The translations under genes and the position numbers were made by a program. From an uncultured Clostridia bacterium (GTDB lineage: Bacteria > Bacillota > Clostridia > Oscillospirales > CAG-272): 64,000 nt of DNA. The notes beneath the pieces were generated by a model, which ran no database searches, was not told the DNA's origin, and saw nothing but the letters and a program-made list of their open reading frames with translations. Positions 1 through 64,000 of this stretch are shown here, one piece after another. Where the stretch lies: NCBI GenBank assembly GCA_944381085.1, contig CALWJX010000006.1, forward strand, positions 1-64,000, in the 5' to 3' direction. Each line of letters opens with the position of its first letter. The first letter of the stretch is position 1.

Positions 1-36
1 GCGACGGAGAGACTTAATGGTAGAGCCTATGGACAT
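1..36 (-). CDS. Partial HTH-type transcriptional regulator (N-terminus only)
   Basis: Only the first 12 codons lie in the window, reading MSIGSTIKSLRR, and the gene runs off the left edge. A perfect AGGAGG ribosome binding site (complement of 45-50) sits 8 bases before the ATG, so the start is well supported. The residues resemble the opening of Xre/Cro-family helix-turn-helix regulators, where a short helix with an I-x-x-L-R-x motif precedes the DNA-binding helices. That family call is inference from 12 residues. A promoter (157-185) and a palindrome (66-79) lie upstream, so autoregulation is possible. Confidence 0.6.
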   Translation of the reverse strand, partial: MSIGSTIKSLRR

Positions 37-65
37 AATTTTGTCCTCCTAATTATGATGATAGT

Positions 66-79
66 CAAAAGCGCTTTTG
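66..79. promoter_or_regulatory. 14-bp perfect palindrome upstream of the HTH regulator
   Basis: CAAAAGCGCTTTTG is a perfect inverted repeat lying between the predicted promoter and the ribosome binding site of the leftward regulator gene. Its size and place suit a dimeric repressor operator. The function is inferred from position only. Confidence 0.35.
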
Positions 80-156
80 CACTTATAGTATAACCCAAGA
101 TTTCTGAAAATGGAAGGTATCATTTTGATAGAGAAAGTATAGTGGTGCTATACGCC

Positions 157-185
157 ATTATATCACACATTTTGGGTATATGCAA
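157..185 (-). promoter_or_regulatory. Sigma-A type promoter, TTGCAT-N17-TATAAT
   Basis: On the minus strand TTGCAT (complement of 180-185) and TATAAT (complement of 157-162) are separated by 17 bases. It would drive the leftward HTH gene with a leader of about 110 bases. Its spacer closely resembles that of the promoter at 26688-26716 (both contain ACCCAAAAT followed by TGTG). Confidence 0.55.
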
Positions 186-210
186 GATAAAAATGAGCAG
201 TTGGCACCGT

Positions 211-270
211 GGCGTGTGCTTGTCTTATACAAGTCGGCTCGGCTTCGCCTCGCCGAGACAAGCACACGCC
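211..270. repeat. Long GC-rich inverted repeat (14-bp perfect arms)
   Basis: GGCGTGTGCTTGTC (211-224) and its exact complement (257-270) flank a 32-base loop that contains a further partial GC-rich stem. The surrounding 200-450 stretch is richer in G+C than its flanks and carries overlapping ORFs on both strands with no family resemblance. A second weaker stem pairs CCCAAG near 300 with CTTGGG near 345. I see no supported gene between 186 and 600. The stretch may be a structured intergenic repeat. Confidence 0.45.
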
Positions 271-615
271 CGCACCGCAACCAACGAAAAAGAAAAATCC
301 CAAGCCGAGAGGTCGCGGAGTCGCCCGCTGAGCCGCTTGGGCGTACATCCGCGATCACGCTCGGCGGCTTTTTGGATAGATTTCGTTTTTGGCCGTTTGC
401 TGGAGCGCCGTCGGGTGAGATCGTCAGCCTTCGCATCATCACCATCAGTCTCCGTGTGTGATTTGGAAAAAAAATCATCAAAACCCGCCAGTTACGAAAG
501 TTGACAAATCCGATTCCGATGTGCTATCCTGTTTATGCGCCATGGAAGTTGTGAATACTTGGGAATGGTTGGGTAAACTTTGGATTTGTTATAGAAGATG
601 TGAGAAAATATAGGT

Positions 616-757
616 CACGGAAATCAATTTTGTGAATATTCTTTCATCGGATCACCTCGAGAAGCAGATTTCAATTTTAAAAACGCTCCAAAAAAGACTA
701 TAAAAGAAACTCAATTTGCATGGGAATGCATATTTATACCCAAAATTGATTTCCGTG
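616..757. mobile_element. MITE-like element with terminal inverted repeats and target duplication
   Basis: The element is 142 bp. Its ends, CACGGAAATCAATTTTG at 616-632 and the exact complement at 741-757, form 17-bp perfect terminal inverted repeats. It is bordered on both sides by the identical 10-bp direct repeat AAATATAGGT (606-615 and 758-767), as expected of a target-site duplication. No ORF of useful size lies inside, so it would be non-autonomous and need a transposase supplied elsewhere. Duplications of 9-12 bp are known for IS4/IS231-type elements, but assignment to a family is inference. No second copy was found in this window. Confidence 0.8.
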
Positions 758-776
758 AAATATAGGTTAAGTTTGC

Positions 777-805
777 TTGACAAGCTCGAACTTTTGTGGT
801 ATAAT
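777..805 (+). promoter_or_regulatory. Perfect consensus promoter, TTGACA-N17-TATAAT
   Basis: TTGACA at 777-782 and TATAAT at 800-805 have the ideal 17-base spacing. No plus-strand gene follows before the terminator at 1131-1162, so it would make an RNA of about 350 bases antisense to the decayed gene at 810-1019. It begins 9 bases after the target duplication of the MITE-like element. Confidence 0.7.
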
Positions 806-809
806 AGCA

Positions 810-1019
810 GTACATTTCACTGAAAAAGGAATAGTCCAAGCGTATTTGTTGCTTGTCTTCATCATACTGGATGCCGTCACGGTAACCATAGGCTTCCCAT
901 TTGGTATCCCAATTCTTGATTCTCCAATCGAGGCATTCCTTGTCCGTTCTGAATGACGGTTGAGGAATAATCTTGTGGAAGTTGATTGAACCAAGCCCGA
1001 TATCATCTCGCTGGGGAAT
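810..1019 (-). pseudogene. Remnant of a phage/plasmid-type Api92-like (ferredoxin-fold) protein
   Basis: The minus strand reads a protein-like stretch without a proper start. It runs IPQRDDIGLGSINFHKIIPQ and then continues with CLDWRIKNWDTKWEAYGY. The C-x-x-W-R-x-x-N-W-x-T-K-W-x-A-Y pattern resembles the phage Api92-like family, in which a segment of this form is typical. An in-frame stop (complement of 1020-1022) lies just upstream. After the SFFSEM segment the likeness ends, about 40 bases before the MITE-like element. It is read here as a relic of a former prophage or plasmid insertion next to the tRNA gene. The family assignment is from memory of the motif. Confidence 0.45.
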
Positions 1020-1130
1020 CTATATCAAAAAATGCATTTCGCCGGTTCGAATCTGTCTACAAACCCGAAATGCTCGAAATGCATCTACAAAATTTCGAAA
1101 AACTTCAGAGTCGAAAACTGCAATAAAATG

Positions 1131-1162
1131 CCGGAGAAATCTCTCGATATCTCCGGTTTTTT
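1131..1162 (+). terminator. Rho-independent terminator
   Basis: CCGGAGA (1131-1137) pairs with TCTCCGG (1150-1156), followed by a six-T run at 1157-1162. It closes the possible transcript from the promoter at 777-805. Confidence 0.7.
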
Positions 1163-1211
1163 CGCACTTCAGTGCAATTTTCGTGCCTGCATCTAAATCA
1201 GACACTCATGA

Positions 1212-1286
1212 TGGCTGGGGTGGCCGGATTCGGACCGACGAATGCGGGAGTCAAAGTCCCGTGCCTTACCGCTTGGCTACACCCCA
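1212..1286 (-). tRNA. tRNA-Gln (anticodon TTG)
   Basis: The minus strand folds into a full cloverleaf. The 5' arm TGGGGTG pairs with CACCCCA at the 3' end, followed by the discriminator G and an encoded CCA. The anticodon stem CGGGA/TCCCG holds the loop CTTTGAC, giving anticodon TTG for glutamine. The T-loop reads TCCGAAT, so position 55 is C rather than the usual U. This variant also appears in other bacterial tRNA genes as I recall. The neighbourhood of a decayed phage-type gene suggests that this tRNA may have served as an integration site. Confidence 0.95.
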
Positions 1287-1470
1287 GTAATTAATTATAT
1301 TAACCATATTTACATGACGCTTATACATTATATCACATATAATGACGCTATGTCAAGTGTTTTTTTGCTTTTTATGGAAGTTAAAGTTAAAATTAATTTT
1401 AAGGGGATGAAGATACGTTTGTTATATTGCATATTTATGTTGTATGTCCGATACAATTTACAAAATATGG

Positions 1471-1499
1471 TTGAATATCCGATTTCGGTCTGATATAAT
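1471..1499 (+). promoter_or_regulatory. Promoter TTGAAT-N17-TATAAT
   Basis: TTGAAT (1471-1476) and TATAAT (1494-1499) with 17-base spacing lie about 38 bases before the thioesterase start. They probably drive it together with the fructose-bisphosphatase gene. Between the tRNA and this promoter (1291-1470) I see only AT-rich sequence. Confidence 0.65.
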
Positions 1500-1536
1500 T
1501 ATAGCAGTATAAAATTAAATTTGCGGGAGGGAATAT

Positions 1537-1974
1537 ATGGAAATCAAAACATACCAACACAAGGTCCAGTATTACGAAACCGACTGCATGGGAATAGTAC
1601 ATCACAGCAACTATATAAGGTGGTTTGAGGAGGCAAGAACGGATTTTCTTGAACAGCTTGGAATAGGCTACGACAAAATGGAGCAGATGGGTATCTTAAG
1701 CCCGGTGGTTTCTGTGGGATGCGAATACAAGACTATGGCAAAATTCGGGGAGACGGTTATAATAGAAGCAAAGATAAAGGAATATAACGGCGTTTCGCTT
1801 GTCTTGGATTATGTTGTATCGGACAAGCTGACCGGAGAAGTTCGTGCAGTCGGTACAAGCAAGCATTGCTTTATAAGCAGTGCGGACGGCGCCGTGATAG
1901 TGATGAAGCGCAAATATCCTGAAATAAGTAAGTCCTTGAAAGCCTGCATTGAAGACAAAGGCACGGACAGATAA
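1537..1974 (+). CDS. Acyl-CoA thioesterase, YbgC/FadM hotdog family
   Basis: This 145-residue protein has the usual length of single-domain hotdog-fold thioesterases, which hydrolyse acyl-CoA esters in the cytoplasm. The diagnostic segment is YETDCMGIVHHSNY (residues 13-26) followed by RWFEEAR. Asp16 is the catalytic Asp of the 4-hydroxybenzoyl-CoA thioesterase/YbgC class. GGGAGG precedes the ATG. It is followed after 50 bases by the fructose-bisphosphatase gene in the same direction and probably shares its promoter. The true substrate cannot be told from sequence. Confidence 0.88.
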   Translation: MEIKTYQHKVQYYETDCMGIVHHSNYIRWFEEARTDFLEQLGIGYDKMEQMGILSPVVSVGCEYKTMAKFGETVIIEAKIKEYNGVSLVLDYVVSDKLTGEVRAVGTSKHCFISSADGAVIVMKRKYPEISKSLKACIEDKGTDR

Positions 1975-2024
1975 TATCGAAAGACAGCGATTTCACATTA
2001 AATATTGATACGGAGAATATTGCC

Positions 2025-3995
2025 ATGGAAAAAAACGCGTATAGCCCCGAAAAGCTTAAAATTTTGAATCTTCTGGCGAAGGAATATCCTTCAATCGAAT
2101 CGGTCAGCTCGGCAATAGTCAATCTGAGCGCTACAGCCGCGCTTCCGAAGGGCACTGAGCACTTTATGAGCGATCTGCACGGGGAGGCGGAGGCTTTCAA
2201 CCACATTTTGAACAATTGCTCAGGCGTCATCCGCGAAAAGGTGGATAATATGTTCGGCAAAACAATGACGGAGGCAGAGCGCCAAAAACTGTGCGCCCTG
2301 ATTTACTATCCGGTTGAAAAACTTGACGAGATGCACCTTGCGGGGGAGGACACCGAGGAATGGTACAGATTTACGCTTTACAGGCTCGCGGAGCTGGCGC
2401 GCTCGGTGGCGTCAAAATATACGCGCTCAAAGGTGCGCGCGGCACTTCCGAAGGAATTTCAGTATATCATAGACGAACTGCTGCATACCAGCGGCGAGGA
2501 GCATGACAGACAGCAGTATTATGATAAAATCATATCCACAATTATTGAGATAGGGCAACAGGAATCCTTCATCGAAGCTTTGTGCGGTCTTATCAAACGG
2601 ATGGCTGTCGACTGTCTGCACATAGTCGGAGATATATACGACAGAGGAGAGCACGCGGACAAGATTCTTGATATGCTTATTGACCACCATAATGTAGATA
2701 TACAGTGGGGAAATCATGATATAGTCTGGATGGGCGCCGCGGCCGGCAGCAAGGCATGTATCGCGAGCGTGCTCAACTCCGCCATTCAGTACAATACGCT
2801 TTCTCTGATTGAAAATACTTACGGGATAAGTCTGAGAGACCTCATCGGATATGCTCAGGAGACCTACTCGGAATGTACGTGGTTTATGCCACGTAATCCG
2901 GAGGACAAATATTATATAAAGAACAACATGGATAATCTTTCCAAGGCTCACAAGGCCATTGCCATCATAATGTTCAAGCTTGAGGGTCAGCTGATACTCA
3001 GACATCCGGAATACGGAATGGAAGACAGGCTTTTGCTTGACAAGATAGATTACGATAATTCCACCGTAACCATAGACGGCAGGTCTTATCCGCTCAACGA
3101 CTGTCATTTTCCCACAATCGACAGAGAAAATCCTTACAGGCTGTCTTTTGAGGAAGATAAACTTATGGATTCATTGAGTATGGCGTTCAGAAACAGCGCG
3201 GCTTTGCAGAAGCATGTCAAATTTTTGTACGGCGCGGGCAGTCTTTATAAAATACACAATAAAAATCTTATGTTTCACGGCTGTATTCCGATGACTGAGG
3301 ACGCCGGGTTTGAGGAAGTCACTTTATTTGACGGCAGGAAAGTAAGCGGCAGGGAATATATGGACAGCTGTGACAGAATCGCGAGGTATGCTTATTATAA
3401 CGGAGACCTTAACTCTCTTGATTTTATGTACTATTTGTGGTGCGGGAAGAAAAGCCCTTTGTTCGGCAGAGAAAAAATGACTACGTTTGAGCGTTATTTT
3501 GTCGCGGACAAAGACACCTGGAAAGAGGTAAAGAATCCGTATTACCGTCACGTTGAGAATTATGACGCGGTGTGCGGGATACTTGAGGAGTTCGGACTTG
3601 ACAAGACCTATTCACACATTGTAAACGGTCATGTTCCGGTAAAGGCGGGACAGGGAGAAAGCCCTGTCAAAGCGAACGGAAGATATATTCTTATAGACGG
3701 GGGATTCTGCAAGGCTTATCATACCACTACCGGTATTGCGGGATATACACTCATTTATTCATCAAGAGGATTGCGGCTGGTTTCTCACGGTCAGTTTGAG
3801 GGGAAGACCGCTTCGGTCAAGCACAACAAGGATATATTGGCGACTGAAGACGTTGTGTTTGAGACTATGCAGAAGCGCATGTATGTGTATGATACCGACG
3901 AGGGCAAGGAGCTTCTTGACACGATTACAGACCTGAAAAGTCTGCTAAAGGCGTATATGGAGGGTGTGATTTCACAGGACGGGAGCATAATGTGA
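2025..3995 (+). CDS. fbp: Class III fructose-1,6-bisphosphatase
   Basis: At 656 residues it matches the length of the class III enzyme of Firmicutes, which is unrelated to the class I and II enzymes. It converts fructose-1,6-bisphosphate to fructose-6-phosphate in gluconeogenesis. The calcineurin-type metal-binding motifs are visible: SDLHGE at 49-54, then GDIYDRG and WGNHDIVW, and near the C-terminus NGHVPVK. A rho-independent terminator follows at 4075-4112. The start has only a modest GGAG, but the N-terminal sequence fits the family well. Confidence 0.95.
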   Translation: MEKNAYSPEKLKILNLLAKEYPSIESVSSAIVNLSATAALPKGTEHFMSDLHGEAEAFNHILNNCSGVIREKVDNMFGKTMTEAERQKLCALIYYPVEKLDEMHLAGEDTEEWYRFTLYRLAELARSVASKYTRSKVRAALPKEFQYIIDELLHTSGEEHDRQQYYDKIISTIIEIGQQESFIEALCGLIKRMAVDCLHIVGDIYDRGEHADKILDMLIDHHNVDIQWGNHDIVWMGAAAGSKACIASVLNSAIQYNTLSLIENTYGISLRDLIGYAQETYSECTWFMPRNPEDKYYIKNNMDNLSKAHKAIAIIMFKLEGQLILRHPEYGMEDRLLLDKIDYDNSTVTIDGRSYPLNDCHFPTIDRENPYRLSFEEDKLMDSLSMAFRNSAALQKHVKFLYGAGSLYKIHNKNLMFHGCIPMTEDAGFEEVTLFDGRKVSGREYMDSCDRIARYAYYNGDLNSLDFMYYLWCGKKSPLFGREKMTTFERYFVADKDTWKEVKNPYYRHVENYDAVCGILEEFGLDKTYSHIVNGHVPVKAGQGESPVKANGRYILIDGGFCKAYHTTTGIAGYTLIYSSRGLRLVSHGQFEGKTASVKHNKDILATEDVVFETMQKRMYVYDTDEGKELLDTITDLKSLLKAYMEGVISQDGSIM

Positions 3996-4074
3996 CATTG
4001 CTTATTGTATAAAAAGACTATGGATATTATGACCTGAGCCAAAGAATAATGAAAAAATATCGGATATGCTGAAT

Positions 4075-4112
4075 CAGCCCTGTTCAACCGGTTTGGAACA
4101 GGGCTGTTTTTT
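4075..4112 (+). terminator. Rho-independent terminator after fbp
   Basis: CAGCCCTGTTC (4075-4085) pairs with GAACAGGGCTG (4096-4106), followed by six T. It ends the thioesterase-fbp transcript before the convergent sugar isomerase gene. Confidence 0.85.
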
Positions 4113-4153
4113 ATTAATTGCGGTAAAACTTTTTATTGTCTGAAAGTCTGTAT

Positions 4154-5122
4154 TTATGCCCAGCTCATGGTAGTGGGTTTTTCCTCAAAGATACAAACAC
4201 GGTTGAGGAAAGCTATGGCTTTTTTCAGTCCCTCGTCGATTGTCATAACACTGTCTTCATGTTCGATTGAAAGGACTTTGTCGTATCCGCAGAGTCTGAG
4301 GTTTGACACAAGGTCGTTCCAATAGGTCTCGTTGTTGCCGTATCCTACCGTTCGGAATATCCACGAGCGGTGCAGCTCGTCGCTGTAATGTTTTGTATCG
4401 AGTACGCCGTTTGTCGCCGTATTGTATGTGTCTACTTTGGTGTCCTTCGCGTGCACATGGTATATAGCCCCGGCAAGCTTGCGTATGGCGGCTACCGGGT
4501 CGATTCCCTGCCATACAAGGTGGCTGGGGTCAAAGTTTGCGCCGAGCACCTCGCCCACCGCGTCTCTCAGCTTCAGCATGGTTTCGGGATTATACACACA
4601 GAACCCCGGATGCATTTCAAACGCTATGTGCGTGACATTGTGGTCAAGCGCGAATTTTCCGGTTTCTTTCCAATAGGGAATCAGTTTCTCGTTCCACTGC
4701 CAGTCAAGTATTTTCAGATAATCGTCCGGCCACGGGCAGGTCACCCAGTTAGGATACTTTGAGTTTTCACTGTCTCCGGGACAGCCGGAAAAGGTGATTA
4801 CGGTGTCAATTCCGAGCTTTTCGGCAAGCAGCACCGCGTTTTTGAAGTCGCTGTCGTATTGCCTTGCCGTCTCAGGGTTTGGATGCAGCGCGTTTCCGTG
4901 CGCGGCAAGAGCGCATATTTCAACGTCATACTTTTTGAATGTATCGGTGAACTCCCTGAATTTTTTTTCGTCCGCCAGAAGCTCTTCGGGATTACAGTGC
5001 GCTTTCCCGGGATAACCTCCCGCGCCGATTTCGACTGTATGTATTCCCAGTCCGGTCAGTATTTTTAAGGTTTCGTCAAGGGGCTTTGCGCCGTAAAGAT
5101 TTGCAAGAACGCTTAGTTTCAT
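4154..5122 (-). CDS. Sugar phosphate isomerase/epimerase (xylose isomerase-like TIM barrel)
   Basis: The 322-residue protein belongs to the AP-endonuclease-2/xylose-isomerase-like superfamily (IolE/IolI relatives). These proteins use an E-D-H-E metal site to isomerise or epimerise sugars or keto-inositols. Likely ligands are seen in AFEMHPGF, NFDPSHLVWQ, VHAKDTK and SIEHEDS. It follows the Gfo/Idh oxidoreductase gene by 38 bases in one leftward operon. Pairing with such a dehydrogenase is typical of inositol or rare-sugar catabolism. The ATG is preceded by GAAAGG. The substrate is unknown. Confidence 0.85.
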   Translation of the reverse strand: MKLSVLANLYGAKPLDETLKILTGLGIHTVEIGAGGYPGKAHCNPEELLADEKKFREFTDTFKKYDVEICALAAHGNALHPNPETARQYDSDFKNAVLLAEKLGIDTVITFSGCPGDSENSKYPNWVTCPWPDDYLKILDWQWNEKLIPYWKETGKFALDHNVTHIAFEMHPGFCVYNPETMLKLRDAVGEVLGANFDPSHLVWQGIDPVAAIRKLAGAIYHVHAKDTKVDTYNTATNGVLDTKHYSDELHRSWIFRTVGYGNNETYWNDLVSNLRLCGYDKVLSIEHEDSVMTIDEGLKKAIAFLNRVCIFEEKPTTMSWA

Positions 5123-5160
5123 ATTTTTTTACCTTTCATATTAAATTTAGTGAATAATTA

Positions 5161-6240
5161 TCAGAATCTGTATATATCGCCGGTTGCCGCGGAGGTGTAA
5201 ATTCCTTCGAGTATTCTTGTAACCGTATACGCCTGTTCGGGAAGCACGCAGGGGGTCTTGTCGTTTATCACCGCGTCGATCCACTGAGCCGCTTCGATTA
5301 CGGACGGGTCGGCGGAATTTACTCCCTCAAAAAACGCCGCTCCGGTGGGATTAAGGGTAGGACGGAGAGTGTATTGCACGTCGTTTCTTATGCCGTTTAT
5401 TCTCACTCCGTCATACAGGTCGGCTCCCGCCAAAGTTCCGCAGATAAGTGTTGTCGCCTCTCGCACATCGAGCATGTTGAGCGCCCATGCCGATTCAAGA
5501 TTGATAGTCGCGCCGTTTTCCATGACAATGAAGCCGAAAGCGGAGTCCTCAACCGTAAATTTTTCAGGATCCCATTTGCCCCACGCGTTGCCTTGGTTTA
5601 AGGAATTGTTGAGCTTGTGATAAGATGTTCCCACGCAGTATTTGGGTTTATAATTATCCATAATCCAGAGTGTGAGGTCGAGAGAATGAGTTCCGATGTC
5701 AATAAGAGGACCTCCGCCCTGTTCATATTCGTTGAGGAACACGCCCCATGTAGGCACCGCTCTGCGGCGCAAAGCGGTTGCTTTCGCGTAATATATATCT
5801 CCGAATGTGCCGTTCATCGCCTCGGTTTTAAGATACTGCGCGCCCGCGGTCTGCCTTGTCTGGTATCCGATTGTCAGCTTTTTGCCGGTCTTTTTCGCGG
5901 CGTCAAGCATCTTTTTCGCCTCGGCGGAATTTATCGCCATAGGCTTTTCACACATGACGTGTTTACCCGCTTCGAGCGCGTCAACCGTTATAAAGCTGTG
6001 CGAACGGTTGGGAGTACAGACATGTACCACGTCTATGCTTTTGTCTTCAAGCAGTTTTTTATAGTCGGTATATACGGAGGCATCGGCGCTGCCGTAATCC
6101 GCTTTTGCCTTCAGCGCTCTTTCTTCGATAATATCGCAAAACGCGACCATCTGCACATTGGGAAGCTGTTTAAGAGAGGGCATATGTTTGCCGTTCGCTA
6201 TTCCTCCGCAGCCGATAATACCTATTCTTACTGTTTCCAT
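5161..6240 (-). CDS. Gfo/Idh/MocA family NAD(P)-dependent oxidoreductase
   Basis: At 359 residues this is a typical member of the glucose-fructose oxidoreductase/inositol dehydrogenase family. The N-terminal Rossmann motif is GIIGCGGIANGKH (about 7-19). The signature EKPMA with its catalytic Lys lies near residue 100, and DIGTHSLDL supplies the second catalytic region. It probably oxidises a sugar or cyclitol. It is the first gene of the leftward operon with the sugar isomerase, and has a promoter at 6399-6427 and a hairpin-rich leader at 6261-6324. The substrate is not determinable. Confidence 0.9.
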   Translation of the reverse strand: METVRIGIIGCGGIANGKHMPSLKQLPNVQMVAFCDIIEERALKAKADYGSADASVYTDYKKLLEDKSIDVVHVCTPNRSHSFITVDALEAGKHVMCEKPMAINSAEAKKMLDAAKKTGKKLTIGYQTRQTAGAQYLKTEAMNGTFGDIYYAKATALRRRAVPTWGVFLNEYEQGGGPLIDIGTHSLDLTLWIMDNYKPKYCVGTSYHKLNNSLNQGNAWGKWDPEKFTVEDSAFGFIVMENGATINLESAWALNMLDVREATTLICGTLAGADLYDGVRINGIRNDVQYTLRPTLNPTGAAFFEGVNSADPSVIEAAQWIDAVINDKTPCVLPEQAYTVTRILEGIYTSAATGDIYRF

Positions 6241-6260
6241 TTTTTGATCATTCCTTTCTT

Positions 6261-6324
6261 AACGCTAAATCAGCGTTTTGTGCGGTTTGCCTTTGGCAAA
6301 TCGGCGCCGTGCTTTTTGCGCCGA
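6261..6324 (-). promoter_or_regulatory. Three consecutive hairpins in the leader of the Gfo/Idh operon
   Basis: AACGCT/AGCGTT (6261-6266, 6272-6277), GTTTGCC/GGCAAA (6285-6300) and TCGGCGC/GCGCCGA (6301-6307, 6318-6324) form three adjacent stem-loops between the promoter and the start codon. No terminator T-run is evident. A regulatory leader RNA or an intergenic repeat are both possible. Confidence 0.35.
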
Positions 6325-6398
6325 AGTCACAAAAGGCGTGTTTCTTACTTCCTGATAAATATTGAAGCGATACGATTCGCTCCATTCCATACAGTAAT

Positions 6399-6427
6399 AT
6401 AATATACTTTTTTTGGAATTTTTTCAA
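6399..6427 (-). promoter_or_regulatory. Promoter TTGAAA-N17-TATTAT
   Basis: On the minus strand TTGAAA (complement of 6422-6427) and TATTAT (complement of 6399-6404) have 17-base spacing upstream of the Gfo/Idh operon. The AT-rich sequence allows other -10 registers. Confidence 0.45.
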
Positions 6428-6497
6428 GGGGATTTTTAAATATAATCAGATATTGGAGAATTGCACAAAAATTTTACTCTTTTTTTGTGTAAAAGGC

Positions 6498-6526
6498 TTG
6501 ATTTTAAGCCGCTTTCGTGATAAAAT
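6498..6526 (+). promoter_or_regulatory. Promoter TTGATT-N17-TAAAAT
   Basis: TTGATT (6498-6503) and TAAAAT (6521-6526), 17 bases apart, lie 54 bases before the PHP-domain gene. Confidence 0.6.
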
Positions 6527-6579
6527 AATAACGGAAAACGAATTATTTATGCCGCTTTTGCGGCGGAACGGAGATTTTA

Positions 6580-7479
6580 ATGTTTGTCGATATGTTGGGT
6601 AAGTCCAGACTGAAAATCGGACTTCATACTCATACGACGCTGTCTGACGGAAGAAAAACCCCGGAGGAGGCGGCGCTTATCTACGCGAGGGAAGGATACG
6701 ACGCAATAGCGATTACGGACCATTGGATTTACGGCAGGGAAAGAGAAATAGAGGGACTTAAAATCATATCGGGATGTGAGTACAATTTTGGGGGAGGCAA
6801 TACCAAAAACGGAGTATATCACATATTGGGGATAGGAATGACGTCGGATCCGGAAATCCCGGAGGACTGGCAGCACCTTGTCAAAACCTCTACGCAAAAG
6901 GCAGCCGAGGCAATAAAAATGATAAAGCAGCATAACGGAATAGCGGTCTTGGCTCATCCGGCCTGGAGCCTGAACAACCATTCTCAGATACTTAAGCTCG
7001 GTCATTTTGACGCGCTTGAAATATACAATTCGGTGTCCGAGCACGGTATGTCGGACAGACCGTATGCGGGGCTTATCGCGGACATGCTCGCCACTGACGG
7101 AATTGTGGTTCCGCTTCTGGCTACCGATGACACACATTATTATGACGGAGACCAGTTCGGCGGCGCGGTAATGGTAGAGGCGACGGATTTTGACTCACAG
7201 AGCATTGTAAGAGCGATTCTCGCGGGCAGATTTTATTCCACCCAGGGACCGGAAATACATATCAGACAAACTGCCGCGGATAAGATAAGAGTTATCTGCT
7301 CGCCGGCGGAGAAAATCGTATTTTTGTCAAATCTCGCCTGGACACAGGGAAGGGTTGTCCGGGGAGAAAATCTTGTGGAAGCCGAATATACCGTTAACCC
7401 GGACGAAACCTTTGTCAGGGCGGAGGTTACCGACGCCGCCGGGAAAAAAGCGTGGAGCAATATTATTTCGCTTGGCTGA
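6580..7479 (+). CDS. PHP-domain phosphoesterase
   Basis: This 299-residue protein begins with the PHP (polymerase and histidinol phosphatase) metal-binding signature, HTHTTLSDG (His16, His18) and AITDH (Asp47, His48). Further ligands probably lie in VLAHPAW and the later ATDDTH segment. PHP proteins are metal-dependent phosphoesterases acting on small phosphorylated metabolites or nucleic acids. The single-domain form has no fixed substrate. GGAG precedes the ATG. The C-terminal 80 residues form a beta-rich tail outside the core. Confidence 0.82.
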   Translation: MFVDMLGKSRLKIGLHTHTTLSDGRKTPEEAALIYAREGYDAIAITDHWIYGREREIEGLKIISGCEYNFGGGNTKNGVYHILGIGMTSDPEIPEDWQHLVKTSTQKAAEAIKMIKQHNGIAVLAHPAWSLNNHSQILKLGHFDALEIYNSVSEHGMSDRPYAGLIADMLATDGIVVPLLATDDTHYYDGDQFGGAVMVEATDFDSQSIVRAILAGRFYSTQGPEIHIRQTAADKIRVICSPAEKIVFLSNLAWTQGRVVRGENLVEAEYTVNPDETFVRAEVTDAAGKKAWSNIISLG

Positions 7480-7623
7480 GCAGGATTCGGAAAGACCGTA
7501 TTTTTGAACGGATATTGTTTTTCAATATGCTGTCGGAAACTTGAGTTAACGCAGATTTTTCCGAAAAAAAGGACACATGACGTTTGACATAAATACCGAA
7601 CACAGAGAAAGGCAAATTTTTTA

Positions 7624-9000
7624 ATGTCAGAAAAATACAGGACCGAACACGATTCCATGGGGGAGATAAAAGTACCCGCGGATAAATATTGGGGAGCGCA
7701 GACAGAGAGAAGCTACGAGAATTTCAAAATCGGAATCGAACTGATGCCAAGAGAAATCATAAAGGCTTTCGGCGTTCTGAAAAAGGCGGCGGCTCTCGCC
7801 AACAGAGAACTCAGACCCGACAGAATGACCAAAGAAAAAGCGGACGCCATATGCGCGGTTTGCGATGAGATAATATCCGGAAAGCTGTATGATAATTTCC
7901 CACTTGTCGTCTGGCAGACGGGGAGCGGAACGCAGTCGAATATGAATGTCAATGAGGTAATCGCAAACCGCGCAAACGAGATTCTCGGCAAGCGGCTTTT
8001 GCATCCGAACGACGACGTCAACATGTCGCAGTCGTCAAACGATACTTTCCCGACCGCCATGCATATAGCGGCGGTCTGTGAAATTTCGGGACCTTTGCTT
8101 GCCGAGGCGAAGGCATTGATTGAAGCGTTCCTTAAAACAGAAGCCGAGAATGAAGATTGCCTGAAAAGCGGAAGAACGCATTTGCAGGACGCGACGCCGA
8201 TAAAATTTTCGCAGGAGGTAAGCGGTTGGAGAGCAATGCTTGAGACTTCATGCGAGCAGATACATAATTCACTTGAATGGCTGTACAGACTCGCGCTTGG
8301 CGGAACGGCCGTAGGTACGGGAATCAACGCGCCGGAAAAATTCGGTGAGCGCGCGGCGGAATATGTCGCGCGTCTTACCGGATATCCTTTTGTGTCCGAA
8401 AAAAACAAATTTCACGCTCTGACCTCAAAAGACGCGCTGGTAAACGCGCACGGCGCGCTCAAAGGGCTTGCGGCTAATCTTATGAAGATAGCGAATGACG
8501 TCCGTTGGCTTGCCAGCGGTCCGAGGTGTGGTCTTGGAGAAATAAAAATACCGGAAAACGAGCCGGGGTCGTCGATTATGCCGGGAAAAGTAAATCCCAC
8601 ACAATGCGAGGCGCTGACTATGGTTGCCGTTCAGGTTATGGCAAACGACGCCGCGGTGGGATTCGGGGCGTCTCAGGGAAATTTTGAACTGAATGTTTTT
8701 ATGCCGGTTATAATATACAATTTTTTACAGTCCGTAAGACTGCTGACGGACGCCATGCGCTCGTTCAATAAAAACTGTGTCCGCGGCATCACGCCGAACC
8801 GTGAGAAAATGAAAGATAATCTTGACCGCTCGCTTATGACGGTCACCGCGCTCAATCCATATATCGGATATGAAAATGCGGCGAAGGTCGCAAAGCTTGC
8901 GTTTAAAGAGAATATAACCTTAAGGGAAGCCTGCATGAGATTGGAGTTTATGAGTCCGGAGGAATTTGACAGGGTTATGAGGCCGGAGAACATGGTATGA
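7624..9000 (+). CDS. fumC: Fumarate hydratase, class II
   Basis: The 458-residue enzyme matches the oxygen-stable class II fumarases that interconvert fumarate and L-malate. It carries GSGTQSNMNVNEV, SSNDTFPTAMHIA, GRTHLQDATP and the signature GSSIMPGKVNPTQCEA, whose Ser loop closes the active site. The start follows AGAAAGG. The malic enzyme gene begins 72 bases downstream. The two would convert fumarate to malate and then pyruvate plus CO2, or run in reverse in an incomplete citric acid cycle. Confidence 0.96.
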   Translation: MSEKYRTEHDSMGEIKVPADKYWGAQTERSYENFKIGIELMPREIIKAFGVLKKAAALANRELRPDRMTKEKADAICAVCDEIISGKLYDNFPLVVWQTGSGTQSNMNVNEVIANRANEILGKRLLHPNDDVNMSQSSNDTFPTAMHIAAVCEISGPLLAEAKALIEAFLKTEAENEDCLKSGRTHLQDATPIKFSQEVSGWRAMLETSCEQIHNSLEWLYRLALGGTAVGTGINAPEKFGERAAEYVARLTGYPFVSEKNKFHALTSKDALVNAHGALKGLAANLMKIANDVRWLASGPRCGLGEIKIPENEPGSSIMPGKVNPTQCEALTMVAVQVMANDAAVGFGASQGNFELNVFMPVIIYNFLQSVRLLTDAMRSFNKNCVRGITPNREKMKDNLDRSLMTVTALNPYIGYENAAKVAKLAFKENITLREACMRLEFMSPEEFDRVMRPENMV

Positions 9001-9072
9001 CAATGCCGAAATAAACCGGTATTGGAGGATAATAAAAAGGCAGATTGAAATAAAGAAAGGAAGATAAAATAT

Positions 9073-10245
9073 ATGAGCATTGCGGAACAGTCTCTTGAAA
9101 AACACTATGAATGGAAAGGGAAAATAGAGGTGGTGACCCGTTGCCCGATTGAAACGAGCGAGGACCTTTCGCTTGCGTACACTCCGGGGGTGGCGCAACC
9201 CTGCCTTGAGATACAGAAGGATATAAATAAATCGTATGAGCTTACACGACGTTCCAATCTTGTGGCGGTAATAACCGACGGAAGCGCGGTGCTCGGGCTC
9301 GGAGACATAGGACCCGAGGCGGGTATGCCGGTAATGGAGGGCAAGTGCGCGCTGTTCAAGGCGTTTGCCGATGTCGACGCTTTTCCGATTTGTATCAAGA
9401 GCAAGGATGTGGATGAAATCGTAAGAACTGTTTATTTGATTTCGGGATCGTTCGGCGGGATCAATCTTGAGGATATCGGCGCTCCGAGATGCTTTGAAAT
9501 CGAAAGAAGACTTAAGGAAATCTGTGATATACCGATATTTCACGATGACCAGCACGGTACCGCGATTGTAGTCGCGGCGGCTTTGCTCAACGCGCTGAAA
9601 GTCGTGGGAAAAGAGATCGGGAAAATAAAAGTTGTGATAAACGGCGCCGGGGCTGCCGGAATATCGATTGGAAAGCATCTGCTCGGCATGGGAGTAAAAA
9701 ACATTGTTATGGTGGGCAGATACGGCGCGATTTACAAGGGACGGGAGACTAACAATCCCGCTCAGGAAGAGATCGCGGCAGTGACAAATCCGGATATGGA
9801 AAAGGGAAGTCTTGCGCAGACGCTTAAAGGTGCGGATGTATTTATCGGCGTATCGGTTCCGGGAGTGGTGACTTCCGAGATGGTAGGCACAATGGCTAAG
9901 GACGCCATAGTGTTCCCGATGGCAAATCCCACACCCGAAATAATGCCCGACCTTGCGAAGGCGGGCGGCGCGAGGGTCGTAGGAACCGGACGTTCAGACT
10001 TCCCGAATCAGATAAACAATGTGCTCGCCTTTCCGGGAATTTTCAGAGGCGCGCTTGACTGCAGGGCGAAATGTATTAACGAGGAAATGAAGATAGCCAC
10101 TTCATATGCGCTTGCGTCACTGGTGAGTGACGATAAGCTTTGCGAGGATTATGTCATTCCGTCTGCGCTTGACAAGCGTATCGCCGCGGCAGTGGCAGAG
10201 GCGGTAAAAGAAGCGGCTTACCGTACCGGGGTCGCCGGAATCTGA
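9073..10245 (+). CDS. NAD(P)-dependent malic enzyme
   Basis: The 390-residue protein is a short-form malic enzyme (malate to pyruvate and CO2). Visible are the tyrosine region [12 protein letters not shown], the metal-binding [11 protein letters not shown] and the nucleotide-binding [15 protein letters not shown]. It lacks the C-terminal phosphotransacetylase-like domain of the long bacterial form. AAAGGAAG precedes the ATG. It follows fumC and is probably co-transcribed with it. Confidence 0.94.
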
Positions 10246-10340
10246 GATAATTGACTTTACTTTACAATCTTACAAAAATATTGCAATAATGACGGGAGGA
10301 TTTGAGAGCTCGGAAGATAAGCTCCCGAAGTTTAACTATA

Positions 10341-11759
10341 ATGGACGAAAAAACAGATACGGCAAGTCAGGACGCTCAATATCGCAAAATGACCGAAACC
10401 CCGGTGCAAAAGCTGATAATAACATTGGGGATACCTACCACCATAAGTATGCTGATAACCAATATATACAATATGGCGGATTCGTATTTTGTCAGTCAGA
10501 CAAGCCTCAGCGCCGGCGGAGCTACCAGCATTGTGTTCGGACTTATGGCTATTATTCAGGCGTTCGGATTTATGTTCGGACACGGCGCCGGCAGCAATAT
10601 AAGCAGAATGCTTGGAGGCAGACATATAGAAAAAGCGAGCAGATACGCGTCAACCGGATTTTTCTGGGCATTGGCGTTCGGACTTCTGATAACCGTTTGC
10701 GGATTTGTTTTTCTTGAGCCGCTTATGCTGTTGCTCGGAAGCACCGATACTATTCTGCCATATGCCAAAGAGTATGCCAAATATATACTTATAGCCGCTC
10801 CGGCTATGACAACGAGCTGTGTGCTTAACAATATCCTGCGGTATGAGGGAAAGGCGACTTTGGCGATGGTAGGACTTACTTCGGGAGGTATTCTCAATAT
10901 CATACTTGACGCCGTTTTTGTTTTGGTTTTCGATATGGGTATCGGAGGCGCGGGTTTGGCGACCGCTGTTTCACAGTATATTTCCTTTTCGATTTTGTTT
11001 TCAATGTTTCTGCTTAAGAAAACACAGAGCAGAATTACTTTCGGAAACGCCACGGTAAAAATTGATATTGTGGGAAATATTGTCGTGACCGGTCTTCCCA
11101 GTCTCGCGCGGCAGGGACTTAACAGCGTGTCTACAATGGTATTGAACGCGCAGGCAAAGCCTTTCGGAGATGTGGCTATTGCCGCGATGGGGTATGTTGC
11201 CAGAACGTCAAACTTTATTTTCAGCGTAGGTCTGGGAATAGGTCAGGGTTTTCAGCCGGTTTCGGGCTTCAACTATGGCGCAAGAAAATATTCGAGAGTA
11301 AAGAAAGGCGCCATTTTTACATTGATGTTCGGCGCTATATGCATAGGAGTTATTTCTGCTGTCTGCTTTGTTTTCGCGCCGCAGATTATAGGCATGTTCA
11401 GAAATGAGGCGGAGGTTATAGAAATAGGAAAGACCGCGCTCAGAATTCAGTGCGTATTTCTTGTGACGCTTCCCGTATCGGTCGTGGGAACGATGCTTTT
11501 CCAAAGCATCGGAAAAAGCGCGACTTCATTTGTCCTGTCGTGTATGCAGAGCGGCGCTATATTTATACCTCTGTGCATAATACTGCCGCGTTATATGGGA
11601 ATGGGTATTATGGGGATAGAGATTGCTCAGCCGATATCTTATTTGGTCGCGGCTTTGATTTCATTGCCGTGTATGCTGATATTTTTCAGAAAACTTCCGC
11701 CTGATTCCGAGGAAATTGTCAAACCGGAACACATATTTTTTCACAAAAATTTGGATTAA
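10341..11759 (+). CDS. MATE family efflux transporter
   Basis: From the ATG at 10341 the protein has 472 residues and about 12 hydrophobic segments in two homologous halves, as in multidrug and toxic compound extrusion (MATE) exporters, which use Na+ or H+ gradients. PTTISMLITNIYNMADSYFV and GIGQGFQPVSGFNYGA are characteristic. An upstream in-frame TTG at 10302 would add 13 residues but lies too close to its GGGAGG, so the ATG was chosen. The ribosome binding site of the ATG is poor, and CGGGAG near 10293 can pair with CTCCCG near 10321. The substrate is unknown. Confidence 0.9.
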   Translation: MDEKTDTASQDAQYRKMTETPVQKLIITLGIPTTISMLITNIYNMADSYFVSQTSLSAGGATSIVFGLMAIIQAFGFMFGHGAGSNISRMLGGRHIEKASRYASTGFFWALAFGLLITVCGFVFLEPLMLLLGSTDTILPYAKEYAKYILIAAPAMTTSCVLNNILRYEGKATLAMVGLTSGGILNIILDAVFVLVFDMGIGGAGLATAVSQYISFSILFSMFLLKKTQSRITFGNATVKIDIVGNIVVTGLPSLARQGLNSVSTMVLNAQAKPFGDVAIAAMGYVARTSNFIFSVGLGIGQGFQPVSGFNYGARKYSRVKKGAIFTLMFGAICIGVISAVCFVFAPQIIGMFRNEAEVIEIGKTALRIQCVFLVTLPVSVVGTMLFQSIGKSATSFVLSCMQSGAIFIPLCIILPRYMGMGIMGIEIAQPISYLVAALISLPCMLIFFRKLPPDSEEIVKPEHIFFHKNLD

Positions 11760-11840
11760 TTTTTTAAATATTTACACTGCCGTATTGTTAATCGTTTCCG
11801 GGAAAATCCTCGGACGGAAGTGAATTTAATAGGAGGATAT

Positions 11841-13034
11841 ATGCTTACTCTTGATATGATATACCACGCATCCTTTGTGCTTAAGGATGTAATCAGAAAA
11901 ACCGATATTATAAAATCACCGAAGATCAATCCTTCATGTGAATTATACCTTAAGCCCGAAAATCTTCAGGTGACCGGTTCATTTAAGGTGAGAGGCGCGG
12001 GATATATGATATCTCAGCTTACGGACGAGGAAAAGGCGAGGGGAGTCATAGCCTGCTCCGCGGGAAATCACGCTCAGGGAGTCGCTCTCGCGGCTACCAA
12101 ATACGGTATTTCCTCACTTATCTGCCTTCCCGACGGAGCGCCGATTTCAAAGGTAGAGGCTACCAAGGGGTATGGAGCCGATGTGTGCATGGTTAACGGC
12201 GTTTATGACGACGCCTATAAAAAGGCGCTTGAATTGCGTGATGAAAAAGGGTATACCTTTGTTCATCCGTTTGATGACGAAAAGGTGATTGCCGGACAGG
12301 GAACCATAGGACTTGAGATTCTGAATGAGCTCGATGACATTGACGCGGTAATAGTTCCGGTCGGCGGAGGCGGCTTGATTTCCGGGGTGGCGTATGCTAT
12401 AAAGAAACTCAGACCGGAATGCAAGGTGTACGGCGTACAGGCGGCGGGAGCGCCGAGCATGGTCAATTCGATTCATGACGGAAAGCTTGAAAAACTTGAC
12501 TCCGTATCTACAATTGCCGACGGTATCGCGGTAAAGGAGCCCGGGGTAAATACTTTTGAACTCGTAAAAAAATATGTTGACGATGTGGTTACCGTAAGCG
12601 AGGACGAGATATGCTCGGCTATATTGGCTCTGATAGAACAGCATAAAATGATTGCAGAGGGAGCGGGAGCGGTTTCTGTAGCCGCGGCAATGTTCAATAA
12701 AGTGCCTGTGGAAGGCAAAAAAGTGGTTTGCCTTGTATCCGGCGGAAATATAGATGTAACTATTTTATCCAGAGTTATAAAGAGAGGTCTTTATAAGACC
12801 GGACGTTCCTGCGCGCTTTGCGTTGAGCTTATTGACAAGCCCGGTCAGCTTCGGATAGTATCGGAAATAATCGCTTCAAAGGGTGGAAATGTAATATCCG
12901 TCAGTCATGAAAGAGGAAGCGAAACGGAGGATATTAACGGATGCTTTTTGCGTCTTGAGCTTGAGACCAGAAACTATGCTCACATTGAGGAAATAGTCTC
13001 GGCTCTAAAGGATGCCGGACTGAAATTGGTTTAA
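11841..13034 (+). CDS. ilvA: Threonine ammonia-lyase, catabolic type with ACT-like domain
   Basis: The protein has 397 residues starting at 11841, where AGGAGG is ideally placed; a GTG at 11820 precedes that site. It deaminates threonine to 2-oxobutanoate using pyridoxal phosphate. The PLP lysine lies in SFKVRGA (Lys49), the phosphate-binding loop is VGGGGLISG, and residues from about 320 resemble a single ACT-like regulatory domain. The short form with one ACT-like domain is shared by tdcB-type and some biosynthetic enzymes, so the physiological role is not certain. RidA follows 100 bases downstream. Confidence 0.93.
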   Translation: MLTLDMIYHASFVLKDVIRKTDIIKSPKINPSCELYLKPENLQVTGSFKVRGAGYMISQLTDEEKARGVIACSAGNHAQGVALAATKYGISSLICLPDGAPISKVEATKGYGADVCMVNGVYDDAYKKALELRDEKGYTFVHPFDDEKVIAGQGTIGLEILNELDDIDAVIVPVGGGGLISGVAYAIKKLRPECKVYGVQAAGAPSMVNSIHDGKLEKLDSVSTIADGIAVKEPGVNTFELVKKYVDDVVTVSEDEICSAILALIEQHKMIAEGAGAVSVAAAMFNKVPVEGKKVVCLVSGGNIDVTILSRVIKRGLYKTGRSCALCVELIDKPGQLRIVSEIIASKGGNVISVSHERGSETEDINGCFLRLELETRNYAHIEEIVSALKDAGLKLV

Positions 13035-13134
13035 GAAAGTTTTGACTGACGGCGTAAAGCCGCCGTTGTGGTTTGAATGAAACCGACGGCTTGGAGCGCC
13101 GTACAAAATAAATAATTGAAAGGATAAAAAATTT

Positions 13135-13515
13135 ATGGCTGAAAAAATATACACGAAAAACGCTCCCGACGCTATAGGACCTTATTCTCAAGCGGTTGTT
13201 GTCGGAAATCTTGTCTATACCTCCGGGCAAATAGCTATAAATCCCGAAAGCGGTAATGTAGAGGCGGATACTGTTGAGGGTCAGACCGAACAGGTGTGCA
13301 AAAATTTGAGCGCGGTCCTTGAGGCCGCGGGAAGCCGTATTGAAAATACGGTAAAGACGGTATGTTTTCTTTCTGATATGGGTGATTTTGCGGCTTTTAA
13401 CGAGATTTACGGCAGATATTTCACTTCCAAACCCGCGCGCTCATGTGTCGCTGTGAAAACTCTCCCCAAAAATGTGTTGGTAGAAGTGGAAGCTATCGCG
13501 GAAATAAAAGCGTAA
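13135..13515 (+). CDS. ridA: RidA family enamine/imine deaminase
   Basis: This 126-residue protein is a standard-length RidA/YjgF/UK114 protein, a trimeric enzyme that hydrolyses reactive enamines such as 2-aminoacrylate and 2-aminocrotonate. Typical segments are AIGPYSQAVVVGNLVYTSGQ and KPARSCVAVKTLPKNVLVEVEAIA, whose Arg binds the substrate carboxylate. The upstream threonine deaminase releases exactly such enamines, so the pair forms a metabolic unit. AAAGGA precedes the ATG and a terminator follows. Confidence 0.95.
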   Translation: MAEKIYTKNAPDAIGPYSQAVVVGNLVYTSGQIAINPESGNVEADTVEGQTEQVCKNLSAVLEAAGSRIENTVKTVCFLSDMGDFAAFNEIYGRYFTSKPARSCVAVKTLPKNVLVEVEAIAEIKA

Positions 13516-13521
13516 TTTTTT

Positions 13522-13557
13522 CGGACAGCGGAATTTCGGCTGTCCGTATATTTTTTT
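13522..13557 (+). terminator. Rho-independent terminator after ridA
   Basis: CGGACAGC (13522-13529) pairs with GCTGTCCG (13539-13546). A seven-T run follows at 13551-13557. Confidence 0.85.
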
Positions 13558-13709
13558 GTCTTCTAATCATTTGTTTTGAAAAAATAAATAAGAATATAAA
13601 ACTGTATATAATTCCCGCAACAGGGATACAATGATGTTATGAATGCCGTATGCCTGTATTATATAAGTATATTATAAGCATTGGTTATATACAGTGAAAG
13701 GAAAAAGAA

Positions 13710-14342
13710 ATGGAAGGCAAAAAGAAGGGGAAAAACAAATTACTTATTTTCAGTGTGCTTGTTCTTGCGGGTGTGCTTGTATCGACGCTGTTTCCGGTTC
13801 ACGGGGAAGCGGAGATATATGATACTGTTGTAAGACTGCATGTTCTGGCAAATTCCGACAGCGAGGAAGATCAACAGCTTAAACTTAAAGTCAGGGATGA
13901 AATAATCGGTATAATAACCCCTGCGGTGAGTGAATGTGATTCTCAGGAGGCCGCGATTGCGGCTATAGGTTCGGTAATGAATGAAATTGAGCAAAAAGCG
14001 TTACAGACCGTGAAGGATAACGGGTATGACTATGATATAAGCGTCACGGTAGGGCGCGAATATTATCCGACAAAAGATTATGAGTCCTGCAGCTTTCCGG
14101 AGGGTGAATATGTGTCTCTGAAAGTATGCATAGGAGACGCGGAGGGACAAAATTGGTGGTGCTGTCTGTTTCCGCCTCTGTGTCTGTCCGCGGCAAGCGA
14201 ACAGGCTAAGATCGATAATGAAGAAGCGTTTATCCAGGCGGGGCTTACATCTGAGCAGTACAGAATAATAACGGATACCGACGATACCAAGTATAAGGTC
14301 AGGTTTAAGATTCTGGAGACATTGCAGGGACTTTTTGAATAA
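13710..14342 (+). CDS. spoIIR: Stage II sporulation protein R
   Basis: The 210-residue protein starts with an N-terminal signal/anchor helix (about 10-30). The SpoIIR signature follows: VVRLHVLANSDSEEDQQLKL, then KVRDEIIG. Later come SFPEGEYVSLKVCIG and NWWCCLFPPLCL. SpoIIR is made in the forespore under sigma-F and is secreted to activate the SpoIIGA protease that processes pro-sigma-E. Its presence indicates a lineage with endospore ancestry. GAAAGG precedes the ATG. I could not identify a confident sigma-F promoter. A dispersed repeat copy begins 5 bases after the stop. Confidence 0.95.
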   Translation: MEGKKKGKNKLLIFSVLVLAGVLVSTLFPVHGEAEIYDTVVRLHVLANSDSEEDQQLKLKVRDEIIGIITPAVSECDSQEAAIAAIGSVMNEIEQKALQTVKDNGYDYDISVTVGREYYPTKDYESCSFPEGEYVSLKVCIGDAEGQNWWCCLFPPLCLSAASEQAKIDNEEAFIQAGLTSEQYRIITDTDDTKYKVRFKILETLQGLFE

Positions 14343-14346
14343 TTCT

Positions 14347-14436
14347 TTATTCGATAAGGAGCTGAGCACCGTCATTGGGCATTTTCAGCGGGAGATTGTA
14401 TCTCCTCATTGAAAAAGTCAAGCGGCATCTTAATTT
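14347..14436 (-). repeat. Dispersed triple-hairpin repeat, copy A (lacks the first hairpin)
   Basis: Read on the minus strand it contains the family core, GGAGATACAATCTCCCGCTG, and a downstream ATGACGG segment followed by an imperfect CTCAG stem. It lies directly behind spoIIR. It lacks the GCCTC/GAGGC-type first hairpin seen in copies C and D, as does copy E. Confidence 0.7.
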
Positions 14437-14493
14437 GGTTATAAAATCAAGCCTTGAAAATGTTTTCATTATTCGGTCAAACCATACGAAAAT

Positions 14494-14521
14494 CCCGCTT
14501 TTTTTGAAAGCGGGGTTTTTG
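14494..14521 (+). terminator. Rho-independent terminator after spoIIR
   Basis: CCCGCTTT (14494-14501) pairs with AAAGCGGG (14507-14514) and is followed by a T-run. It could also work on the opposite strand, although no gene lies there. Confidence 0.75.
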
Positions 14522-14588
14522 TTTGACCGCAAAATTCAATTTGAATCGACCGTTATGGCTTTTTTGCGGAATTTTTATTATTAAAGTG

Positions 14589-14617
14589 TTGACAAATAAG
14601 ATGTCGAATAGTATAAT
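14589..14617 (+). promoter_or_regulatory. Perfect consensus promoter, TTGACA-N17-TATAAT
   Basis: TTGACA (14589-14594) and TATAAT (14612-14617) with 17-base spacing drive the small membrane protein gene at 14687. Confidence 0.8.
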
Positions 14618-14669
14618 ATTATAAGGAATAATTTTCTTCACATGCGGGAAGCAATCTTAACGAAAGGAA

Positions 14670-14681
14670 TTTTTTTTTTTT
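14670..14681 (+). promoter_or_regulatory. Run of 12 T between the ribosome binding site and start codon
   Basis: GAAAGGA ends near 14668 and the ATG is at 14687, so the Shine-Dalgarno spacing is about 18 bases instead of the usual 5-10. The excess is a homopolymer of 12 T. Slippage in this run would change the spacing and hence translation. Confidence 0.5.
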
Positions 14682-14686
14682 AATTT

Positions 14687-15010
14687 ATGAAAAGCGGAAC
14701 AAAAAGCGTCTTGAGAATATTGATAAGCATTGTGTATATAATCTGGGGAATCATGGCGCCGGTTACGGCGTTTCAGGCGATAATAGCGCTTGATATAAAT
14801 GCCATCATCAGCGCGGCGGTAGGAGTGCTGATGCTGCTTGCCGGCATATTCGGACTTGTGGGCATAAAGGCGGTAAAGTGCAGGATTTTCGCGGTGATAA
14901 TCTTTATTTTCGCGGCAATTTCGGTTGTAATGTCCCTGACGGGCGGAAATCTTGACTGGAGATCTATAATTACCGCGGTGCTTTCATGGCTGTTTATAAT
15001 CTGCCTTTGA
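14687..15010 (+). CDS. Small integral membrane protein of unknown function
   Basis: The 107-residue protein has four hydrophobic segments (about 8-30, 33-58, 64-83 and 92-107) separated by short polar turns with basic residues. It is not recognised as a named family; it resembles many short four-helix membrane proteins of Firmicutes. It has a perfect consensus promoter and its own terminator, so it is a single-gene unit. The unusual 12-T run before its start is listed separately. Confidence 0.7.
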   Translation: MKSGTKSVLRILISIVYIIWGIMAPVTAFQAIIALDINAIISAAVGVLMLLAGIFGLVGIKAVKCRIFAVIIFIFAAISVVMSLTGGNLDWRSIITAVLSWLFIICL

Positions 15011-15023
15011 TTTTAACCCGTAT

Positions 15024-15062
15024 AAAACGGGCTTGGCGTTGAAATGCGGCAAGCCCGTTTTT
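15024..15062 (+). terminator. Rho-independent terminator
   Basis: AAAACGGGCTTG (15024-15035) pairs with CAAGCCCGTTTT (15050-15061), with the T-run part of the arm. It ends the small membrane protein transcript, convergent with the sugar isomerase at 15095-15826. Confidence 0.8.
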
Positions 15063-15094
15063 ATTATGTATGAGTTATTTTTGCTCTGATTGCC

Positions 15095-15826
15095 TCAGCT
15101 TTCAAGCGACGCGAGATAGTCAATGCAGCGCTTGACTTCCGATATACCGTCGGGCGTCAGGCTTTCGCTTTCCACCACCATGAGCAGACCCATGTCAATC
15201 GCTTTCTGTCTGACTGCTGCGACGGGCGCTTCGCCTTCACCCAAAGACATGCCTCTTCCTCCGCGATATCCGTCCTTGAGATGTATAACGTGTATTCTGT
15301 CCTTAAGGCGTTCAAGAATGGCAAGAGGATCGACTCCCGCGTTGAAAGCCCAGAATGTATCTATTTCAAAGTCTACGTTTGTGCGTTTTTCAAGCTCTGA
15401 GTGTATGGTGGAACCCCAAGGCATAACCTCAAATTCATGGCTGTGGTTGTGATATCCGAGCCTGATTCCCTCCGCGGCGAGTATAGGCTGCGCGTAATTG
15501 AGAACCGCGCAGAATTCTTTTATTTTTTCCAATGTGGAAAGATCCGCTCCCGGAATGATATAGTTGGGATTCTGAATGGTCTTATGATATTTTATTGTCT
15601 GTGCGATATTTGTGGGTCTTAATTCTTCCCAACCGGAATGTGTGCCGGAGCAACTGACGCCGCTGTCGTCCATCATAGCCTTTACATCCTCAGCGCTGTG
15701 ACCGAAAAATCCGGCGAATTCAAGATATTTATATCCCATTTGCGCGACCTGTTTAATTGCGGAAGCAAGGTCTTTTTCGGTAAAATCTCTTACGCTGAAA
15801 AGCTGAAGCCCGTAATTCTGTTTCAT
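15095..15826 (-). CDS. Sugar phosphate isomerase/epimerase (xylose isomerase-like TIM barrel)
   Basis: Starting at 15826, where AAAGGA is well placed, the protein has 243 residues, a normal length for the short IolE/hydroxypyruvate-isomerase-like branch. A start further upstream at 15889 is unlikely because it would leave the ribosome binding site inside the gene. Metal-site segments are GYHNHSHEF, VDFEIDTFWAF, IHLKDG and VVESES. It is a stand-alone gene with its own promoter at 15910-15938. It is only distantly related to the isomerase at 4154-5122, so it is probably not a recent copy. The substrate is unknown. Confidence 0.87.
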   Translation of the reverse strand: MKQNYGLQLFSVRDFTEKDLASAIKQVAQMGYKYLEFAGFFGHSAEDVKAMMDDSGVSCSGTHSGWEELRPTNIAQTIKYHKTIQNPNYIIPGADLSTLEKIKEFCAVLNYAQPILAAEGIRLGYHNHSHEFEVMPWGSTIHSELEKRTNVDFEIDTFWAFNAGVDPLAILERLKDRIHVIHLKDGYRGGRGMSLGEGEAPVAAVRQKAIDMGLLMVVESESLTPDGISEVKRCIDYLASLES

Positions 15827-15909
15827 AATAGATTTCCTTTCTGTTGTATTTAGAGAAATTATATTTTGCCGTTTATTGGAAACGGTCAATTTTCATTTTT
15901 TACGAGTTA

Positions 15910-15938
15910 ATTATACTATTTATAATTATATTTGTCAA
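15910..15938 (-). promoter_or_regulatory. Perfect consensus promoter, TTGACA-N17-TATAAT
   Basis: On the minus strand TTGACA (complement of 15933-15938) and TATAAT (complement of 15910-15915) are 17 bases apart. They drive the sugar isomerase with a leader of about 75 bases. The rest of the 15827-16134 gap holds only this and the divergent promoter. Confidence 0.8.
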
Positions 15939-16062
15939 TAATAATTCGGAGATTTTTTTGCTCTTTTAAATCGGCATTTTATGAGAATTTTTTGCGGAGT
16001 GCCGTCCTTGTATGTTTTCATAATCTTAAATCAAACTTAATTTTTAAAAGTATCCTTAGCTG

Positions 16063-16091
16063 TTGACATATAAGGCGCTTTGTGATAAAAT
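16063..16091 (+). promoter_or_regulatory. Promoter TTGACA-N17-TAAAAT
   Basis: TTGACA (16063-16068) and TAAAAT (16086-16091) have 17-base spacing. Transcription would begin near 16098, which rules out translation starts of the U32 peptidase upstream of that point. Confidence 0.75.
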
Positions 16092-16134
16092 ATATACAAT
16101 GTGTGTATTGAGCGGAAAATTTATGGGGTGTAAT

Positions 16135-17445
16135 ATGTCTGAGACGATTAACGGGTTCAAAGAACGTATAAAAAAGCCGGAACTGCTTTCTCCCGCAGGG
16201 AATTTTGAAAAGCTGAAGGCGGCAATTCTGTACGGAGCCGACGCGGTATACTGCGCGGGAAAAAGTTTTGGAATGAGGTCGGCCGCTGATAATTTTACGG
16301 TCGATGAATTGTATGAGGCGGTGGAATACACTCATGAAAGAGGGAAAAAGCTTTATCTGACGCTCAACACCATGCCGCATTACGATGAGTTTCCTGAGCT
16401 TGTGAACTTTATACTTTCTGTTAAAGACGCGGGAATTGACGCTTTTATAGTTGCCGATCTGGGAGTGATTGACGCTGTAAGAGAGCATATACCAAACGCT
16501 GAAATACATATATCCACGCAGGCGGGAATTGTTTCTCCCGCGACCGCGCGCTCTTATGTTAAGTTGGGAGCAAAAAGAGTTGTGCTCGCAAGGGAACTTA
16601 ATTTCACAGAAATTGACGCGATAAGAAAAGCTTTGCCTGAGAATATAGAAATTGAGGCGTTTATACACGGGTCAATGTGTGTTTCGTACAGCGGCAGATG
16701 TATGCTGTCAAATATGCTTGCGAAAAGAGACGCGAACAGGGGTTGCTGTACGCAGCCCTGTCGTTGGAATTATGTGTTATATGAGGAAAAGCGTCCGGAT
16801 TTCCCGATTCCCATAGAGCAGACAGAGCTTGGCACTTTTATTATGTCATCTAAGGATATGTGTATGATAGAGCATGTTCCGGAATTGATTCAAAGCGGAA
16901 TAGATTCCTTTAAAATTGAGGGAAGAATGAAAAGCGCGTACTACACGGCGGTTGTGACAAACTCGTACCGCATGGCAATAGACTCTTATTTTGATAATCC
17001 TTCAAAGTATACTTTCAACCCTTTACTCAATAAAGAACTTGACAGCGTTTCACACCGGGAATACTGCACCGGTTATTATTTAGACAGCCCTGCGGATAAC
17101 GCGCAGCTTGTGTCAAAAAACGGTTATATAAGGGAAAAGGCATATTTTGCCACGGCGGTTGATTATAATGAATCAGAAGCTGAGACACTGCGAAAAAACG
17201 ACAGAGAGCTTGAAAACGAAAAGGGAAGACTTTATATGTTTGTTCAGCGCAACAAGGTAAAGACCGGAGACTTTGCGGAAATAATTTCCCCTTATTCATT
17301 CGGAAAAGCTTTTCGCGTCTGTGAAATTTATCTTGAAAACGGCGAGCCGGCAGAGTCGGCTCCGCACCCTTCGATGAAATTCTGGTGCAGAGTGCCGTTT
17401 GAGGTAAGACCGGGAGATATTATGCGGTCGGGCGACGAGCGGTAA
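16135..17445 (+). CDS. U32 family peptidase / tRNA-hydroxylation type protein
   Basis: The protein of about 436 residues has the U32 hallmarks KPELLSPAGNFEKLKAAILYGADAVY-type N-terminus (split here as KPELLSPAGN and YGADAVYC). The family signature EAFIHGSMCVSYSGRCMLS follows, with Cys residues in the downstream GCCTQPCRW that suit an Fe-S site. U32 proteins include YegQ/TrhP (tRNA 5-hydroxyuridine formation) and RlhA (rRNA hydroxylation) besides secreted collagenases. The intracellular look favours RNA modification. The ATG at 16135 was chosen; 16123 is an alternative. It heads an operon with uppP and the Toprim protein. Confidence 0.88.
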   Translation: MSETINGFKERIKKPELLSPAGNFEKLKAAILYGADAVYCAGKSFGMRSAADNFTVDELYEAVEYTHERGKKLYLTLNTMPHYDEFPELVNFILSVKDAGIDAFIVADLGVIDAVREHIPNAEIHISTQAGIVSPATARSYVKLGAKRVVLARELNFTEIDAIRKALPENIEIEAFIHGSMCVSYSGRCMLSNMLAKRDANRGCCTQPCRWNYVLYEEKRPDFPIPIEQTELGTFIMSSKDMCMIEHVPELIQSGIDSFKIEGRMKSAYYTAVVTNSYRMAIDSYFDNPSKYTFNPLLNKELDSVSHREYCTGYYLDSPADNAQLVSKNGYIREKAYFATAVDYNESEAETLRKNDRELENEKGRLYMFVQRNKVKTGDFAEIISPYSFGKAFRVCEIYLENGEPAESAPHPSMKFWCRVPFEVRPGDIMRSGDER

Positions 17446-17470
17446 ATCAGAGCTTCGGAAAGGTTTATAT

Positions 17471-18361
17471 ATGGCTGTAATTGAAATTATCAAAGCGGTA
17501 TTTTACGGGATACTTGAGGGCATAACCGAATGGCTTCCCGTGAGTTCTACGGGGCATCTCATACTTTTAAATGAGTTTTTGGGTCTGAATGTGGCGCCGG
17601 AGCTCGGAAGTACGTTTGCCGATGAATATTGGAAGATGTTTGAGGTCGTCATACAGCTCGGCGCGATACTTGCGGTCGTGGTGATGTTTTTCGGCAAACT
17701 GAATCCTTTTTCGCCCTCTAAAAACAGAGCCGAAAAGAAATCCACATGGGTGCTGTGGGCAAAGGTGCTTGTGGCAAGCGTGCCGGCGGCGTTTATCGGG
17801 ATTGTGCTTGACAAGGTGATTGAAAAGATAAGCGGTAAGGATATAGACGGCTGGATATACAACTGGCAGGTAGTCTCAGGGGCGCTTATAGTATATGGCA
17901 TACTGTTTATTGTGATTGAAAAGCTTCATTCCGGAAAACAGGGAGACATTGAGAGCGTGGACGATATATCTTTCTCAAAAGCCGCGGTTATCGGCTGCTT
18001 TCAGGCGCTTTCGATAGTTCCGGGAACATCCCGGTCGGGTTCGACGATTCTGGGCGCGAGATGCATAGGAATATCAAGACCCGCCGCGGCGGAATTTTCG
18101 TTTTTTATGGGCATCCCCGCGATGTTCGGCGCGAGTCTTATAAAAGGCTACGGATTTTTTGACTATGTGGGAGAAGCGAATGTTTCGGTTCCCGCGCTTG
18201 CGTGGATAGTGCTGGCGGTAGCGAGTCTTGTGGCGTTTTTGGTGTCTATGGCGGCGATAAAGTTCCTTATGGACTTTGTGAAAAAGCACAGCTTCGCGCC
18301 TTTCGGCGTATACAGGATAGTGCTCGGCGCGTTGGTGATTCTGTATTTCGCGCTCTCATGA
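17471..18361 (+). CDS. uppP: Undecaprenyl-diphosphatase
   Basis: The 296-residue polytopic membrane protein is of the BacA/UppP family. It recycles undecaprenyl diphosphate to the monophosphate carrier for peptidoglycan synthesis and confers bacitracin tolerance. The two active-site signatures are EGITEWLPVSSTGHLIL (about 17-33) and PGTSRSGSTI. About eight hydrophobic segments follow the usual topology. It lies 25 bases after the U32 gene and 12 bases before the next gene. Confidence 0.96.
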   Translation: MAVIEIIKAVFYGILEGITEWLPVSSTGHLILLNEFLGLNVAPELGSTFADEYWKMFEVVIQLGAILAVVVMFFGKLNPFSPSKNRAEKKSTWVLWAKVLVASVPAAFIGIVLDKVIEKISGKDIDGWIYNWQVVSGALIVYGILFIVIEKLHSGKQGDIESVDDISFSKAAVIGCFQALSIVPGTSRSGSTILGARCIGISRPAAAEFSFFMGIPAMFGASLIKGYGFFDYVGEANVSVPALAWIVLAVASLVAFLVSMAAIKFLMDFVKKHSFAPFGVYRIVLGALVILYFALS

Positions 18362-18373
18362 CGTGTGCCTGAA

Positions 18374-19021
18374 ATGGAAAAGCTTAAGATAAAGTACCCC
18401 ATTATAGTTGAGGGAAAATACGATAAAAACAAAATTTCCTCTGTGGCGGACGCCTTTGTGCTTACCACCGAGGGGTTCGGCGTATTCAGACGTGAAGAAA
18501 AGCTTGCGGTGATAAAAAAACTTGCGGAAAAAAGTCCGATAATCATACTTACCGACAGCGACGGGGCGGGCAAGCTGATACGCTCGCATATCTGTTCCGC
18601 CATTCCCCGTGACAGGCTGATACAGCTTTATGTCCCGCAGGTAAGGGGCAGGGAAAGGCGAAAACACTCGGACTCCGCCGAGGGGTATCTCGGAGTGGAG
18701 GGCATGGACGCGGACGTTATCAGAAATCTGCTTTTGCCGTTTGCGGACGCTTGTGTAAACGCCTGTAAGCAAAATCCGGAAGCGGTTTTCAAAGGGAGGG
18801 AAATAACCAAAGCGGATTTTTACGAGGACGGACTTACCGGAAAGGATAACAGCGCGGATATGCGCGACAGATTGTGCGTGCTTTTCGGGTTGCCCGCGAA
18901 AATGACCTCAAGCGCGTTGCTTCAGGCGTTAAGGGTTTTGTGTACATTTGAAGAATATAAAAGCGCCGTTCGGGAAATTTCCACGGAGGTTTACGGCGTA
19001 AACAGTGAAGAGCACAAATAA
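18374..19021 (+). CDS. Toprim-domain protein, ribonuclease M5-like (DUF4093 type)
   Basis: The protein has about 215 residues. Its N-terminal Toprim domain shows the catalytic Glu in PIIVEGKYDK and the DxD motif in IIILTDSDGAGK, as in ribonuclease M5, which matures 5S rRNA in Firmicutes. The C-terminal half (LLLPFADACVNAC onward) resembles the DUF4093 extension of RNase M5-like proteins. The ATG at 18374 and a GTG at 18365 are both possible. Neither has a good ribosome binding site, so translation is probably coupled to uppP, which ends 12 bases upstream. Confidence 0.82.
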   Translation: MEKLKIKYPIIVEGKYDKNKISSVADAFVLTTEGFGVFRREEKLAVIKKLAEKSPIIILTDSDGAGKLIRSHICSAIPRDRLIQLYVPQVRGRERRKHSDSAEGYLGVEGMDADVIRNLLLPFADACVNACKQNPEAVFKGREITKADFYEDGLTGKDNSADMRDRLCVLFGLPAKMTSSALLQALRVLCTFEEYKSAVREISTEVYGVNSEEHK

Positions 19022-19049
19022 TTGTATTATGAATTAATGCTTAAACTGA

Positions 19050-19083
19050 TAAAAAAGATATCCGGCAGGCGAACCTGCCGGAT
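19050..19083 (-). terminator. Rho-independent terminator for the first lipoprotein gene
   Basis: On the minus strand ATCCGGCAGG (complement of 19074-19083) pairs with CCTGCCGGAT (complement of 19060-19069), followed after two bases by a T-run. Confidence 0.8.
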
Positions 19084-19121
19084 AAATTTATAAACTCAAA
19101 AGTAATCGGTTAATTTAGCGC

Positions 19122-21593
19122 TTAAGCTTCAGCTTCAGAGCCGGAACCCTCGTCCTCGTTTCCGGTCTCCGAAGAGCCTTCCTCGCCGCCCTGCTCAGGC
19201 GTTTCGGGGTCGGGTGTTTCATCTGCCGCGGTAACCGTAATCGTTACGGGACCAGCGATAAGATTGTCATAACCGTCGTTTGCAAAGAAATATACCTTGT
19301 AGGTTCCCGCCGTGTATTTTTCCGCGTCGAGAACTATTTCGGATGCGTCTTTGGTATAAATGAAGCTTATCGAAGTGACCTCTTCTCCTCCGGGAACGGC
19401 GTTTTCGGCGTAAATTCCTATCCAGTCTTTACCGCTGTCGTTTCTCGATTTAGCGGTTATTTTAACTGTCTCGCCTACGGCGTAAGTTTCTTTGTCAAGA
19501 GTCATGCTTCCGAGTACGGTATCGGGAACAGAGACTTCTCTGTAGGGAAGAACCTTTATACTTGAGAATTTTACGGTACCGCTTCTTACGGCAATTCCGA
19601 CCTGAGCGGAACAGGTGCTTGCCACAAGAGTATTTTCTATTGTTTCCGTTGTGCCGTCAGCCAGTGTGATAACTGCTTTCTGCGCAAATTTTATCGCGGG
19701 TTCTACTTTGGTAAGATCCTCATACTCAATTTCTCCGGAAAGGGTAATAACGGCAGCCAATTTGTCATCAACAATTATGGAAACATTCTTGCCGTCGTCA
19801 GCCATTGTAAGCGTGGAGCCGGTCACATTGACGGTATAGATCTTATTGTTGACTCTTGAAGGCGTGTTTTCGTCAAAGTATTTGACAATTATATTGAGTT
19901 TACCGTCAACTATCTGAGCGTATATGCCCGAGCCGCCGCATTTTCCGTTTCCGTCGGTTTCATAGAAGTTGTTTATCATAAATGCGCCGTTGGGATTGTT
20001 GGGTTCGGGAATATCTACCGAGTTTACAATGCGTGAACCGCGCACAAAGGCATATGCGTCGCCGGTCATGCTGTTGATGTCAAGTATAAGCGCGTATCTG
20101 CCGTCGGCGGAGGTGTACATCTCGTTGATACCGCCGAACTGATATTCAAGCTCTTCATTATCGTTCGTCGCTACCTTGTGAGGCTCACTGGCACCGTAAC
20201 CGAACTCAAACATATCCTTAAGATCGCTTTCCTTGAGGTCTGTTCCGTCGGTCTGACCCGATATATCGGATTGGAAGCTCTTGGAGTTGTCGCTCATAAT
20301 CGCGTCATACTGCTCTGCCGCCTCAACGGACGGGAAGAACGCTATCCATTGAATGTCTATCGATTTTCCGCCGGTAGCGTCGGTAAAGAAGTCATAACGG
20401 CAGTAATTTATCAGATTATCGGTGATGTATGTATTTGCCGAAAGGTCAACCGTAGCGATATGCCATTCGCCGTCGTTTATATACGTTACGGGAAGCGCGT
20501 CGGGACCCGCCCAACCGGCGCCTGAACCGGAGAAGAATTCACCCGAACCTTCGGAAGTAGTGCGGTATTTCACGGCGAGGAATCTGTCTCCGGTAAGGTT
20601 TGAACCTATTGTAACGACTGTTACATACGGGTCATTATGACTTGAAGTAAGGGTAATGTAGTTGTCTGTAACGGTTGCGGATTCCAAGCCCTGATTGAAT
20701 GTCTGACCGCCGGTATTGTCTGCAGACTCTTTGATTTGCTCGGGAGTTATCGGACCGGCTGTCGGACCGTACTCATACAACTCGGCGGCTTCCTTGCTCT
20801 GGAAGAAAGCGACATACTCTATATCGATGGAACAGCCCTCGGGCAGATCGTATCTTGCCCACGTTTTGTTTGCTTCATCTTCATAATATTTTTCGCCGTT
20901 TTCGTCAAGCTTGTAACCGGCTTCAAGCGGGTCAAAACGGAAGTATGATATTTTCTCTCCGTCGTATATTTCGGCGTCGATAAGCGGCTGGGTGTCGATT
21001 ACAAGAATGCGCCATTCGCCGTCCGCAAGAATAGGAGCCTGAAGCATACTTTTATCGTCCTGAGGACCGGTTCCGCTCGACGCGAGATAGAACTGCATGT
21101 AAGCATTGGTGGCTGTGGAAGACCTGTATTTAATTGATACAAACCTCGCGCCGGGTTGAACGGTTCCCGGATTCCATAGATAACCGTAGGGGTCTCCGTC
21201 CTCCGGAGTTATTGTGACGTAGCTTTCATCTTCGCTTATTGCTATGGATTCTATTCCGTTTGTGCCTACCATACCGGAGATTTCTTCAACGCCGGCAACT
21301 ACTGTAGGCTCCATCGGGTCGGGAGGAGTGGTGGGTTCCTCAGTTTCGTCGTCCGGAGGAGTCGTCGGATCTTCATCATCCTTAGGCGGAGTTGTCGGGT
21401 CTTCATCGTCCTTAGGAGGAGTCGTCTCTTCAGGCTTTGATGTGGGCGGCTCCGTTTCGTCTTCGGTCGGAGTTTCCGTTACCTGCGGAGTCGTACTGCC
21501 GCTTGTCGGTTCTTCGCTTTCGTTGTTGTTGCAGGCAACGATAGCGACAACAAGCACAAGCAGCAGGGAAATGCTGATCAGTAGCTTTTTCAT
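19122..21593 (-). CDS. Multidomain surface lipoprotein (paralogue 1)
   Basis: The protein has 823 residues from the ATG at 21593 (GAAAGGA precedes it). A lipoprotein signal peptide ends at IVAC with Cys21, then comes a Pro/Thr/Glu-rich linker with a PPKDDEDPTT repeat. Two homologous jelly-roll-like modules follow (about 110-290 and 300-445); each holds a DGEW-R/H-I-x-x-x-D motif and ends in a D-I-x-W/Y-I/V-A-F-F segment. A concanavalin-like beta region comes next (about 460-690). An Ig-like module starts at TLDKETYAVGETVKITAK and has the KDWIGIY motif. An acidic tail closes the protein. It is probably a glycan-binding or surface-display protein. No catalytic motif was recognised. Confidence 0.85.
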   Translation of the reverse strand: MKKLLISISLLLVLVVAIVACNNNESEEPTSGSTTPQVTETPTEDETEPPTSKPEETTPPKDDEDPTTPPKDDEDPTTPPDDETEEPTTPPDPMEPTVVAGVEEISGMVGTNGIESIAISEDESYVTITPEDGDPYGYLWNPGTVQPGARFVSIKYRSSTATNAYMQFYLASSGTGPQDDKSMLQAPILADGEWRILVIDTQPLIDAEIYDGEKISYFRFDPLEAGYKLDENGEKYYEDEANKTWARYDLPEGCSIDIEYVAFFQSKEAAELYEYGPTAGPITPEQIKESADNTGGQTFNQGLESATVTDNYITLTSSHNDPYVTVVTIGSNLTGDRFLAVKYRTTSEGSGEFFSGSGAGWAGPDALPVTYINDGEWHIATVDLSANTYITDNLINYCRYDFFTDATGGKSIDIQWIAFFPSVEAAEQYDAIMSDNSKSFQSDISGQTDGTDLKESDLKDMFEFGYGASEPHKVATNDNEELEYQFGGINEMYTSADGRYALILDINSMTGDAYAFVRGSRIVNSVDIPEPNNPNGAFMINNFYETDGNGKCGGSGIYAQIVDGKLNIIVKYFDENTPSRVNNKIYTVNVTGSTLTMADDGKNVSIIVDDKLAAVITLSGEIEYEDLTKVEPAIKFAQKAVITLADGTTETIENTLVASTCSAQVGIAVRSGTVKFSSIKVLPYREVSVPDTVLGSMTLDKETYAVGETVKITAKSRNDSGKDWIGIYAENAVPGGEEVTSISFIYTKDASEIVLDAEKYTAGTYKVYFFANDGYDNLIAGPVTITVTAADETPDPETPEQGGEEGSSETGNEDEGSGSEAEA
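21361..21593 (-). repeat. 233-bp duplicated 5' module (copy 1; copy 2 at 24031-24263)
   Basis: The signal peptide and linker coding region of the first lipoprotein gene matches that of the second without gaps and with six differences in 233 bases. The sequence upstream of the ATG and the C-terminal coding regions are unrelated. This points to recent duplication or gene conversion limited to the secretion module. Confidence 0.9.
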
Positions 21594-21642
21594 AACAGTT
21601 TCCTTTCTGTAAAAATGTTGTTTTTGCAGCTTTTGATATGAA

Positions 21643-21670
21643 ATTATATCCACAGTATTAAAATATTCAA
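21643..21670 (-). promoter_or_regulatory. Possible second promoter, TTGAAT-N16-TATAAT
   Basis: On the minus strand TTGAAT (complement of 21665-21670) and TATAAT (complement of 21643-21648) lie nearer the first lipoprotein gene than the TTGCAA-type promoter at 21731-21759. Confidence 0.4.
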
Positions 21671-21730
21671 CTTGGAAGTACTTTGATATAATTAAATTGA
21701 AAAATCCAAAACTGCAATTAACTTGACATA

Positions 21731-21759
21731 ATTATATCACTTCGTTTTCGGATTTGCAA
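21731..21759 (-). promoter_or_regulatory. Promoter TTGCAA-N17-TATAAT of lipoprotein 1
   Basis: On the minus strand TTGCAA (complement of 21754-21759) and TATAAT (complement of 21731-21736) are 17 bases apart. The other two lipoprotein genes have the same -35 and spacing. The rest of the 21760-21960 gap is AT-rich and shows nothing else. Confidence 0.6.
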
Positions 21760-21960
21760 GTATATTATTTCACTTTTGTGCAAGATGTTAATATTTTCAA
21801 CGATATACACATAAAATAATTCAAAATTGTTTTAAAAAATATCCTTAAATTTCCATTCTGAATGGAAAACTGTTCAAATAAGCTGAATTTTGTCTGAATT
21901 TTATCTGAAATCTAATTGAAGGTATAGAGACAAAATGCTCAATTAGTGGTGAAAATAGAC

Positions 21961-21992
21961 AAAAATGCCGGCTGTTCTGAGGAACAGCCGGC
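21961..21992 (-). terminator. Rho-independent terminator for the second lipoprotein gene
   Basis: On the minus strand GCCGGCTGTTC (complement of 21982-21992) pairs with GAACAGCCGGC (complement of 21967-21977), followed by five T after one A. Confidence 0.8.
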
Positions 21993-22079
21993 TAAACACT
22001 TGGTTTATTATTCAATTATTTGTCGAAATAAGCTTTGAAATTCAAGATTATTAACTGAAATTGACGAAATGCTTCTGAA

Positions 22080-24263
22080 TTATGCTTCTGCTTCTTCTCC
22101 GGAGGTATCTTCTCCCGCGTCGGGGGTGTCGGGGTTTTCTTCTCCCGCGTCGGGAGTTTCTTCCTCAGAGGCTGCTACGCCATAGAATTCGATAGCGTCG
22201 ATTCCGTAGAAGGTTCCGGGGAGCGAGTCAATGGTAACATATACAGCCCCGTTGTAGGTAACCTCGGAAAGGTCGATGATAGCGTAATCGGGAGCTGACC
22301 AGCCACCGGATCTTACAACATAGTCGGTTGATGCTATTACTTTTGATGCATCCGCAAAATTAACAACATTGTCGTTTACAAGACCTATCTTAGTGCTTTC
22401 GGCTTTATCGTATTCTCCCTGAGTTGTCGCGCTACCGTCAAAAGCATATCTGATCTTTACATATTTATAAAGCGAAAGATCAAGTTCTCCGAGATAAATA
22501 TTTCCTTGATGAATTTTTGCCCATTTATTTGTGTATTTTGCATCTTTGGCTGCTTGTTCACTGTCCGGCGCCTGCAGTCCGGGAGCATGACCGGTAACCG
22601 CCGAGTTGTCAAGCTTGTCAAAGTCAACGTCATATAAGAGTTCATCGGTTGTTGCGGTACTTACTGTTATGTTTGCGAGGTAACCCTGATCAAACAGCTG
22701 ACCGTTGAGGTAAACTTCAACTCCCTCGGCTGTTCCTTCCTTAGCAATCCAAGGGGTCCACTTATCACCTTCGCCGGTAGCCTGCGCTTCATAATAAACC
22801 GTGCAGTTGCTCAGGTTGAGAGCCGAAACATCGATGGTAAGCGCTTTGCAGTTTACATGATTTTCTATGGTCGTCGAAAAAATAGGATCTTTTGCCACAG
22901 TGGTCGCGTAATCGGTATCCCAAATCCATACCTTGAAGGTTCCGACCGTGTCGGTCTTATCATATGTTGCCATGTTGTAAATCTCTATAATGTCAAGCCA
23001 CTGACCCTCAGCAATGGTGAATTTCTGACCGAATGCGCCGCCGTCACACATCGGGTTACCCTGTCCGCCTTTTCCGAGATCGACTTTGGACTGTGTTGTC
23101 ATATCGGGACGCTCTGTTCCGCCGGGAACCTTAACGCCCTTGATTGTGAGGAATGTAGCAATCTTAGACGGGTCGGCTTTCGAAACCGCCGCGAAAGTAA
23201 CGTCAACTGTCTGCCACTTGTATGCAGAGAGATCTGCGACAAGAGCGTTTGAACCTTTAAACAGTGCATGTATGGTTGCATCTTCCATGCCTGCAAAGTG
23301 ATTGGGAGCAGGCTCTCCATCTACTCCGGGACCGGCGTCATACCAAACCTCACCATCAACAGTCCATATGTATTTACTTACGCCTCCGGTAAGGCCGAGC
23401 CAACCATCCACTGTTAACTTTGTGGTTGTGGGCTGTACAAAAGTGTCTATGGTATCAACGCCCTTATCCGAATTTCCGCCACGTCCGGAGAAGTTTTGAT
23501 CATTTGAAGTTGCACCTTTGCCGTTAATTACATCAACAGAAGAATTCCATTTTTCGCTTACTTCCTCGTATACAGTTCTTATGACTTTAATGTCACCCCA
23601 GACATTAAGTCTGTATACGGTATCGTCGGTAGCTTTTACAAGGAGGTAAAGGTCGTATTCGCCGCCTTCGATGTCGGCTGTGTCTATCATGATCTCATAA
23701 CGCTTTACATTGGGCTGACCGGATGCGGCTGCAAGACCGTTTTCGGCCTCCAATACCCATTCAGCGTTCCAGACCGCCTCGCCGTCGTCTCCGAGAGCGT
23801 ATCCGAATTCAGCGATCTGCTTGTCGCCAATACCTGCCCATCCGCGGAATCCGAACGAGGTCAGATTGTCAACGACGATGCCGTCGGGACGGTTTGTCTG
23901 AAGCCATGTATGAGAACTTCCGTCGTTTACAATAGATCCGTTTTCATAGTATGTATCGGGAGACATAGCGGGGACGTTTGCAACCTCAGACCAGCCGGTC
24001 TCTTCCTCCACGGTGGTCTCCTCTTCTTTGGTTGTCGGATCTTCATCATCCTTAGGCGGAGTTGTCGGGTCTTCATCGTCCTTAGGAGGAGTCGTCTCTT
24101 CAGGCTTTGATGTGGGCGGCTCCGTTTCGTCTTCGGTCGGAGTTTCCGTTACCTGCGGAGTCGTACTGCCGCTTGTCGGTTCTTCGTTTTCGTTGTTGTT
24201 GCAGGCAACGATGGCGACTACAAGCACAAGCAGCAGGGAAATGCTGATTAGTAACTTTTTCAT
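22080..24263 (-). CDS. Multidomain surface lipoprotein (paralogue 2)
   Basis: The protein has 727 residues from the ATG at 24263. The signal peptide with lipobox Cys21 and the Pro/Thr/Glu linker are nearly identical to paralogue 1. The body differs. One copy of domain A (about 115-245) has the motifs GFRGWAGIG and IAEFGYALG. One copy of domain B (about 265-410) has NGKG, LTVDGWLGLTGGVSKYIW and a V-T-F-A-A strand. Two further beta-rich modules follow, the last ending in a YVTIDSLPGTFYGIDAIEFYG strand pattern. An acidic tail ends the protein. Domains A and B are shared with paralogue 3. Glycan binding is a plausible but unproven role. Confidence 0.85.
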   Translation of the reverse strand: MKKLLISISLLLVLVVAIVACNNNENEEPTSGSTTPQVTETPTEDETEPPTSKPEETTPPKDDEDPTTPPKDDEDPTTKEEETTVEEETGWSEVANVPAMSPDTYYENGSIVNDGSSHTWLQTNRPDGIVVDNLTSFGFRGWAGIGDKQIAEFGYALGDDGEAVWNAEWVLEAENGLAAASGQPNVKRYEIMIDTADIEGGEYDLYLLVKATDDTVYRLNVWGDIKVIRTVYEEVSEKWNSSVDVINGKGATSNDQNFSGRGGNSDKGVDTIDTFVQPTTTKLTVDGWLGLTGGVSKYIWTVDGEVWYDAGPGVDGEPAPNHFAGMEDATIHALFKGSNALVADLSAYKWQTVDVTFAAVSKADPSKIATFLTIKGVKVPGGTERPDMTTQSKVDLGKGGQGNPMCDGGAFGQKFTIAEGQWLDIIEIYNMATYDKTDTVGTFKVWIWDTDYATTVAKDPIFSTTIENHVNCKALTIDVSALNLSNCTVYYEAQATGEGDKWTPWIAKEGTAEGVEVYLNGQLFDQGYLANITVSTATTDELLYDVDFDKLDNSAVTGHAPGLQAPDSEQAAKDAKYTNKWAKIHQGNIYLGELDLSLYKYVKIRYAFDGSATTQGEYDKAESTKIGLVNDNVVNFADASKVIASTDYVVRSGGWSAPDYAIIDLSEVTYNGAVYVTIDSLPGTFYGIDAIEFYGVAASEEETPDAGEENPDTPDAGEDTSGEEAEA

Positions 24264-24522
24264 ACTTTTTTGTCCTTTCTTAATTTTATTATTTGTCAGG
24301 GAAGTATGCCGGGGTGGAGAATACCGAGCGCAAAATCTGAATTTGTTACAATATAACATGCGATTTGATACATGCGCGTGTTCGCGTGTATTCCGCAAAC
24401 ATACCGTATTTCGTATATCGGGAATTTTATTTTGACAACGTGTCCTTGCGTGACAAGTCTACTTTCCGTATACTTTATGCCCTTCATATTTTGTGCTTTT
24501 ATACCCTGACTAAATTATAATT

Positions 24523-24551
24523 ATTATATCATGGAAGATGACAAATTGCAA
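24523..24551 (-). promoter_or_regulatory. Promoter TTGCAA-N17-TATAAT of lipoprotein 2
   Basis: On the minus strand TTGCAA (complement of 24546-24551) and TATAAT (complement of 24523-24528) have 17-base spacing, giving a leader of about 250 bases. Within 24264-24522 no gene or riboswitch was recognised. Confidence 0.55.
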
Positions 24552-24753
24552 TAGTATATTTATGAGTTTGTCGGTAATGCCGATATTTTCTACAAATTTT
24601 CAATGAATTATGTTATACAAGAGTAAGTTTGTGCTTTAATATATTAAAAAACTGCGGTAAATGAGAATTTTTTTCCTGAATATTTTGTTTTTCTTTAAGA
24701 TTTCAATTCGTCACTTTGCATGTTTGCTTAAAAAAATACACAAAAAATATGTG

Positions 24754-24809
24754 CAAAAAAAGGATTGCCACATCCGCCGATAAGATCGGTTTTTGTGACA
24801 ATCCCTTTT
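24754..24809 (-). terminator. Rho-independent terminator for the third lipoprotein gene
   Basis: On the minus strand GGGATTGTCACA pairs with TGTGGCAATCC around a 19-base loop and is followed by seven T. One internal mismatch is present. Confidence 0.7.
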
Positions 24810-24853
24810 ATTCATTTTAAAACGTGGTAAAAAGTTCTACTTTAAGGCGATTT

Positions 24854-26515
24854 TTATTCCGCGTCGTCTGATTCGGAGGGAGTATTCTCAGCGGGAGTGT
24901 TGCCTTCTTCTGTAGGATCGCTTTCATCTTCGGACGGGTCGTCAGGAGTTCCCATTATCTGAACGTCCTTAACTGTTCCTATAATGCAAAGAGTACCGTC
25001 TTCGGCGCGTATAGCTGCAAATGTTACTGTGACTTTCTGACCTGCGTATGCGGAAAGGTCAGCGGAAAGAGCACTGAAAGTAGCGTTGGCAGCAAAATCA
25101 GTAAAGCCTTGACTTTCGCCTACACCTTGAACACCTTCGTTATTTTCAAGATTTGCATAACCTGTAGCGGGACAATCTATCCATGTAAGACCGTTATCAA
25201 GACTGTAAACATACTTTGATATTCCTCCGGTTGTAAGACACCAACCGCCGATAGTAAGTATGCTGTCTTCTCCTGTAGGTACGGCATCTTCTATAATGCT
25301 TTCGTGATTATTTGTGTTTGCGCCCATTCCGCTGTAGTGAGCACTGCCATTCGGAGCTTCATCGGTAACAGGACCCTTGCCGTTTACAAAGTCAACGGAA
25401 GTATGCCATCCGTCGGTTGTTACTTCGTAGTTCTTAATTGAAAGAGTGAATTCATGGATTATAACAATGGAGTCGTCTTCAAGTTTTACAAGGGAGAATA
25501 TCTTGTAATCTCCGGGGGTGAGGTCTGCAAGCGGGATTTCTATCTGGAATCTTGAACCGTACTGTCCGGCGTTTCCGTCGGTCAATACGCCATCTTCTGT
25601 AGCTACCTTGAAGTCACCGAATACAGGTGTTCCGTAATTTATGCGGTAACCGAATTCTTTAATAGGCTGGTCAAATCCGATCCAACCGCGTGTAGCGCAG
25701 CTGTCGTGCTTTTCTCCGGGCTCAACCGGTACTATATTACCTTGCGCCTCAAGCTTAGTCGCGAATTGACCGTCCGTCTCAAAATACATTTCGCCGTTGA
25801 AGTAGAAAGTATCGCCGGACCAGTTCTTGAAACCGGTATCCGCGTCATCTTTGGCGGCGTAGTCGGAAAGAGTAACGGTGTATGTAGCTAAAATAACTTT
25901 CTTGCCGTCTGCGAGTTCAACCAGGAAACTTATCTGATGTTCGCCGTCCTCAAGGTCAAGCGCGGGAACAAGAATCCTGAAGCGAAGCGCGTTTTCGCCG
26001 CCTGCTGCCGCAATGGCATCCGCGTCCGCGTCACTGTCAAATGCCGCGATAAAGTCCTCGCTCAATACGGGTTCTTCCTCGTCAATCCTGTAACCGAACG
26101 ACTCGATAGCCTGACTGAATCCTACCCATCCGCGGATACCTACGTTTACGCGGTCGGTGCCTGCGGCGATATCGATCTTGTTATCTGTAGCGGTTACGTC
26201 CGCGTTGTTGACGATCGCGGAATCTACGGAACTTCCTGTATTGCCGACTCTTTCGTCCTCAAGCTCATAATACTCGGGCTCTGTCTCGGCGGGAGTGGTT
26301 TCCTCGGGAGTAGTCTCCTCGGCGGTAGTCTCTTCGTTTGTGGTTTCTTCGGCAGTGGTCTCTTCGGCGCCGGTCGTGGGAGCTTCGGTTTTGTCCTCGG
26401 TTACCGCGTCGGTAGTTCCGCCTGTCGTCGTGCCCTCATTGCTTTCGTTGTTGCACGCGACAACCGCAAGCACCAGCACGAGCAAAAGAGAAGCACAGAT
26501 AAGTAACTTTTTCAT
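24854..26515 (-). CDS. Multidomain surface lipoprotein (paralogue 3)
   Basis: The protein has 553 residues with lipobox VVAC (Cys21). A linker of repeated E-E-T-T units spans about 35-80. Then come two copies of domain A (about 90-217 with RGWVGFSQAIESFGYRI and about 235-362 with RGWIGFDQPIKEFGYRI). One domain B follows (about 369-520 with FVNGKG, SGMGANTN, LTIGGWCLTTGGISKYVYS), and then an acidic tail. Only its signal peptide and domains A/B relate it to its neighbours; its linker DNA has diverged. No catalytic residues or LPxTG sorting signal were seen. It is the most upstream of the three leftward genes, each with its own promoter and terminator. Confidence 0.85.
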   Translation of the reverse strand: MKKLLICASLLLVLVLAVVACNNESNEGTTTGGTTDAVTEDKTEAPTTGAEETTAEETTNEETTAEETTPEETTPAETEPEYYELEDERVGNTGSSVDSAIVNNADVTATDNKIDIAAGTDRVNVGIRGWVGFSQAIESFGYRIDEEEPVLSEDFIAAFDSDADADAIAAAGGENALRFRILVPALDLEDGEHQISFLVELADGKKVILATYTVTLSDYAAKDDADTGFKNWSGDTFYFNGEMYFETDGQFATKLEAQGNIVPVEPGEKHDSCATRGWIGFDQPIKEFGYRINYGTPVFGDFKVATEDGVLTDGNAGQYGSRFQIEIPLADLTPGDYKIFSLVKLEDDSIVIIHEFTLSIKNYEVTTDGWHTSVDFVNGKGPVTDEAPNGSAHYSGMGANTNNHESIIEDAVPTGEDSILTIGGWCLTTGGISKYVYSLDNGLTWIDCPATGYANLENNEGVQGVGESQGFTDFAANATFSALSADLSAYAGQKVTVTFAAIRAEDGTLCIIGTVKDVQIMGTPDDPSEDESDPTEEGNTPAENTPSESDDAE

Positions 26516-26687
26516 AAAAACATTCCTTTCTGTAAATTTTTATGAGAATATTAAATTAGTATTGAAGAAATATTGCTATGCCAAAACTTCGGACAGCCTT
26601 AAACTGCTGTTATTCATGCCCCTCCTTTACCGCGCGGGATGATTGTCGACGTCCTGGATCCCGGCAATATCATATTCCTTTGGCACT

Positions 26688-26716
26688 ATTTTAACACATA
26701 TTTTGGGTTTTTGCAA
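26688..26716 (-). promoter_or_regulatory. Promoter TTGCAA-N17-TAAAAT of lipoprotein 3
   Basis: On the minus strand TTGCAA (complement of 26711-26716) and TAAAAT (complement of 26688-26693) are 17 bases apart. The spacer resembles that of the promoter at 157-185. Confidence 0.55.
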
Positions 26717-26900
26717 GTTATCTTTTTTGAAATCTGCCAAATTTACAAAATATTAATTGAAATGACAAATAAATTATATAATATACTTAAAATCAAAGCC
26801 GAATAATGTAAAATCCTGTCATACAATAAATCGACAGATTCAAACAATGAATTGAAAAATAAACATTTTATTTGTTTTTTCGATATATCAAATATAACTG

Positions 26901-26998
26901 AAATTAAGTACCGACTTAAGGGCGGGCGCCGCTTGATTCTTTCAGTATACAATCTCCCGCTGAAAAAATTGAAGGACGGACTCAGCCACTTATAGAAT
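26901..26998 (+). repeat. Dispersed triple-hairpin repeat, copy B
   Basis: This copy has AAATTAAG at its left end, a GGGCGGGCGCCGCTTGATT block, the core ATACAATCTCCCGCTGAAAA and a degenerate right end (GGACGGACTCAGCCACTTAT). It lies upstream of the promoter of the YjbR-type gene. Confidence 0.75.
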
Positions 26999-27041
26999 AT
27001 GTCGGTTTTGCATTTTCGTGACTGAATAGGAAACTTTTCTA

Positions 27042-27070
27042 TTGACTTTGGGTGTTGTTTGTATTATACT
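27042..27070 (+). promoter_or_regulatory. Promoter TTGACT-N17-TATACT
   Basis: TTGACT (27042-27047) and TATACT (27065-27070), 17 bases apart, lie 50 bases before the gene at 27120. Confidence 0.65.
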
Positions 27071-27119
27071 TTGATACAGCAAATATAATCTGCGCGGTAT
27101 ATACGGAGGTGGATTTGAT

Positions 27120-27911
27120 ATGAGTGATATTATTAAAATTTCCTGTCGTGCCGACATTCTTCGTTTCGCGGAAGAAGAGTACGGGACAAAACCGGAGTAT
27201 CTGTGGAGTAAGTTTCCGGAATACGCGGTACTTCGTCACGATGATAACAAAAAATGGTATGCGGTCGTTATGGAAGTGCAGAGAAAAAAACTCGGTATTC
27301 CGGAAGACGGATATACCGATATAATGGTAGTCAAATGCGGTCCTGTGGTCGGCGGAGATATGCTTTCGGAGAGGGGAATTTTGCCGGCGTACCATATGAA
27401 CAAATCAAACTGGATTACGGTGCTTCTTGACGGTTCGGTAGAAACCGGCTTGATTTTGTCGCTTTTGAAAATGAGCTTTGAACTTACATCAAGTCGCAAA
27501 ACTCCCGGTAAAACCCGTACCGAAAACAGAGATTGGGTAATACCGGCAAACCCCCGATACTATGATGTGGAGAGCGGATTTTCGGAAAGTCCGGACGGCA
27601 TTATAATATGGAAGCAAACCAACAATATTGTTGTAGGAGATACGGTTTATATTTATCTCGGCGCTCCGGTCTCCGCAATCAGATATAAGTGCAGTGTGGT
27701 TGAAGTCAATATTCCGTATAGGTATAAGGATGAAAACATCAGAATTGATCGCGCGATGCGTCTTAAGCTTTCGAAACGCTATGACAGGATAAACATCGGT
27801 ATAGACATGCTGAAAGCGCACGGAGTGTATTCGGTGCGGAGTCCCCGGGGCATGCCGAAGAGTCTTATACACGAAATTGACGCCATGTATCATTCCGAAA
27901 TACAGGGTTGA
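27120..27911 (+). CDS. MmcQ/YjbR-type protein fused to an EVE/PUA-like domain
   Basis: The 263-residue protein has an N-terminal MmcQ/YjbR-type domain (about 1-120; EYLWSKFPEYAVLRH and KWYAVVM are typical). A second domain starts at WVIPANPRYYDVESGF and contains VGDTVYIYLGAPVSAIRYKC, the pattern of EVE/PUA-like domains that read modified bases. YjbR proteins adopt a CyaY-like fold and are often annotated as DNA-binding without proof. GGAGGTG precedes the ATG. The gene appears to be a single unit. A role in sensing modified nucleic acid is inference. Confidence 0.75.
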   Translation: MSDIIKISCRADILRFAEEEYGTKPEYLWSKFPEYAVLRHDDNKKWYAVVMEVQRKKLGIPEDGYTDIMVVKCGPVVGGDMLSERGILPAYHMNKSNWITVLLDGSVETGLILSLLKMSFELTSSRKTPGKTRTENRDWVIPANPRYYDVESGFSESPDGIIIWKQTNNIVVGDTVYIYLGAPVSAIRYKCSVVEVNIPYRYKDENIRIDRAMRLKLSKRYDRINIGIDMLKAHGVYSVRSPRGMPKSLIHEIDAMYHSEIQG

Positions 27912-28059
27912 CTTTGCAAGGATATTAAAAATTGCGCGGGATAACGGCAAAAATGAAAGGCTGCGCCCTTACGGGGTGTGCACGGTCAAGCGGCAAATTG
28001 AAATTCAATTTATGCCGTTCAGACAAAGCGCAGACCTAAGACTCAGCCTTTGTTTTAGT

Positions 28060-28674
28060 TTATTCGATTATCAGCTTGCCGAAGCACTCGGGTCTGTGAA
28101 AATCCGGCTTTTCGGCAAGCACCCTATTCCAGGAACCGTAATGCGGTATTTGCGTATTGTCGCCGCATTTGTAAAAATTTCCGCTGAAGCAGTATCCCGA
28201 AGCGAAAATGTCTTTGTCGATTCCGTATACCTGTTCGAGCACAGAAAAGGGGATGAGCGACGATACGCTCCAATAATTATCGTTTACGACCGCGTCAACC
28301 CGAAAGACTTTGCCGCCGGTAAACTCTGACAGCGGGCGGCGGTTTTCACGCCCGCTTCCCACACAGGACAAAAGCGCCCCGGCGGAGTTCATTTCCATGT
28401 TTATATATTTGTCCGAGCCGGCATACCATTTCGCGAAAAACTCAAGACAGCTGTCGGTGTATACCGGGTCGTTGTAATTGTGATAAACCGCCCTCGGCTC
28501 TTTCTCACGACACTCCATATACAGGTAAAAACCCTGATTTTTTATCATGATGAGACCGGCTTTTGACTTTGGCGTATATTCTTTGCCCCATACATAGCTG
28601 TCGATTGATACGTATGGAATTGCTTCCGGATTCTGCGGTATGTTGTCAAAGGTTTTTATGAGGTATTCTTTCAT
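28060..28674 (-). CDS. Carbohydrate-binding family 9-like protein
   Basis: The 204-residue protein resembles the CBM9-like fold found alone in gut Firmicutes. The cues are a YVSIDSYVWGKEYTPKSKAG opening, a FYLYMECREKEP strand, YTDSCLEFFAKW and a C-terminal GSWNRV with FHRPECFGKLII. CBM9 modules bind the reducing ends of plant glycans. No signal peptide is visible, so the protein is probably cytoplasmic. It lies downstream of asd in the same direction (gap 33 bases), an unrelated function. Confidence 0.75.
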   Translation of the reverse strand: MKEYLIKTFDNIPQNPEAIPYVSIDSYVWGKEYTPKSKAGLIMIKNQGFYLYMECREKEPRAVYHNYNDPVYTDSCLEFFAKWYAGSDKYINMEMNSAGALLSCVGSGRENRRPLSEFTGGKVFRVDAVVNDNYWSVSSLIPFSVLEQVYGIDKDIFASGYCFSGNFYKCGDNTQIPHYGSWNRVLAEKPDFHRPECFGKLIIE

Positions 28675-28707
28675 GGAAAACCGTCCTTTCCGGGAATGTT
28701 GCGAATA

Positions 28708-29784
28708 TCAGTCAAAATATCCCTGTCTGTAAAGCAACTCCGCGATAAGCACCGCGCCTCCAGCCGCGCCTCTTAAGGTGTTGTGTGAAAGACCTACGAA
28801 TTTATAATCAAAGAGGGTATCCTCGCGAAGTCTTCCGACACTTACGCCCATTCCGCCGTATATGTCGCGGTCGAGATTGGTCTGCGGACGGTTGTCTTCC
28901 TCAAAATAGGTTATAAACTGTTTGGGGGCGTGAGGAAGCTCAAGAGACTGGGGTATGCCCGAGAAATTTTTCCAATCCTCAAGTATCTGCTCTTTTGCAG
29001 GCTTGTTTTTGAATCTTACAAAGACCGCGGCGGTATGACCGTCCGTAACCGGCACTCGTATGCACTGAGTAGTGATGAGCGGGGAGTCTGACTTTACTAT
29101 CTTTCCGTCTTTGACCTTGCCCCAGATGCGCAAAGGCTCCTGCTCGCTTTTTTCTTCTTCTCCGCCGATATACGGAATGACATTGTCAATCATCTCGGGC
29201 CATTCCCTGAATGTTTTTCCGGCGCCGGAAATCGCCTGATAGGTCGTTGCGACCACTTCGGTTATACCGTATTTCAGCAGGGGAGTAAGGGCGGGCACGT
29301 ATGACTGAATGGAGCAGTTGGGCTTTACCGCGATAAAGCCTCTCTTTGTGCCGAGTCTCTTTCTCTGAGCATGTATGACCTCAAGATGCTCGGGGTTTAT
29401 CTCCGGAATTACCATAGGCACGTCTTCCGTCCAGCGGTTTGCCGAGTTGTTGGACACGACCGGGATCTCCGCCTTGGCGTATTTTTCCTCAAGCGCTTTG
29501 ATTTCGTCCTTTTTCATATTTACGGCGCAGAATACAAAGCTGCAGTTCTTTTTTATTTCATCTATATTTTCGGCGTCAACTACCGTCATGTCCGCGTATT
29601 TTTCGGGCATGGGCGTGCTTAACTTCCAACGTCCTCCAAGAGCTTCGGAATATGTTTTGTTCGCGCTGTTTTTGGACGCGGCAAGCAGCGCGACTTCAAA
29701 ATACGGGTGATTTTCAAGCAGGGTTAAAAAGCGCTGTCCCACCATTCCGGTAGCGCCGACTACTCCGACTTTGATTTTTTCCAT
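28708..29784 (-). CDS. asd: Aspartate-semialdehyde dehydrogenase (archaeal/fungal-type)
   Basis: The protein has 358 residues from the ATG at 29784, preceded by AAGGAGAT at ideal distance. The nucleotide-binding GATGMVGQRF is near the start and the active-site Cys lies in VKPNCSIQSYVPAL. It reduces aspartyl phosphate to aspartate semialdehyde for lysine, threonine and methionine synthesis. The segment SNNSANRW and the length fit the archaeal/fungal-type enzyme subgroup also present in some Firmicutes. It has a perfect consensus promoter. Aspartate kinase, the preceding step, lies at 41450-42778. Confidence 0.95.
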   Translation of the reverse strand: MEKIKVGVVGATGMVGQRFLTLLENHPYFEVALLAASKNSANKTYSEALGGRWKLSTPMPEKYADMTVVDAENIDEIKKNCSFVFCAVNMKKDEIKALEEKYAKAEIPVVSNNSANRWTEDVPMVIPEINPEHLEVIHAQRKRLGTKRGFIAVKPNCSIQSYVPALTPLLKYGITEVVATTYQAISGAGKTFREWPEMIDNVIPYIGGEEEKSEQEPLRIWGKVKDGKIVKSDSPLITTQCIRVPVTDGHTAAVFVRFKNKPAKEQILEDWKNFSGIPQSLELPHAPKQFITYFEEDNRPQTNLDRDIYGGMGVSVGRLREDTLFDYKFVGLSHNTLRGAAGGAVLIAELLYRQGYFD

Positions 29785-29867
29785 GGTATATCTCCTTACG
29801 ATACTTAAAATTGATTGTATTCGGGTAATTGAATGCTTTAGCAATCATCTGATTGTTTTTTGTTATA

Positions 29868-29896
29868 ATTATATCATATTTTAATGTATGTGTCAA
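29868..29896 (-). promoter_or_regulatory. Perfect consensus promoter, TTGACA-N17-TATAAT (asd)
   Basis: On the minus strand TTGACA (complement of 29891-29896) and TATAAT (complement of 29868-29873) are 17 bases apart. The leader of about 75 bases is too short for a lysine riboswitch. The stretch 29897-30097 shows nothing further. Confidence 0.8.
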
Positions 29897-30097
29897 TAGA
29901 GTGTGCACAATACTTTGGCGGTATTTTGCCCAAATTTATAAATTTATGTTTTTTGCTTTTTGTGCTGTTTTTGCCGGTGAATTGTTTGTTTGTAATTAAA
30001 AGTTCTTAAATTGGCGGTTTAAAGCTTCTTACATCTTCCGATTCATGGCGAAGATAAAATAATTTTTCCGAAAACAGAAAAAATGACGAAGAAACTA

Positions 30098-30126
30098 TTG
30101 ACAAAAATAATTTTGTGCTGTATAAT
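30098..30126 (+). promoter_or_regulatory. Perfect consensus promoter, TTGACA-N17-TATAAT (recA)
   Basis: TTGACA (30098-30103) and TATAAT (30121-30126) with 17-base spacing. No LexA box of the Firmicutes GAAC-N4-GTTC type is visible around it. Confidence 0.8.
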
Positions 30127-30183
30127 GTTATCCGTAACAGAAAAACCTGCGGATGTTAATGAATAGATTTGGAGGGCTTTAAG

Positions 30184-31299
30184 ATGGCAACGTCAAAAAA
30201 AACCGTAAAGATGGAAGTTCCCGCCAGCAAAGAGGACAAACAAAAGGCTTTGAATACCGCGTTGGATCAGATAGAACGGGAATTCGGCGCGGGGTCGATA
30301 ATGAAGTTGGGAGAAAATACTCACATGGAGGTGCAGTCTGTATCGACCGGCTCGCTTTCGCTTGATCTGGCGCTCGGAATAGGAGGAGTTCCGAGGGGGA
30401 GAATTATAGAAATTTTCGGACCGGAATCCTCAGGAAAAACCACCGTAGCGCTTCATATAATCGCCGAGGTACAGAAGACGGGCGGAGAGGCGGCGTTTAT
30501 CGACGCCGAGCACGCGCTTGACCCGGTGTACGCAAAGGCGCTCGGAGTTGATATAAACAATCTTTTGGTTTCACAGCCCGACTGCGGGGACGACGCGCTT
30601 TCGATTACGGAATCTCTGGTGCGTTCGGGCGCTATTGACGTCATTGTAATTGACTCTGTCGCCGCGCTTGTTCCGAAACAGGAAATAGAAGGCGACATGG
30701 GCGCGTCAAGTATGGGAGTTCAGGCAAGACTCATGTCGCAGGCGATGCGGAAGCTCGCGGCGGTGATTTCGAAGAGCAACTGCGTTGTGGTGTTTATAAA
30801 TCAGCTTCGTGAAAAACTGAATTCGGCATACGGAAATCCGGAGACCACTACCGGAGGACGCGCGCTGAAATTCTATGCCTCCGTAAGGATAGACATAAGG
30901 CGTAACGATCAGCTTAAAAACGGCAACGAAATTTACGGAAACCACGTAAAGTGCAGAATAGTGAAAAACAAGGTAGCTCCGCCTTTCCGTGTCGCCGAGT
31001 TTGATATTCTGTACGGCAAGGGAATTTCACGTGTAAGTGAAGTCATTGATTTTGCGGTCATGCTTGACATTATAAAAAAGAGCGGCTCATGGTTTTCATA
31101 CGAGGGCGAGAGACTCGGACAGGGCAGAGACAACGTCAGAAAGCTGCTTGAGGAAAATAAAGCGCTCTGCGATGAGATAGAGGCTAAAATAAGATCCATG
31201 AAGGACAAGACCGATATTGTCAACGAGGAAGAATTTGAGCTTGCGGACAGTGATGAGGATGAATTTGACATCCGCACGCTTGAAGACAGTGATGAGTGA
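30184..31299 (+). CDS. recA: Recombinase RecA
   Basis: The protein has 371 residues from the ATG at 30184, which follows a GGAGG centred near 30173; an in-frame TTG at 30169 overlaps that site and was not used. Walker A is GPESSGKT (79-86). VFINQLREK, the L2-loop region [17 protein letters not shown] and the acidic C-terminal tail are all present. RecA polymerises on single-stranded DNA for homologous recombination and the SOS response. The last 8 bases overlap the recX start. Confidence 0.99.
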
Positions 31300-31990
31300 G
31301 TTTATTTTCGGTGATAGGAGCGTTGAGATTACCGGACTTTCGGTGTCCGCAGGCGGTGGTCAGCTCAATGTTCATGTGTGTGTGACGGACGGGGAGCGGG
31401 AGAAGAAATCCGTTTATTCCATGCTGTGTGAATTTTGGGATACGTTCGGTATATGTCTGCGCGATCTGCCGCGTGAAATCGACGACGATACATTGTCCGA
31501 AATAAAAAAATATTCGGATATTACCCATGCCGTGCAAAAAGCCTACGGCTGTATTTCCTGCTCGCCCTGTTCCGAAAAGATGCTTGTCGCGAAACTGTGC
31601 CGCAAGGGAATCGAAAGGGAATATGCCGTGACCGCGGCGGATTTTGTCAGGAATAAAGGGTATATTGACGAAGTGAAGCTTGCTTTGCGGGAGTGCGAAA
31701 GATGCCTTGACAAATATTGGGGGTATCAGAGAATAATATACAAACTGAAAAGCAGCGGATATAACAGTGAAGCCATCGGCGCGGCGGACGATTTTCTGGC
31801 GACAATAGATTTTGAAGAGAATTGCCGGCAATTACTTGAAAAAAAATATTTGAAAAGTACGGATGTCGTACCTGTGCGGGAAAAAGAAATTGAAAAAATT
31901 TTTCGCTCCCTGCAAAATTACGGATACAGCGGAAGAGAGATAAAAAAGGCGTTAAATGCCTTAAAATCAAAATTTGTGATTGAAAAATAA
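31292..31990 (+). CDS. recX: Regulatory protein RecX
   Basis: The protein has 232 residues from the ATG at 31292, inside the end of recA (ATGAGTGA overlap), so translation is coupled. It has the triple-helical repeats typical of RecX, for example [28 protein letters not shown] and [15 protein letters not shown]. RecX binds RecA filaments and limits their activity. The direct recA-recX overlap supports the call despite the variable sequence. Confidence 0.9.
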
Positions 31991-32103
31991 ACAATTTGTA
32001 GAATTAATTCCGGCGCTTGCGAAAAGAAAACACTCTTGATGAGAGCGGTCGTTTTAAATGTCATTTGATTCGAAAAAAAAGAAACAGTGGGGAAAATCAA
32101 AAA

Positions 32104-32862
32104 ATGAATATCACGTGGGACGCCGACAAATACTCAAAAAATTTTTCTTTTGTGCACCGGTACGGAAATGACGTGGCGGAGCTTATTGACTGTAAGCCCG
32201 GCGGCACGATAGTCGATTTGGGCTGCGGAAACGGAGCGCTGACGAATATAATAAAAAATAAGGGATATAAGGTGATAGGAATAGACGCCTCGGACGAGCT
32301 TCTGGACTTGGCGAGGAGAAATTATCCCGATATTGATTTTGTACAGGCGGACGCCACGTCTTTTTCGTTAAAGCGACCCGCGGACGTTGTCTTTTCCAAC
32401 GCGGTATTTCATTGGATTGACAAGGAAAAACAGACCTTGATGCTGAATTGTGTAAACAGGGCGCTCAAAGAAAACGGGCAGTTTGTTTTTGAATTTGGAG
32501 GGCAGGGAAACAACGCGCTTATTCACGGAGCTTTGGAGAATGCGTTTAATAAATACGGCTACAGCTATAAATTTCCGTTTTATTTTCCGAGTATCGGTGA
32601 ATATGCCTCTATGCTTGAGCGCGCGGGTTTTCTGGTGAAGTATGCCGTATTGTTTGAAAGACTCACGGAATTGACAGGGGAGTGCGGGTTGAAGGATTGG
32701 ATAAATATGTTTGTGAAAAGACCTTTTGAAGACGCGGAAATAAAAAATAAAAGGGAAGAAATCATTGATGCTGCGGTAGAAAGTCTGAAAAAGGATTTGT
32801 ACAAAAACGGAAAATGGTATGCCGATTATGTAAGAATACGCATGACGGCATATAAATGTTAA
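32104..32862 (+). CDS. Class I SAM-dependent methyltransferase, trans-aconitate methyltransferase-like
   Basis: The protein has 252 residues from the ATG at 32104 (GGGGAAAA precedes). The SAM-binding motif I is VDLGCGNGALT, followed by GIDASDELL, FVQADATSF and the FHWIDKEK segment typical of the Tam/ubiquinone-type small-molecule methyltransferases. It probably methylates a small carboxylic acid or similar metabolite, but the substrate is not determined. It sits 113 bases after recX and ends before a terminator. Confidence 0.85.
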   Translation: MNITWDADKYSKNFSFVHRYGNDVAELIDCKPGGTIVDLGCGNGALTNIIKNKGYKVIGIDASDELLDLARRNYPDIDFVQADATSFSLKRPADVVFSNAVFHWIDKEKQTLMLNCVNRALKENGQFVFEFGGQGNNALIHGALENAFNKYGYSYKFPFYFPSIGEYASMLERAGFLVKYAVLFERLTELTGECGLKDWINMFVKRPFEDAEIKNKREEIIDAAVESLKKDLYKNGKWYADYVRIRMTAYKC

Positions 32863-32995
32863 TTTTGACATTCGTTTACAACTGTGTGCTTAAATTTTTT
32901 CAATTGCTGACTGTTCGCTGGCTTCGGATAGACAATAACCCGTATTTTCCGGAAAATTTTTTGTTGTCCTCTTTATAGTTTGGTTTAAAATAACA

Positions 32996-33056
32996 ATCCC
33001 CTTGGCGCGGGCTGAAATTTGTTGTATTTTCAGATTCCGCTCTAAGGGGATTTTTT
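32996..33056 (+). terminator. Rho-independent terminator between convergent genes
   Basis: AATCCCCTT pairs with AAGGGGATT across a 40-base loop that holds an inner CTGAAA/TTTCAG stem. A six-T run follows. It may serve both the methyltransferase and the convergent HtrA gene. Confidence 0.65.
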
Positions 33057-33081
33057 GTTCTGTATCCGTAATTATGGGTTT

Positions 33082-34554
33082 TTATTCCTCTGTACCGAGT
33101 ATAATGTTTCTTTGAATATATTTTCCGTCTCTGTACGCCGTAACGCTTACTGTGTCCCCGCCGTTTTTCTGATTTATTATCGATGATAAATCGTAAATGG
33201 TGTAAACTGCCGAGCCGTCAATTTCGGTTATGATGTCTCCCACCTGTAGCTTGTTTTTCGCGTCCAGACCTTCGGTCAGTTCGATGACGTAAACTCCGGT
33301 TACGTCAGCAAAAAAAGTAGTGTCGGGGTTTTTCTCCGCATAGTCTTGGCTTACGACGACAACACGGTCGCCGTCCAGCCGATAATATATATTTTCGTTT
33401 ACCGAAACGCCGACAATGCCTACAAGAGGTCTTCCCGAAGAAACCGATGAATCGAAATCACGTCCTTCAATTATCGCCGAAATGATTTCAAGCGCGCCGT
33501 CCGAAGGAATCGCAAAGCCCATCCCGACATAATCGTCAGCGAGCTTCAGCGTAACGATACCGATTACCTCGCAGCGTGAATTTATAAGGGGACCGCCCGA
33601 ATTTCCGGGATTGACCGAAACATCTGTCTGTATGACATTCATCCTCTTCTCAAGAGTTCCGTAGTCGTCATATATGTTTACCGTGCGCTCCACACAGGAT
33701 ATTACGCCCGCGGTAACAGTCCATCCGAAATCCGCTCCGGCGGGAGAACCGACCGCGTAAACCTTTTCACCCAAAGCGCAGTCGGAGGATTTTCCGAATG
33801 TCGCCGCGGCAAGATTGTCCGCTTCTATTTTAAGCACGGCGAGATCGTCTTTTTCACTGTATCCGATAAGCTCGGCATTATATCTTTTTCCGCTGTAAAG
33901 GGTTGTATATATGTGTACCGAATTTTCAATCACGTGATAGTTGGTAGCGATATACCCGTCCTCGGTCAGAATAATTCCGCTTCCGGTCGCGGTTCCGGTA
34001 GGGGTAGTGGTTTGTATGACTACCGTTGAATTTTTGAAATTTTCAAGCGCTTCCGAACTTGCAGAGCCGTTTTCCGGGGATGTGGGTCCCAAATCCGAAA
34101 CATTTATGTTTACATAGGTTTTTCCGAATTCTCCGTCAGGACCGGTTATCAGGGTATCGGTTATCAGTGAAACGGCAAGCGCGATAAACGCCACAAGAAA
34201 AACACCCGCCATAATTATAGCGAACAAGGCACCGCCCGATAACTTTTTCCTCTTTCTGGCGCCCGCGTTAATGCTCGCGTCCGCGCCGACACTGTCGTTT
34301 TTCTGATTGTCCGTCCAATTCCATCTGAAAGCGTATTCGGAAGGCTGAGGTTCGGGTTCCTTGTTTTTTTGTCCGTCCCCGGCGGGTTCGTCCTCTTTTT
34401 GATCAGAACTTTTTCCGTGGATGTTATTGGATTCTTCCGTTACATCAGGATCGGATTTTTGCCCCGGGTCGTCTCTGTTTATATTGCTCGTTTTTGAATC
34501 ATTATCGGAATCGTCGTTATTTGGCGTATTTGCCTTATAATCATTATTTTCCAT
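33082..34554 (-). CDS. Membrane-anchored HtrA/DegP-like serine protease with PDZ domain
   Basis: The 490-residue protein has a long acidic, hydrophilic cytoplasmic N-terminus (1-100), one membrane helix (108-131), a trypsin-like domain and a C-terminal PDZ domain (about 380-485). The catalytic triad is His207 in TNYHVI, Asp237 in DDLAVL and Ser319 in GNSGGP. Such proteases degrade or refold damaged proteins at the cell surface. GAGGTG precedes the ATG. The acidic N-terminal tail of about 100 residues is longer than in most relatives. Confidence 0.94.
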   Translation of the reverse strand: MENNDYKANTPNNDDSDNDSKTSNINRDDPGQKSDPDVTEESNNIHGKSSDQKEDEPAGDGQKNKEPEPQPSEYAFRWNWTDNQKNDSVGADASINAGARKRKKLSGGALFAIIMAGVFLVAFIALAVSLITDTLITGPDGEFGKTYVNINVSDLGPTSPENGSASSEALENFKNSTVVIQTTTPTGTATGSGIILTEDGYIATNYHVIENSVHIYTTLYSGKRYNAELIGYSEKDDLAVLKIEADNLAAATFGKSSDCALGEKVYAVGSPAGADFGWTVTAGVISCVERTVNIYDDYGTLEKRMNVIQTDVSVNPGNSGGPLINSRCEVIGIVTLKLADDYVGMGFAIPSDGALEIISAIIEGRDFDSSVSSGRPLVGIVGVSVNENIYYRLDGDRVVVVSQDYAEKNPDTTFFADVTGVYVIELTEGLDAKNKLQVGDIITEIDGSAVYTIYDLSSIINQKNGGDTVSVTAYRDGKYIQRNIILGTEE

Positions 34555-34673
34555 TTTGGCACCTCGTAATTTTATTTCTCATTCTATACCGATCAGTGAG
34601 CAATTTATTCTTAAATTAAAACGAAATTGACGCGCAATTAACAGACTGAAAGATTTTACGGTGTTTTATGACT

Positions 34674-34787
34674 GAATTAAGATGTTCTCCGCCTCAAAAA
34701 AGGCGGGCGCCACTTGGCTTTTTCGTCGATAGATACAATCTCCCGCTGAAAATGTTGAATGACGGTGTTTAGCCTCTTATTGAATTT
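34674..34787 (+). repeat. Dispersed triple-hairpin repeat, copy C
   Basis: This copy has GAATTAAGATG at the left, CCGCCT/AGGCGG hairpin, the core GATACAATCTCCCGCTGAAA and TTGAATGACGG with an imperfect last stem. Its right end touches the stop codon of the response regulator gene (34786-34788). Confidence 0.8.
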
Positions 34788-35478
34788 AACCGAGAAGTTC
34801 AAACTTGTATCCGACGCCCCATACTGTTTTAAGCACCCATTTGTCCGACGTTCCCTCAAGTTTTTCGCGCAGACGCTTGATGTGAACGTCCACAGTGCGG
34901 GAATCTCCCAGATAATCGAATCCCCATACCTTGTCAAGCAACTGGTCGCGTGTAAAGACACGGTTGTAATTTGAAGCAAGGAAATAAAGCAGTTCAAGTT
35001 CTTTCGGAGGAATATCAATTGATTTGCCTTTTAGCTTCAGCTCATATTTCTGAAGACTTATCTCTATATTTTCAAATTTAATTACTTCATCATCGGCGGG
35101 GGTAACATGTGTCTGGCAACGGCGAAGCACGGCTTTGACACGGGCGGACAGTTCCTTTAAATCAAACGGCTTTACCACGTAATCGTCCGCACCCAGCTCA
35201 AGTCCCAAAACCTTGTCAAAAACCTCGCTTTTCGCACTTACCATTATGATAGGCTTTGCGGACATTTCACGTATCTCGCGGCATACCTGCCATCCGTCTT
35301 TTTTGGGCAGCATTATGTCGAGAAGCACAATGTCAGGCTCATACATCTTGAAAAAACTGATACCCTCCGAACCATCCTGAGCGATTTTCACTTCATATCC
35401 CTCATTTTCAAAGTATGATCTGATTGATTCGCTTACACCGGTATCATCATCAATAACAAGAATTTTAGTATCCATCAT
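34786..35478 (-). CDS. OmpR/PhoB-family response regulator
   Basis: The protein has about 230 residues from the ATG pair at 35478/35475, preceded by AGGAGG. The receiver domain has the acidic pocket IDDD near the start, the phosphorylation Asp in PDIVLLDIMLP and the conserved Lys in VKPFD. The winged-helix domain ends in GDSRTVDVHIKRLREKL and TVWGVGYKFE. No histidine kinase gene adjoins it, so its partner must be elsewhere. A promoter lies at 35711-35739, giving a leader of about 225 bases. The target genes are unknown. Confidence 0.93.
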   Translation of the reverse strand: MMDTKILVIDDDTGVSESIRSYFENEGYEVKIAQDGSEGISFFKMYEPDIVLLDIMLPKKDGWQVCREIREMSAKPIIMVSAKSEVFDKVLGLELGADDYVVKPFDLKELSARVKAVLRRCQTHVTPADDEVIKFENIEISLQKYELKLKGKSIDIPPKELELLYFLASNYNRVFTRDQLLDKVWGFDYLGDSRTVDVHIKRLREKLEGTSDKWVLKTVWGVGYKFELLG

Positions 35479-35710
35479 TTTCTTTTGAGTCCTCCTGTAT
35501 ATTTTTTGCAATGATAAATAGTGACACTGCTTAAGTTTTTTATGTCCCGCGTACCCGAAACAGCCTCCAGATTTCACATGTTGGGCAAAAATCATGTTAC
35601 ATTTCTTCTTATAACTTTATTTTAAGCTCATAATAGGAATTCTGTGTGAAAAATGGCTGAATTTTGACAGAATTTTGCACAAAAGGTACACAAATTATCT
35701 CTTGTTAATA

Positions 35711-35739
35711 ATTATACCACAAATCACTTCATTTGTACA
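35711..35739 (-). promoter_or_regulatory. Promoter TGTACA-N17-TATAAT with extended -10
   Basis: On the minus strand TATAAT (complement of 35711-35716) is preceded by TGTGG, close to the extended -10 TGN motif. TGTACA (complement of 35734-35739) is a weak -35. It would drive the response regulator. Confidence 0.45.
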
Positions 35740-35802
35740 GGCTTTTTTCAAAAAAAATTAATATTTTTTTATTGATTTTTTTATTTTAGTTTATTTTAAC
35801 TC

Positions 35803-35831
35803 TTGAAAAAAATTTTAATATGTTATATAAT
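35803..35831 (+). promoter_or_regulatory. Promoter TTGAAA-N17-TATAAT
   Basis: TTGAAA (35803-35808) and TATAAT (35826-35831), 17 bases apart, lie 82 bases before the ychF start. Confidence 0.7.
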
Positions 35832-35913
35832 ATAAAGGATTAATGACAGTGCAAAGATGTTTGACCGACGTCGAAATTTTTAAACCGATTTTTTTACGAA
35901 AGGTAATTTTATA

Positions 35914-37008
35914 ATGAAACTTGGAATCGTAGGACTTCCGAATGTGGGAAAATCCACATTGTTTAACGCGCTGACTAATGCAAAAGCAGAATCCGCAAAC
36001 TATCCTTTTTGCACTATCGAACCGAATGTGGGCATTGTTTCGGTGCCGGATAAGAGACTTGACGTACTCTCGGAGATGTATCATCCCAAAAAGTATACTC
36101 CCGCGATTATACAGTTTGTGGATATAGCCGGACTTGTAAAGGGCGCGGCGCAGGGAGAGGGTCTGGGCAACAAGTTTCTTTCCAACATACGCGAGTGTGA
36201 CGCCATACTGCATGTAGTCAGGTGTTTCTCGGACGACAATATAATTCATGTTGACGGTTCCGTGAACCCTTTGCGTGACCTTGAGACCATAAACATGGAG
36301 CTTATTTTCTCCGACATGGAAATGCTTGAGAGGAGAATGGACAGGACAAAAAAGGCGATGAAAGGGGACAAGACGCTTGTCTCTGAGCTTGAAGTCTTTG
36401 AAAAAATATACGACGCTTTACAGCAGGGTAAGTGCGCGAGAACGGTCGCGCTGACCGAAGACGAGGAAAGCGTGCTTTACGATACCCCCCTGCTGACCAG
36501 AAAACCGGTCATTTATGTGGCGAATGTGGGAGAACAGGACGCGTCGGGAGAGCCGGTTGATAATCAGGCATATATGCAGGTAAAAGAGTTTGCCGAAAGC
36601 GAAAATTCCGCGGTTATTGCGATATGCGCGGAAATAGAGGCCGAGATCGCGGAACTGGATCCTTCGGAAAAGTCGGTTTTCCTTGAGGAATTGGGAATCG
36701 CGGAGAGCGGTCTTGACAAACTTATAAAAGCGAGCTATTCGCTTTTGGGACTTATCAGCTACCTTACGGCGGGTCCCGAAGAGGTAAGGGCATGGACTAT
36801 TGCCGACGGAACCAAAGCCCCTCAGGCGGCGGGCAAAATACACAGCGACTTTGAAAGAGGATTTATCAGGGCGGAGGTGGTTGCGTTTGACGACCTTGTC
36901 GCGTCGGGCAGTATGACAGCCGCCAAGGAAGCCGGACTTGTTCGCAGCGAGGGAAAGGACTATGTGATGAAGGACGGAGACATAGTACTGTTCAGATTCA
37001 ATGTCTGA
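35914..37008 (+). CDS. ychF: Redox-regulated ATPase YchF
   Basis: The 364-residue protein is a full-length Obg-family YchF/OLA1 P-loop protein. It shows [15 protein letters not shown] at the N-terminus, [12 protein letters not shown] as switch I and [18 protein letters not shown] as switch II. The C-terminal TGS-like region includes EVRAWTI and [11 protein letters not shown]. YchF binds ATP rather than GTP and associates with ribosomes. It has its own promoter and is a single-gene unit. Confidence 0.97.
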
Positions 37009-37232
37009 TTTTTCGTAGAGGCGACTGTTACCGAAGGTTTCCGGCTTTTCGGCAGTTCCATAGTTTAACTGCGCGGATATTTGTTACAAATGCGATACTA
37101 TACACAAAAAATCTTGGAAATCAGAATTGCTGCCGTTTGCGTAAATTCGTTTTTACAAAAAAGTCTGCCGAGGTTTTCGTGCCGGATTTTACAGTGCTTC
37201 TGAATTTAAGCTGAAGAAAGGAATTGTGAGAA

Positions 37233-38366
37233 ATGTTGAAAAAGCTTGCGTCTGTTGTTTCCGTTCTGCTTGCGCTGGTTTTTGTCTGTTCCGCTCAGGC
37301 GGGCGCGTCAGAGCTGACGGAGGAAGAAAACAGACTTTTTGAAATGCAGGGGGAATCATATATTAAAAGAAATCCTTACGGTTCGGACGGATCGTCCGAG
37401 AATTCCCCGTCACAGCCGCTGCTGGTATTGGGTAAAGATATGATGGTTACCTCAAGCGACGGTAAATATCCGCTTAATGTCAATAACAGTTCGCAAAAAC
37501 CGGCATATTATTATATTGCGGGCAGCAATAGTTTAGAACTGCTTGTGCAGCGGCCGGATCTGATTGATTATCTTGACGGCGACTATGTGGTGGAATATGA
37601 TCTCAATTATGCCGATAATACCGAAGGACATGTGTCGATAGCGTTGAATTTCAATTACTCTTACTATATCGACGCGTATCTTAACGCCGACGGAACCGGA
37701 GATATTGTTATTTGTGTCGGAGGTGAATATTATTCGCTTCTTGCTCAGGAAAGCCTGCTTGGTCCGCAGAGCGGAGAGAGCCTGAAAAAGGCGCTTTACG
37801 GTGAAGACGGAAACGCGGAGGATAAAAATATAAATATTGCGGTGAGAGTGACGTCGGATGAGAATAAAATGCCGGAACGCATAGATATGTATGTCAACGG
37901 TCTTTTGGCGGCAAGCGCGGACGCGGAAAAGCTCGCATATTACACACAGCGGTATACCCCCGAATACGAGATAGGCCAAAGCGGGGCTTTTCCCTCGGAC
38001 AAGCTTGGAAATATAATTGTATTGAAATGTACAGTGGGAATCAGGGCAACGGTTGACAATATACGAATATATTCGGTCCCTGACAGCGCGACAAGCCCGC
38101 TTGAATCGTCACAGCGGATTTATTCACAGGTGTACGGCAACATATCGTACAGTCCTTCGGGCGAGGATGAAAGCAATTCGGAAGAAAACGAAGGCGAAAA
38201 CAATGAAAGCGAAAGCAATCAGGGAGGGCACAATATGTCCGATTCCGATAAGAGCGCGAAAGACTCAAACGCGCTTATTTATGCGCTTGCGGTTTTTGCA
38301 GTACTCGATATTGCGATAATCGCCGCCGTGGTGATCTTGTTGAAGAAGAGGACAAAGTCAAAATGA
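37233..38366 (+). CDS. Secreted, membrane-anchored protein of unknown function
   Basis: The 377-residue protein has a signal peptide (about 1-25, ending AQAGA), a beta-rich extracellular region (about 60-300) that looks like a concanavalin/LamG-type sandwich, a Ser/Asn/Glu-rich linker (about 305-345) and a C-terminal membrane helix (about 347-368) followed by KKRTKSK. It would therefore be displayed outside and anchored by its C-terminus. It overlaps trmB by 4 bases, an unusual partner. The 37009-37232 stretch upstream shows a hairpin near 37030 but no clear promoter. Confidence 0.75.
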   Translation: MLKKLASVVSVLLALVFVCSAQAGASELTEEENRLFEMQGESYIKRNPYGSDGSSENSPSQPLLVLGKDMMVTSSDGKYPLNVNNSSQKPAYYYIAGSNSLELLVQRPDLIDYLDGDYVVEYDLNYADNTEGHVSIALNFNYSYYIDAYLNADGTGDIVICVGGEYYSLLAQESLLGPQSGESLKKALYGEDGNAEDKNINIAVRVTSDENKMPERIDMYVNGLLAASADAEKLAYYTQRYTPEYEIGQSGAFPSDKLGNIIVLKCTVGIRATVDNIRIYSVPDSATSPLESSQRIYSQVYGNISYSPSGEDESNSEENEGENNESESNQGGHNMSDSDKSAKDSNALIYALAVFAVLDIAIIAAVVILLKKRTKSK

Positions 38367-39013
38367 GAATGAGAAAAAAGAAGCACAGGGACGAGCGCAT
38401 TTCGGCTTGTTCGGATCTGCTCATAGAGAATCCCGAAATGCTGATGAAAGATCCTACGTTTGCGTTTTCGGACAAAAGCTTGCCGTTGGCGCTTGAAATA
38501 GGCTGCGGAAAAGGAAATTTCGCGGTGGGCATGGCGCAAAAGAGGCAAGATATTAATCTTATCGCCATGGAAAAGGTTCCCGACGTCTGCTGTGTGGCGC
38601 TTGAAAAAGCCATGCGGCAGAAAGACGCCCGTCCGGACAATCTCAGATTTGTCATCGGAAACGCCGACAATCTGAACGAATGGTTTCCCGAACACAGTGT
38701 AAATTTTTTGTTTCTCAATTTCAGTGACCCGTGGCCGAAGGCGGGACATGCCAAAAGAAGGCTTACACATTTAAATTTCCTTGAAAAATACAAAAGAATT
38801 ATAAAGCCCGGCGGCACGCTTTATTTCAAAACGGACAATGAAGGACTTTTCAATTTCAGTCTGGAGCAGTTTGCGCTTGGCGGACTTGAAGTTGTCTGGA
38901 CAAGCAGGGATCTTCACCGCTCGGACAGGGCGGACGGGAATATAATGACCGAGTATGAGATGAGCTTTTCGGAAAAGGGCTTCCCGATATATATGGCTGA
39001 GGTGAGATTCTGA
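38363..39013 (+). CDS. trmB: tRNA (guanine-N7)-methyltransferase
   Basis: The 216-residue enzyme makes m7G46 in tRNA using SAM. It has the SAM motif LEIGCGKGNFAVGMA and the TrmB signature FLFLNFSDPWPKAGHAKRRL. The C-terminal TEYEMSF and IYMAEVRF complete the family pattern. The ATG overlaps the stop of the preceding gene by 4 bases and truB begins directly after its stop, so two tRNA-modifying enzymes are co-transcribed. Confidence 0.96.
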   Translation: MRMRKKKHRDERISACSDLLIENPEMLMKDPTFAFSDKSLPLALEIGCGKGNFAVGMAQKRQDINLIAMEKVPDVCCVALEKAMRQKDARPDNLRFVIGNADNLNEWFPEHSVNFLFLNFSDPWPKAGHAKRRLTHLNFLEKYKRIIKPGGTLYFKTDNEGLFNFSLEQFALGGLEVVWTSRDLHRSDRADGNIMTEYEMSFSEKGFPIYMAEVRF

Positions 39014-39014
39014 G

Positions 39015-39941
39015 ATGAGGCGAAATGAGAATGACAATCTTCCGGGCGGCATTGTAGCTATTGACAAGCCGCGGGGCTGTACGTCCCACGATGTGATAAA
39101 TAAGGTCAGAACGCTTTATGAGACCTCGCGCGTTGGGCATACCGGAACGCTTGACCCAATGGCGACCGGGGTGCTTGTGGTGCTTGTCGGCAGAGCGGCA
39201 AAGGCGTGCGAATTTGTAAGCGGCGGAAAAAAACGCTACACGGCAACTTTGCGACTGGGACTTGAAACCGATACCGAGGATATCACCGGCACGGTTTTGA
39301 ATGAGTATGGCGGAAGATTGCCCGAATACGGTGAAGTATGCGGGGCAGTTCGTAATTTCCGCGGTAAAATAATGCAGACGCCTCCCATGTATTCGGCTCT
39401 TAAGCTTGGCGGCGAGAAACTTTATGACCTTGCGCGCCGGGGAATTACCGTGGAAAGACAAAGCAGGGAGATAGAGATCTTTTCAATCGACTGTATGCGT
39501 ACCGATAGCCCGTCCGAGTATTTGCTCGACGTCACATGCTCCGGAGGCACATACATAAGAACTCTGTGCGCCGATATCGGTAAAAGCTTAGGCTGCGGCG
39601 GGGTTATGGCTTCGCTCCGCAGAATTTACGCAAACGGCATAAGCATAGATCAGGCTTATACGCTTGAGGCGCTGTTCGAGTTGGATCCTCAGCAGAGAAG
39701 AGAGGCTTTGTTTGATGTGCAGACTCTTTTTGCAGACCTACCCTCGATAAATTTGAGCGGATTTTTTGAACGGTTGTTCAGGAGCGGCTGCCCTGTATAT
39801 CAGAAAAAGCTCGGTACGGATTTCAAATGCGGTGAAATGCTTCGGATATGTGACATGAGCGGCGCGTTTTTTGCGTTGGGCGAGATCGGTATGTACGAAG
39901 AGGGAAGCGCGGTTAAATCCGTTAAGATCTTCAGGCTGTAA
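39015..39941 (+). CDS. truB: tRNA pseudouridine(55) synthase
   Basis: The 308-residue protein has the TruB catalytic segment GHTGTLDPMATGVL with Asp47, plus KRYTATLRLG, TPPMYSALKLGGEKLYDLAR and SGGTYIRTLCADIG. It converts U55 of elongator tRNAs to pseudouridine. The tRNA-Gln in this window has C at position 55 and so would not be a substrate. GAGGTGAG within the trmB end serves as ribosome binding site. Confidence 0.96.
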   Translation: MRRNENDNLPGGIVAIDKPRGCTSHDVINKVRTLYETSRVGHTGTLDPMATGVLVVLVGRAAKACEFVSGGKKRYTATLRLGLETDTEDITGTVLNEYGGRLPEYGEVCGAVRNFRGKIMQTPPMYSALKLGGEKLYDLARRGITVERQSREIEIFSIDCMRTDSPSEYLLDVTCSGGTYIRTLCADIGKSLGCGGVMASLRRIYANGISIDQAYTLEALFELDPQQRREALFDVQTLFADLPSINLSGFFERLFRSGCPVYQKKLGTDFKCGEMLRICDMSGAFFALGEIGMYEEGSAVKSVKIFRL

Positions 39942-39982
39942 CAGGTACAAATATCATTTATCAAACAGGACGGTAATAAATA

Positions 39983-41317
39983 ATGATTGAAATAAAGGTC
40001 GATGCAAGTAAAATCAAAGGTAAGATAAAGCCTATGCATTGCGCGAACAATTGCCCGATTAACGGGCTTTCAATGAAGCAGATGCACTATTGGGGCGAGG
40101 CGGGAATACCTTACTCAAGACTTCACGATACCGGCGGCGAATTCGGGGGTACGGTGTTTGTTGATATAGACAATATATTCATAAATCCGGACGCGGATGA
40201 AAATTTACCCGATTCATATCGATTTGAATTTACAGATTATTTGCTTGAGAATATCAGGGCGCAGGGCTCGGAGCCTTTCTACCGTCTCGGCTGCGGCATA
40301 GAAAATTATCGACATATAAGACCGGTACATATAAATCCGCCCAAGGACCCTTATAAGTGGGCGAGAGTATGCGAACATATAATCGCGCATTACAATTGCG
40401 GATGGGCTGACGGATATCACATGGGGATAACCTATTGGGAGATATGGAACGAGCCGGACAATCAGCCCGATATGTCGGAAAATCCTATGTGGAACGGAAA
40501 CAGGGAGCAGTATTACGAACTTTATACAATTACGGCAAACCATTTGAAAAAAGTATTTCCGGATATCAAGGTCGGAGGATACGCCTCGTGCGGATTTTAT
40601 GAGATTCTGAACGCCAATCCCGACACTACGGCGCATATTTCGACCAGGACGGAATATTTTATTGAGTTTTTTGAGGGCTTTCTTGAACATATTACTTCGC
40701 AGGCAGGAAAGGCTCCTCTTGATTTCTTTTCCTGGCACTCGTATTCGGGCGTGGAGGAAAATATCGCGTATGCCTCATATGCCAGAGATATGCTTGACAG
40801 ATATGGCTTCAAAGATACGGAAAGCATATTCAACGAATGGAATCCGGGAATATATGACAGAGGCAAACTCATAGACGCCATGCGCATTTCCGAGATGATG
40901 ATACGTCTGCACGACACTTCAATAGATATGATGATGTATTATGACGGGCAGATAAATACCTCATATGGAGGAATGTTTGACCCGCTTACCAAAACTCCGT
41001 TTCCGGCGTTTTACAGCTTTAAGGCCTTCAATATGCTTTACAGACTGGGCGACGAGTGTCTGTGTGAGGTTAAGGAAAACGGTGACGGCGGAGTATTTGC
41101 TCTTGCGGCATTCGGAAAGGCGGAAAAGAAGTCGGCTGTGATGCTTGTAAATACTTCCGAATCCGAGAAAATTGTCAACATATCCGACGGTGAAGCGGAT
41201 ATGTGTGATTTTCTGTTGCTCGATGATGCTGTTCGGCTTGAGCCCGTACCCTTTGACGGCGATTCAGTAAAGATTCCGCCGTACGCGACCGCGGTGGCGA
41301 TTTACAATATGCGGTAA
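39983..41317 (+). CDS. Glycoside hydrolase, GH39-like (beta-xylosidase type)
   Basis: The 444-residue protein resembles GH39 and related clan-A TIM-barrel retaining glycosidases. The acid/base Glu would be Glu157 in YWEIWNEPDN and the nucleophile Glu285 in SIFNEWNPG. The FSWHSYSG strand lies between them. A beta-rich tail (about 370-444) resembles the C-terminal sandwich of such enzymes. No signal peptide is seen, so it would act on imported oligosaccharides, perhaps xylo-oligomers. The substrate is inferred only from the family. Confidence 0.82.
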   Translation: MIEIKVDASKIKGKIKPMHCANNCPINGLSMKQMHYWGEAGIPYSRLHDTGGEFGGTVFVDIDNIFINPDADENLPDSYRFEFTDYLLENIRAQGSEPFYRLGCGIENYRHIRPVHINPPKDPYKWARVCEHIIAHYNCGWADGYHMGITYWEIWNEPDNQPDMSENPMWNGNREQYYELYTITANHLKKVFPDIKVGGYASCGFYEILNANPDTTAHISTRTEYFIEFFEGFLEHITSQAGKAPLDFFSWHSYSGVEENIAYASYARDMLDRYGFKDTESIFNEWNPGIYDRGKLIDAMRISEMMIRLHDTSIDMMMYYDGQINTSYGGMFDPLTKTPFPAFYSFKAFNMLYRLGDECLCEVKENGDGGVFALAAFGKAEKKSAVMLVNTSESEKIVNISDGEADMCDFLLLDDAVRLEPVPFDGDSVKIPPYATAVAIYNMR

Positions 41318-41392
41318 TTGTTCATATACACATACAAAGCGGTCGAAACCTCGGGTTAAGCATATTTTAATCGACAATAACCTGAAAATAAA

Positions 41393-41438
41393 AACTCCCG
41401 TCGAAAAAGACCTGTTTCGTTCTGTTTTGACGGGAGTT
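41393..41438. terminator. Bidirectional rho-independent terminator
   Basis: AACTCCCGTC (41393-41402) pairs with GACGGGAGTT (41429-41438). On the minus strand it is followed by a T-rich run, and on the plus strand by CGTTTTC. It separates the convergent GH39-like and aspartate kinase genes. Confidence 0.75.
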
Positions 41439-41449
41439 CGTTTTCAATT

Positions 41450-42778
41450 TTATTTTTTTACAAATTCCTTGTATATTGCGGAAATCGCGGTCTCAAAATC
41501 GTTTTCATCTATGCCTACAATGATATTGAGCTCGCAGGAACCCTGGTCTATCATACGGATATTGACGTTCGAGCTTGATATTGCGTCAAACACTCTTGCA
41601 GCGGTACCTTTGGCTTTAATCATTCCGCGTCCGACAATGGCAATGAGGGCGACTCCGTCCTCAACGGTTATGCTGTCGGGAGAAGTTACGCTGTTGATTG
41701 CTCCGAGTACCTTTTCCTTGCAGCTGTCGAGCGCCGCGGTGGACAGCAGTACGCTCATGGTGTCTATTCCTGAGGGAAGATGCTCAAATGAAAGTCCGAA
41801 GTCCTCAAGCACCTCAAGCACTTTTCTGCCGAAGCCTATTTCGGCATTCATCATATCTTTTTCTATGGTTATGACCGAAAAACCTTTTTTGCCGGCAATA
41901 CCTGTGATGATGTGTTCCTTGTCGTAGCTCTCGGCGTTTGCCACTATCATCGTTCCCCTGTCCTCAGGTCTGTTGGTATTTCTTATATTTATCGGAATGC
42001 CGGCGTATCTCACCGGAAAGATTGCGTCTTCATGGAGAACCGTGGCGCCCATATATGAAAGCTCGCGCAGCTCACGGTAGGTTATGGTGTCGATCGTGCA
42101 CGGATTTTCCACTATTCTGGGGTCGGTCATCAGAAATCCCGAAACATCGGTCCAGTTTTCATACAGATCCGCCTGCGCCGCGCGCGCCACAATAGAACCG
42201 GTTATATCCGAGCCGCCTCTTGAAAAGGTCTTTATGGTTCCGTTGGGCATACAGCCGTAGAAGCCCGGAATTACGGCGTATTCGTGCAGTTTGAGCTCGG
42301 CAGACAGCACTTCGTTTGTCTTTTCCTCGTCAAAAGTGCCGTTTTCGCGGAAGAAAATTACGCTTTCCGCGTCAATAAAATAAAATCCCAGATATTTGGC
42401 GAGAATGATTCCGTTGAGATATTCGCCGCGGCTTGCGGCGTAGTCTCTTCCGGAACTGTGAAGCATGGCGTTTTTTACATACTCAAATTCTCCGGACATG
42501 TCAAAATCCAATCCGAGTTCTTTTATTATGCTTTCATATCTTTGCACTATCTGTGAGTATTGCTTTTCTATAATCTCCCTGCCCGCGCGTTCTCTTATAA
42601 GCTCATAGCATTTGTAGAGCATATCGGTCACTTTGATGTCCGAACCGAATCTTTTGCCGGGAGCAGAGGGAACGACGTATCTGCGCGAGGGGTCTGCCTT
42701 TATAATTTGGGCAACCTGCTTAAAGTGCTCGGCGTCCGCCAGTGATGAACCTCCGAATTTAACTACCTTAACATTCAT
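41450..42778 (-). CDS. Aspartate kinase
   Basis: The 442-residue enzyme phosphorylates aspartate, the first step to lysine, threonine and methionine. The kinase signature VVKFGGSSLADA is at the N-terminus, SRGGSDITGSIVARA binds the substrate, and two ACT domains follow from about residue 300 (VITIEKDMMN and IAIVGRGMIKA). It is monofunctional, without a fused homoserine dehydrogenase. A leader of about 140 bases precedes it; no lysine riboswitch was recognised there. Confidence 0.95.
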   Translation of the reverse strand: MNVKVVKFGGSSLADAEHFKQVAQIIKADPSRRYVVPSAPGKRFGSDIKVTDMLYKCYELIRERAGREIIEKQYSQIVQRYESIIKELGLDFDMSGEFEYVKNAMLHSSGRDYAASRGEYLNGIILAKYLGFYFIDAESVIFFRENGTFDEEKTNEVLSAELKLHEYAVIPGFYGCMPNGTIKTFSRGGSDITGSIVARAAQADLYENWTDVSGFLMTDPRIVENPCTIDTITYRELRELSYMGATVLHEDAIFPVRYAGIPINIRNTNRPEDRGTMIVANAESYDKEHIITGIAGKKGFSVITIEKDMMNAEIGFGRKVLEVLEDFGLSFEHLPSGIDTMSVLLSTAALDSCKEKVLGAINSVTSPDSITVEDGVALIAIVGRGMIKAKGTAARVFDAISSSNVNIRMIDQGSCELNIIVGIDENDFETAISAIYKEFVKK

Positions 42779-42928
42779 GGCAAATCTGAACCTTTCTTTT
42801 AAACGGCAAGTATTATATACATATTACTTGTCCTGAAATTACTTTTTAATTAACATATGAATCGTTGTCAACAAAATCGCCGCGAAAAGTAAGCGGCATA
42901 ATCGTTTATTTGGAACACATAATAAATA

Positions 42929-42957
42929 ATTATATGAAAAAATTTGACTTTTGTCAA
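42929..42957 (-). promoter_or_regulatory. Perfect consensus promoter, TTGACA-N17-TATAAT (aspartate kinase)
   Basis: On the minus strand TTGACA (complement of 42952-42957) and TATAAT (complement of 42929-42934) have 17-base spacing. Confidence 0.8.
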
Positions 42958-43128
42958 TAGATTGAAGGAAAAAAGTTTTGTTTTGAAAAAAGTTTGTTTA
43001 CAAATTCCACATTGATAATTTATAAATAATCGATGTTTGTGAATTATGCTCTCAGAATTTATTTTTGCTTTTGTGCAATGAGTAAAAATTTTGTCTGCGG
43101 GTCAGATGATGTTGATAAAAAGAGAACA

Positions 43129-43157
43129 TTGACAATTTTTTAATATTATTATATAAT
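43129..43157 (+). promoter_or_regulatory. Perfect consensus promoter, TTGACA-N17-TATAAT
   Basis: TTGACA (43129-43134) and TATAAT (43152-43157), 17 bases apart. The transcript would carry a leader of about 280 bases that contains dispersed repeat copy D before the DUF1015 gene. Confidence 0.75.
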
Positions 43158-43271
43158 GTATACGATGTTAAAATATATTCGGAAAATCGCATATCGGGTT
43201 TATCGGCTACATAATCTTTGAGGTTGAATGATTAACCCGGGTTTCTTTCCGAATGTGACGTCAGAATTGAA

Positions 43272-43384
43272 ATATTAAGACGACCCCTGTCTCAAAAGAA
43301 GGCGGGGCGCTGCTTGATTTTCCACGGGGAGATAAAATCTCCCGCTGAAGCGTTTGAATGACGGGGCTCAGCCCCATATTGAAC
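43272..43384 (+). repeat. Dispersed triple-hairpin repeat, copy D (most complete)
   Basis: This copy shows the left ATATTAAG, a CCTGTCTC...GGCGGGG block, a GGGGAGAT/ATCTCCC stem (43326-43342) and a perfect GGGGCtcaGCCCC stem near 43363-43375. It lies within the predicted 5' leader of the DUF1015 gene. Confidence 0.8.
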
Positions 43385-43446
43385 AGCGGTCGGTGTTGTT
43401 TAAGTTTTTAAATGATGCGTCGTAGCATAGAGGAGAATATTTATTT

Positions 43447-44712
43447 ATGAATCGGTATTTAATCCCCCGGGACATATATCTGCCGGATTTTGACAAGACA
43501 GACGGCACAAAGTGGGCGTCTGTCGCCTGTGACCAATATACAAGCGAACCGCAGTATTGGGAGGCGGCATATGATTATTCCAAAGACAGCCCGTCAACGC
43601 TGAATCTGATGCTGCCCGAGGCATTTCTGTCTGAATCCGATAAAAGGATACCCGAAATCAACCGCAAGATGAAGGAGTATCTGGAGAGTGTTCTTGTATG
43701 TCACCCGCAAAGTATGATTTACCTTGAGAGAACCCAGTCGGACGGTAAAATACGCCGTGGGATAGTTGGGGCTGTAGATCTTGAAATGTATGATTACAAT
43801 GTGGGTTCCGAGACATTGATTCGCGCGACTGAGGGAACCGTGCTTGAAAGAATACCTCCGAGGGTTGAGGTGAGAAGACATGCCGCGCTTGAGATGCCGC
43901 ACATCATGATGTTGATTGACGACCCGCGAAAAACCGTTATAGAGCCGATATCTGTAAATTCGGATAAATATACCGTAGCGTATGATTTTGACCTTTGGGC
44001 GGGCGCGGGACATGTCTGCGGAAGGTTTATTGACGGAAAAGGAATGACGGATATAGATAAAGCTCTCGGAAATCTTGCTTCGGCTGAGGAGATGAGAAAA
44101 AAATACGGTATTGACTGTCCTCCGCTGCTGTTTGCCGTGGGCGACGGAAATCATTCGCTGGCAAGCGCGAAAGCTTTATATGAGGAAATCAAGGCGGAAA
44201 TAGGGGATAAGGAGGCAAAAAATCACCCTTCGAGATATGCCTTGTGCGAGGTGGTAAACCTGCATGACGACGCGCTTGAGTTTGAGCCGATCTACAGAGT
44301 GGTTTTCGGTGCGGACAGAGAGATTTTTATTTCCGAATTTTCCGAATTTGCGTCGAAGCGCTCAGGTACAGGCGATATCCCCGCACAGAAAATAACATGT
44401 ATTTCAAATAATGAGATCAAGGAGATTTTAATAGAAAATCCCGAAAGCAATCTTGCGGTAGGGAGTGTTCAAACATTCCTTGATGAATTTACAAAAAAAC
44501 ACAGAGACGTTAAAATTGATTACATACACGGTGTTGACAGCGTAAAAGGGCTTGTGGAGAAAAAGAATGCCATAGGACTTCTCTTTGACGGAATGAAAAA
44601 GAACGAACTTTTCAAAACGGTAATTTGTGACGGCGCGCTGCCCAGAAAAACCTTTTCAATGGGACATGCCGCGGACAAGAGGTTTTATATCGAGTGTCGG
44701 AAAATCAGATGA
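43447..44712 (+). CDS. DUF1015 family protein
   Basis: The 421-residue protein resembles the DUF1015 family, common in anaerobic Firmicutes and with no established biochemical role that I can state with confidence. Characteristic segments are WASVACDQYTSEPQYW near the start, a LFAVGDGNHSLASAKALYEE block in the middle and the C-terminal DGALPRKTFSMGHA. GAGGAG precedes the ATG. Its long leader with repeat copy D is unusual among the genes here. Confidence 0.85.
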   Translation: MNRYLIPRDIYLPDFDKTDGTKWASVACDQYTSEPQYWEAAYDYSKDSPSTLNLMLPEAFLSESDKRIPEINRKMKEYLESVLVCHPQSMIYLERTQSDGKIRRGIVGAVDLEMYDYNVGSETLIRATEGTVLERIPPRVEVRRHAALEMPHIMMLIDDPRKTVIEPISVNSDKYTVAYDFDLWAGAGHVCGRFIDGKGMTDIDKALGNLASAEEMRKKYGIDCPPLLFAVGDGNHSLASAKALYEEIKAEIGDKEAKNHPSRYALCEVVNLHDDALEFEPIYRVVFGADREIFISEFSEFASKRSGTGDIPAQKITCISNNEIKEILIENPESNLAVGSVQTFLDEFTKKHRDVKIDYIHGVDSVKGLVEKKNAIGLLFDGMKKNELFKTVICDGALPRKTFSMGHAADKRFYIECRKIR

Positions 44713-44757
44713 CATTTAGGGATTATCCGGCATATAGACGAACAGTTTTTATAAAAA

Positions 44758-44784
44758 AATCAGGGTTGAAGCCCTGATTGTTTT
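44758..44784. terminator. Bidirectional rho-independent terminator
   Basis: AATCAGGG (44758-44765) pairs with CCCTGATT (44772-44779). T-runs follow on both strands. It serves the convergent DUF1015 and alcohol dehydrogenase genes. Confidence 0.8.
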
Positions 44785-44787
44785 ACT

Positions 44788-45948
44788 TCAAAGATACCAC
44801 AATTTTGCAAAACGCTCTGACATTTCCTCAGGTGTAGGAGTACGCGGATTTGCGGGAGTACACCTGTCCTTAAGCGCGGCGGCGGTCATTGTTTCTATTT
44901 TGGAAAAATATTCGTCCTTTTTAAGCTTCGGGACCGCGGCGCTTACATGAGAGGGTATGTTCATTTCAAGCTGCATGTGCTTTATGTAATCTATAAGGGA
45001 CTTGACAGACGATACGTCGTTAAAGTTTCCTATACCGATAACTCTTGCCATGTCTGCATACTTTTTTACACAATACGAGGGATTGGAAAGGTTGTTTGTG
45101 TACTTGTCTATGCCGCAGTTATAGGCGATAATGACAGGGAGAAGTATGGCGTTGGCACGTCCGTGAGGTATATGGAACTGCGCGCCGAGCTGATGTGCCA
45201 TGCCGTGATTGATTCCGAGTGACGCGGAATTAAACGCGATTCCCGCGAGGTTGGATGCAAGGTGCATTTTTTCTCTTGACTCAATATCATGTGTATCGGA
45301 ATATTTGAACGAACGTACAAGGTAATTCTTGCAGAGCTGAGTGGCTCTTTCGGCATACATATCGGAAATGGAGTTTGCATTCGTGCTTACATATGCCTCA
45401 ATAGCGTGTGTCATTACGTCCATTCCGGTGTCCGCGGTAATGGAAGCGGGAACACTTTTTACCATTTCCACATCGAGAATCGCCTCTTCGGGCAGCAGGG
45501 AATTGTCGACTATCGCGTGTTTTATATTTTTTTCCCTGTCGGTAATTACAGAAAAGGAAGTAACTTCGCTGCCCGTTCCGCTTGTGGTGGGGATTGCGAT
45601 AAAATGCGGAAAGTAGTCAGAGTCAATTTTGTTGGCAAACTGCCTGACGCATTTTGAAAGGTCTATTGCCGATCCGCCGCCTACGGCGATGATGCACGGA
45701 GCTTTCACCTTAAGCAGGGCAGTAACTCCTTCTACCACCTTTTCTATGGACGGGTCGGGAACCACATCGGAATAAACAGTATAATTTATATTGGCGGCGT
45801 CAAGATACTTGGTTGCCGACTTTATCAGCCCGCTTGAAACCGTAAACGGGTCTGCTATTATAAACACCTTTTTATATTCTATTTCAGCCAGCCTTGAGAG
45901 GGCATTGTCGCCGAAATAGATATTCGGCTTTATAACAAAGCTTTGCAT
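44788..45948 (-). CDS. Iron-containing alcohol dehydrogenase
   Basis: The 386-residue protein is a type III, Fe-dependent alcohol dehydrogenase similar in form to 1-propanol/butanol dehydrogenases. It has the nucleotide-binding AVGGGSAIDLSK, the TTSGTGSEVTSFSVI segment, and the metal-site region GINHGMAHQLGAQFHIPHGRANAILLP. It would reduce aldehydes to alcohols with NAD(P)H in fermentation. GGAGGTG precedes the ATG. The region upstream holds the tandem hairpin array at 46003-46263, so its promoter probably lies in or next to that array. Confidence 0.93.
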   Translation of the reverse strand: MQSFVIKPNIYFGDNALSRLAEIEYKKVFIIADPFTVSSGLIKSATKYLDAANINYTVYSDVVPDPSIEKVVEGVTALLKVKAPCIIAVGGGSAIDLSKCVRQFANKIDSDYFPHFIAIPTTSGTGSEVTSFSVITDREKNIKHAIVDNSLLPEEAILDVEMVKSVPASITADTGMDVMTHAIEAYVSTNANSISDMYAERATQLCKNYLVRSFKYSDTHDIESREKMHLASNLAGIAFNSASLGINHGMAHQLGAQFHIPHGRANAILLPVIIAYNCGIDKYTNNLSNPSYCVKKYADMARVIGIGNFNDVSSVKSLIDYIKHMQLEMNIPSHVSAAVPKLKKDEYFSKIETMTAAALKDRCTPANPRTPTPEEMSERFAKLWYL

Positions 45949-46002
45949 TATTTGTACACCTCCATGACGTCGAGAGCGTAGCTCTGAACGGTTACATTTA
46001 CC

Positions 46003-46263
46003 TGATTACTTCACGCTGCATACATACAAAAACTGCAGTATGCAGCCGAAAAAATATTATTTAACTTATTACTTCACGCCGTATACAAAAACCCGGACAG
46101 TTTTGCGCGGAGCAAAACTGCGGTATACAGCCGAAAAAATATTATTTAATTTATTACTTTACGCTGTATACAAAAACCCGGACAGTTTTGCGCGGAGCAA
46201 AACTGCGGTATACAGCCGGTATAATAATATTAAATTGATTATTTCACGCTGTATACATTATAT
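46003..46263. repeat. Tandem array of nested hairpins, 85-bp period
   Basis: The anchor ACTTCACGC (variants allowed) occurs at 46008, 46071, 46156 and 46241, giving steps of 63, 85 and 85 bases. Each full unit forms two nested stems: GCYGTATAC with GTATACAGC outside and CAGTTTTGC with GCAAAACTG inside. The two full units are almost identical; the first unit has lost about 22 bases of the inner stem and the last is truncated. The array fills most of the gap between the alcohol dehydrogenase start and the MATE gene end. Nothing else is seen in that gap. Confidence 0.85.
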
Positions 46264-46412
46264 CATAAATTGTCGTACAAGTAAATATACAAAACCAAAA
46301 AAGTTTGTATGAGCCCACAGTTTTTTTTGTGAATTATTATTTGTTGATTAAAGATCATTATATAATTCTGACGCCAAACAGATCGGCAATATGTAACGTA
46401 ATAATATATTCC

Positions 46413-48383
46413 TCACGGTGCATGATTTTTTAAAGGCTGACCGTTTGTTTTTTTTAGATACTCTAAGATTATGTCGGCGCTTGCTTCAAGTCCGACAGAG
46501 CTGTCTATTGTCAGATCGTAACGGTTCTTGTCTCCCCACGTAAGCCCGGAGATATTTTTATAATAAGCCGCGCGCGCGTTATCGGAACGCCGGATATTCG
46601 CCTTTGCAGCTTCCCGTGTATCGCCGTAAACCTCCATTACTCTGCCGATTCTGTACTCAAGCGGAGCGTAAATAAATATACGCACTACATTATCATAGTC
46701 TTTCAATATATAATCCGCGGCCCTGCCGACTATTACGCAGCTGCCGTTATCCGCAATCTTTTCGATTATTTTGTGCTGGGCGACAATGGCGTGCTGAACT
46801 GCTTTTGAACTGAAATACAGATTATGAAGCTTTCTTGGAGAGTTTTTGTTAATGTCTGAAATAAATTCTTTATCCAGCCCGCTTTCCCGAGCGGCAATTT
46901 CTGTCATTTCCTTGTAGTAGAAAGGGATGTTCAGCTTTTCCGCCACAAGCTTGCCTATCTGCTTACCCGACGAGCCGTGTTCTCTCGCGATGGCAATGAT
47001 AACTCCGGGACGCGATTTTTGTATGACGGCTTTCGGCTCTCCGTTCTTTTTCTTTGAAAGGTAAGGGTGTTTCCAGAAGCCGCGGCACATAAAAAAACCC
47101 ACAAGAGAGGTGATGCTGTCGGTTACAGGATAAGTCAGCCAGAAATAATCAAGACCGAAGCGTGAAAAGAGATACGCCAATGGTACGAAAAGCAAAACCG
47201 TTCGTATCACGGTCAGCAGGGTGCTTTTCAGACTTTTTCCCACTGCCTGAAAAAGAACGGGGTATGTAAGAGAGGTGACTAAGGGAATAAAGCTTATTCC
47301 GATAATTCTGAAAGCCGTAATGCCGATGCTTATTACCTCCTCATCGGACGAAAAGAATCTCAGCATCGGCTCGGGAATGATTGCAAAGCAGAGGGTGCCG
47401 AGGAACATCAGCGCCATTCCGAACAGAATTGATATATTCAGGGTCTTTCTGCAACGCTCGGTGTTGCGCGCGGCATAATTAAAGCTTATAATCGGGACTA
47501 TACATGTCTGCATTGCGCCGAGCGGTATAAAGAAGAAGGTCTGCCATTTATAATAAAGACCGAGCACGGTTACCGCCGCGTCGGAGAAAGTGGAGAGAAT
47601 CATATTCAGCCCGAATATATACAGCGTGTATGCCGATTGCATGAGTATATTCGGTATTCCGAGGCGGAATATCTTCGCGACATAATGCGGGTATTTGTTC
47701 AAGCGCGGTGATTTGTAAAATCCTTTTTTCATCACGACCAGCGCGGCTACCGCTTGCCCCGCGACGGTGGCGACGGCGGCGCCCGCGATTCCGGCATCGG
47801 GAAGCCCGAACATTCCGAATATCAGCAGCGGGTCGAGAATAATGTTCGTTATCGCTCCGAGTATCTGCGCGACCATCGGAGTTTTCATATCGCCTCTTGC
47901 CTGGAGCACCTTTGTCCAGACACTTTCAAGAAACAGACCGAAGCTGAACACGCAAACTATTCTGCCGTAAGAAACTACATCGGCGATAACCTCCGGTGAA
48001 TCGGTCTGCATACGCGCGTATGCGGGCATAATCATGTAGCAGATTCCCGCGAATAAAGCCCACAGCGCTATGGCGAGCGGCGTACCTACGCCGGCGTATT
48101 CGTCTGCTTTTTTACCCTGTCCGACGCCGAGTTTTGCCGCCATTACGGTGTTTATCCCGACTCCTGTGCCGACCGCGAGCGCTATCATGAGAAGCTGAAT
48201 CGGGTATATGATTGATAACGCGGTAAGACCCGCGTCCGAATATCTGCCGACAAACACGCTGTCAACTATATTGTACAAAGCCTGAATCAGTTGGGCAAGC
48301 ATAACGGGAGGAGCCATTTTTAAAAGTATCCTGCCTATTTTTTCGGTTCCGAAATAATTACTTTGTTCTTTTAATTCTTCCAT
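46413..48383 (-). CDS. MATE transporter fused to a cytidylate-kinase-like domain
   Basis: The 656-residue protein has two parts. Residues 15-435 are a complete MATE exporter with about 12 membrane helices. Residues 460-656 are a cytosolic P-loop domain of the cytidylate-kinase-like family, with AREHGSSGKQIGKLVAEKL as the P-loop, FYYKEMTEIAA, VIVGRAADYIL and the Arg-rich RRSDNARAAYYK lid. The kinase-like part could bind nucleotides and control transport, or phosphorylate an unknown ligand. The ATG overlaps the marR end by 13 bases and has GAGGAC before it. It forms one operon with marR. Confidence 0.92.
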   Translation of the reverse strand: MEELKEQSNYFGTEKIGRILLKMAPPVMLAQLIQALYNIVDSVFVGRYSDAGLTALSIIYPIQLLMIALAVGTGVGINTVMAAKLGVGQGKKADEYAGVGTPLAIALWALFAGICYMIMPAYARMQTDSPEVIADVVSYGRIVCVFSFGLFLESVWTKVLQARGDMKTPMVAQILGAITNIILDPLLIFGMFGLPDAGIAGAAVATVAGQAVAALVVMKKGFYKSPRLNKYPHYVAKIFRLGIPNILMQSAYTLYIFGLNMILSTFSDAAVTVLGLYYKWQTFFFIPLGAMQTCIVPIISFNYAARNTERCRKTLNISILFGMALMFLGTLCFAIIPEPMLRFFSSDEEVISIGITAFRIIGISFIPLVTSLTYPVLFQAVGKSLKSTLLTVIRTVLLFVPLAYLFSRFGLDYFWLTYPVTDSITSLVGFFMCRGFWKHPYLSKKKNGEPKAVIQKSRPGVIIAIAREHGSSGKQIGKLVAEKLNIPFYYKEMTEIAARESGLDKEFISDINKNSPRKLHNLYFSSKAVQHAIVAQHKIIEKIADNGSCVIVGRAADYILKDYDNVVRIFIYAPLEYRIGRVMEVYGDTREAAKANIRRSDNARAAYYKNISGLTWGDKNRYDLTIDSSVGLEASADIILEYLKKTNGQPLKNHAP

Positions 48384-48832
48384 AATGTTTTACTGTCCTC
48401 TTCAAGCGCGTTTTTTAAAACTCTGTCATATTCGCAGATAAGGGAAATCATTTTTCCGAGTTTGTCTTTGTCCATCGAAAGCACCGCTTTTTCTTCCACT
48501 CTACTGATTGAATCAAGCAAAGGTCGGGCGTAATTTTCACCTTTTTCTGACAATTCAAAGGCTTTTTGACGACCTGTATTGTATTTTAAACTGTCGCGGA
48601 GAAGTCCGTTTTTTAGCATATTAACGATAACATGATTAATTGTCTGTTTGGGCAGCAGATAATTTTCGCATATCTGCTTTTGCGTACAGTAGCCGTTATT
48701 TCGGATGGTATATAAAACCAGCATTTCATTATAGCTTATGTTGTGTTTTTTTGACCACTCCGAATAAATTCCCCGGAATTTGATAATAGCGCGGTTTACA
48801 TCATTCAGCAAAAGCTGTGTTTCTTGCTCCAT
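48371..48832 (-). CDS. MarR family transcriptional regulator
   Basis: The 153-residue protein has the MarR winged-helix layout: NMEMLVLYTI-type helix (YNEMLVLYTIRNNGYCTQ), recognition helix LLPKQTINHVIVNMLKNGLL and the wing with RQKAFELSEKGENYA. MarR proteins bind palindromes and are released by phenolic or drug-like ligands. It lies directly upstream of, and overlaps, the MATE fusion gene, so it most likely represses that exporter. A perfect palindrome (48844-48859) stands between its promoter and its ribosome binding site. Confidence 0.93.
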   Translation of the reverse strand: MEQETQLLLNDVNRAIIKFRGIYSEWSKKHNISYNEMLVLYTIRNNGYCTQKQICENYLLPKQTINHVIVNMLKNGLLRDSLKYNTGRQKAFELSEKGENYARPLLDSISRVEEKAVLSMDKDKLGKMISLICEYDRVLKNALEEDSKTLWKN

Positions 48833-48843
48833 ATAATCCTCCG

Positions 48844-48859
48844 AGTCCCAAATGGGACT
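48844..48859. promoter_or_regulatory. Predicted MarR operator palindrome
   Basis: AGTCCCA-AA-TGGGACT is a perfect inverted repeat 5 bases downstream of the -10 element, covering the likely transcription start and lying just upstream of the GGAGG. This is the place expected for an autoregulatory MarR site. Confidence 0.7.
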
Positions 48860-48864
48860 ATATA

Positions 48865-48893
48865 ATTATACATCTGAAATTATTTTTTGTCAA
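48865..48893 (-). promoter_or_regulatory. Perfect consensus promoter, TTGACA-N17-TATAAT (marR-MATE)
   Basis: On the minus strand TTGACA (complement of 48888-48893) and TATAAT (complement of 48865-48870) have 17-base spacing. It drives the marR/MATE operon. Confidence 0.85.
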
Positions 48894-49089
48894 TAGGCGT
48901 CAAGCGCGGTTCACCCTTGAGAGTAAAACTTTTATAAATAGTTCGGATAAGGTTTATCCGGAAAGGGAAGTGTCGATGTTTACGGACGGTATCAATGGCG
49001 CTCAAACTTGCCTCGCGGGCAAAAGCGTTTTTCGGACACACAATTTTAGCCGGCCCAATTGAGCCGGCTCTCAGATAAGGTATTTACAT

Positions 49090-49818
49090 TTATTCAAATG
49101 AAAAGTTTTTTGCGTACACGGAAAATTCGGTATAGATGCCGTCTTTCGGCTGATAAAACAGGCAGTTTAGGTGCAGTGAGTCGTTTTCCGCGGGCAGGAG
49201 TTCGACCTGACACACAGCCTGACCTACAAAATCGATACCCATTATATCGGAGGGTGAACTGAAAACTATACGATTTTTTAAAACATCGCCTGTATTGTCC
49301 GAATCGACTGTTATGATAAGCGAATCTCCTTCCGTATATGCGTCCTTTGGAGTCGCAAAAAGGCATTTTAGCAACATATCGGTTTTTTCGGCTCCGAATT
49401 TGTTTTTGACCTTTTCAAGCTCTGCTTCATACAAATTCTCTGTTTCACGGCATTTTCTGTAAAGCTTTCCGCAAAATGAGGTTATTTTATCGAACACTTC
49501 CGGGGAAGCCGCGCCGAGCGCCAAGACCCTTACATCCGCCACGCACTCCAAAATTTCCTTTGGCAGATTTTGCTTTATATATTCGATGTTTTCTGTGTTT
49601 GATTGCGTAAATTCCGACGCCGTAAGCTCTTTGTCATATGGTTTTTTCAGAAAACGGCATATTCTTTTTGTCTCGTTTTGATATTCTTTCAGGCATTTTC
49701 TGTACAGAGAGCTGTAATATTCTTCCGAAAAACGCGCGGCTGCCGAGGATTTTGTAAGTGTAAAACAAAATTCTGACAGACTTTTCGTTTTTACATATTC
49801 TATATCAAAGTATTTCAT
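49090..49818 (-). CDS. Hypothetical cytoplasmic protein
   Basis: The 242-residue protein has no signal peptide or membrane segment. It starts MKYFDIEYVKTKSLSEF, is mostly helical to about residue 145 and beta-rich afterwards. It faintly resembles DUF4085-type proteins but I cannot assign it. It follows the small membrane protein gene by 1 base, so the two are surely co-transcribed. A GCCGGC-rich palindrome lies just after its end (about 49050-49070) without a good T-run. Confidence 0.6.
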   Translation of the reverse strand: MKYFDIEYVKTKSLSEFCFTLTKSSAAARFSEEYYSSLYRKCLKEYQNETKRICRFLKKPYDKELTASEFTQSNTENIEYIKQNLPKEILECVADVRVLALGAASPEVFDKITSFCGKLYRKCRETENLYEAELEKVKNKFGAEKTDMLLKCLFATPKDAYTEGDSLIITVDSDNTGDVLKNRIVFSSPSDIMGIDFVGQAVCQVELLPAENDSLHLNCLFYQPKDGIYTEFSVYAKNFSFE

Positions 49819-49819
49819 T

Positions 49820-50098
49820 TTACCTGAATATTTTCAGTACGGTTCTGAAAAAGGAGAGCGCAAGCGTGACAACAACAGCCCCTGCTATCATGTCCGAAAG
49901 TCTGACTTTCAGCTTTGCTTTATAGCTTCCGGTACATGTCGGCTCGCTTTCGGGGTCCGTATAATGCCTTGAGTCTATGCTGATATCGTATTCATCGTAA
50001 GCCTTGTTAAGCTTTCCGGCGCAGGAGACAATATTTTCTTTGATTTTATCGGCACAGCTTACCGCGAAATCTTTTACTTCTTCAAAATTTACAGACAT
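49820..50098 (-). CDS. Small single-pass membrane protein of unknown function
   Basis: The 92-residue protein has a soluble N-terminal part (1-65) and one hydrophobic segment near the C-terminus (about 68-87, IAGAVVVTLALSFFRTV), typical of tail-anchored topology. The family is not recognised. AGGACAGG precedes the ATG. It lies between a carbohydrate-binding lipoprotein gene (37 bases upstream) and the hypothetical gene (1 base downstream). Confidence 0.6.
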   Translation of the reverse strand: MSVNFEEVKDFAVSCADKIKENIVSCAGKLNKAYDEYDISIDSRHYTDPESEPTCTGSYKAKLKVRLSDMIAGAVVVTLALSFFRTVLKIFR

Positions 50099-50135
50099 AA
50101 TTAATTACCTGTCCTTTCATTTTGTAATCGGTGTT

Positions 50136-51050
50136 TTACGGGGTCTGATTGACTATACATCCGTTGTCCACATTGACTGTACCGTCGCAGTTTACCGCCT
50201 GAGACGCGGATTTTATCGTTACGGTAGCTCCGGATGTAACCGTTACATTCTGTGTGGCCTGAATAGCGTCGTCTGTACAGGATACGGTAACTTTGGCGTT
50301 TTCGGTAACCTTGACGAACCCTTTATCCGGTCTGTCTATGGTATCTGCTTTCAGTCCGTCATCCGCGGCTTCTATTACTACCTCGGCGTCGCCGCAGACC
50401 GTAACGCTGTCATTACCCTTAACCGCGTTGTTTACCGCGCTTACCGTAACTTTTCCGTTTTTGATTTCAACGTCGTTTTTACATCCAATGCCGTTGTTGT
50501 AATTTGCGTTGACGATAAGAGAACCTCCGCCTTTAATTGTCAGATCGTCAGATGAGTAAAGACAGGCATTGGGCTTATCTGTGGTTGGGTCAGGGAAGAC
50601 GTAGACTGATGCGTCTGTGAGAGTGTTTACGCTGTCGTTCTGCAAATCAATATCAATCTTATCGGCAGACTTTATATATATGACCGCGGAATCCGAACAA
50701 GAGCCCGTAAAATTATCAAGCACAAGTGTGACTGACTCTGTTTTTTCTACTTCAACCTGTATCTGACCGTCATCGAGCGTGCCGCTTACAGTATAAGTTC
50801 CGGGCTTGACTATTTTATATATCTTACCCTCATGAATTATCGCGCTTGTATCCGAGATTTCACAATCCGTGCCCGAAAAAACAAGCGAAGCGTTGGCTTG
50901 CGATGTGTCGGAGTTGCCGGTCTGGCCGTTATCTGAAGAGGACTGGTCATTTGTATCGGTTTCATCGCTGCCGTCATTTGTCTGACAGGACGCAAGCATA
51001 ATTACAAGAACAAGAGAAGTAAGGCATAAAATGATTTTTTTCAGTTTCAT
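50136..51050 (-). CDS. Carbohydrate-binding lipoprotein, Cthe_2159-like beta-helix
   Basis: The 304-residue protein has a lipoprotein signal peptide ending MLASC (Cys22) and an Asp/Ser/Asn linker. The rest is a repetitive beta-helix with segments such as CLYSSDDLTIKGGGSLIV, NGIGCKNDVEIKNGKVTV and AVKGNDSVTV. This pattern matches the Cthe_2159 (DUF4353) family, described as Ca-dependent, polygalacturonate-binding surface proteins. It probably holds plant polysaccharide at the cell surface. At 304 residues it is shorter than many relatives. GAAAGGA precedes the ATG. Confidence 0.85.
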   Translation of the reverse strand: MKLKKIILCLTSLVLVIMLASCQTNDGSDETDTNDQSSSDNGQTGNSDTSQANASLVFSGTDCEISDTSAIIHEGKIYKIVKPGTYTVSGTLDDGQIQVEVEKTESVTLVLDNFTGSCSDSAVIYIKSADKIDIDLQNDSVNTLTDASVYVFPDPTTDKPNACLYSSDDLTIKGGGSLIVNANYNNGIGCKNDVEIKNGKVTVSAVNNAVKGNDSVTVCGDAEVVIEAADDGLKADTIDRPDKGFVKVTENAKVTVSCTDDAIQATQNVTVTSGATVTIKSASQAVNCDGTVNVDNGCIVNQTP

Positions 51051-51101
51051 ATTCAGAATACCGTTCCTTTCTTGATAAGGAGAGAAAAATCGGATATTTA
51101 A

Positions 51102-52088
51102 TCAGTTTAGCTGTACGGTAACTACCGCGCCGCCCTCATTGGTACCCGACACGGTGTATGGATACTTGGCGCTTCCGTCAAGACCGGTCTCTGCGGCAGG
51201 CACTTTTATTTCGGTTATGTCGCCCGCGGAGGGAGTGTAATAAACAAGATATGTGTGTCCTCCGTCGTCGGTAACGCTCAGCTTGCTGTCGAAAGAAGAG
51301 TTTGTTTTGAGATAATCAATATATTCCTCAAGGCATAAGTTGTTTGTATACATATAGGTGGCATGAGGCACGCCTACATATCTGAAAGCATATGCGTAAT
51401 TCGATACCCCAGTGACAGATTCTTTTCCTTCGGGATATCTGATTATAAAACCGTATTCGTGCGCGTGTTCTTTAAGCCAATCGTAGTATTCCGCGTTCTC
51501 AGGGTCGGTGAGCTGTGTAGTAATATTGTTTTCGTACATGGCGAGTGAAAAACTGAGTCCGGTGTGACTGTCCGAATATCCCGCCTTTATTGAACTGTTG
51601 GTGCTTTCCTGGTCTTCGTATGAACGGTAGGCGGAGGTTACGTTAAGCGAGGAATTTCCGGTCTCTTTTGCAAACTCGACAAGCATGTTGTGCATTGCCT
51701 CAACAGCTTCCGGCTCAAGGTAAAGCTCGGTGGAGCCGAGTTTATATGATCCCGAACCGTTGTGCTCGCTTCTGTAATTGTAAATGCTTACACGGTTGTT
51801 TTCTGTGGGAAAAACATATTGATGCTGCGAGTTTACAAGTACCAGATTGCCTTTCTGTAAATCTGCCGCGGACAGCGTCATCGAGGTGTAATTGATATTA
51901 TCCGTCACCTCGCCGGAGGGCGCTTCAGTGCCGTCCTCGTTATTGTTGTCCGAATTCTGGATACTTGCTATAATCAACCACAGAATGCAAACAAACAACA
52001 CAAGCACGAGCACTGCCATAACCATCAAAGTGACTTTCTGTTTAAACATGTTGTCATTATTACGGCTTTGCGTAGGTTTTGTACCCAT
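51102..52088 (-). CDS. Degenerate D-Ala-D-Ala carboxypeptidase-like protein (M15B/VanY), probably inactive
   Basis: The protein has 328 residues from the ATG at 52088 (AAGGAGG before it), with one N-terminal membrane helix (about 18-42) and an extracellular M15 domain. The family landmarks SAYRSYEDQ (152-160), HAHEYGFIIRYPEGK and FRYVG are clear. Active-site residues are replaced. In the segment aligned with S-E-H-x-T-G-L-A-x-D the His is Ser174 and the Asp is Ser181. In that aligned with E-P-W-H-x-R-Y-V-G the Glu is Tyr231 and the His is Ala234. It therefore lacks the expected zinc ligands and general base. It may bind cell-wall peptides without cutting them. A C-terminal beta-rich tail follows. 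Confidence 0.85.
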   Translation of the reverse strand: MGTKPTQSRNNDNMFKQKVTLMVMAVLVLVLFVCILWLIIASIQNSDNNNEDGTEAPSGEVTDNINYTSMTLSAADLQKGNLVLVNSQHQYVFPTENNRVSIYNYRSEHNGSGSYKLGSTELYLEPEAVEAMHNMLVEFAKETGNSSLNVTSAYRSYEDQESTNSSIKAGYSDSHTGLSFSLAMYENNITTQLTDPENAEYYDWLKEHAHEYGFIIRYPEGKESVTGVSNYAYAFRYVGVPHATYMYTNNLCLEEYIDYLKTNSSFDSKLSVTDDGGHTYLVYYTPSAGDITEIKVPAAETGLDGSAKYPYTVSGTNEGGAVVTVQLN

Positions 52089-52171
52089 AGTAATCCTCCT
52101 TGCCGTCACGGCGGCTTTTTTTACAGCAATCTTTGATTAAGGTTACATTTTCCGAACCGAAAGCATTGCTG

Positions 52172-54292
52172 TCAGTCCTTGGCGTCTTTTATTGAGAAAT
52201 CCATGCGGCCTTTCTTGTCAAGACCGATGTATTTGACTTTGACAACGTCTCCGAGCTTCAATACGTCTTCGACCTTGTCGATTCTTCTGTCGGCTATCTT
52301 TGAGATGTGTACCATACCTTCTTTGCCGGGAGCGTATTCCACAAAGCAGCCGAATTCCTTTATTCCGGTTACGGTACCGGTATAAACCATGCCGACCTCA
52401 GGCTCGAATACGATCGCGGAGATAGCGGCACGGGCAGCCTCCGCCTGGTCCGAATTTATTGCGGCGATTCTTATTGTGCCGTCGTCTTCTATATCTATCT
52501 TGGCTCCCGTATCCGCGACTATCTTCTGAATTACCGAGCCGCCTTTACCTATTACCTCACGGATTTTGTCGGGGTCTATCTGCATGGTGGTCATTTTGGG
52601 AGCGTATTTGGAGACCTCGGGTCTGGGCGCCTCAATAGCTTTTAAAATGACGTTGTCTATGATATAATCACGGCCCGCGTGCGTCTGCTCGAAAGCCTGT
52701 TTGATTATTTCGGGAGTGAGACCGTCGATTTTAAGGTCCATCTGTATGGAAGTTATGCCTTTGTGAGTCCCCGCGACCTTGAAATCCATGTCTCCGTAAA
52801 AATCCTCAAGTCCCTGAATATCGATCATGGTGTCCCAGCTTCCGTCCTCGGCGGTGATAAGTCCGCAGGAAATTCCGGCGACAGGGGCTTTGATCGGCAC
52901 GCCCGCGTCCATCAGCGCAAGCGTTGAACCGCATACCGAGCCCTGAGAAGTGGAACCGTTTGAGGAAACGACGTCCGACACAAGCCTTATGGCATACGGA
53001 AATTCTTCCTCGGAGGGAAGCACGGGTACCAACGAGCGTTCAGCCAAAGCTCCGTGACCGATTTCGCGGCGTCCGGGACTGCGCACGGCTTTTGCCTCGC
53101 CGGTGGAGAATCCGGGCATATTGTAGTGATGCATATATCTTTTTGAGGTTTCGTTGTCAATTCCGTCAAGCGCCTGAGCTTCGGACAGTGTGCCGAGAGT
53201 GGCGACTGTGAGCACCTGGGTCTGTCCTCTGGTAAAGAGTCCCGAACCGTGTGTGCGGGGAAGTACTCCGACCTCCGCCGCAAGGGGACGGATCTGGTTC
53301 ATGCTTCTGCCGTCTACCCGCTTTTTGTCGACCAGCAGCCAGCGGCGTACTATTTTTTTCTGAATTTTATATACAAGCTCTTCCATTTGTGTGGGAAGAT
53401 CGGGATATTCCTCGGAGAATTTTTCGAGTATCGCGTCCTTAATAGGCAACATTCTCTCGTCTCTTATATTTTTGTCGTCGGTGTCAAGCGCGTTCATTAC
53501 GTCTTTTTCGCAGAAGTCGAAAATTTTGTCGAACATTTCATGATCGAGCTCGCATGAGGGGTAATCGAATTTGGGCTTTCCTATTTCGTCTACTATTGCG
53601 CTTATGAATACCAAAAGGTCTTTTATCTCTCTGTGCGCCAGCATAATGGCGTCAAACATGGTATCGTCGTCCACTTCGTTTGCGCCCGCCTCTATCATGA
53701 CTACTTTTTCGGCGGATGCCGCTACCGTAAGCTGAAGGTCGCTTACTTTTGACTGCGCTTCGGTGGGATTTATGACAAATTTACCGTTTACAAGTCCTAC
53801 AAGAACTCCGCCGATAGGACCGTTCCACGGGATGTCGGAGATCGAAAGGGCGACCGAAGCGCCTATCATTGCGGTGATTTCGGGGGAACAGTCGGGGTCT
53901 ACCGAAACGACGGTGAGCGTGATGGCGACGTCATTGCGCAGGTCCTTGGGGAAGAGCGGACGGATAGGTCTGTCGATCACACGGCTTGTGAGAATCGCTT
54001 TTTCGGAGGGCTTGCCCTCGCGCTTGAGATAGCCGCCGGGAATTTTGCCGACCGCGTACATTCTTTCGTCGAAGTCTACCGAAAGGGGTAGAAAGTCAAT
54101 GCCGTCCCTTGGTTTTTCGGACGCCGTGGCGCAGCAAAGTATGGCAGTGTCTCCGTAGCGGATAAGGCATGAACCGTTTGCAAGCCCTGCCATTTTACCG
54201 GTCTCTATTACAAGCGGGCGGCCTGCCAGGGTGTACCTGAATACTTTGTAATTTTTAAATTCCATTTTTGAGCTGATAATTTCTGTTGACAT
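52172..54292 (-). CDS. pnp: Polyribonucleotide nucleotidyltransferase (PNPase)
   Basis: The protein has 706 residues from the ATG at 54292 (GGAGG before it). It contains two RNase PH-like cores, with RSPGRREIGHGALAERSL in the second, then a KH domain (IREVIGKGGSVIQKI) and a C-terminal S1 domain (GMVYTGTVTGIKEFGCFVEYAPG). PNPase degrades RNA phosphorolytically from the 3' end. The classical order rpsO-pnp is kept. Its leader carries two strong hairpins, one of which covers the ribosome binding site, so autoregulation is likely as known for enterobacterial pnp. Confidence 0.98.
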   Translation of the reverse strand: MSTEIISSKMEFKNYKVFRYTLAGRPLVIETGKMAGLANGSCLIRYGDTAILCCATASEKPRDGIDFLPLSVDFDERMYAVGKIPGGYLKREGKPSEKAILTSRVIDRPIRPLFPKDLRNDVAITLTVVSVDPDCSPEITAMIGASVALSISDIPWNGPIGGVLVGLVNGKFVINPTEAQSKVSDLQLTVAASAEKVVMIEAGANEVDDDTMFDAIMLAHREIKDLLVFISAIVDEIGKPKFDYPSCELDHEMFDKIFDFCEKDVMNALDTDDKNIRDERMLPIKDAILEKFSEEYPDLPTQMEELVYKIQKKIVRRWLLVDKKRVDGRSMNQIRPLAAEVGVLPRTHGSGLFTRGQTQVLTVATLGTLSEAQALDGIDNETSKRYMHHYNMPGFSTGEAKAVRSPGRREIGHGALAERSLVPVLPSEEEFPYAIRLVSDVVSSNGSTSQGSVCGSTLALMDAGVPIKAPVAGISCGLITAEDGSWDTMIDIQGLEDFYGDMDFKVAGTHKGITSIQMDLKIDGLTPEIIKQAFEQTHAGRDYIIDNVILKAIEAPRPEVSKYAPKMTTMQIDPDKIREVIGKGGSVIQKIVADTGAKIDIEDDGTIRIAAINSDQAEAARAAISAIVFEPEVGMVYTGTVTGIKEFGCFVEYAPGKEGMVHISKIADRRIDKVEDVLKLGDVVKVKYIGLDKKGRMDFSIKDAKD

Positions 54293-54299
54293 ATTTGTC

Positions 54300-54334
54300 C
54301 TCCGTGTTATTTTTATATTTCCTTTCACACGGAG
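54300..54334 (-). promoter_or_regulatory. Shine-Dalgarno-sequestering hairpin of pnp
   Basis: On the minus strand CTCCGTGT (complement of 54327-54334) pairs perfectly with ACACGGAG (complement of 54300-54307), which contains most of the GGAGG ribosome binding site. The loop of 19 bases is A-rich. Confidence 0.65.
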
Positions 54335-54342
54335 CTTTAGCA

Positions 54343-54390
54343 CTTAAATACATACTTGACGACAAAGCTGTCGTCATTTATATATTTAAG
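54343..54390 (-). promoter_or_regulatory. Long hairpin in the pnp leader
   Basis: TGACGAC pairs with GTCGTCA around AGCTTT, and an outer CTTAAATA/TATTTAAG stem encloses it. In enterobacteria a double-stranded leader of this kind is cut by RNase III and bound by PNPase. The same role here is inference. Confidence 0.6.
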
Positions 54391-54446
54391 TTCTAAATTC
54401 CCCGCATGATGTCGGGCTTTGATGAAAACGGTCGTATGATACCGTT

Positions 54447-54490
54447 AAAAAGACAGGGAGCGGAGCGACAGGTTGTACCACTCCACTCCC
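54447..54490 (-). terminator. Terminator/attenuator between rpsO and pnp
   Basis: On the minus strand GGGAGTGGAG pairs with CTCCGCTCCC (one wobble) and is followed after TGTC by five T. It can end the rpsO transcript before pnp. Confidence 0.65.
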
Positions 54491-54499
54491 ATGCAATCA

Positions 54500-54763
54500 T
54501 TACTTTCTGATGTTCAGCTTTTCGATGATAGCTCTGTATCTCTCGATGTCGACCTTCTGCAGGTAGTTGAGCAGATTTCTTCTGTGTCCTACCATTTTGA
54601 AAAGACCGCGGCGGCTGTGATTGTCCTTGTGATTGTCTTTGAGATGTTCGGTCAGATTGTTTATTCTGTATGTGAGAATCGCAATCTGAACTTCAGGCGA
54701 ACCCGTGTCTCCCTCGTGAATGGCATATTTCTGAATAATAGCCTGCTTTTCTTGTGTGGTCAT
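54500..54763 (-). CDS. rpsO: 30S ribosomal protein S15
   Basis: The protein has 87 residues from the ATG at 54763 (AAAGGTG before it), the normal length. [20 protein letters not shown] and [20 protein letters not shown] are the family signatures. S15 binds 16S rRNA early in 30S assembly. A promoter lies at 54881-54909 and pnp follows. Confidence 0.98.
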
Positions 54764-54880
54764 TTTTGTTTCACCTTTCAAAAAATATGATTTTTCGCAA
54801 ATACGCTCCACACAGCAGCCGGCGGGTGAAATCCATATTGGCTGTATCCGAAAGCCGTGTCGGCGTTATGCTTTCATAAA

Positions 54881-54909
54881 ATTATAGCATATTATATCGG
54901 ATTTGTAAA
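54881..54909 (-). promoter_or_regulatory. Promoter TTTACA-N17-TATAAT (rpsO)
   Basis: On the minus strand TTTACA (complement of 54904-54909) and TATAAT (complement of 54881-54886) are 17 bases apart. Confidence 0.7.
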
Positions 54910-54991
54910 GAGGGTTTTTAAAATTTAAAGTTAAAAATGTAAAAATTTACAATATGACGGATTAAATATAAAGGATGCGGTCGTGATATAT

Positions 54992-55414
54992 TTACGCCGA
55001 CCTGTCCGGGCGCGCGGGGGAAGGATACTTTTTTACGCTTATGCTGTTTTTTCCCACCAGCGTATAAATTCCCGAAAATACAAGCATTCCGCCGAAGATT
55101 TTGCGCACAATATGCGGATCGATTACAATTCCGAGGTATGTCCCGAAAAGAGCGCCTATAATTCCCACAATTGACATGACCGCTATCAGAGAAAGACGTA
55201 TTTTTTTGCGCATTAGATGCAGTATGAGCGCGCTGCCCGCCGAAAAGAGAAAGAAGAGCAGGTTCAGACTGCGCGCGTCTGTCTGTGAATATCCGGCAAC
55301 CATAGTGAGCCAGATTACAAGCAGCCCTCCGCTTCCGACGCCAAGTCCGGACAGCAGAGCTATGACCAGCGCGGCAATTATATTCAGCACGGGCATTGAG
55401 TCAAAACTTCCCAT
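54992..55414 (-). CDS. Half-size TauE/SafE family membrane protein (second of pair)
   Basis: The 140-residue protein has four hydrophobic segments and matches one half of a TauE/SafE (sulfite/organosulfonate exporter-like) permease, for example IALLSGLGVGSGGLLVIWLT and GALFGTYLGIVI. Normal members have about 250 residues in two such halves. Its partner gene lies 73 bases upstream, and the two products probably form one transporter as a heterodimer. AGGGAG precedes the ATG. The transported anion is not known. Confidence 0.82.
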   Translation of the reverse strand: MGSFDSMPVLNIIAALVIALLSGLGVGSGGLLVIWLTMVAGYSQTDARSLNLLFFLFSAGSALILHLMRKKIRLSLIAVMSIVGIIGALFGTYLGIVIDPHIVRKIFGGMLVFSGIYTLVGKNSISVKKYPSPARPDRSA

Positions 55415-55487
55415 GTGTGTTGGTTCTCCCTGTTTAAATTTTAACGTGGATTTTAACGTATGGTATTATAATAATTCCGGCGTGGTT

Positions 55488-55862
55488 TCAGAAAAACAGC
55501 ATCCGGACGCCGGACCATATCACAATCACGGCAAAAATGCGCTTTATCCATTTGACGTCCATCTTGGTGAGCAGAAATCCGCCCAGTATTCCTCCGATAA
55601 CCGCCGGAATCGCGTATACTCCGAAGGACTCGGTATTCAGCATTCCGCGCGAGGCGTACATGAAACAGGATACTGCGGTTACCGGAAGCATTGCCGCCTG
55701 CGCGTTGATAAAAAAGTCTTTTCCGTCGTCAAAACTGTCTTTGTATAATGCGGAAAGCATAAGCACGAGCAGTATTCCGCCTCCGGCGCCGAGAAGTCCG
55801 TTGCATATCCCCGCCGCAAGGGCGGTAACCGTAATTATTGCGCTTTTTTGTACTTGAGTCAT
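55488..55862 (-). CDS. Half-size TauE/SafE family membrane protein (first of pair)
   Basis: The protein has 124 residues from the ATG at 55862 (TAGGA before it; an upstream TTG at 55880 is less likely). It carries the half-repeat motif GICNGLLGAGGGILLVLML and INAQAAMLPVTAVSCFMY, and ends WSGVRMLFF. It has four hydrophobic segments. It is followed by the second half gene in the same direction. Confidence 0.82.
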   Translation of the reverse strand: MTQVQKSAIITVTALAAGICNGLLGAGGGILLVLMLSALYKDSFDDGKDFFINAQAAMLPVTAVSCFMYASRGMLNTESFGVYAIPAVIGGILGGFLLTKMDVKWIKRIFAVIVIWSGVRMLFF

Positions 55863-55933
55863 TTTTAATAATCCTAACAATAAAAATAAGATTTCAAAAC
55901 CTTAAAACAATGATTTAAAATTAAAGTATAACT

Positions 55934-56025
55934 GAATTAAGGTGTCTTGCCGCTTTGTTTTTTCGGTGGGATATACAATCCTCTCACTGAAAATATTGAA
56001 TGACGGGGTTTAGCCCCATGTTGAA
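55934..56025 (+). repeat. Dispersed triple-hairpin repeat, copy E (short form)
   Basis: This copy starts GAATTAAGGTG and has a decayed core (ATACAATCCTCTCACTGAAA) and the right end TTGAATGACGGGGTTTAGCCCC. It lacks the first hairpin. It lies upstream of the ftsK promoter. Nothing else is seen between 55863 and 56064. Confidence 0.75.
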
Positions 56026-56064
56026 AAAATTTAAAATCTTTTGTCGTTTACGGCGTGTTGGTAC

Positions 56065-56093
56065 TTGAAAAAAATTCGCGGCTGTGTTATAAT
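56065..56093 (+). promoter_or_regulatory. Promoter TTGAAA-N17-TATAAT
   Basis: TTGAAA (56065-56070) and TATAAT (56088-56093), 17 bases apart, lie about 195 bases before the FtsK/SpoIIIE start. Confidence 0.7.
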
Positions 56094-56288
56094 ATAAAGG
56101 AGTGGTTGTAAAAAATAATTTCAGAATTTTATTTGCAAAAAACAATTTGATTTTATGCCGAACGGGTGCGTGGGAGTCGTTTGGCGCGCCGCTCTTTTTC
56201 AAATTATACCCCATATCAATATTATGTCACGGGCGCCGCGGTGTCATGCGCGGATATCTGACTGAGTGTAAAAGGAAAGGTTTGGAAT

Positions 56289-59072
56289 ATGTCGCAGAAA
56301 AACAGCAATAACAAGGGAAAAAATCCGTCAAACGCAAACAGTACCGTCAAAGTAAGAAATGAAAGCAGAGCAGGCGCGAATAACAAGAGCGCCAAAGGTA
56401 AAAAAGCGGCTGAAGAAGTGAAAAAAAAGGAATCCTTTGCCTCACAGATAGTTCCGTATATTTTGATTGTGGTGGCAATTTTCCTGATAATTTGTTTTGT
56501 GACAAATGCGTTCTGCAATCCGCACAATGAGCTTGATCACGGCGGCGAGAAAGACCACATTATGGGATATGTGGGATATTATGTATGCGAAATTACCATC
56601 GGCTTTTTCGGATACGCGGCGTTTTTGATACCTCTCGTGCTTTTTAATCTCGCTATTTTCTGGAAGAAGTATATAGAGGATGATCTGATAGCGGTCAAAT
56701 CAGTGCTTACCGTGCTGACCACAACCGTGGCGTCGGCGCTCATACATATCTGTATTCATGCGTCCGATGAGGATTTTTCAAATGTGTTTGTCGAACTGTA
56801 CGAGGACGGAGCCGCTCTGTACGGCGGAGGCGTTATCGGCGGATATGTCGGATATGCGCTGTATTCGATTGCCAATGTCGCGGGGGCGATGTTTATCTCC
56901 ATTGTGGTGCTTATACCTTTAGTGCTTTTTCTTGTGGGGACGACTCCTCAGGCTATGATCGACAGGATTGTCGCAGCCGTAAAAGTACAGATAGCCAAGA
57001 GCAGGGAAGAAAAACAAAACCGTGAGGAAGACGAAGAGTATCAGAGACAAAAATCAGAAAAGGCGGCTTTGAAAGCACAGGAAAAGAGAGAAAAGGCAGA
57101 GCGAAAAGCCGCCGCGGCAGCGGCTGCCGCCGAGGCTAAAGTCGGGCAGACGGATAAAGATGAGGAGCCCGAGGAATCGGAAGAAGCAGATTTTTCGGAT
57201 GATGACAATGATAGGATTGATGAAAAAATCAAAGATACGGTGCTTGACGCCGAGGAAAACGAAAACTCCGGCAAAGGCGGAATGCATACGCCCTCAGAAT
57301 CCGAAAATGAGGTTGACGAAGATGAGTTGGATATTTCCTCGCTGAAAAACGAGGAGAGTCTTTATGAAGCCGAAAAAATTGACGACGATGAAAAGGGACA
57401 GAAAAGCGACGGTATCAAATTTGTTATCAACAACGACACGGGAGAGGACATAGGCGCGTACGGCGCGGACGACGACGCTTTCGGAGGCGCGATTAATAAT
57501 ACAGGCGCCGGAAGCCTGAAAGTGGACAAAGCCACGGGAGAAGTGCTGTCGGAAAACGCCGCCGGAAACAACGCCGCGGCGGAGGTAGTACAGGAATATA
57601 AATTCCCGCCAATTGACCTGCTTGACAAGGGCAGCGACAAGTATGCCGCAAATCCCGAAGAGATCGAACATAACACGGAAATACTCAAACAGACGCTTGA
57701 AAGCTTTAAAATCAAGATAAAGGAAATAACCTGCTCGTGCGGACCCACGATTACAAGATATGAGATAAAGCCCGATGTGGGTGTCAGGGTAAGACAGATT
57801 GCGAATCTTGTGGACGATATCGCTCTCGGACTCGCCAAGTCCGGAGTGAGAATCGAGGCGCCGATTCCCGGAAAGGCGGCGGTGGGTGTAGAGGTGCCTA
57901 ATGACAATCGCGCGACGGTGTATCTGCGCAATATTATAGAGTCCCCCGAATTCCGTAATCATAAGAGCAAGACAGCGGCGTGTCTCGGAGCCGACGTCTC
58001 CGGACGCCCTGTAGTGTTCGATATCGAGAAAATGCCTCATCTGCTTGTCGCGGGTACAACAGGTTCGGGTAAATCTATCTGCATAAACTCCATAATCATG
58101 AGCATACTGTTCAAAGCGAAGCCGAATGAAGTGAAGCTTGTGCTTATTGACCCGAAAAAGGTCGAGTTCAACGTGTATAAGGATATTCCTCACCTTTCCT
58201 GTAAGATAGTCAGCGATCCGAAAAAGGCGGCGGGAGCGCTTAACTCCGCGGTCAACGAAATGGAAAAGCGGTTTGAGCTTATAGAAGAGGTGGGAGTAAG
58301 AAACATAACGGGCTATAATGAGATTACAAAGGACGACCCCGATAAGCCGTTTATGCCGAAAATGGTCATAATAATAGACGAGTTGGCAGACCTTATGATG
58401 ACCGCGAAGGAAGACGTCGAAACCGCTATCTGTCGTATAGCGCAGAAGGCGAGAGCCGCGGGTATACACCTGATACTCGGTACGCAGAGACCTTCCGTTG
58501 ACGTTATAACCGGACTTATCAAAGCAAATGTTCCGTCGCGTATCGCGTTTACGGTCATGTCCATGGTAGACTCAAGGACGATAATAGATGTCGGAGGAGC
58601 GGAAAAGCTGATAGGCAGAGGAGATATGCTTTACGCTCCGGTAGGGTCTCCGAAGCCTCAGCGTGTTCAGGGAGCTTTCGTAAGCGACGATGAAGTTGAA
58701 AGAATCGTTGAATATATTAAAGAAAATAATCCGCCTGTGGTTTATGACAGCGAGTTTGAGAATTCGATTGATATCGAGGCGGCAAAATGCGGAAACAACG
58801 GCAAGAAGAACGGGGCTGAAGAAGGGTTCAGACCTGACAGCGGTGACGAAGATCCTAAGCTTTATGAGGCAATTGAACTTGCAATCGACGCAGGCAAGAT
58901 TTCAACGTCATTGCTGCAGAGAAGACTTGAGGTCGGATACGGACGGGCGGCAAAACTTATCGACCGCATGGAAGAGCTCGGATATGTCGGACCGGCGGAC
59001 GGAAACAAGCCCAGAAAAATTCTTGTCACTCATCAGGACATTGCGGAAAAAATGATGAACGACGGGGATTGA
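56289..59072 (+). CDS. ftsK: DNA translocase FtsK/SpoIIIE
   Basis: The 927-residue protein has a basic N-terminus, about four membrane helices (55-220), a long Lys/Ala/Glu-rich and acidic linker (235-440), and a RecA-like motor. Walker A is GTTGSGKS (about 588-596) and Walker B lies in MVIIIDELADLM (about 695). The C-terminal gamma winged helix (about 855-905, ISTSLLQRRLEVGYGRAAKLID) reads KOPS/SRS-like DNA sequences. It pumps chromosomal DNA across the division or sporulation septum. Whether it acts in division, in sporulation or in both cannot be told. AAAGGAAAGG precedes the ATG. Confidence 0.96.
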   Translation: MSQKNSNNKGKNPSNANSTVKVRNESRAGANNKSAKGKKAAEEVKKKESFASQIVPYILIVVAIFLIICFVTNAFCNPHNELDHGGEKDHIMGYVGYYVCEITIGFFGYAAFLIPLVLFNLAIFWKKYIEDDLIAVKSVLTVLTTTVASALIHICIHASDEDFSNVFVELYEDGAALYGGGVIGGYVGYALYSIANVAGAMFISIVVLIPLVLFLVGTTPQAMIDRIVAAVKVQIAKSREEKQNREEDEEYQRQKSEKAALKAQEKREKAERKAAAAAAAAEAKVGQTDKDEEPEESEEADFSDDDNDRIDEKIKDTVLDAEENENSGKGGMHTPSESENEVDEDELDISSLKNEESLYEAEKIDDDEKGQKSDGIKFVINNDTGEDIGAYGADDDAFGGAINNTGAGSLKVDKATGEVLSENAAGNNAAAEVVQEYKFPPIDLLDKGSDKYAANPEEIEHNTEILKQTLESFKIKIKEITCSCGPTITRYEIKPDVGVRVRQIANLVDDIALGLAKSGVRIEAPIPGKAAVGVEVPNDNRATVYLRNIIESPEFRNHKSKTAACLGADVSGRPVVFDIEKMPHLLVAGTTGSGKSICINSIIMSILFKAKPNEVKLVLIDPKKVEFNVYKDIPHLSCKIVSDPKKAAGALNSAVNEMEKRFELIEEVGVRNITGYNEITKDDPDKPFMPKMVIIIDELADLMMTAKEDVETAICRIAQKARAAGIHLILGTQRPSVDVITGLIKANVPSRIAFTVMSMVDSRTIIDVGGAEKLIGRGDMLYAPVGSPKPQRVQGAFVSDDEVERIVEYIKENNPPVVYDSEFENSIDIEAAKCGNNGKKNGAEEGFRPDSGDEDPKLYEAIELAIDAGKISTSLLQRRLEVGYGRAAKLIDRMEELGYVGPADGNKPRKILVTHQDIAEKMMNDGD

Positions 59073-59156
59073 AAAAATTCGGTACCGACGGCGTTAGATA
59101 AGTCGGAGAGTGATAATTATTTACGCCGGGTACCGGGAAAAGAGGTAAAACTATAC

Positions 59157-60041
59157 ATGTATCCGAATGATTTGTTTTTGGGACTTGATCTTTATGATAT
59201 ATTCATTTGTATAGGGATAGTCGTTTGCATTCTTGTATTCGGAAAGCTTGCCGACAGGACGGCGCTTGACGGAAAGCTTCAGAATCTTGTGCTGTTCGAC
59301 GCGGTTGTATCGATTGTTTTCGGCTATGGCGCCGCTGTGCTTATGCAGGCGGTCTACAATATGGCGGAGACCGGAAAATTTGAGCTTGCGTCAAATACCG
59401 GAGCGACCTTCTACGGCGGTCTTGTCGGAGGCGCGGCGGTGTTTATCGCGTTTTATTTCATCGCGGGTCACTTTGTATTTAAAGACGGATACCACGCGCG
59501 CAATTTTTTCGGAACCGCGAACTGCGCGATAAGCTCGGTTGTCGTGGCTCATGCTTTCGGACGCATAGGGTGTCTGATGGCGGGCTGCTGCCACGGCAAA
59601 GCTACCGACGCGTGGTACGGAATTATGATGCACGGGGACCTCGGATACCGCAAGTATATTCCCGTGCAGCTTTATGAGTCGGTATTTCTGTTCGCTTTGT
59701 TTGCCTATCTGGTTTACAGGATTTATCATAGAAAGTCGTACTGTCTTCCTATATACATGGTAGGTTACGGCGTATGGAGATATCTGATTGAGTTTTTGCG
59801 CGGGGACAGCAGAGGCGCGACTTTTACAAGCCTGTTGACTCCTTCTCAGCTTACGGCGCTTATTATGATAGTCGGAGGCGTGACGCTGTATTTCTTTGAA
59901 AGACATTTTGAAAACAAGCACGCGCGGCAGATAGGGCTTGATGCGGAGAGGATAAGAAACGGCGGAGAAAAATCTCCGCAGGCAGAGGAGTTGGAGCAAA
60001 ACAAGGATGAGACCGGTGAACAGCGCAAAGGGCAGGAGTGA
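59157..60041 (+). CDS. lgt: Prolipoprotein diacylglyceryl transferase
   Basis: The 294-residue polytopic protein transfers diacylglycerol to the lipobox Cys of prolipoproteins. It has the Lgt signature region HAFGRIGCLMAGCCHG (132-147), YGGLVGG and the PVQLYES motif, and ends with a charged cytoplasmic tail. This is the enzyme needed to mature the four lipoproteins encoded in this window. Its last 35 bases overlap the next gene, so translation is coupled. Confidence 0.93.
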   Translation: MYPNDLFLGLDLYDIFICIGIVVCILVFGKLADRTALDGKLQNLVLFDAVVSIVFGYGAAVLMQAVYNMAETGKFELASNTGATFYGGLVGGAAVFIAFYFIAGHFVFKDGYHARNFFGTANCAISSVVVAHAFGRIGCLMAGCCHGKATDAWYGIMMHGDLGYRKYIPVQLYESVFLFALFAYLVYRIYHRKSYCLPIYMVGYGVWRYLIEFLRGDSRGATFTSLLTPSQLTALIMIVGGVTLYFFERHFENKHARQIGLDAERIRNGGEKSPQAEELEQNKDETGEQRKGQE

Positions 60042-60852
60042 TTCGTTAAAGCGAAACATAGGCGCGGCGGTTTATGCGGTGTCAATAGTTTTGCTTTTGC
60101 TGTGTGAATTTTACGGCAAAGCCAAATTTTCGGAATTGTTTGACGAAACAACGAGCCAGCTTCTGTATATGACCCTGACAAGACTGCTCGGAGGCGCGAT
60201 ATTTGTTACTTTGACCCTTTATCTCGGGTATAAGGTTATGAATCCTGTCAGGATAAAGGCTAAAGAGCTGGCTTTTACCGTTCCGGCGTTTGCGGTTGTG
60301 ATTAACAATCTTCCCATAATTCCTTTGATTTCCGGAGAAGCCGAGATCAATGCTTCGGGCTCGCAAATATTTTTGCTTGCCGCGGAGTGTCTGGCTATCG
60401 GATTGTTTGAGGAAACGGCGTTCCGGGGAGTAGTGCTTTTGGGAATTATGGAAAAAAGAAGAAACGGCACAAAGGATCTGTTTGTATCCATAGTGCTTTC
60501 CTCCGCGGTGTTCGGAATCATTCATCTGGTTAATCTGTTTACAAGTTCTCCGGGAGCGGTCTTTCTTCAGATAGGTTATTCCTTTCTTATCGGAGCCATG
60601 TGCGCCGTTGTGCTTATAAGAACCGCAAATATCTGGTTGTGCGTTGTTCTTCACGCGGTGTATGATTTTTGCGGAAGCCTTGTTCCGACTTTCGGCGATG
60701 GGGTAATCTGGACGGCTCCCGAGGTATTGCTTACTGTTGTGATTTCACTTGCGGCGGCGGCCTATTTTATAATTGCGCTGATAAAGACAGACGTAAGGTG
60801 TATTGACAGAATATATATGAAAGAATCCGGTAAAAAAGAAACGCAACTTTAA
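60007..60852 (+). CDS. CPBP family intramembrane metalloprotease
   Basis: The 281-residue membrane protein shows the CPBP (Abi/CAAX-protease-like) motifs: EETAFRGVVLLGI (near 135-148), FGIIHLVNLF and a final HAVYDF. Members cut within membranes or act in bacteriocin immunity and signalling; the role here is unknown. The ATG at 60007 lies inside the lgt end, preceded by GGAG. Confidence 0.87.
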   Translation: MRPVNSAKGRSDSLKRNIGAAVYAVSIVLLLLCEFYGKAKFSELFDETTSQLLYMTLTRLLGGAIFVTLTLYLGYKVMNPVRIKAKELAFTVPAFAVVINNLPIIPLISGEAEINASGSQIFLLAAECLAIGLFEETAFRGVVLLGIMEKRRNGTKDLFVSIVLSSAVFGIIHLVNLFTSSPGAVFLQIGYSFLIGAMCAVVLIRTANIWLCVVLHAVYDFCGSLVPTFGDGVIWTAPEVLLTVVISLAAAAYFIIALIKTDVRCIDRIYMKESGKKETQL

Positions 60853-60914
60853 GGCTGTGTTGATTTGAGCTTATTAAATTAATTTTCAGATAGAAAAATG
60901 GAGGGAAACTTATT

Positions 60915-62423
60915 ATGCGAGGGATAGATACCGCGCTGAAAAAACTGAGACATGATGTTTTTATGGAAGTGGCAAAGGTGGCGTATGAGTCCGAGCCGGA
61001 AAACATAAATAATGACATTGAAGCGATTCCGTATAAAATTACCCCTGACGACAAGCCGAAATACAGAGAGAGTATATACAGGGAAAGGGCAATCGCGTCC
61101 GAGCGTGTGAGGCTTGCCATGGGAATGTCTCTGCGTCCGGAGGATAAGCCCGTACATATAACAAGCGGACTTGACCGAAGCAATATCGCCGACAAATATT
61201 ATGAACCGCCGCTTATGCAGGTAATACCTTCGGCGTGCGAGGCGTGCGAGGACAATGTATACGTCGTTACCGACCAGTGCCGCGGATGCGTCGCGCATCC
61301 GTGCGAAAGCGTCTGCCCCAAGGGTGCCATATCCATAGTAAACGGCAAATCGGTAATAGACAGAAATAAGTGCATAAAATGCGGTAAGTGCAAATCTGTA
61401 TGCCCGTATGACGCTATCGCTCATAAGATTAGACCGTGTGCGCAGGCATGTGGTATAAAGGCGATAAAAAGCGACGCTTTCGGCAGAGCCAAAATCGACG
61501 ATTCTATATGCGTGGGCTGCGGGCAGTGCATGGTGGCGTGTCCGTTCGGCGCTATTGCGGACAAATCGCAGATTTTCCAGCTTATACACGCGATCCGAAA
61601 GAGAGATTATGTGGTCGCTGCGGTCGCTCCCGCGATTGTAGGGCAATTCGGTCCCGATGTAGGGCTTGCCCAGATAAAGGGCGCGTTGATCGAATTGGGT
61701 TTCAGGGAGATGCACGAGGTGGCAATCGGAGCGGATGTGGGCGCTGCCGTGGAAGCAAGTCATTATGCCAATGAAGTCGCAACCGGAAAGCTGCCTTTCC
61801 TGCTTACGTCCTGCTGCCCGGCGTGGGCGATGCTGGCGAAAAAGCAGTTTCCCACAATGATAGATGAGGTGTCAAACGCGCTTACTCCCATGGTGGCGAC
61901 GGCAAGGAGCATCAAACAGAAAAATCCCGAAGCGAGAGTTGTGTTTATCGGTCCCTGCGCCGCAAAGAAGCTTGAGGCGGGAAGGACGTCGGTGAGAAGC
62001 GACGTTGATTTTGTCATCACGTTTGAAGAGCTCGCGGCTATGTTTGACGCGAGAGAGATTGATTTTTCAAATTACGAGGGAGACGAGTTTGAGGCGGAAG
62101 CTACCGGAGCCGGCAGGGGATATGCGTGCGCCGGAGGAGTTGCCGCGGCGATTGAAAGCTGCATAAATGAATATTATCCTGACGTACAGGTAAAAATAGA
62201 ACATGCGGACGGTCTTGAAGAATGTAAAAAAATGCTCATGCTTGCTAAGGCGGGAAAGAAAAACGGCTGCCTTATCGAGGGAATGGGATGTCCGGGCGGA
62301 TGCGTGGCGGGAGCGGGTACCTGTATTTCCGTGGCAAAGGCCACGGATTCGGTGAAAAAGCTTGTCGCCGGAACGGAAAAGAGAATACCCGAAAAAGAGC
62401 TTTCGGAAATCGAGTTGCCCTGA
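60915..62423 (+). CDS. Monomeric [FeFe] hydrogenase (group B-like)
   Basis: The 502-residue protein has an N-terminal region of about 100 residues, Cys-rich ferredoxin-like segments (CRGCVAHPCESVCP, CIKCGKCKSVCP, CVGCGQCMVACP at about 122-210) and an H-cluster domain. The H-cluster loops are TSCCPAW (298-304), GPCAAKK (346-352) and MGCPGGC (457-463). The first loop differs from the TSCSPGW of prototypical group A enzymes and fits group B. No small-subunit domain is present. It probably couples ferredoxin to H2. GGAGGG precedes the ATG, and a flavodiiron gene follows 29 bases downstream. Confidence 0.9.
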   Translation: MRGIDTALKKLRHDVFMEVAKVAYESEPENINNDIEAIPYKITPDDKPKYRESIYRERAIASERVRLAMGMSLRPEDKPVHITSGLDRSNIADKYYEPPLMQVIPSACEACEDNVYVVTDQCRGCVAHPCESVCPKGAISIVNGKSVIDRNKCIKCGKCKSVCPYDAIAHKIRPCAQACGIKAIKSDAFGRAKIDDSICVGCGQCMVACPFGAIADKSQIFQLIHAIRKRDYVVAAVAPAIVGQFGPDVGLAQIKGALIELGFREMHEVAIGADVGAAVEASHYANEVATGKLPFLLTSCCPAWAMLAKKQFPTMIDEVSNALTPMVATARSIKQKNPEARVVFIGPCAAKKLEAGRTSVRSDVDFVITFEELAAMFDAREIDFSNYEGDEFEAEATGAGRGYACAGGVAAAIESCINEYYPDVQVKIEHADGLEECKKMLMLAKAGKKNGCLIEGMGCPGGCVAGAGTCISVAKATDSVKKLVAGTEKRIPEKELSEIELP

Positions 62424-62452
62424 CGTAAAATATCAAATACAGGAGGTATAGT

Positions 62453-64000
62453 ATGCACTGCACGAAAAAAATTACCGACAGTCTGACTTGGATAGGCGGA
62501 AACGACCGTCGGCTCGCCATGTTTGAGGGAGTATATTCGGTTCCGGGAGGAGTGTCTTACAATTCCTATTTGCTTGAGGACGAAAAAACCGTGATCTTCG
62601 ATACGGTTGACAAGGCAGTAAGCAAAATATTTTTTGAGAATATAAAATATATTCTGAAAGACAGAGAACCCGATTATCTTGTGGTTCATCACATGGAGCC
62701 TGACCATTCCGCGTCGCTTGAGGAGCTTTTGGTGAGATATCCTCGCATTAAAGTCGTATGCAATTCAAAAATTGCCGCCATGATAAAACAGTTTTTTGAT
62801 TTTGATATTGAATCTAATCTCTACTTGGTCAATGAGGGAGACCGGTTGTCTGTCGGCAAACATATCCTCACATTTATAAACGCTCCGATGGTGCATTGGC
62901 CTGAGGTTATGGTGTCATATGAGGAGACCGAGCAGATACTGTTTTCCGCGGACGCTTTCGGACATTTCGGCGCGCTTAACGGGGCGATTTTCGCCGATGA
63001 AGTCGATTTTGACCGGGATTACCTTGATGAGGCGAGAAGGTATTACTCAAACATTGTGGGTAAATACGGGACGATGGTTCAGTCGCTTCTGAAAAAGATG
63101 TCCGCTCTTAATGTGAGCATGATATGTCCGCTTCACGGGTTTGTATGGAGAAAAGAAATCGATTATTTTGTAGAAAAATATAAAAAATGGAGCGCTTATA
63201 TACCTGAGGAAAACGGAGTTGTGATTGCTTACGCGTCGATTTACGGCAATACGGAAAACGCGGCTGAGACGCTTTCTTCGGTTCTCAGAGACAGAGGCAT
63301 TAAGACCGAAATGTATGATGTCTCGGTAACTCCGGCGTCGGACATAATTTCCGCGGCGTTTAAGTACAGCCATATTATATTGGCGTCGCCGACGTATAAC
63401 GCCGGAATATTCGTGACCATGGAGGCGCTTGTCAGAGACATAGAGGCTCATAATATTCAGAACCGGACATACGGCTTTATGCAGAACGGCTCATGGGCTC
63501 CCGCTTCCGGTAAACTTATGAAAGATATTATTTCTTCTGTCAAAAACGTAAACATTATTGAAAGCACCGTGGATATACGTTCTTCCGTAAAATCCGGAAA
63601 TCTTGAGCAGATAAACGCGATGGCGGATGAAATTGTTTCCACTATGCCTAAGCGGGAAGATGTAAAAACCGGAGAAATAGAAAACAGCGCCATGTTTACG
63701 GTTTCGTACGGTCTGTACGCGCTGTTTACAAAAGATGTTAAAAAAGACAATGCCTGCATAATAAATACTGTTTTACAGGTGACCGACAATCCGAAACGGA
63801 TAAGCATTTGTGTGAACAAATCAAATTACTCAAACACTGTTTTGATGAATACGGGCGTATTCAATATTTCGGTGTTGAGTGAAAAAGTTCCGTTTGATAT
63901 ATTCAAAAGATTCGGATTTGTCAGCGGCAGGGATACAAATAAGCTTGAGGGATTTGACAAGACCGCGAAAAGCGAAAACGGTCTTTTGTATCTGACCGAA
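62453..64000 (+). CDS. Flavodiiron protein (FprA/A-type flavoprotein), cut by the right edge
   Basis: The frame is open for 516 codons to the edge. AGGAGG lies 6 bases before the ATG. The metallo-beta-lactamase-like domain carries the diiron ligands H80-x-E82-x-D84-H85, His148, Asp167 and His228. A flavodoxin domain begins near 256 (ASIYGNTENA), and from about 410 a flavin-reductase-like domain follows (NACIINTVLQVTDNPKRISI). Flavodiiron proteins reduce O2 to water or NO to N2O. The third domain suggests a self-contained NAD(P)H-linked form; the end is not visible, and a rubredoxin domain could follow. Confidence 0.95.
   Translation, partial: MHCTKKITDSLTWIGGNDRRLAMFEGVYSVPGGVSYNSYLLEDEKTVIFDTVDKAVSKIFFENIKYILKDREPDYLVVHHMEPDHSASLEELLVRYPRIKVVCNSKIAAMIKQFFDFDIESNLYLVNEGDRLSVGKHILTFINAPMVHWPEVMVSYEETEQILFSADAFGHFGALNGAIFADEVDFDRDYLDEARRYYSNIVGKYGTMVQSLLKKMSALNVSMICPLHGFVWRKEIDYFVEKYKKWSAYIPEENGVVIAYASIYGNTENAAETLSSVLRDRGIKTEMYDVSVTPASDIISAAFKYSHIILASPTYNAGIFVTMEALVRDIEAHNIQNRTYGFMQNGSWAPASGKLMKDIISSVKNVNIIESTVDIRSSVKSGNLEQINAMADEIVSTMPKREDVKTGEIENSAMFTVSYGLYALFTKDVKKDNACIINTVLQVTDNPKRISICVNKSNYSNTVLMNTGVFNISVLSEKVPFDIFKRFGFVSGRDTNKLEGFDKTAKSENGLLYLTE

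Follow-up and report, generated by a model that had tools for sequence, protein, structure and literature searches.

Three putative surface lipoproteins of an uncultured Clostridia bacterium assembled from new Ig-like and lectin-like modules

The window analysed here, a stretch of 64,000 nucleotides, belongs to a 2.7-Mb assembly of 104 contigs from an uncultured Clostridia bacterium. It contains three leftward genes on the minus strand, here called P1, P2 and P3:

19122 to 21593, minus strand: P1, lipoprotein of 823 aa (signal peptide, linker, J1, J2, L, I, acidic tail)
22080 to 24263, minus strand: P2, lipoprotein of 727 aa (signal peptide, linker, A, B, C, D, acidic tail)
24854 to 26515, minus strand: P3, lipoprotein of 553 aa (signal peptide, linker, A1, A2, B, acidic tail)

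The N-termini, read directly from the sequence, have the form MKKLL...IVAC or VVAC with the lipobox cysteine at position 21 in all three proteins, and each combines n- and h-regions with the pattern [LVI][ASTVI][GAS]C. The signal peptide is followed by a linker of 61–71 residues rich in Thr, Pro, Glu and Asp and by β-rich modules, and each protein ends in an acidic tail of 26–29 residues without Lys or Arg. This confirms the initial annotation, which had described three leftward lipoprotein genes with this layout. None of the proteins has a catalytic domain, and the genes, with UppP, an RNase M5-like gene and asd as neighbours, lie outside any sugar-uptake gene cluster. Searches of Pfam and NCBIfam gave no match above cut-off for any of the three, PDB profile searches yielded no credible match, and literature searches retrieved no paper on these domains. 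A surface role is well supported by the anatomy, and the proteins are presumably surface-exposed. They would sit on the outside of the membrane, held by their lipid anchor, and the flexible Thr/Pro/Glu linker would carry the β-sandwich rod outward. The P3 linker contains a 15-nt in-frame repeat (window positions 26290–26368) that is longer by one unit (5 aa) in the sister species, and hence linker length varies by slippage without a frameshift.

Each gene is flanked by its own predicted promoter and terminator:

26688 to 26716, minus strand: predicted extended −10 promoter of P3
24523 to 24551, minus strand: predicted extended −10 promoter of P2
21731 to 21759, minus strand: predicted extended −10 promoter of P1
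24752 to 24808, minus strand: intrinsic terminator of P3
21967 to 21992, minus strand: intrinsic terminator of P2
19059 to 19084, minus strand: intrinsic terminator of P1

The hairpins with T-runs 3' of the three genes are strong (z −5.1, −6.8 and −5.9), and the promoter pattern TTGCAA-N14-TG-N-TAWAAT lies 137–259 nt upstream of each start codon. P1, P2 and P3 are thus each predicted to form their own transcription unit, in line with the initial annotation. Within the window the pattern occurs at three sites, all before P1–P3, and at none in shuffled sequences, a count that is partly circular because the pattern was derived from these three sites. Genome-wide, there are 20 copies versus none for the reversed control. 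The other copies mostly precede housekeeping genes, identified from their N-termini as, for instance, pheS, rpmB, hom, gdhA, alr and rimP, and the same promoter stands before modular lipoproteins in three other genomes (G016, G068 and G158). A dedicated regulon was therefore rejected. Sharing a promoter class with housekeeping genes suggests strong expression of P1–P3, and we read their promoter as probably strong and constitutive.

The window also contains two kinds of intergenic repeat. A repeat of ~80–120 nt at positions 26918–27000 and 34666–34786 is dispersed in many copies through the genome (73–85% identical), and the sister genome contains at least 20 of them; it has no Rfam match, a tRNA being the sole match of that search, and no significant RNA fold. 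A tandem palindromic repeat, GTATAC...CAGTTTTGCGCGGAGCAAAACTG...GTATAC, lies at positions 46060–46230, and the sister genome has roughly 15 copies of it or more.

P2 and P3 share modules A and B:

25841 to 26263, minus strand: P3 domain A1, Ig-like, with RGW and FGY motifs
25418 to 25840, minus strand: P3 domain A2, Ig-like; AlphaFold2 pLDDT about 87–97 over most of the domain
24935 to 25417, minus strand: P3 domain B, Ig-like; contains the Asp-box SLDNGLTW and is hyperdivergent relative to the sister species
23580 to 23996, minus strand: P2 domain A
23118 to 23579, minus strand: P2 domain B

The three A copies are 33–34% identical to one another, and the two B copies are 38% identical (BLASTP 9e-21). 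Profile comparison of A with B (hhalign) gave a probability of 94% and a P of about 1e-7 over 100 columns, in an alignment that brings GW, FGY/KYxYS and a D-G turn into register. The AlphaFold2 model of P3 A2-B (pLDDT 83, higher in A than in B) consists of two sandwiches whose elements follow one another in the same order, and Foldseek returned tandem Ig/FN3 chains. The predicted structure is an Ig/FN3 β-sandwich, with confidence for A and with moderate confidence for B. Judging from the profile comparison and the model, A and B are distant branches of one predicted Ig/FN3-like superfamily, which rules them out as separate families. Hence, the initial annotation was right that P2 and P3 share domains absent from Pfam and NCBIfam, but not that these are two separate types; the structure prediction and profile searches it proposed returned homology between A and B and a generic Ig fold, and Foldseek offered no functional match.

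One A-containing protein exceeded the cut-off of GH115_C (PF17829), over an A copy. Isolated A members matched no family in Pfam or NCBIfam, and no single A copy reached GH115_C. The protein concerned (L126, 6285–10355, minus strand) is secreted and has 1357 aa and seven A-type domains; no other A carrier was seen to exceed this cut-off. The exact Asp-box S-x-D-x-G-x-T-W occurs in B as SLDNGLTW, and 5 of 23 B members matched Pfam BNR weakly; the family is otherwise without Pfam or NCBIfam match.

The remaining modules are found in P1 and in the C-terminal half of P2:

20754 to 21308, minus strand: P1 jelly-roll J1
20295 to 20753, minus strand: P1 jelly-roll J2, CBM4/6-like in the model
19524 to 20294, minus strand: P1 domain L, ConA/legume-lectin-like β-sandwich
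19212 to 19523, minus strand: P1 domain I, Ig-like, with KDWIGIY motif
22653 to 23117, minus strand: P2 domain C, unnamed; also in another protein of the same genome (L108)
22170 to 22652, minus strand: P2 domain D, unnamed; in lipoproteins elsewhere it follows PA14 on the C-terminal side

J1 and J2 are related (32% identity, 5e-16). Structure models covered P1 J2-L in addition to P3 A2-B, and the J2-L model was confident (pLDDT 92). Among its best Foldseek matches was SGBP-B (7kwb, E 3.5e-5). For J, the matches included a GH43 accessory domain (8hcj) and CBM4 and CBM6 chains, with TM scores of 0.5–0.6 on the target, and the longer J-L alignments were to legume lectins and SGBP-B. The predicted structure of J is the jelly-roll fold of carbohydrate-binding modules, and yet none of the 43 J/L members matched a CBM family in Pfam or NCBIfam; one weakly matched SGBP_B_XBD (0.0077). 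The modules listed in the initial annotation are real, including two jelly-rolls and an Ig-like module in P1, where J1 and J2 are related, J2 is a jelly-roll in the model and I is Ig-like. However, L (P1 residues 434–690) and C and D (P2 residues 383–698) had been overlooked.

Two comparisons, one within the locus and one with a sister species, point to exchange of segments. The first concerns the leader cassettes:

24031 to 24264, minus strand: P2 leader cassette, 97.4% identical to 21361–21594 of P1
21361 to 21594, minus strand: P1 leader cassette, 97.4% identical to that of P2

These first 234 nt, which span codons 1 to 78, stand amid unrelated upstream DNA and modules, which argues for a recent copy or conversion of leader and linker. 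Homogenisation of leaders within genomes is suggestive in three cases (G000, G016 and G117) but not consistent, with 5 of 11 within-genome pairs lacking a match.

The second comparison concerns the P3 orthologue of the sister species (genome G202, contig CASEEB010000046.1, locus L107/L179), where 19.4 kb is 92.0% identical. In 300-nt windows, A1-A2 of P3 is 95–99.7% identical to the sister, at the top of the background distribution. In contrast, windows wholly or mostly in B are 66–76% identical, lower than any of the 368 background windows, whose minimum is 80.7%. Likewise, dS is 0.06 in A1 and 0.19 in A2 versus 1.2 in B, compared with 0.32 in asd and 0.35 in the neighbour gene at 27120. The identity break falls at the A2/B boundary, and the simplest reading of the divergence of B is module replacement by recombination. 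Wherever divergence was measurable, dN/dS was 0.07–0.22 in linker and modules; it was low throughout and therefore gives no sign of positive selection, which is not supported. Diversification is, as far as these alignments indicate, by segment exchange and not by positive selection.

An alternative explanation might be that the mosaic is an assembly or binning artefact, with a chimeric contig end in the sister genome and collapsed repeats in ours. Both assemblies are fragmented (104 and 350 contigs), and the sister contig ends inside P3, truncating B. However, B of the sister species is an in-frame positional orthologue with homology over 136 codons, the break falls at the domain boundary, and the P1/P2 tract lies within one contig between distinct promoters and modules. 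We therefore regard an artefact as very improbable. P1 and P2 were not found in the sister assembly, but this is only 86% complete and the contig ends in P3, hence their absence cannot be claimed.

Among 12 congeneric genomes, locus DNA was recognisable only in the own genome and in this closest sister; a match in G199 covered 45 nt within B. Comparison among related genomes, as the initial annotation had suggested, thus describes an accessory locus with module and leader exchange, and not invariant housekeeping. Relatives of each of P1–P3 occur in 18–25 of 196 genomes of the host's family, and at the order level 10 of 394 genomes contained A, with two other families represented among them. 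Related proteins reach 4264 aa with permuted module order, and architectures differ between genomes. By a simple pattern, 33 of 92 carrier ORFs, many of them partial, are lipoprotein-like and another 33 otherwise secreted-like.

The module families are fused to or adjoin glycan-active domains. Partners include F5/8-C, dockerin, NAGPA, PA14, SASA, CBM9, LamG, sialidase-like BNR_2, cohesin and GH106-like domains, and GH123 and GH130-like domains in the own genome. For instance, one lipoprotein (L207) has D C-terminal to PA14, and its neighbours on the chromosome are a xylose-isomerase-like gene and a gene for an FGGY sugar kinase. Other carriers have no obvious glycan role (amidase, phosphoesterase, TIR-LRR and C39 peptidase). 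A and I modules are fused to N-acetylmuramoyl-L-alanine amidases, which, together with the strong housekeeping-type promoters, would fit structural cell-envelope lipoproteins, their modules packing or binding wall polymers of the bacterium itself instead of external ligands. We consider this quite unlikely, given that P1–P3 are accessory and that architectures vary from genome to genome.

One carrier in another genome of the family (L123, 364–6345, minus strand; G158) has 1994 aa, with an N-terminal TIR domain and one apparent transmembrane helix, followed by a Thr/Asp/Glu/Pro/Gly linker, A-J-J-D and a BspA-type LRR region. Its layout appears receptor-like, with the TIR domain inside and the LRR outside. 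This joining of A, J and D to an LRR, the Ig-rod architecture and the confinement of module replacement to the distal B domain would also suit adhesins in which A/B and the jelly-rolls bind mucosal proteins of a host or other bacteria, and in which module exchange evades the host's antibodies or phages. Yet the partner domains are mostly glycan-active and positive selection is lacking. No invertible promoters or recombinase-type inverted repeats were found at the locus and the linker repeats of 15 and 30 nt keep frame, so that phase variation was rejected. Searches of phages for P2 relatives and of plasmids for P1 relatives found none, and an origin from either was rejected. In our view, protein- or host-binding adhesins are an unlikely explanation.

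We find it reasonably likely that P1–P3 are separately transcribed, probably abundant glycan-binding surface lipoproteins that diversify by swaps of modules and leaders. Glycan binding is inferred because of the fold and the partner domains of J, L and D; the abundance and a nutritional role of the proteins are likewise inferred. The Ig-like A, B and I would serve as spacers or adhesive repeats, while J, L, D and probably also C may act as carbohydrate-binding modules for glycans from plants, microbes or mucin. Glycans captured in this way would be kept at the cell surface, close to glycan-active enzymes that are secreted or lipid-anchored. Homologous recombination among paralogues and sister species may swap entire modules as well as leader/linker cassettes. 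The initial proposal of a diversifying surface system for glycan or host binding thus stands for the surface lipoproteins, the module exchange and the glycan link of J, L and D, but for host binding we found no evidence. A bolder and rather speculative extension is that a combinatorial surface system operates across the whole family, with this locus as one of its outlets. Each genome would then copy its own leader/linker cassette onto interchangeable, unnamed Ig- and lectin-like modules by domain-bounded recombination between paralogues and species, yielding new ligand specificities.

P1–P3 belong to a widespread, ordinary adhesin-like kind of protein; it is the module families that are new. 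At least six of these (A/B, C, D, J, L and I) lack a Pfam entry, although they recur in surface proteins across a large family of uncultured Firmicutes. Once named, they would give many hypothetical proteins an annotation, and some probably include carbohydrate-binding modules that are new. In the domain-bounded mosaic there is also a clear-cut example with which to study how gut surface proteins acquire specificities.

A and B share their fold class with Ig/FN3-like accessory domains such as the CbhA X1 modules, GH115_C, Y_Y_Y and InhA-like MAM domains, and the FN3-like pair of CbhA was among the top structural matches of A2-B, with low TM scores. However, A and B have signatures of their own (RGW...FGY and NGKG...GGW...Asp-box). 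Chitobiase and sulfite oxidase have Ig-like domains known to contain single Asp-boxes (PMC2716378); similarly, B has one copy of this BNR β-hairpin in an Ig-like sandwich, and not a propeller repeat. J resembles the CBM4 and CBM6 jelly-rolls in predicted fold and in fusion to glycoside hydrolases, but has no detectable sequence membership in any Pfam CBM family.

SusE, SusF and SGBP-B of Bacteroidota are lipid-anchored, non-catalytic proteins in which Ig-like spacers are followed by glycan-binding β-sandwich modules. P1–P3 are similar in their lipid anchor, lack of catalysis and order of Ig-like and β-sandwich modules, and SGBP-B (7kwb) is among the best structural matches of P1 J-L. In contrast, the host here is of a Gram-positive-type lineage, the proteins have no Pfam match to those families, and no SusC/SusD pair or PUL was recognised among the neighbour genes read around P1–P3. 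P1–P3 are best seen as functionally like the SGBPs of Bacteroidota, but outside those families.
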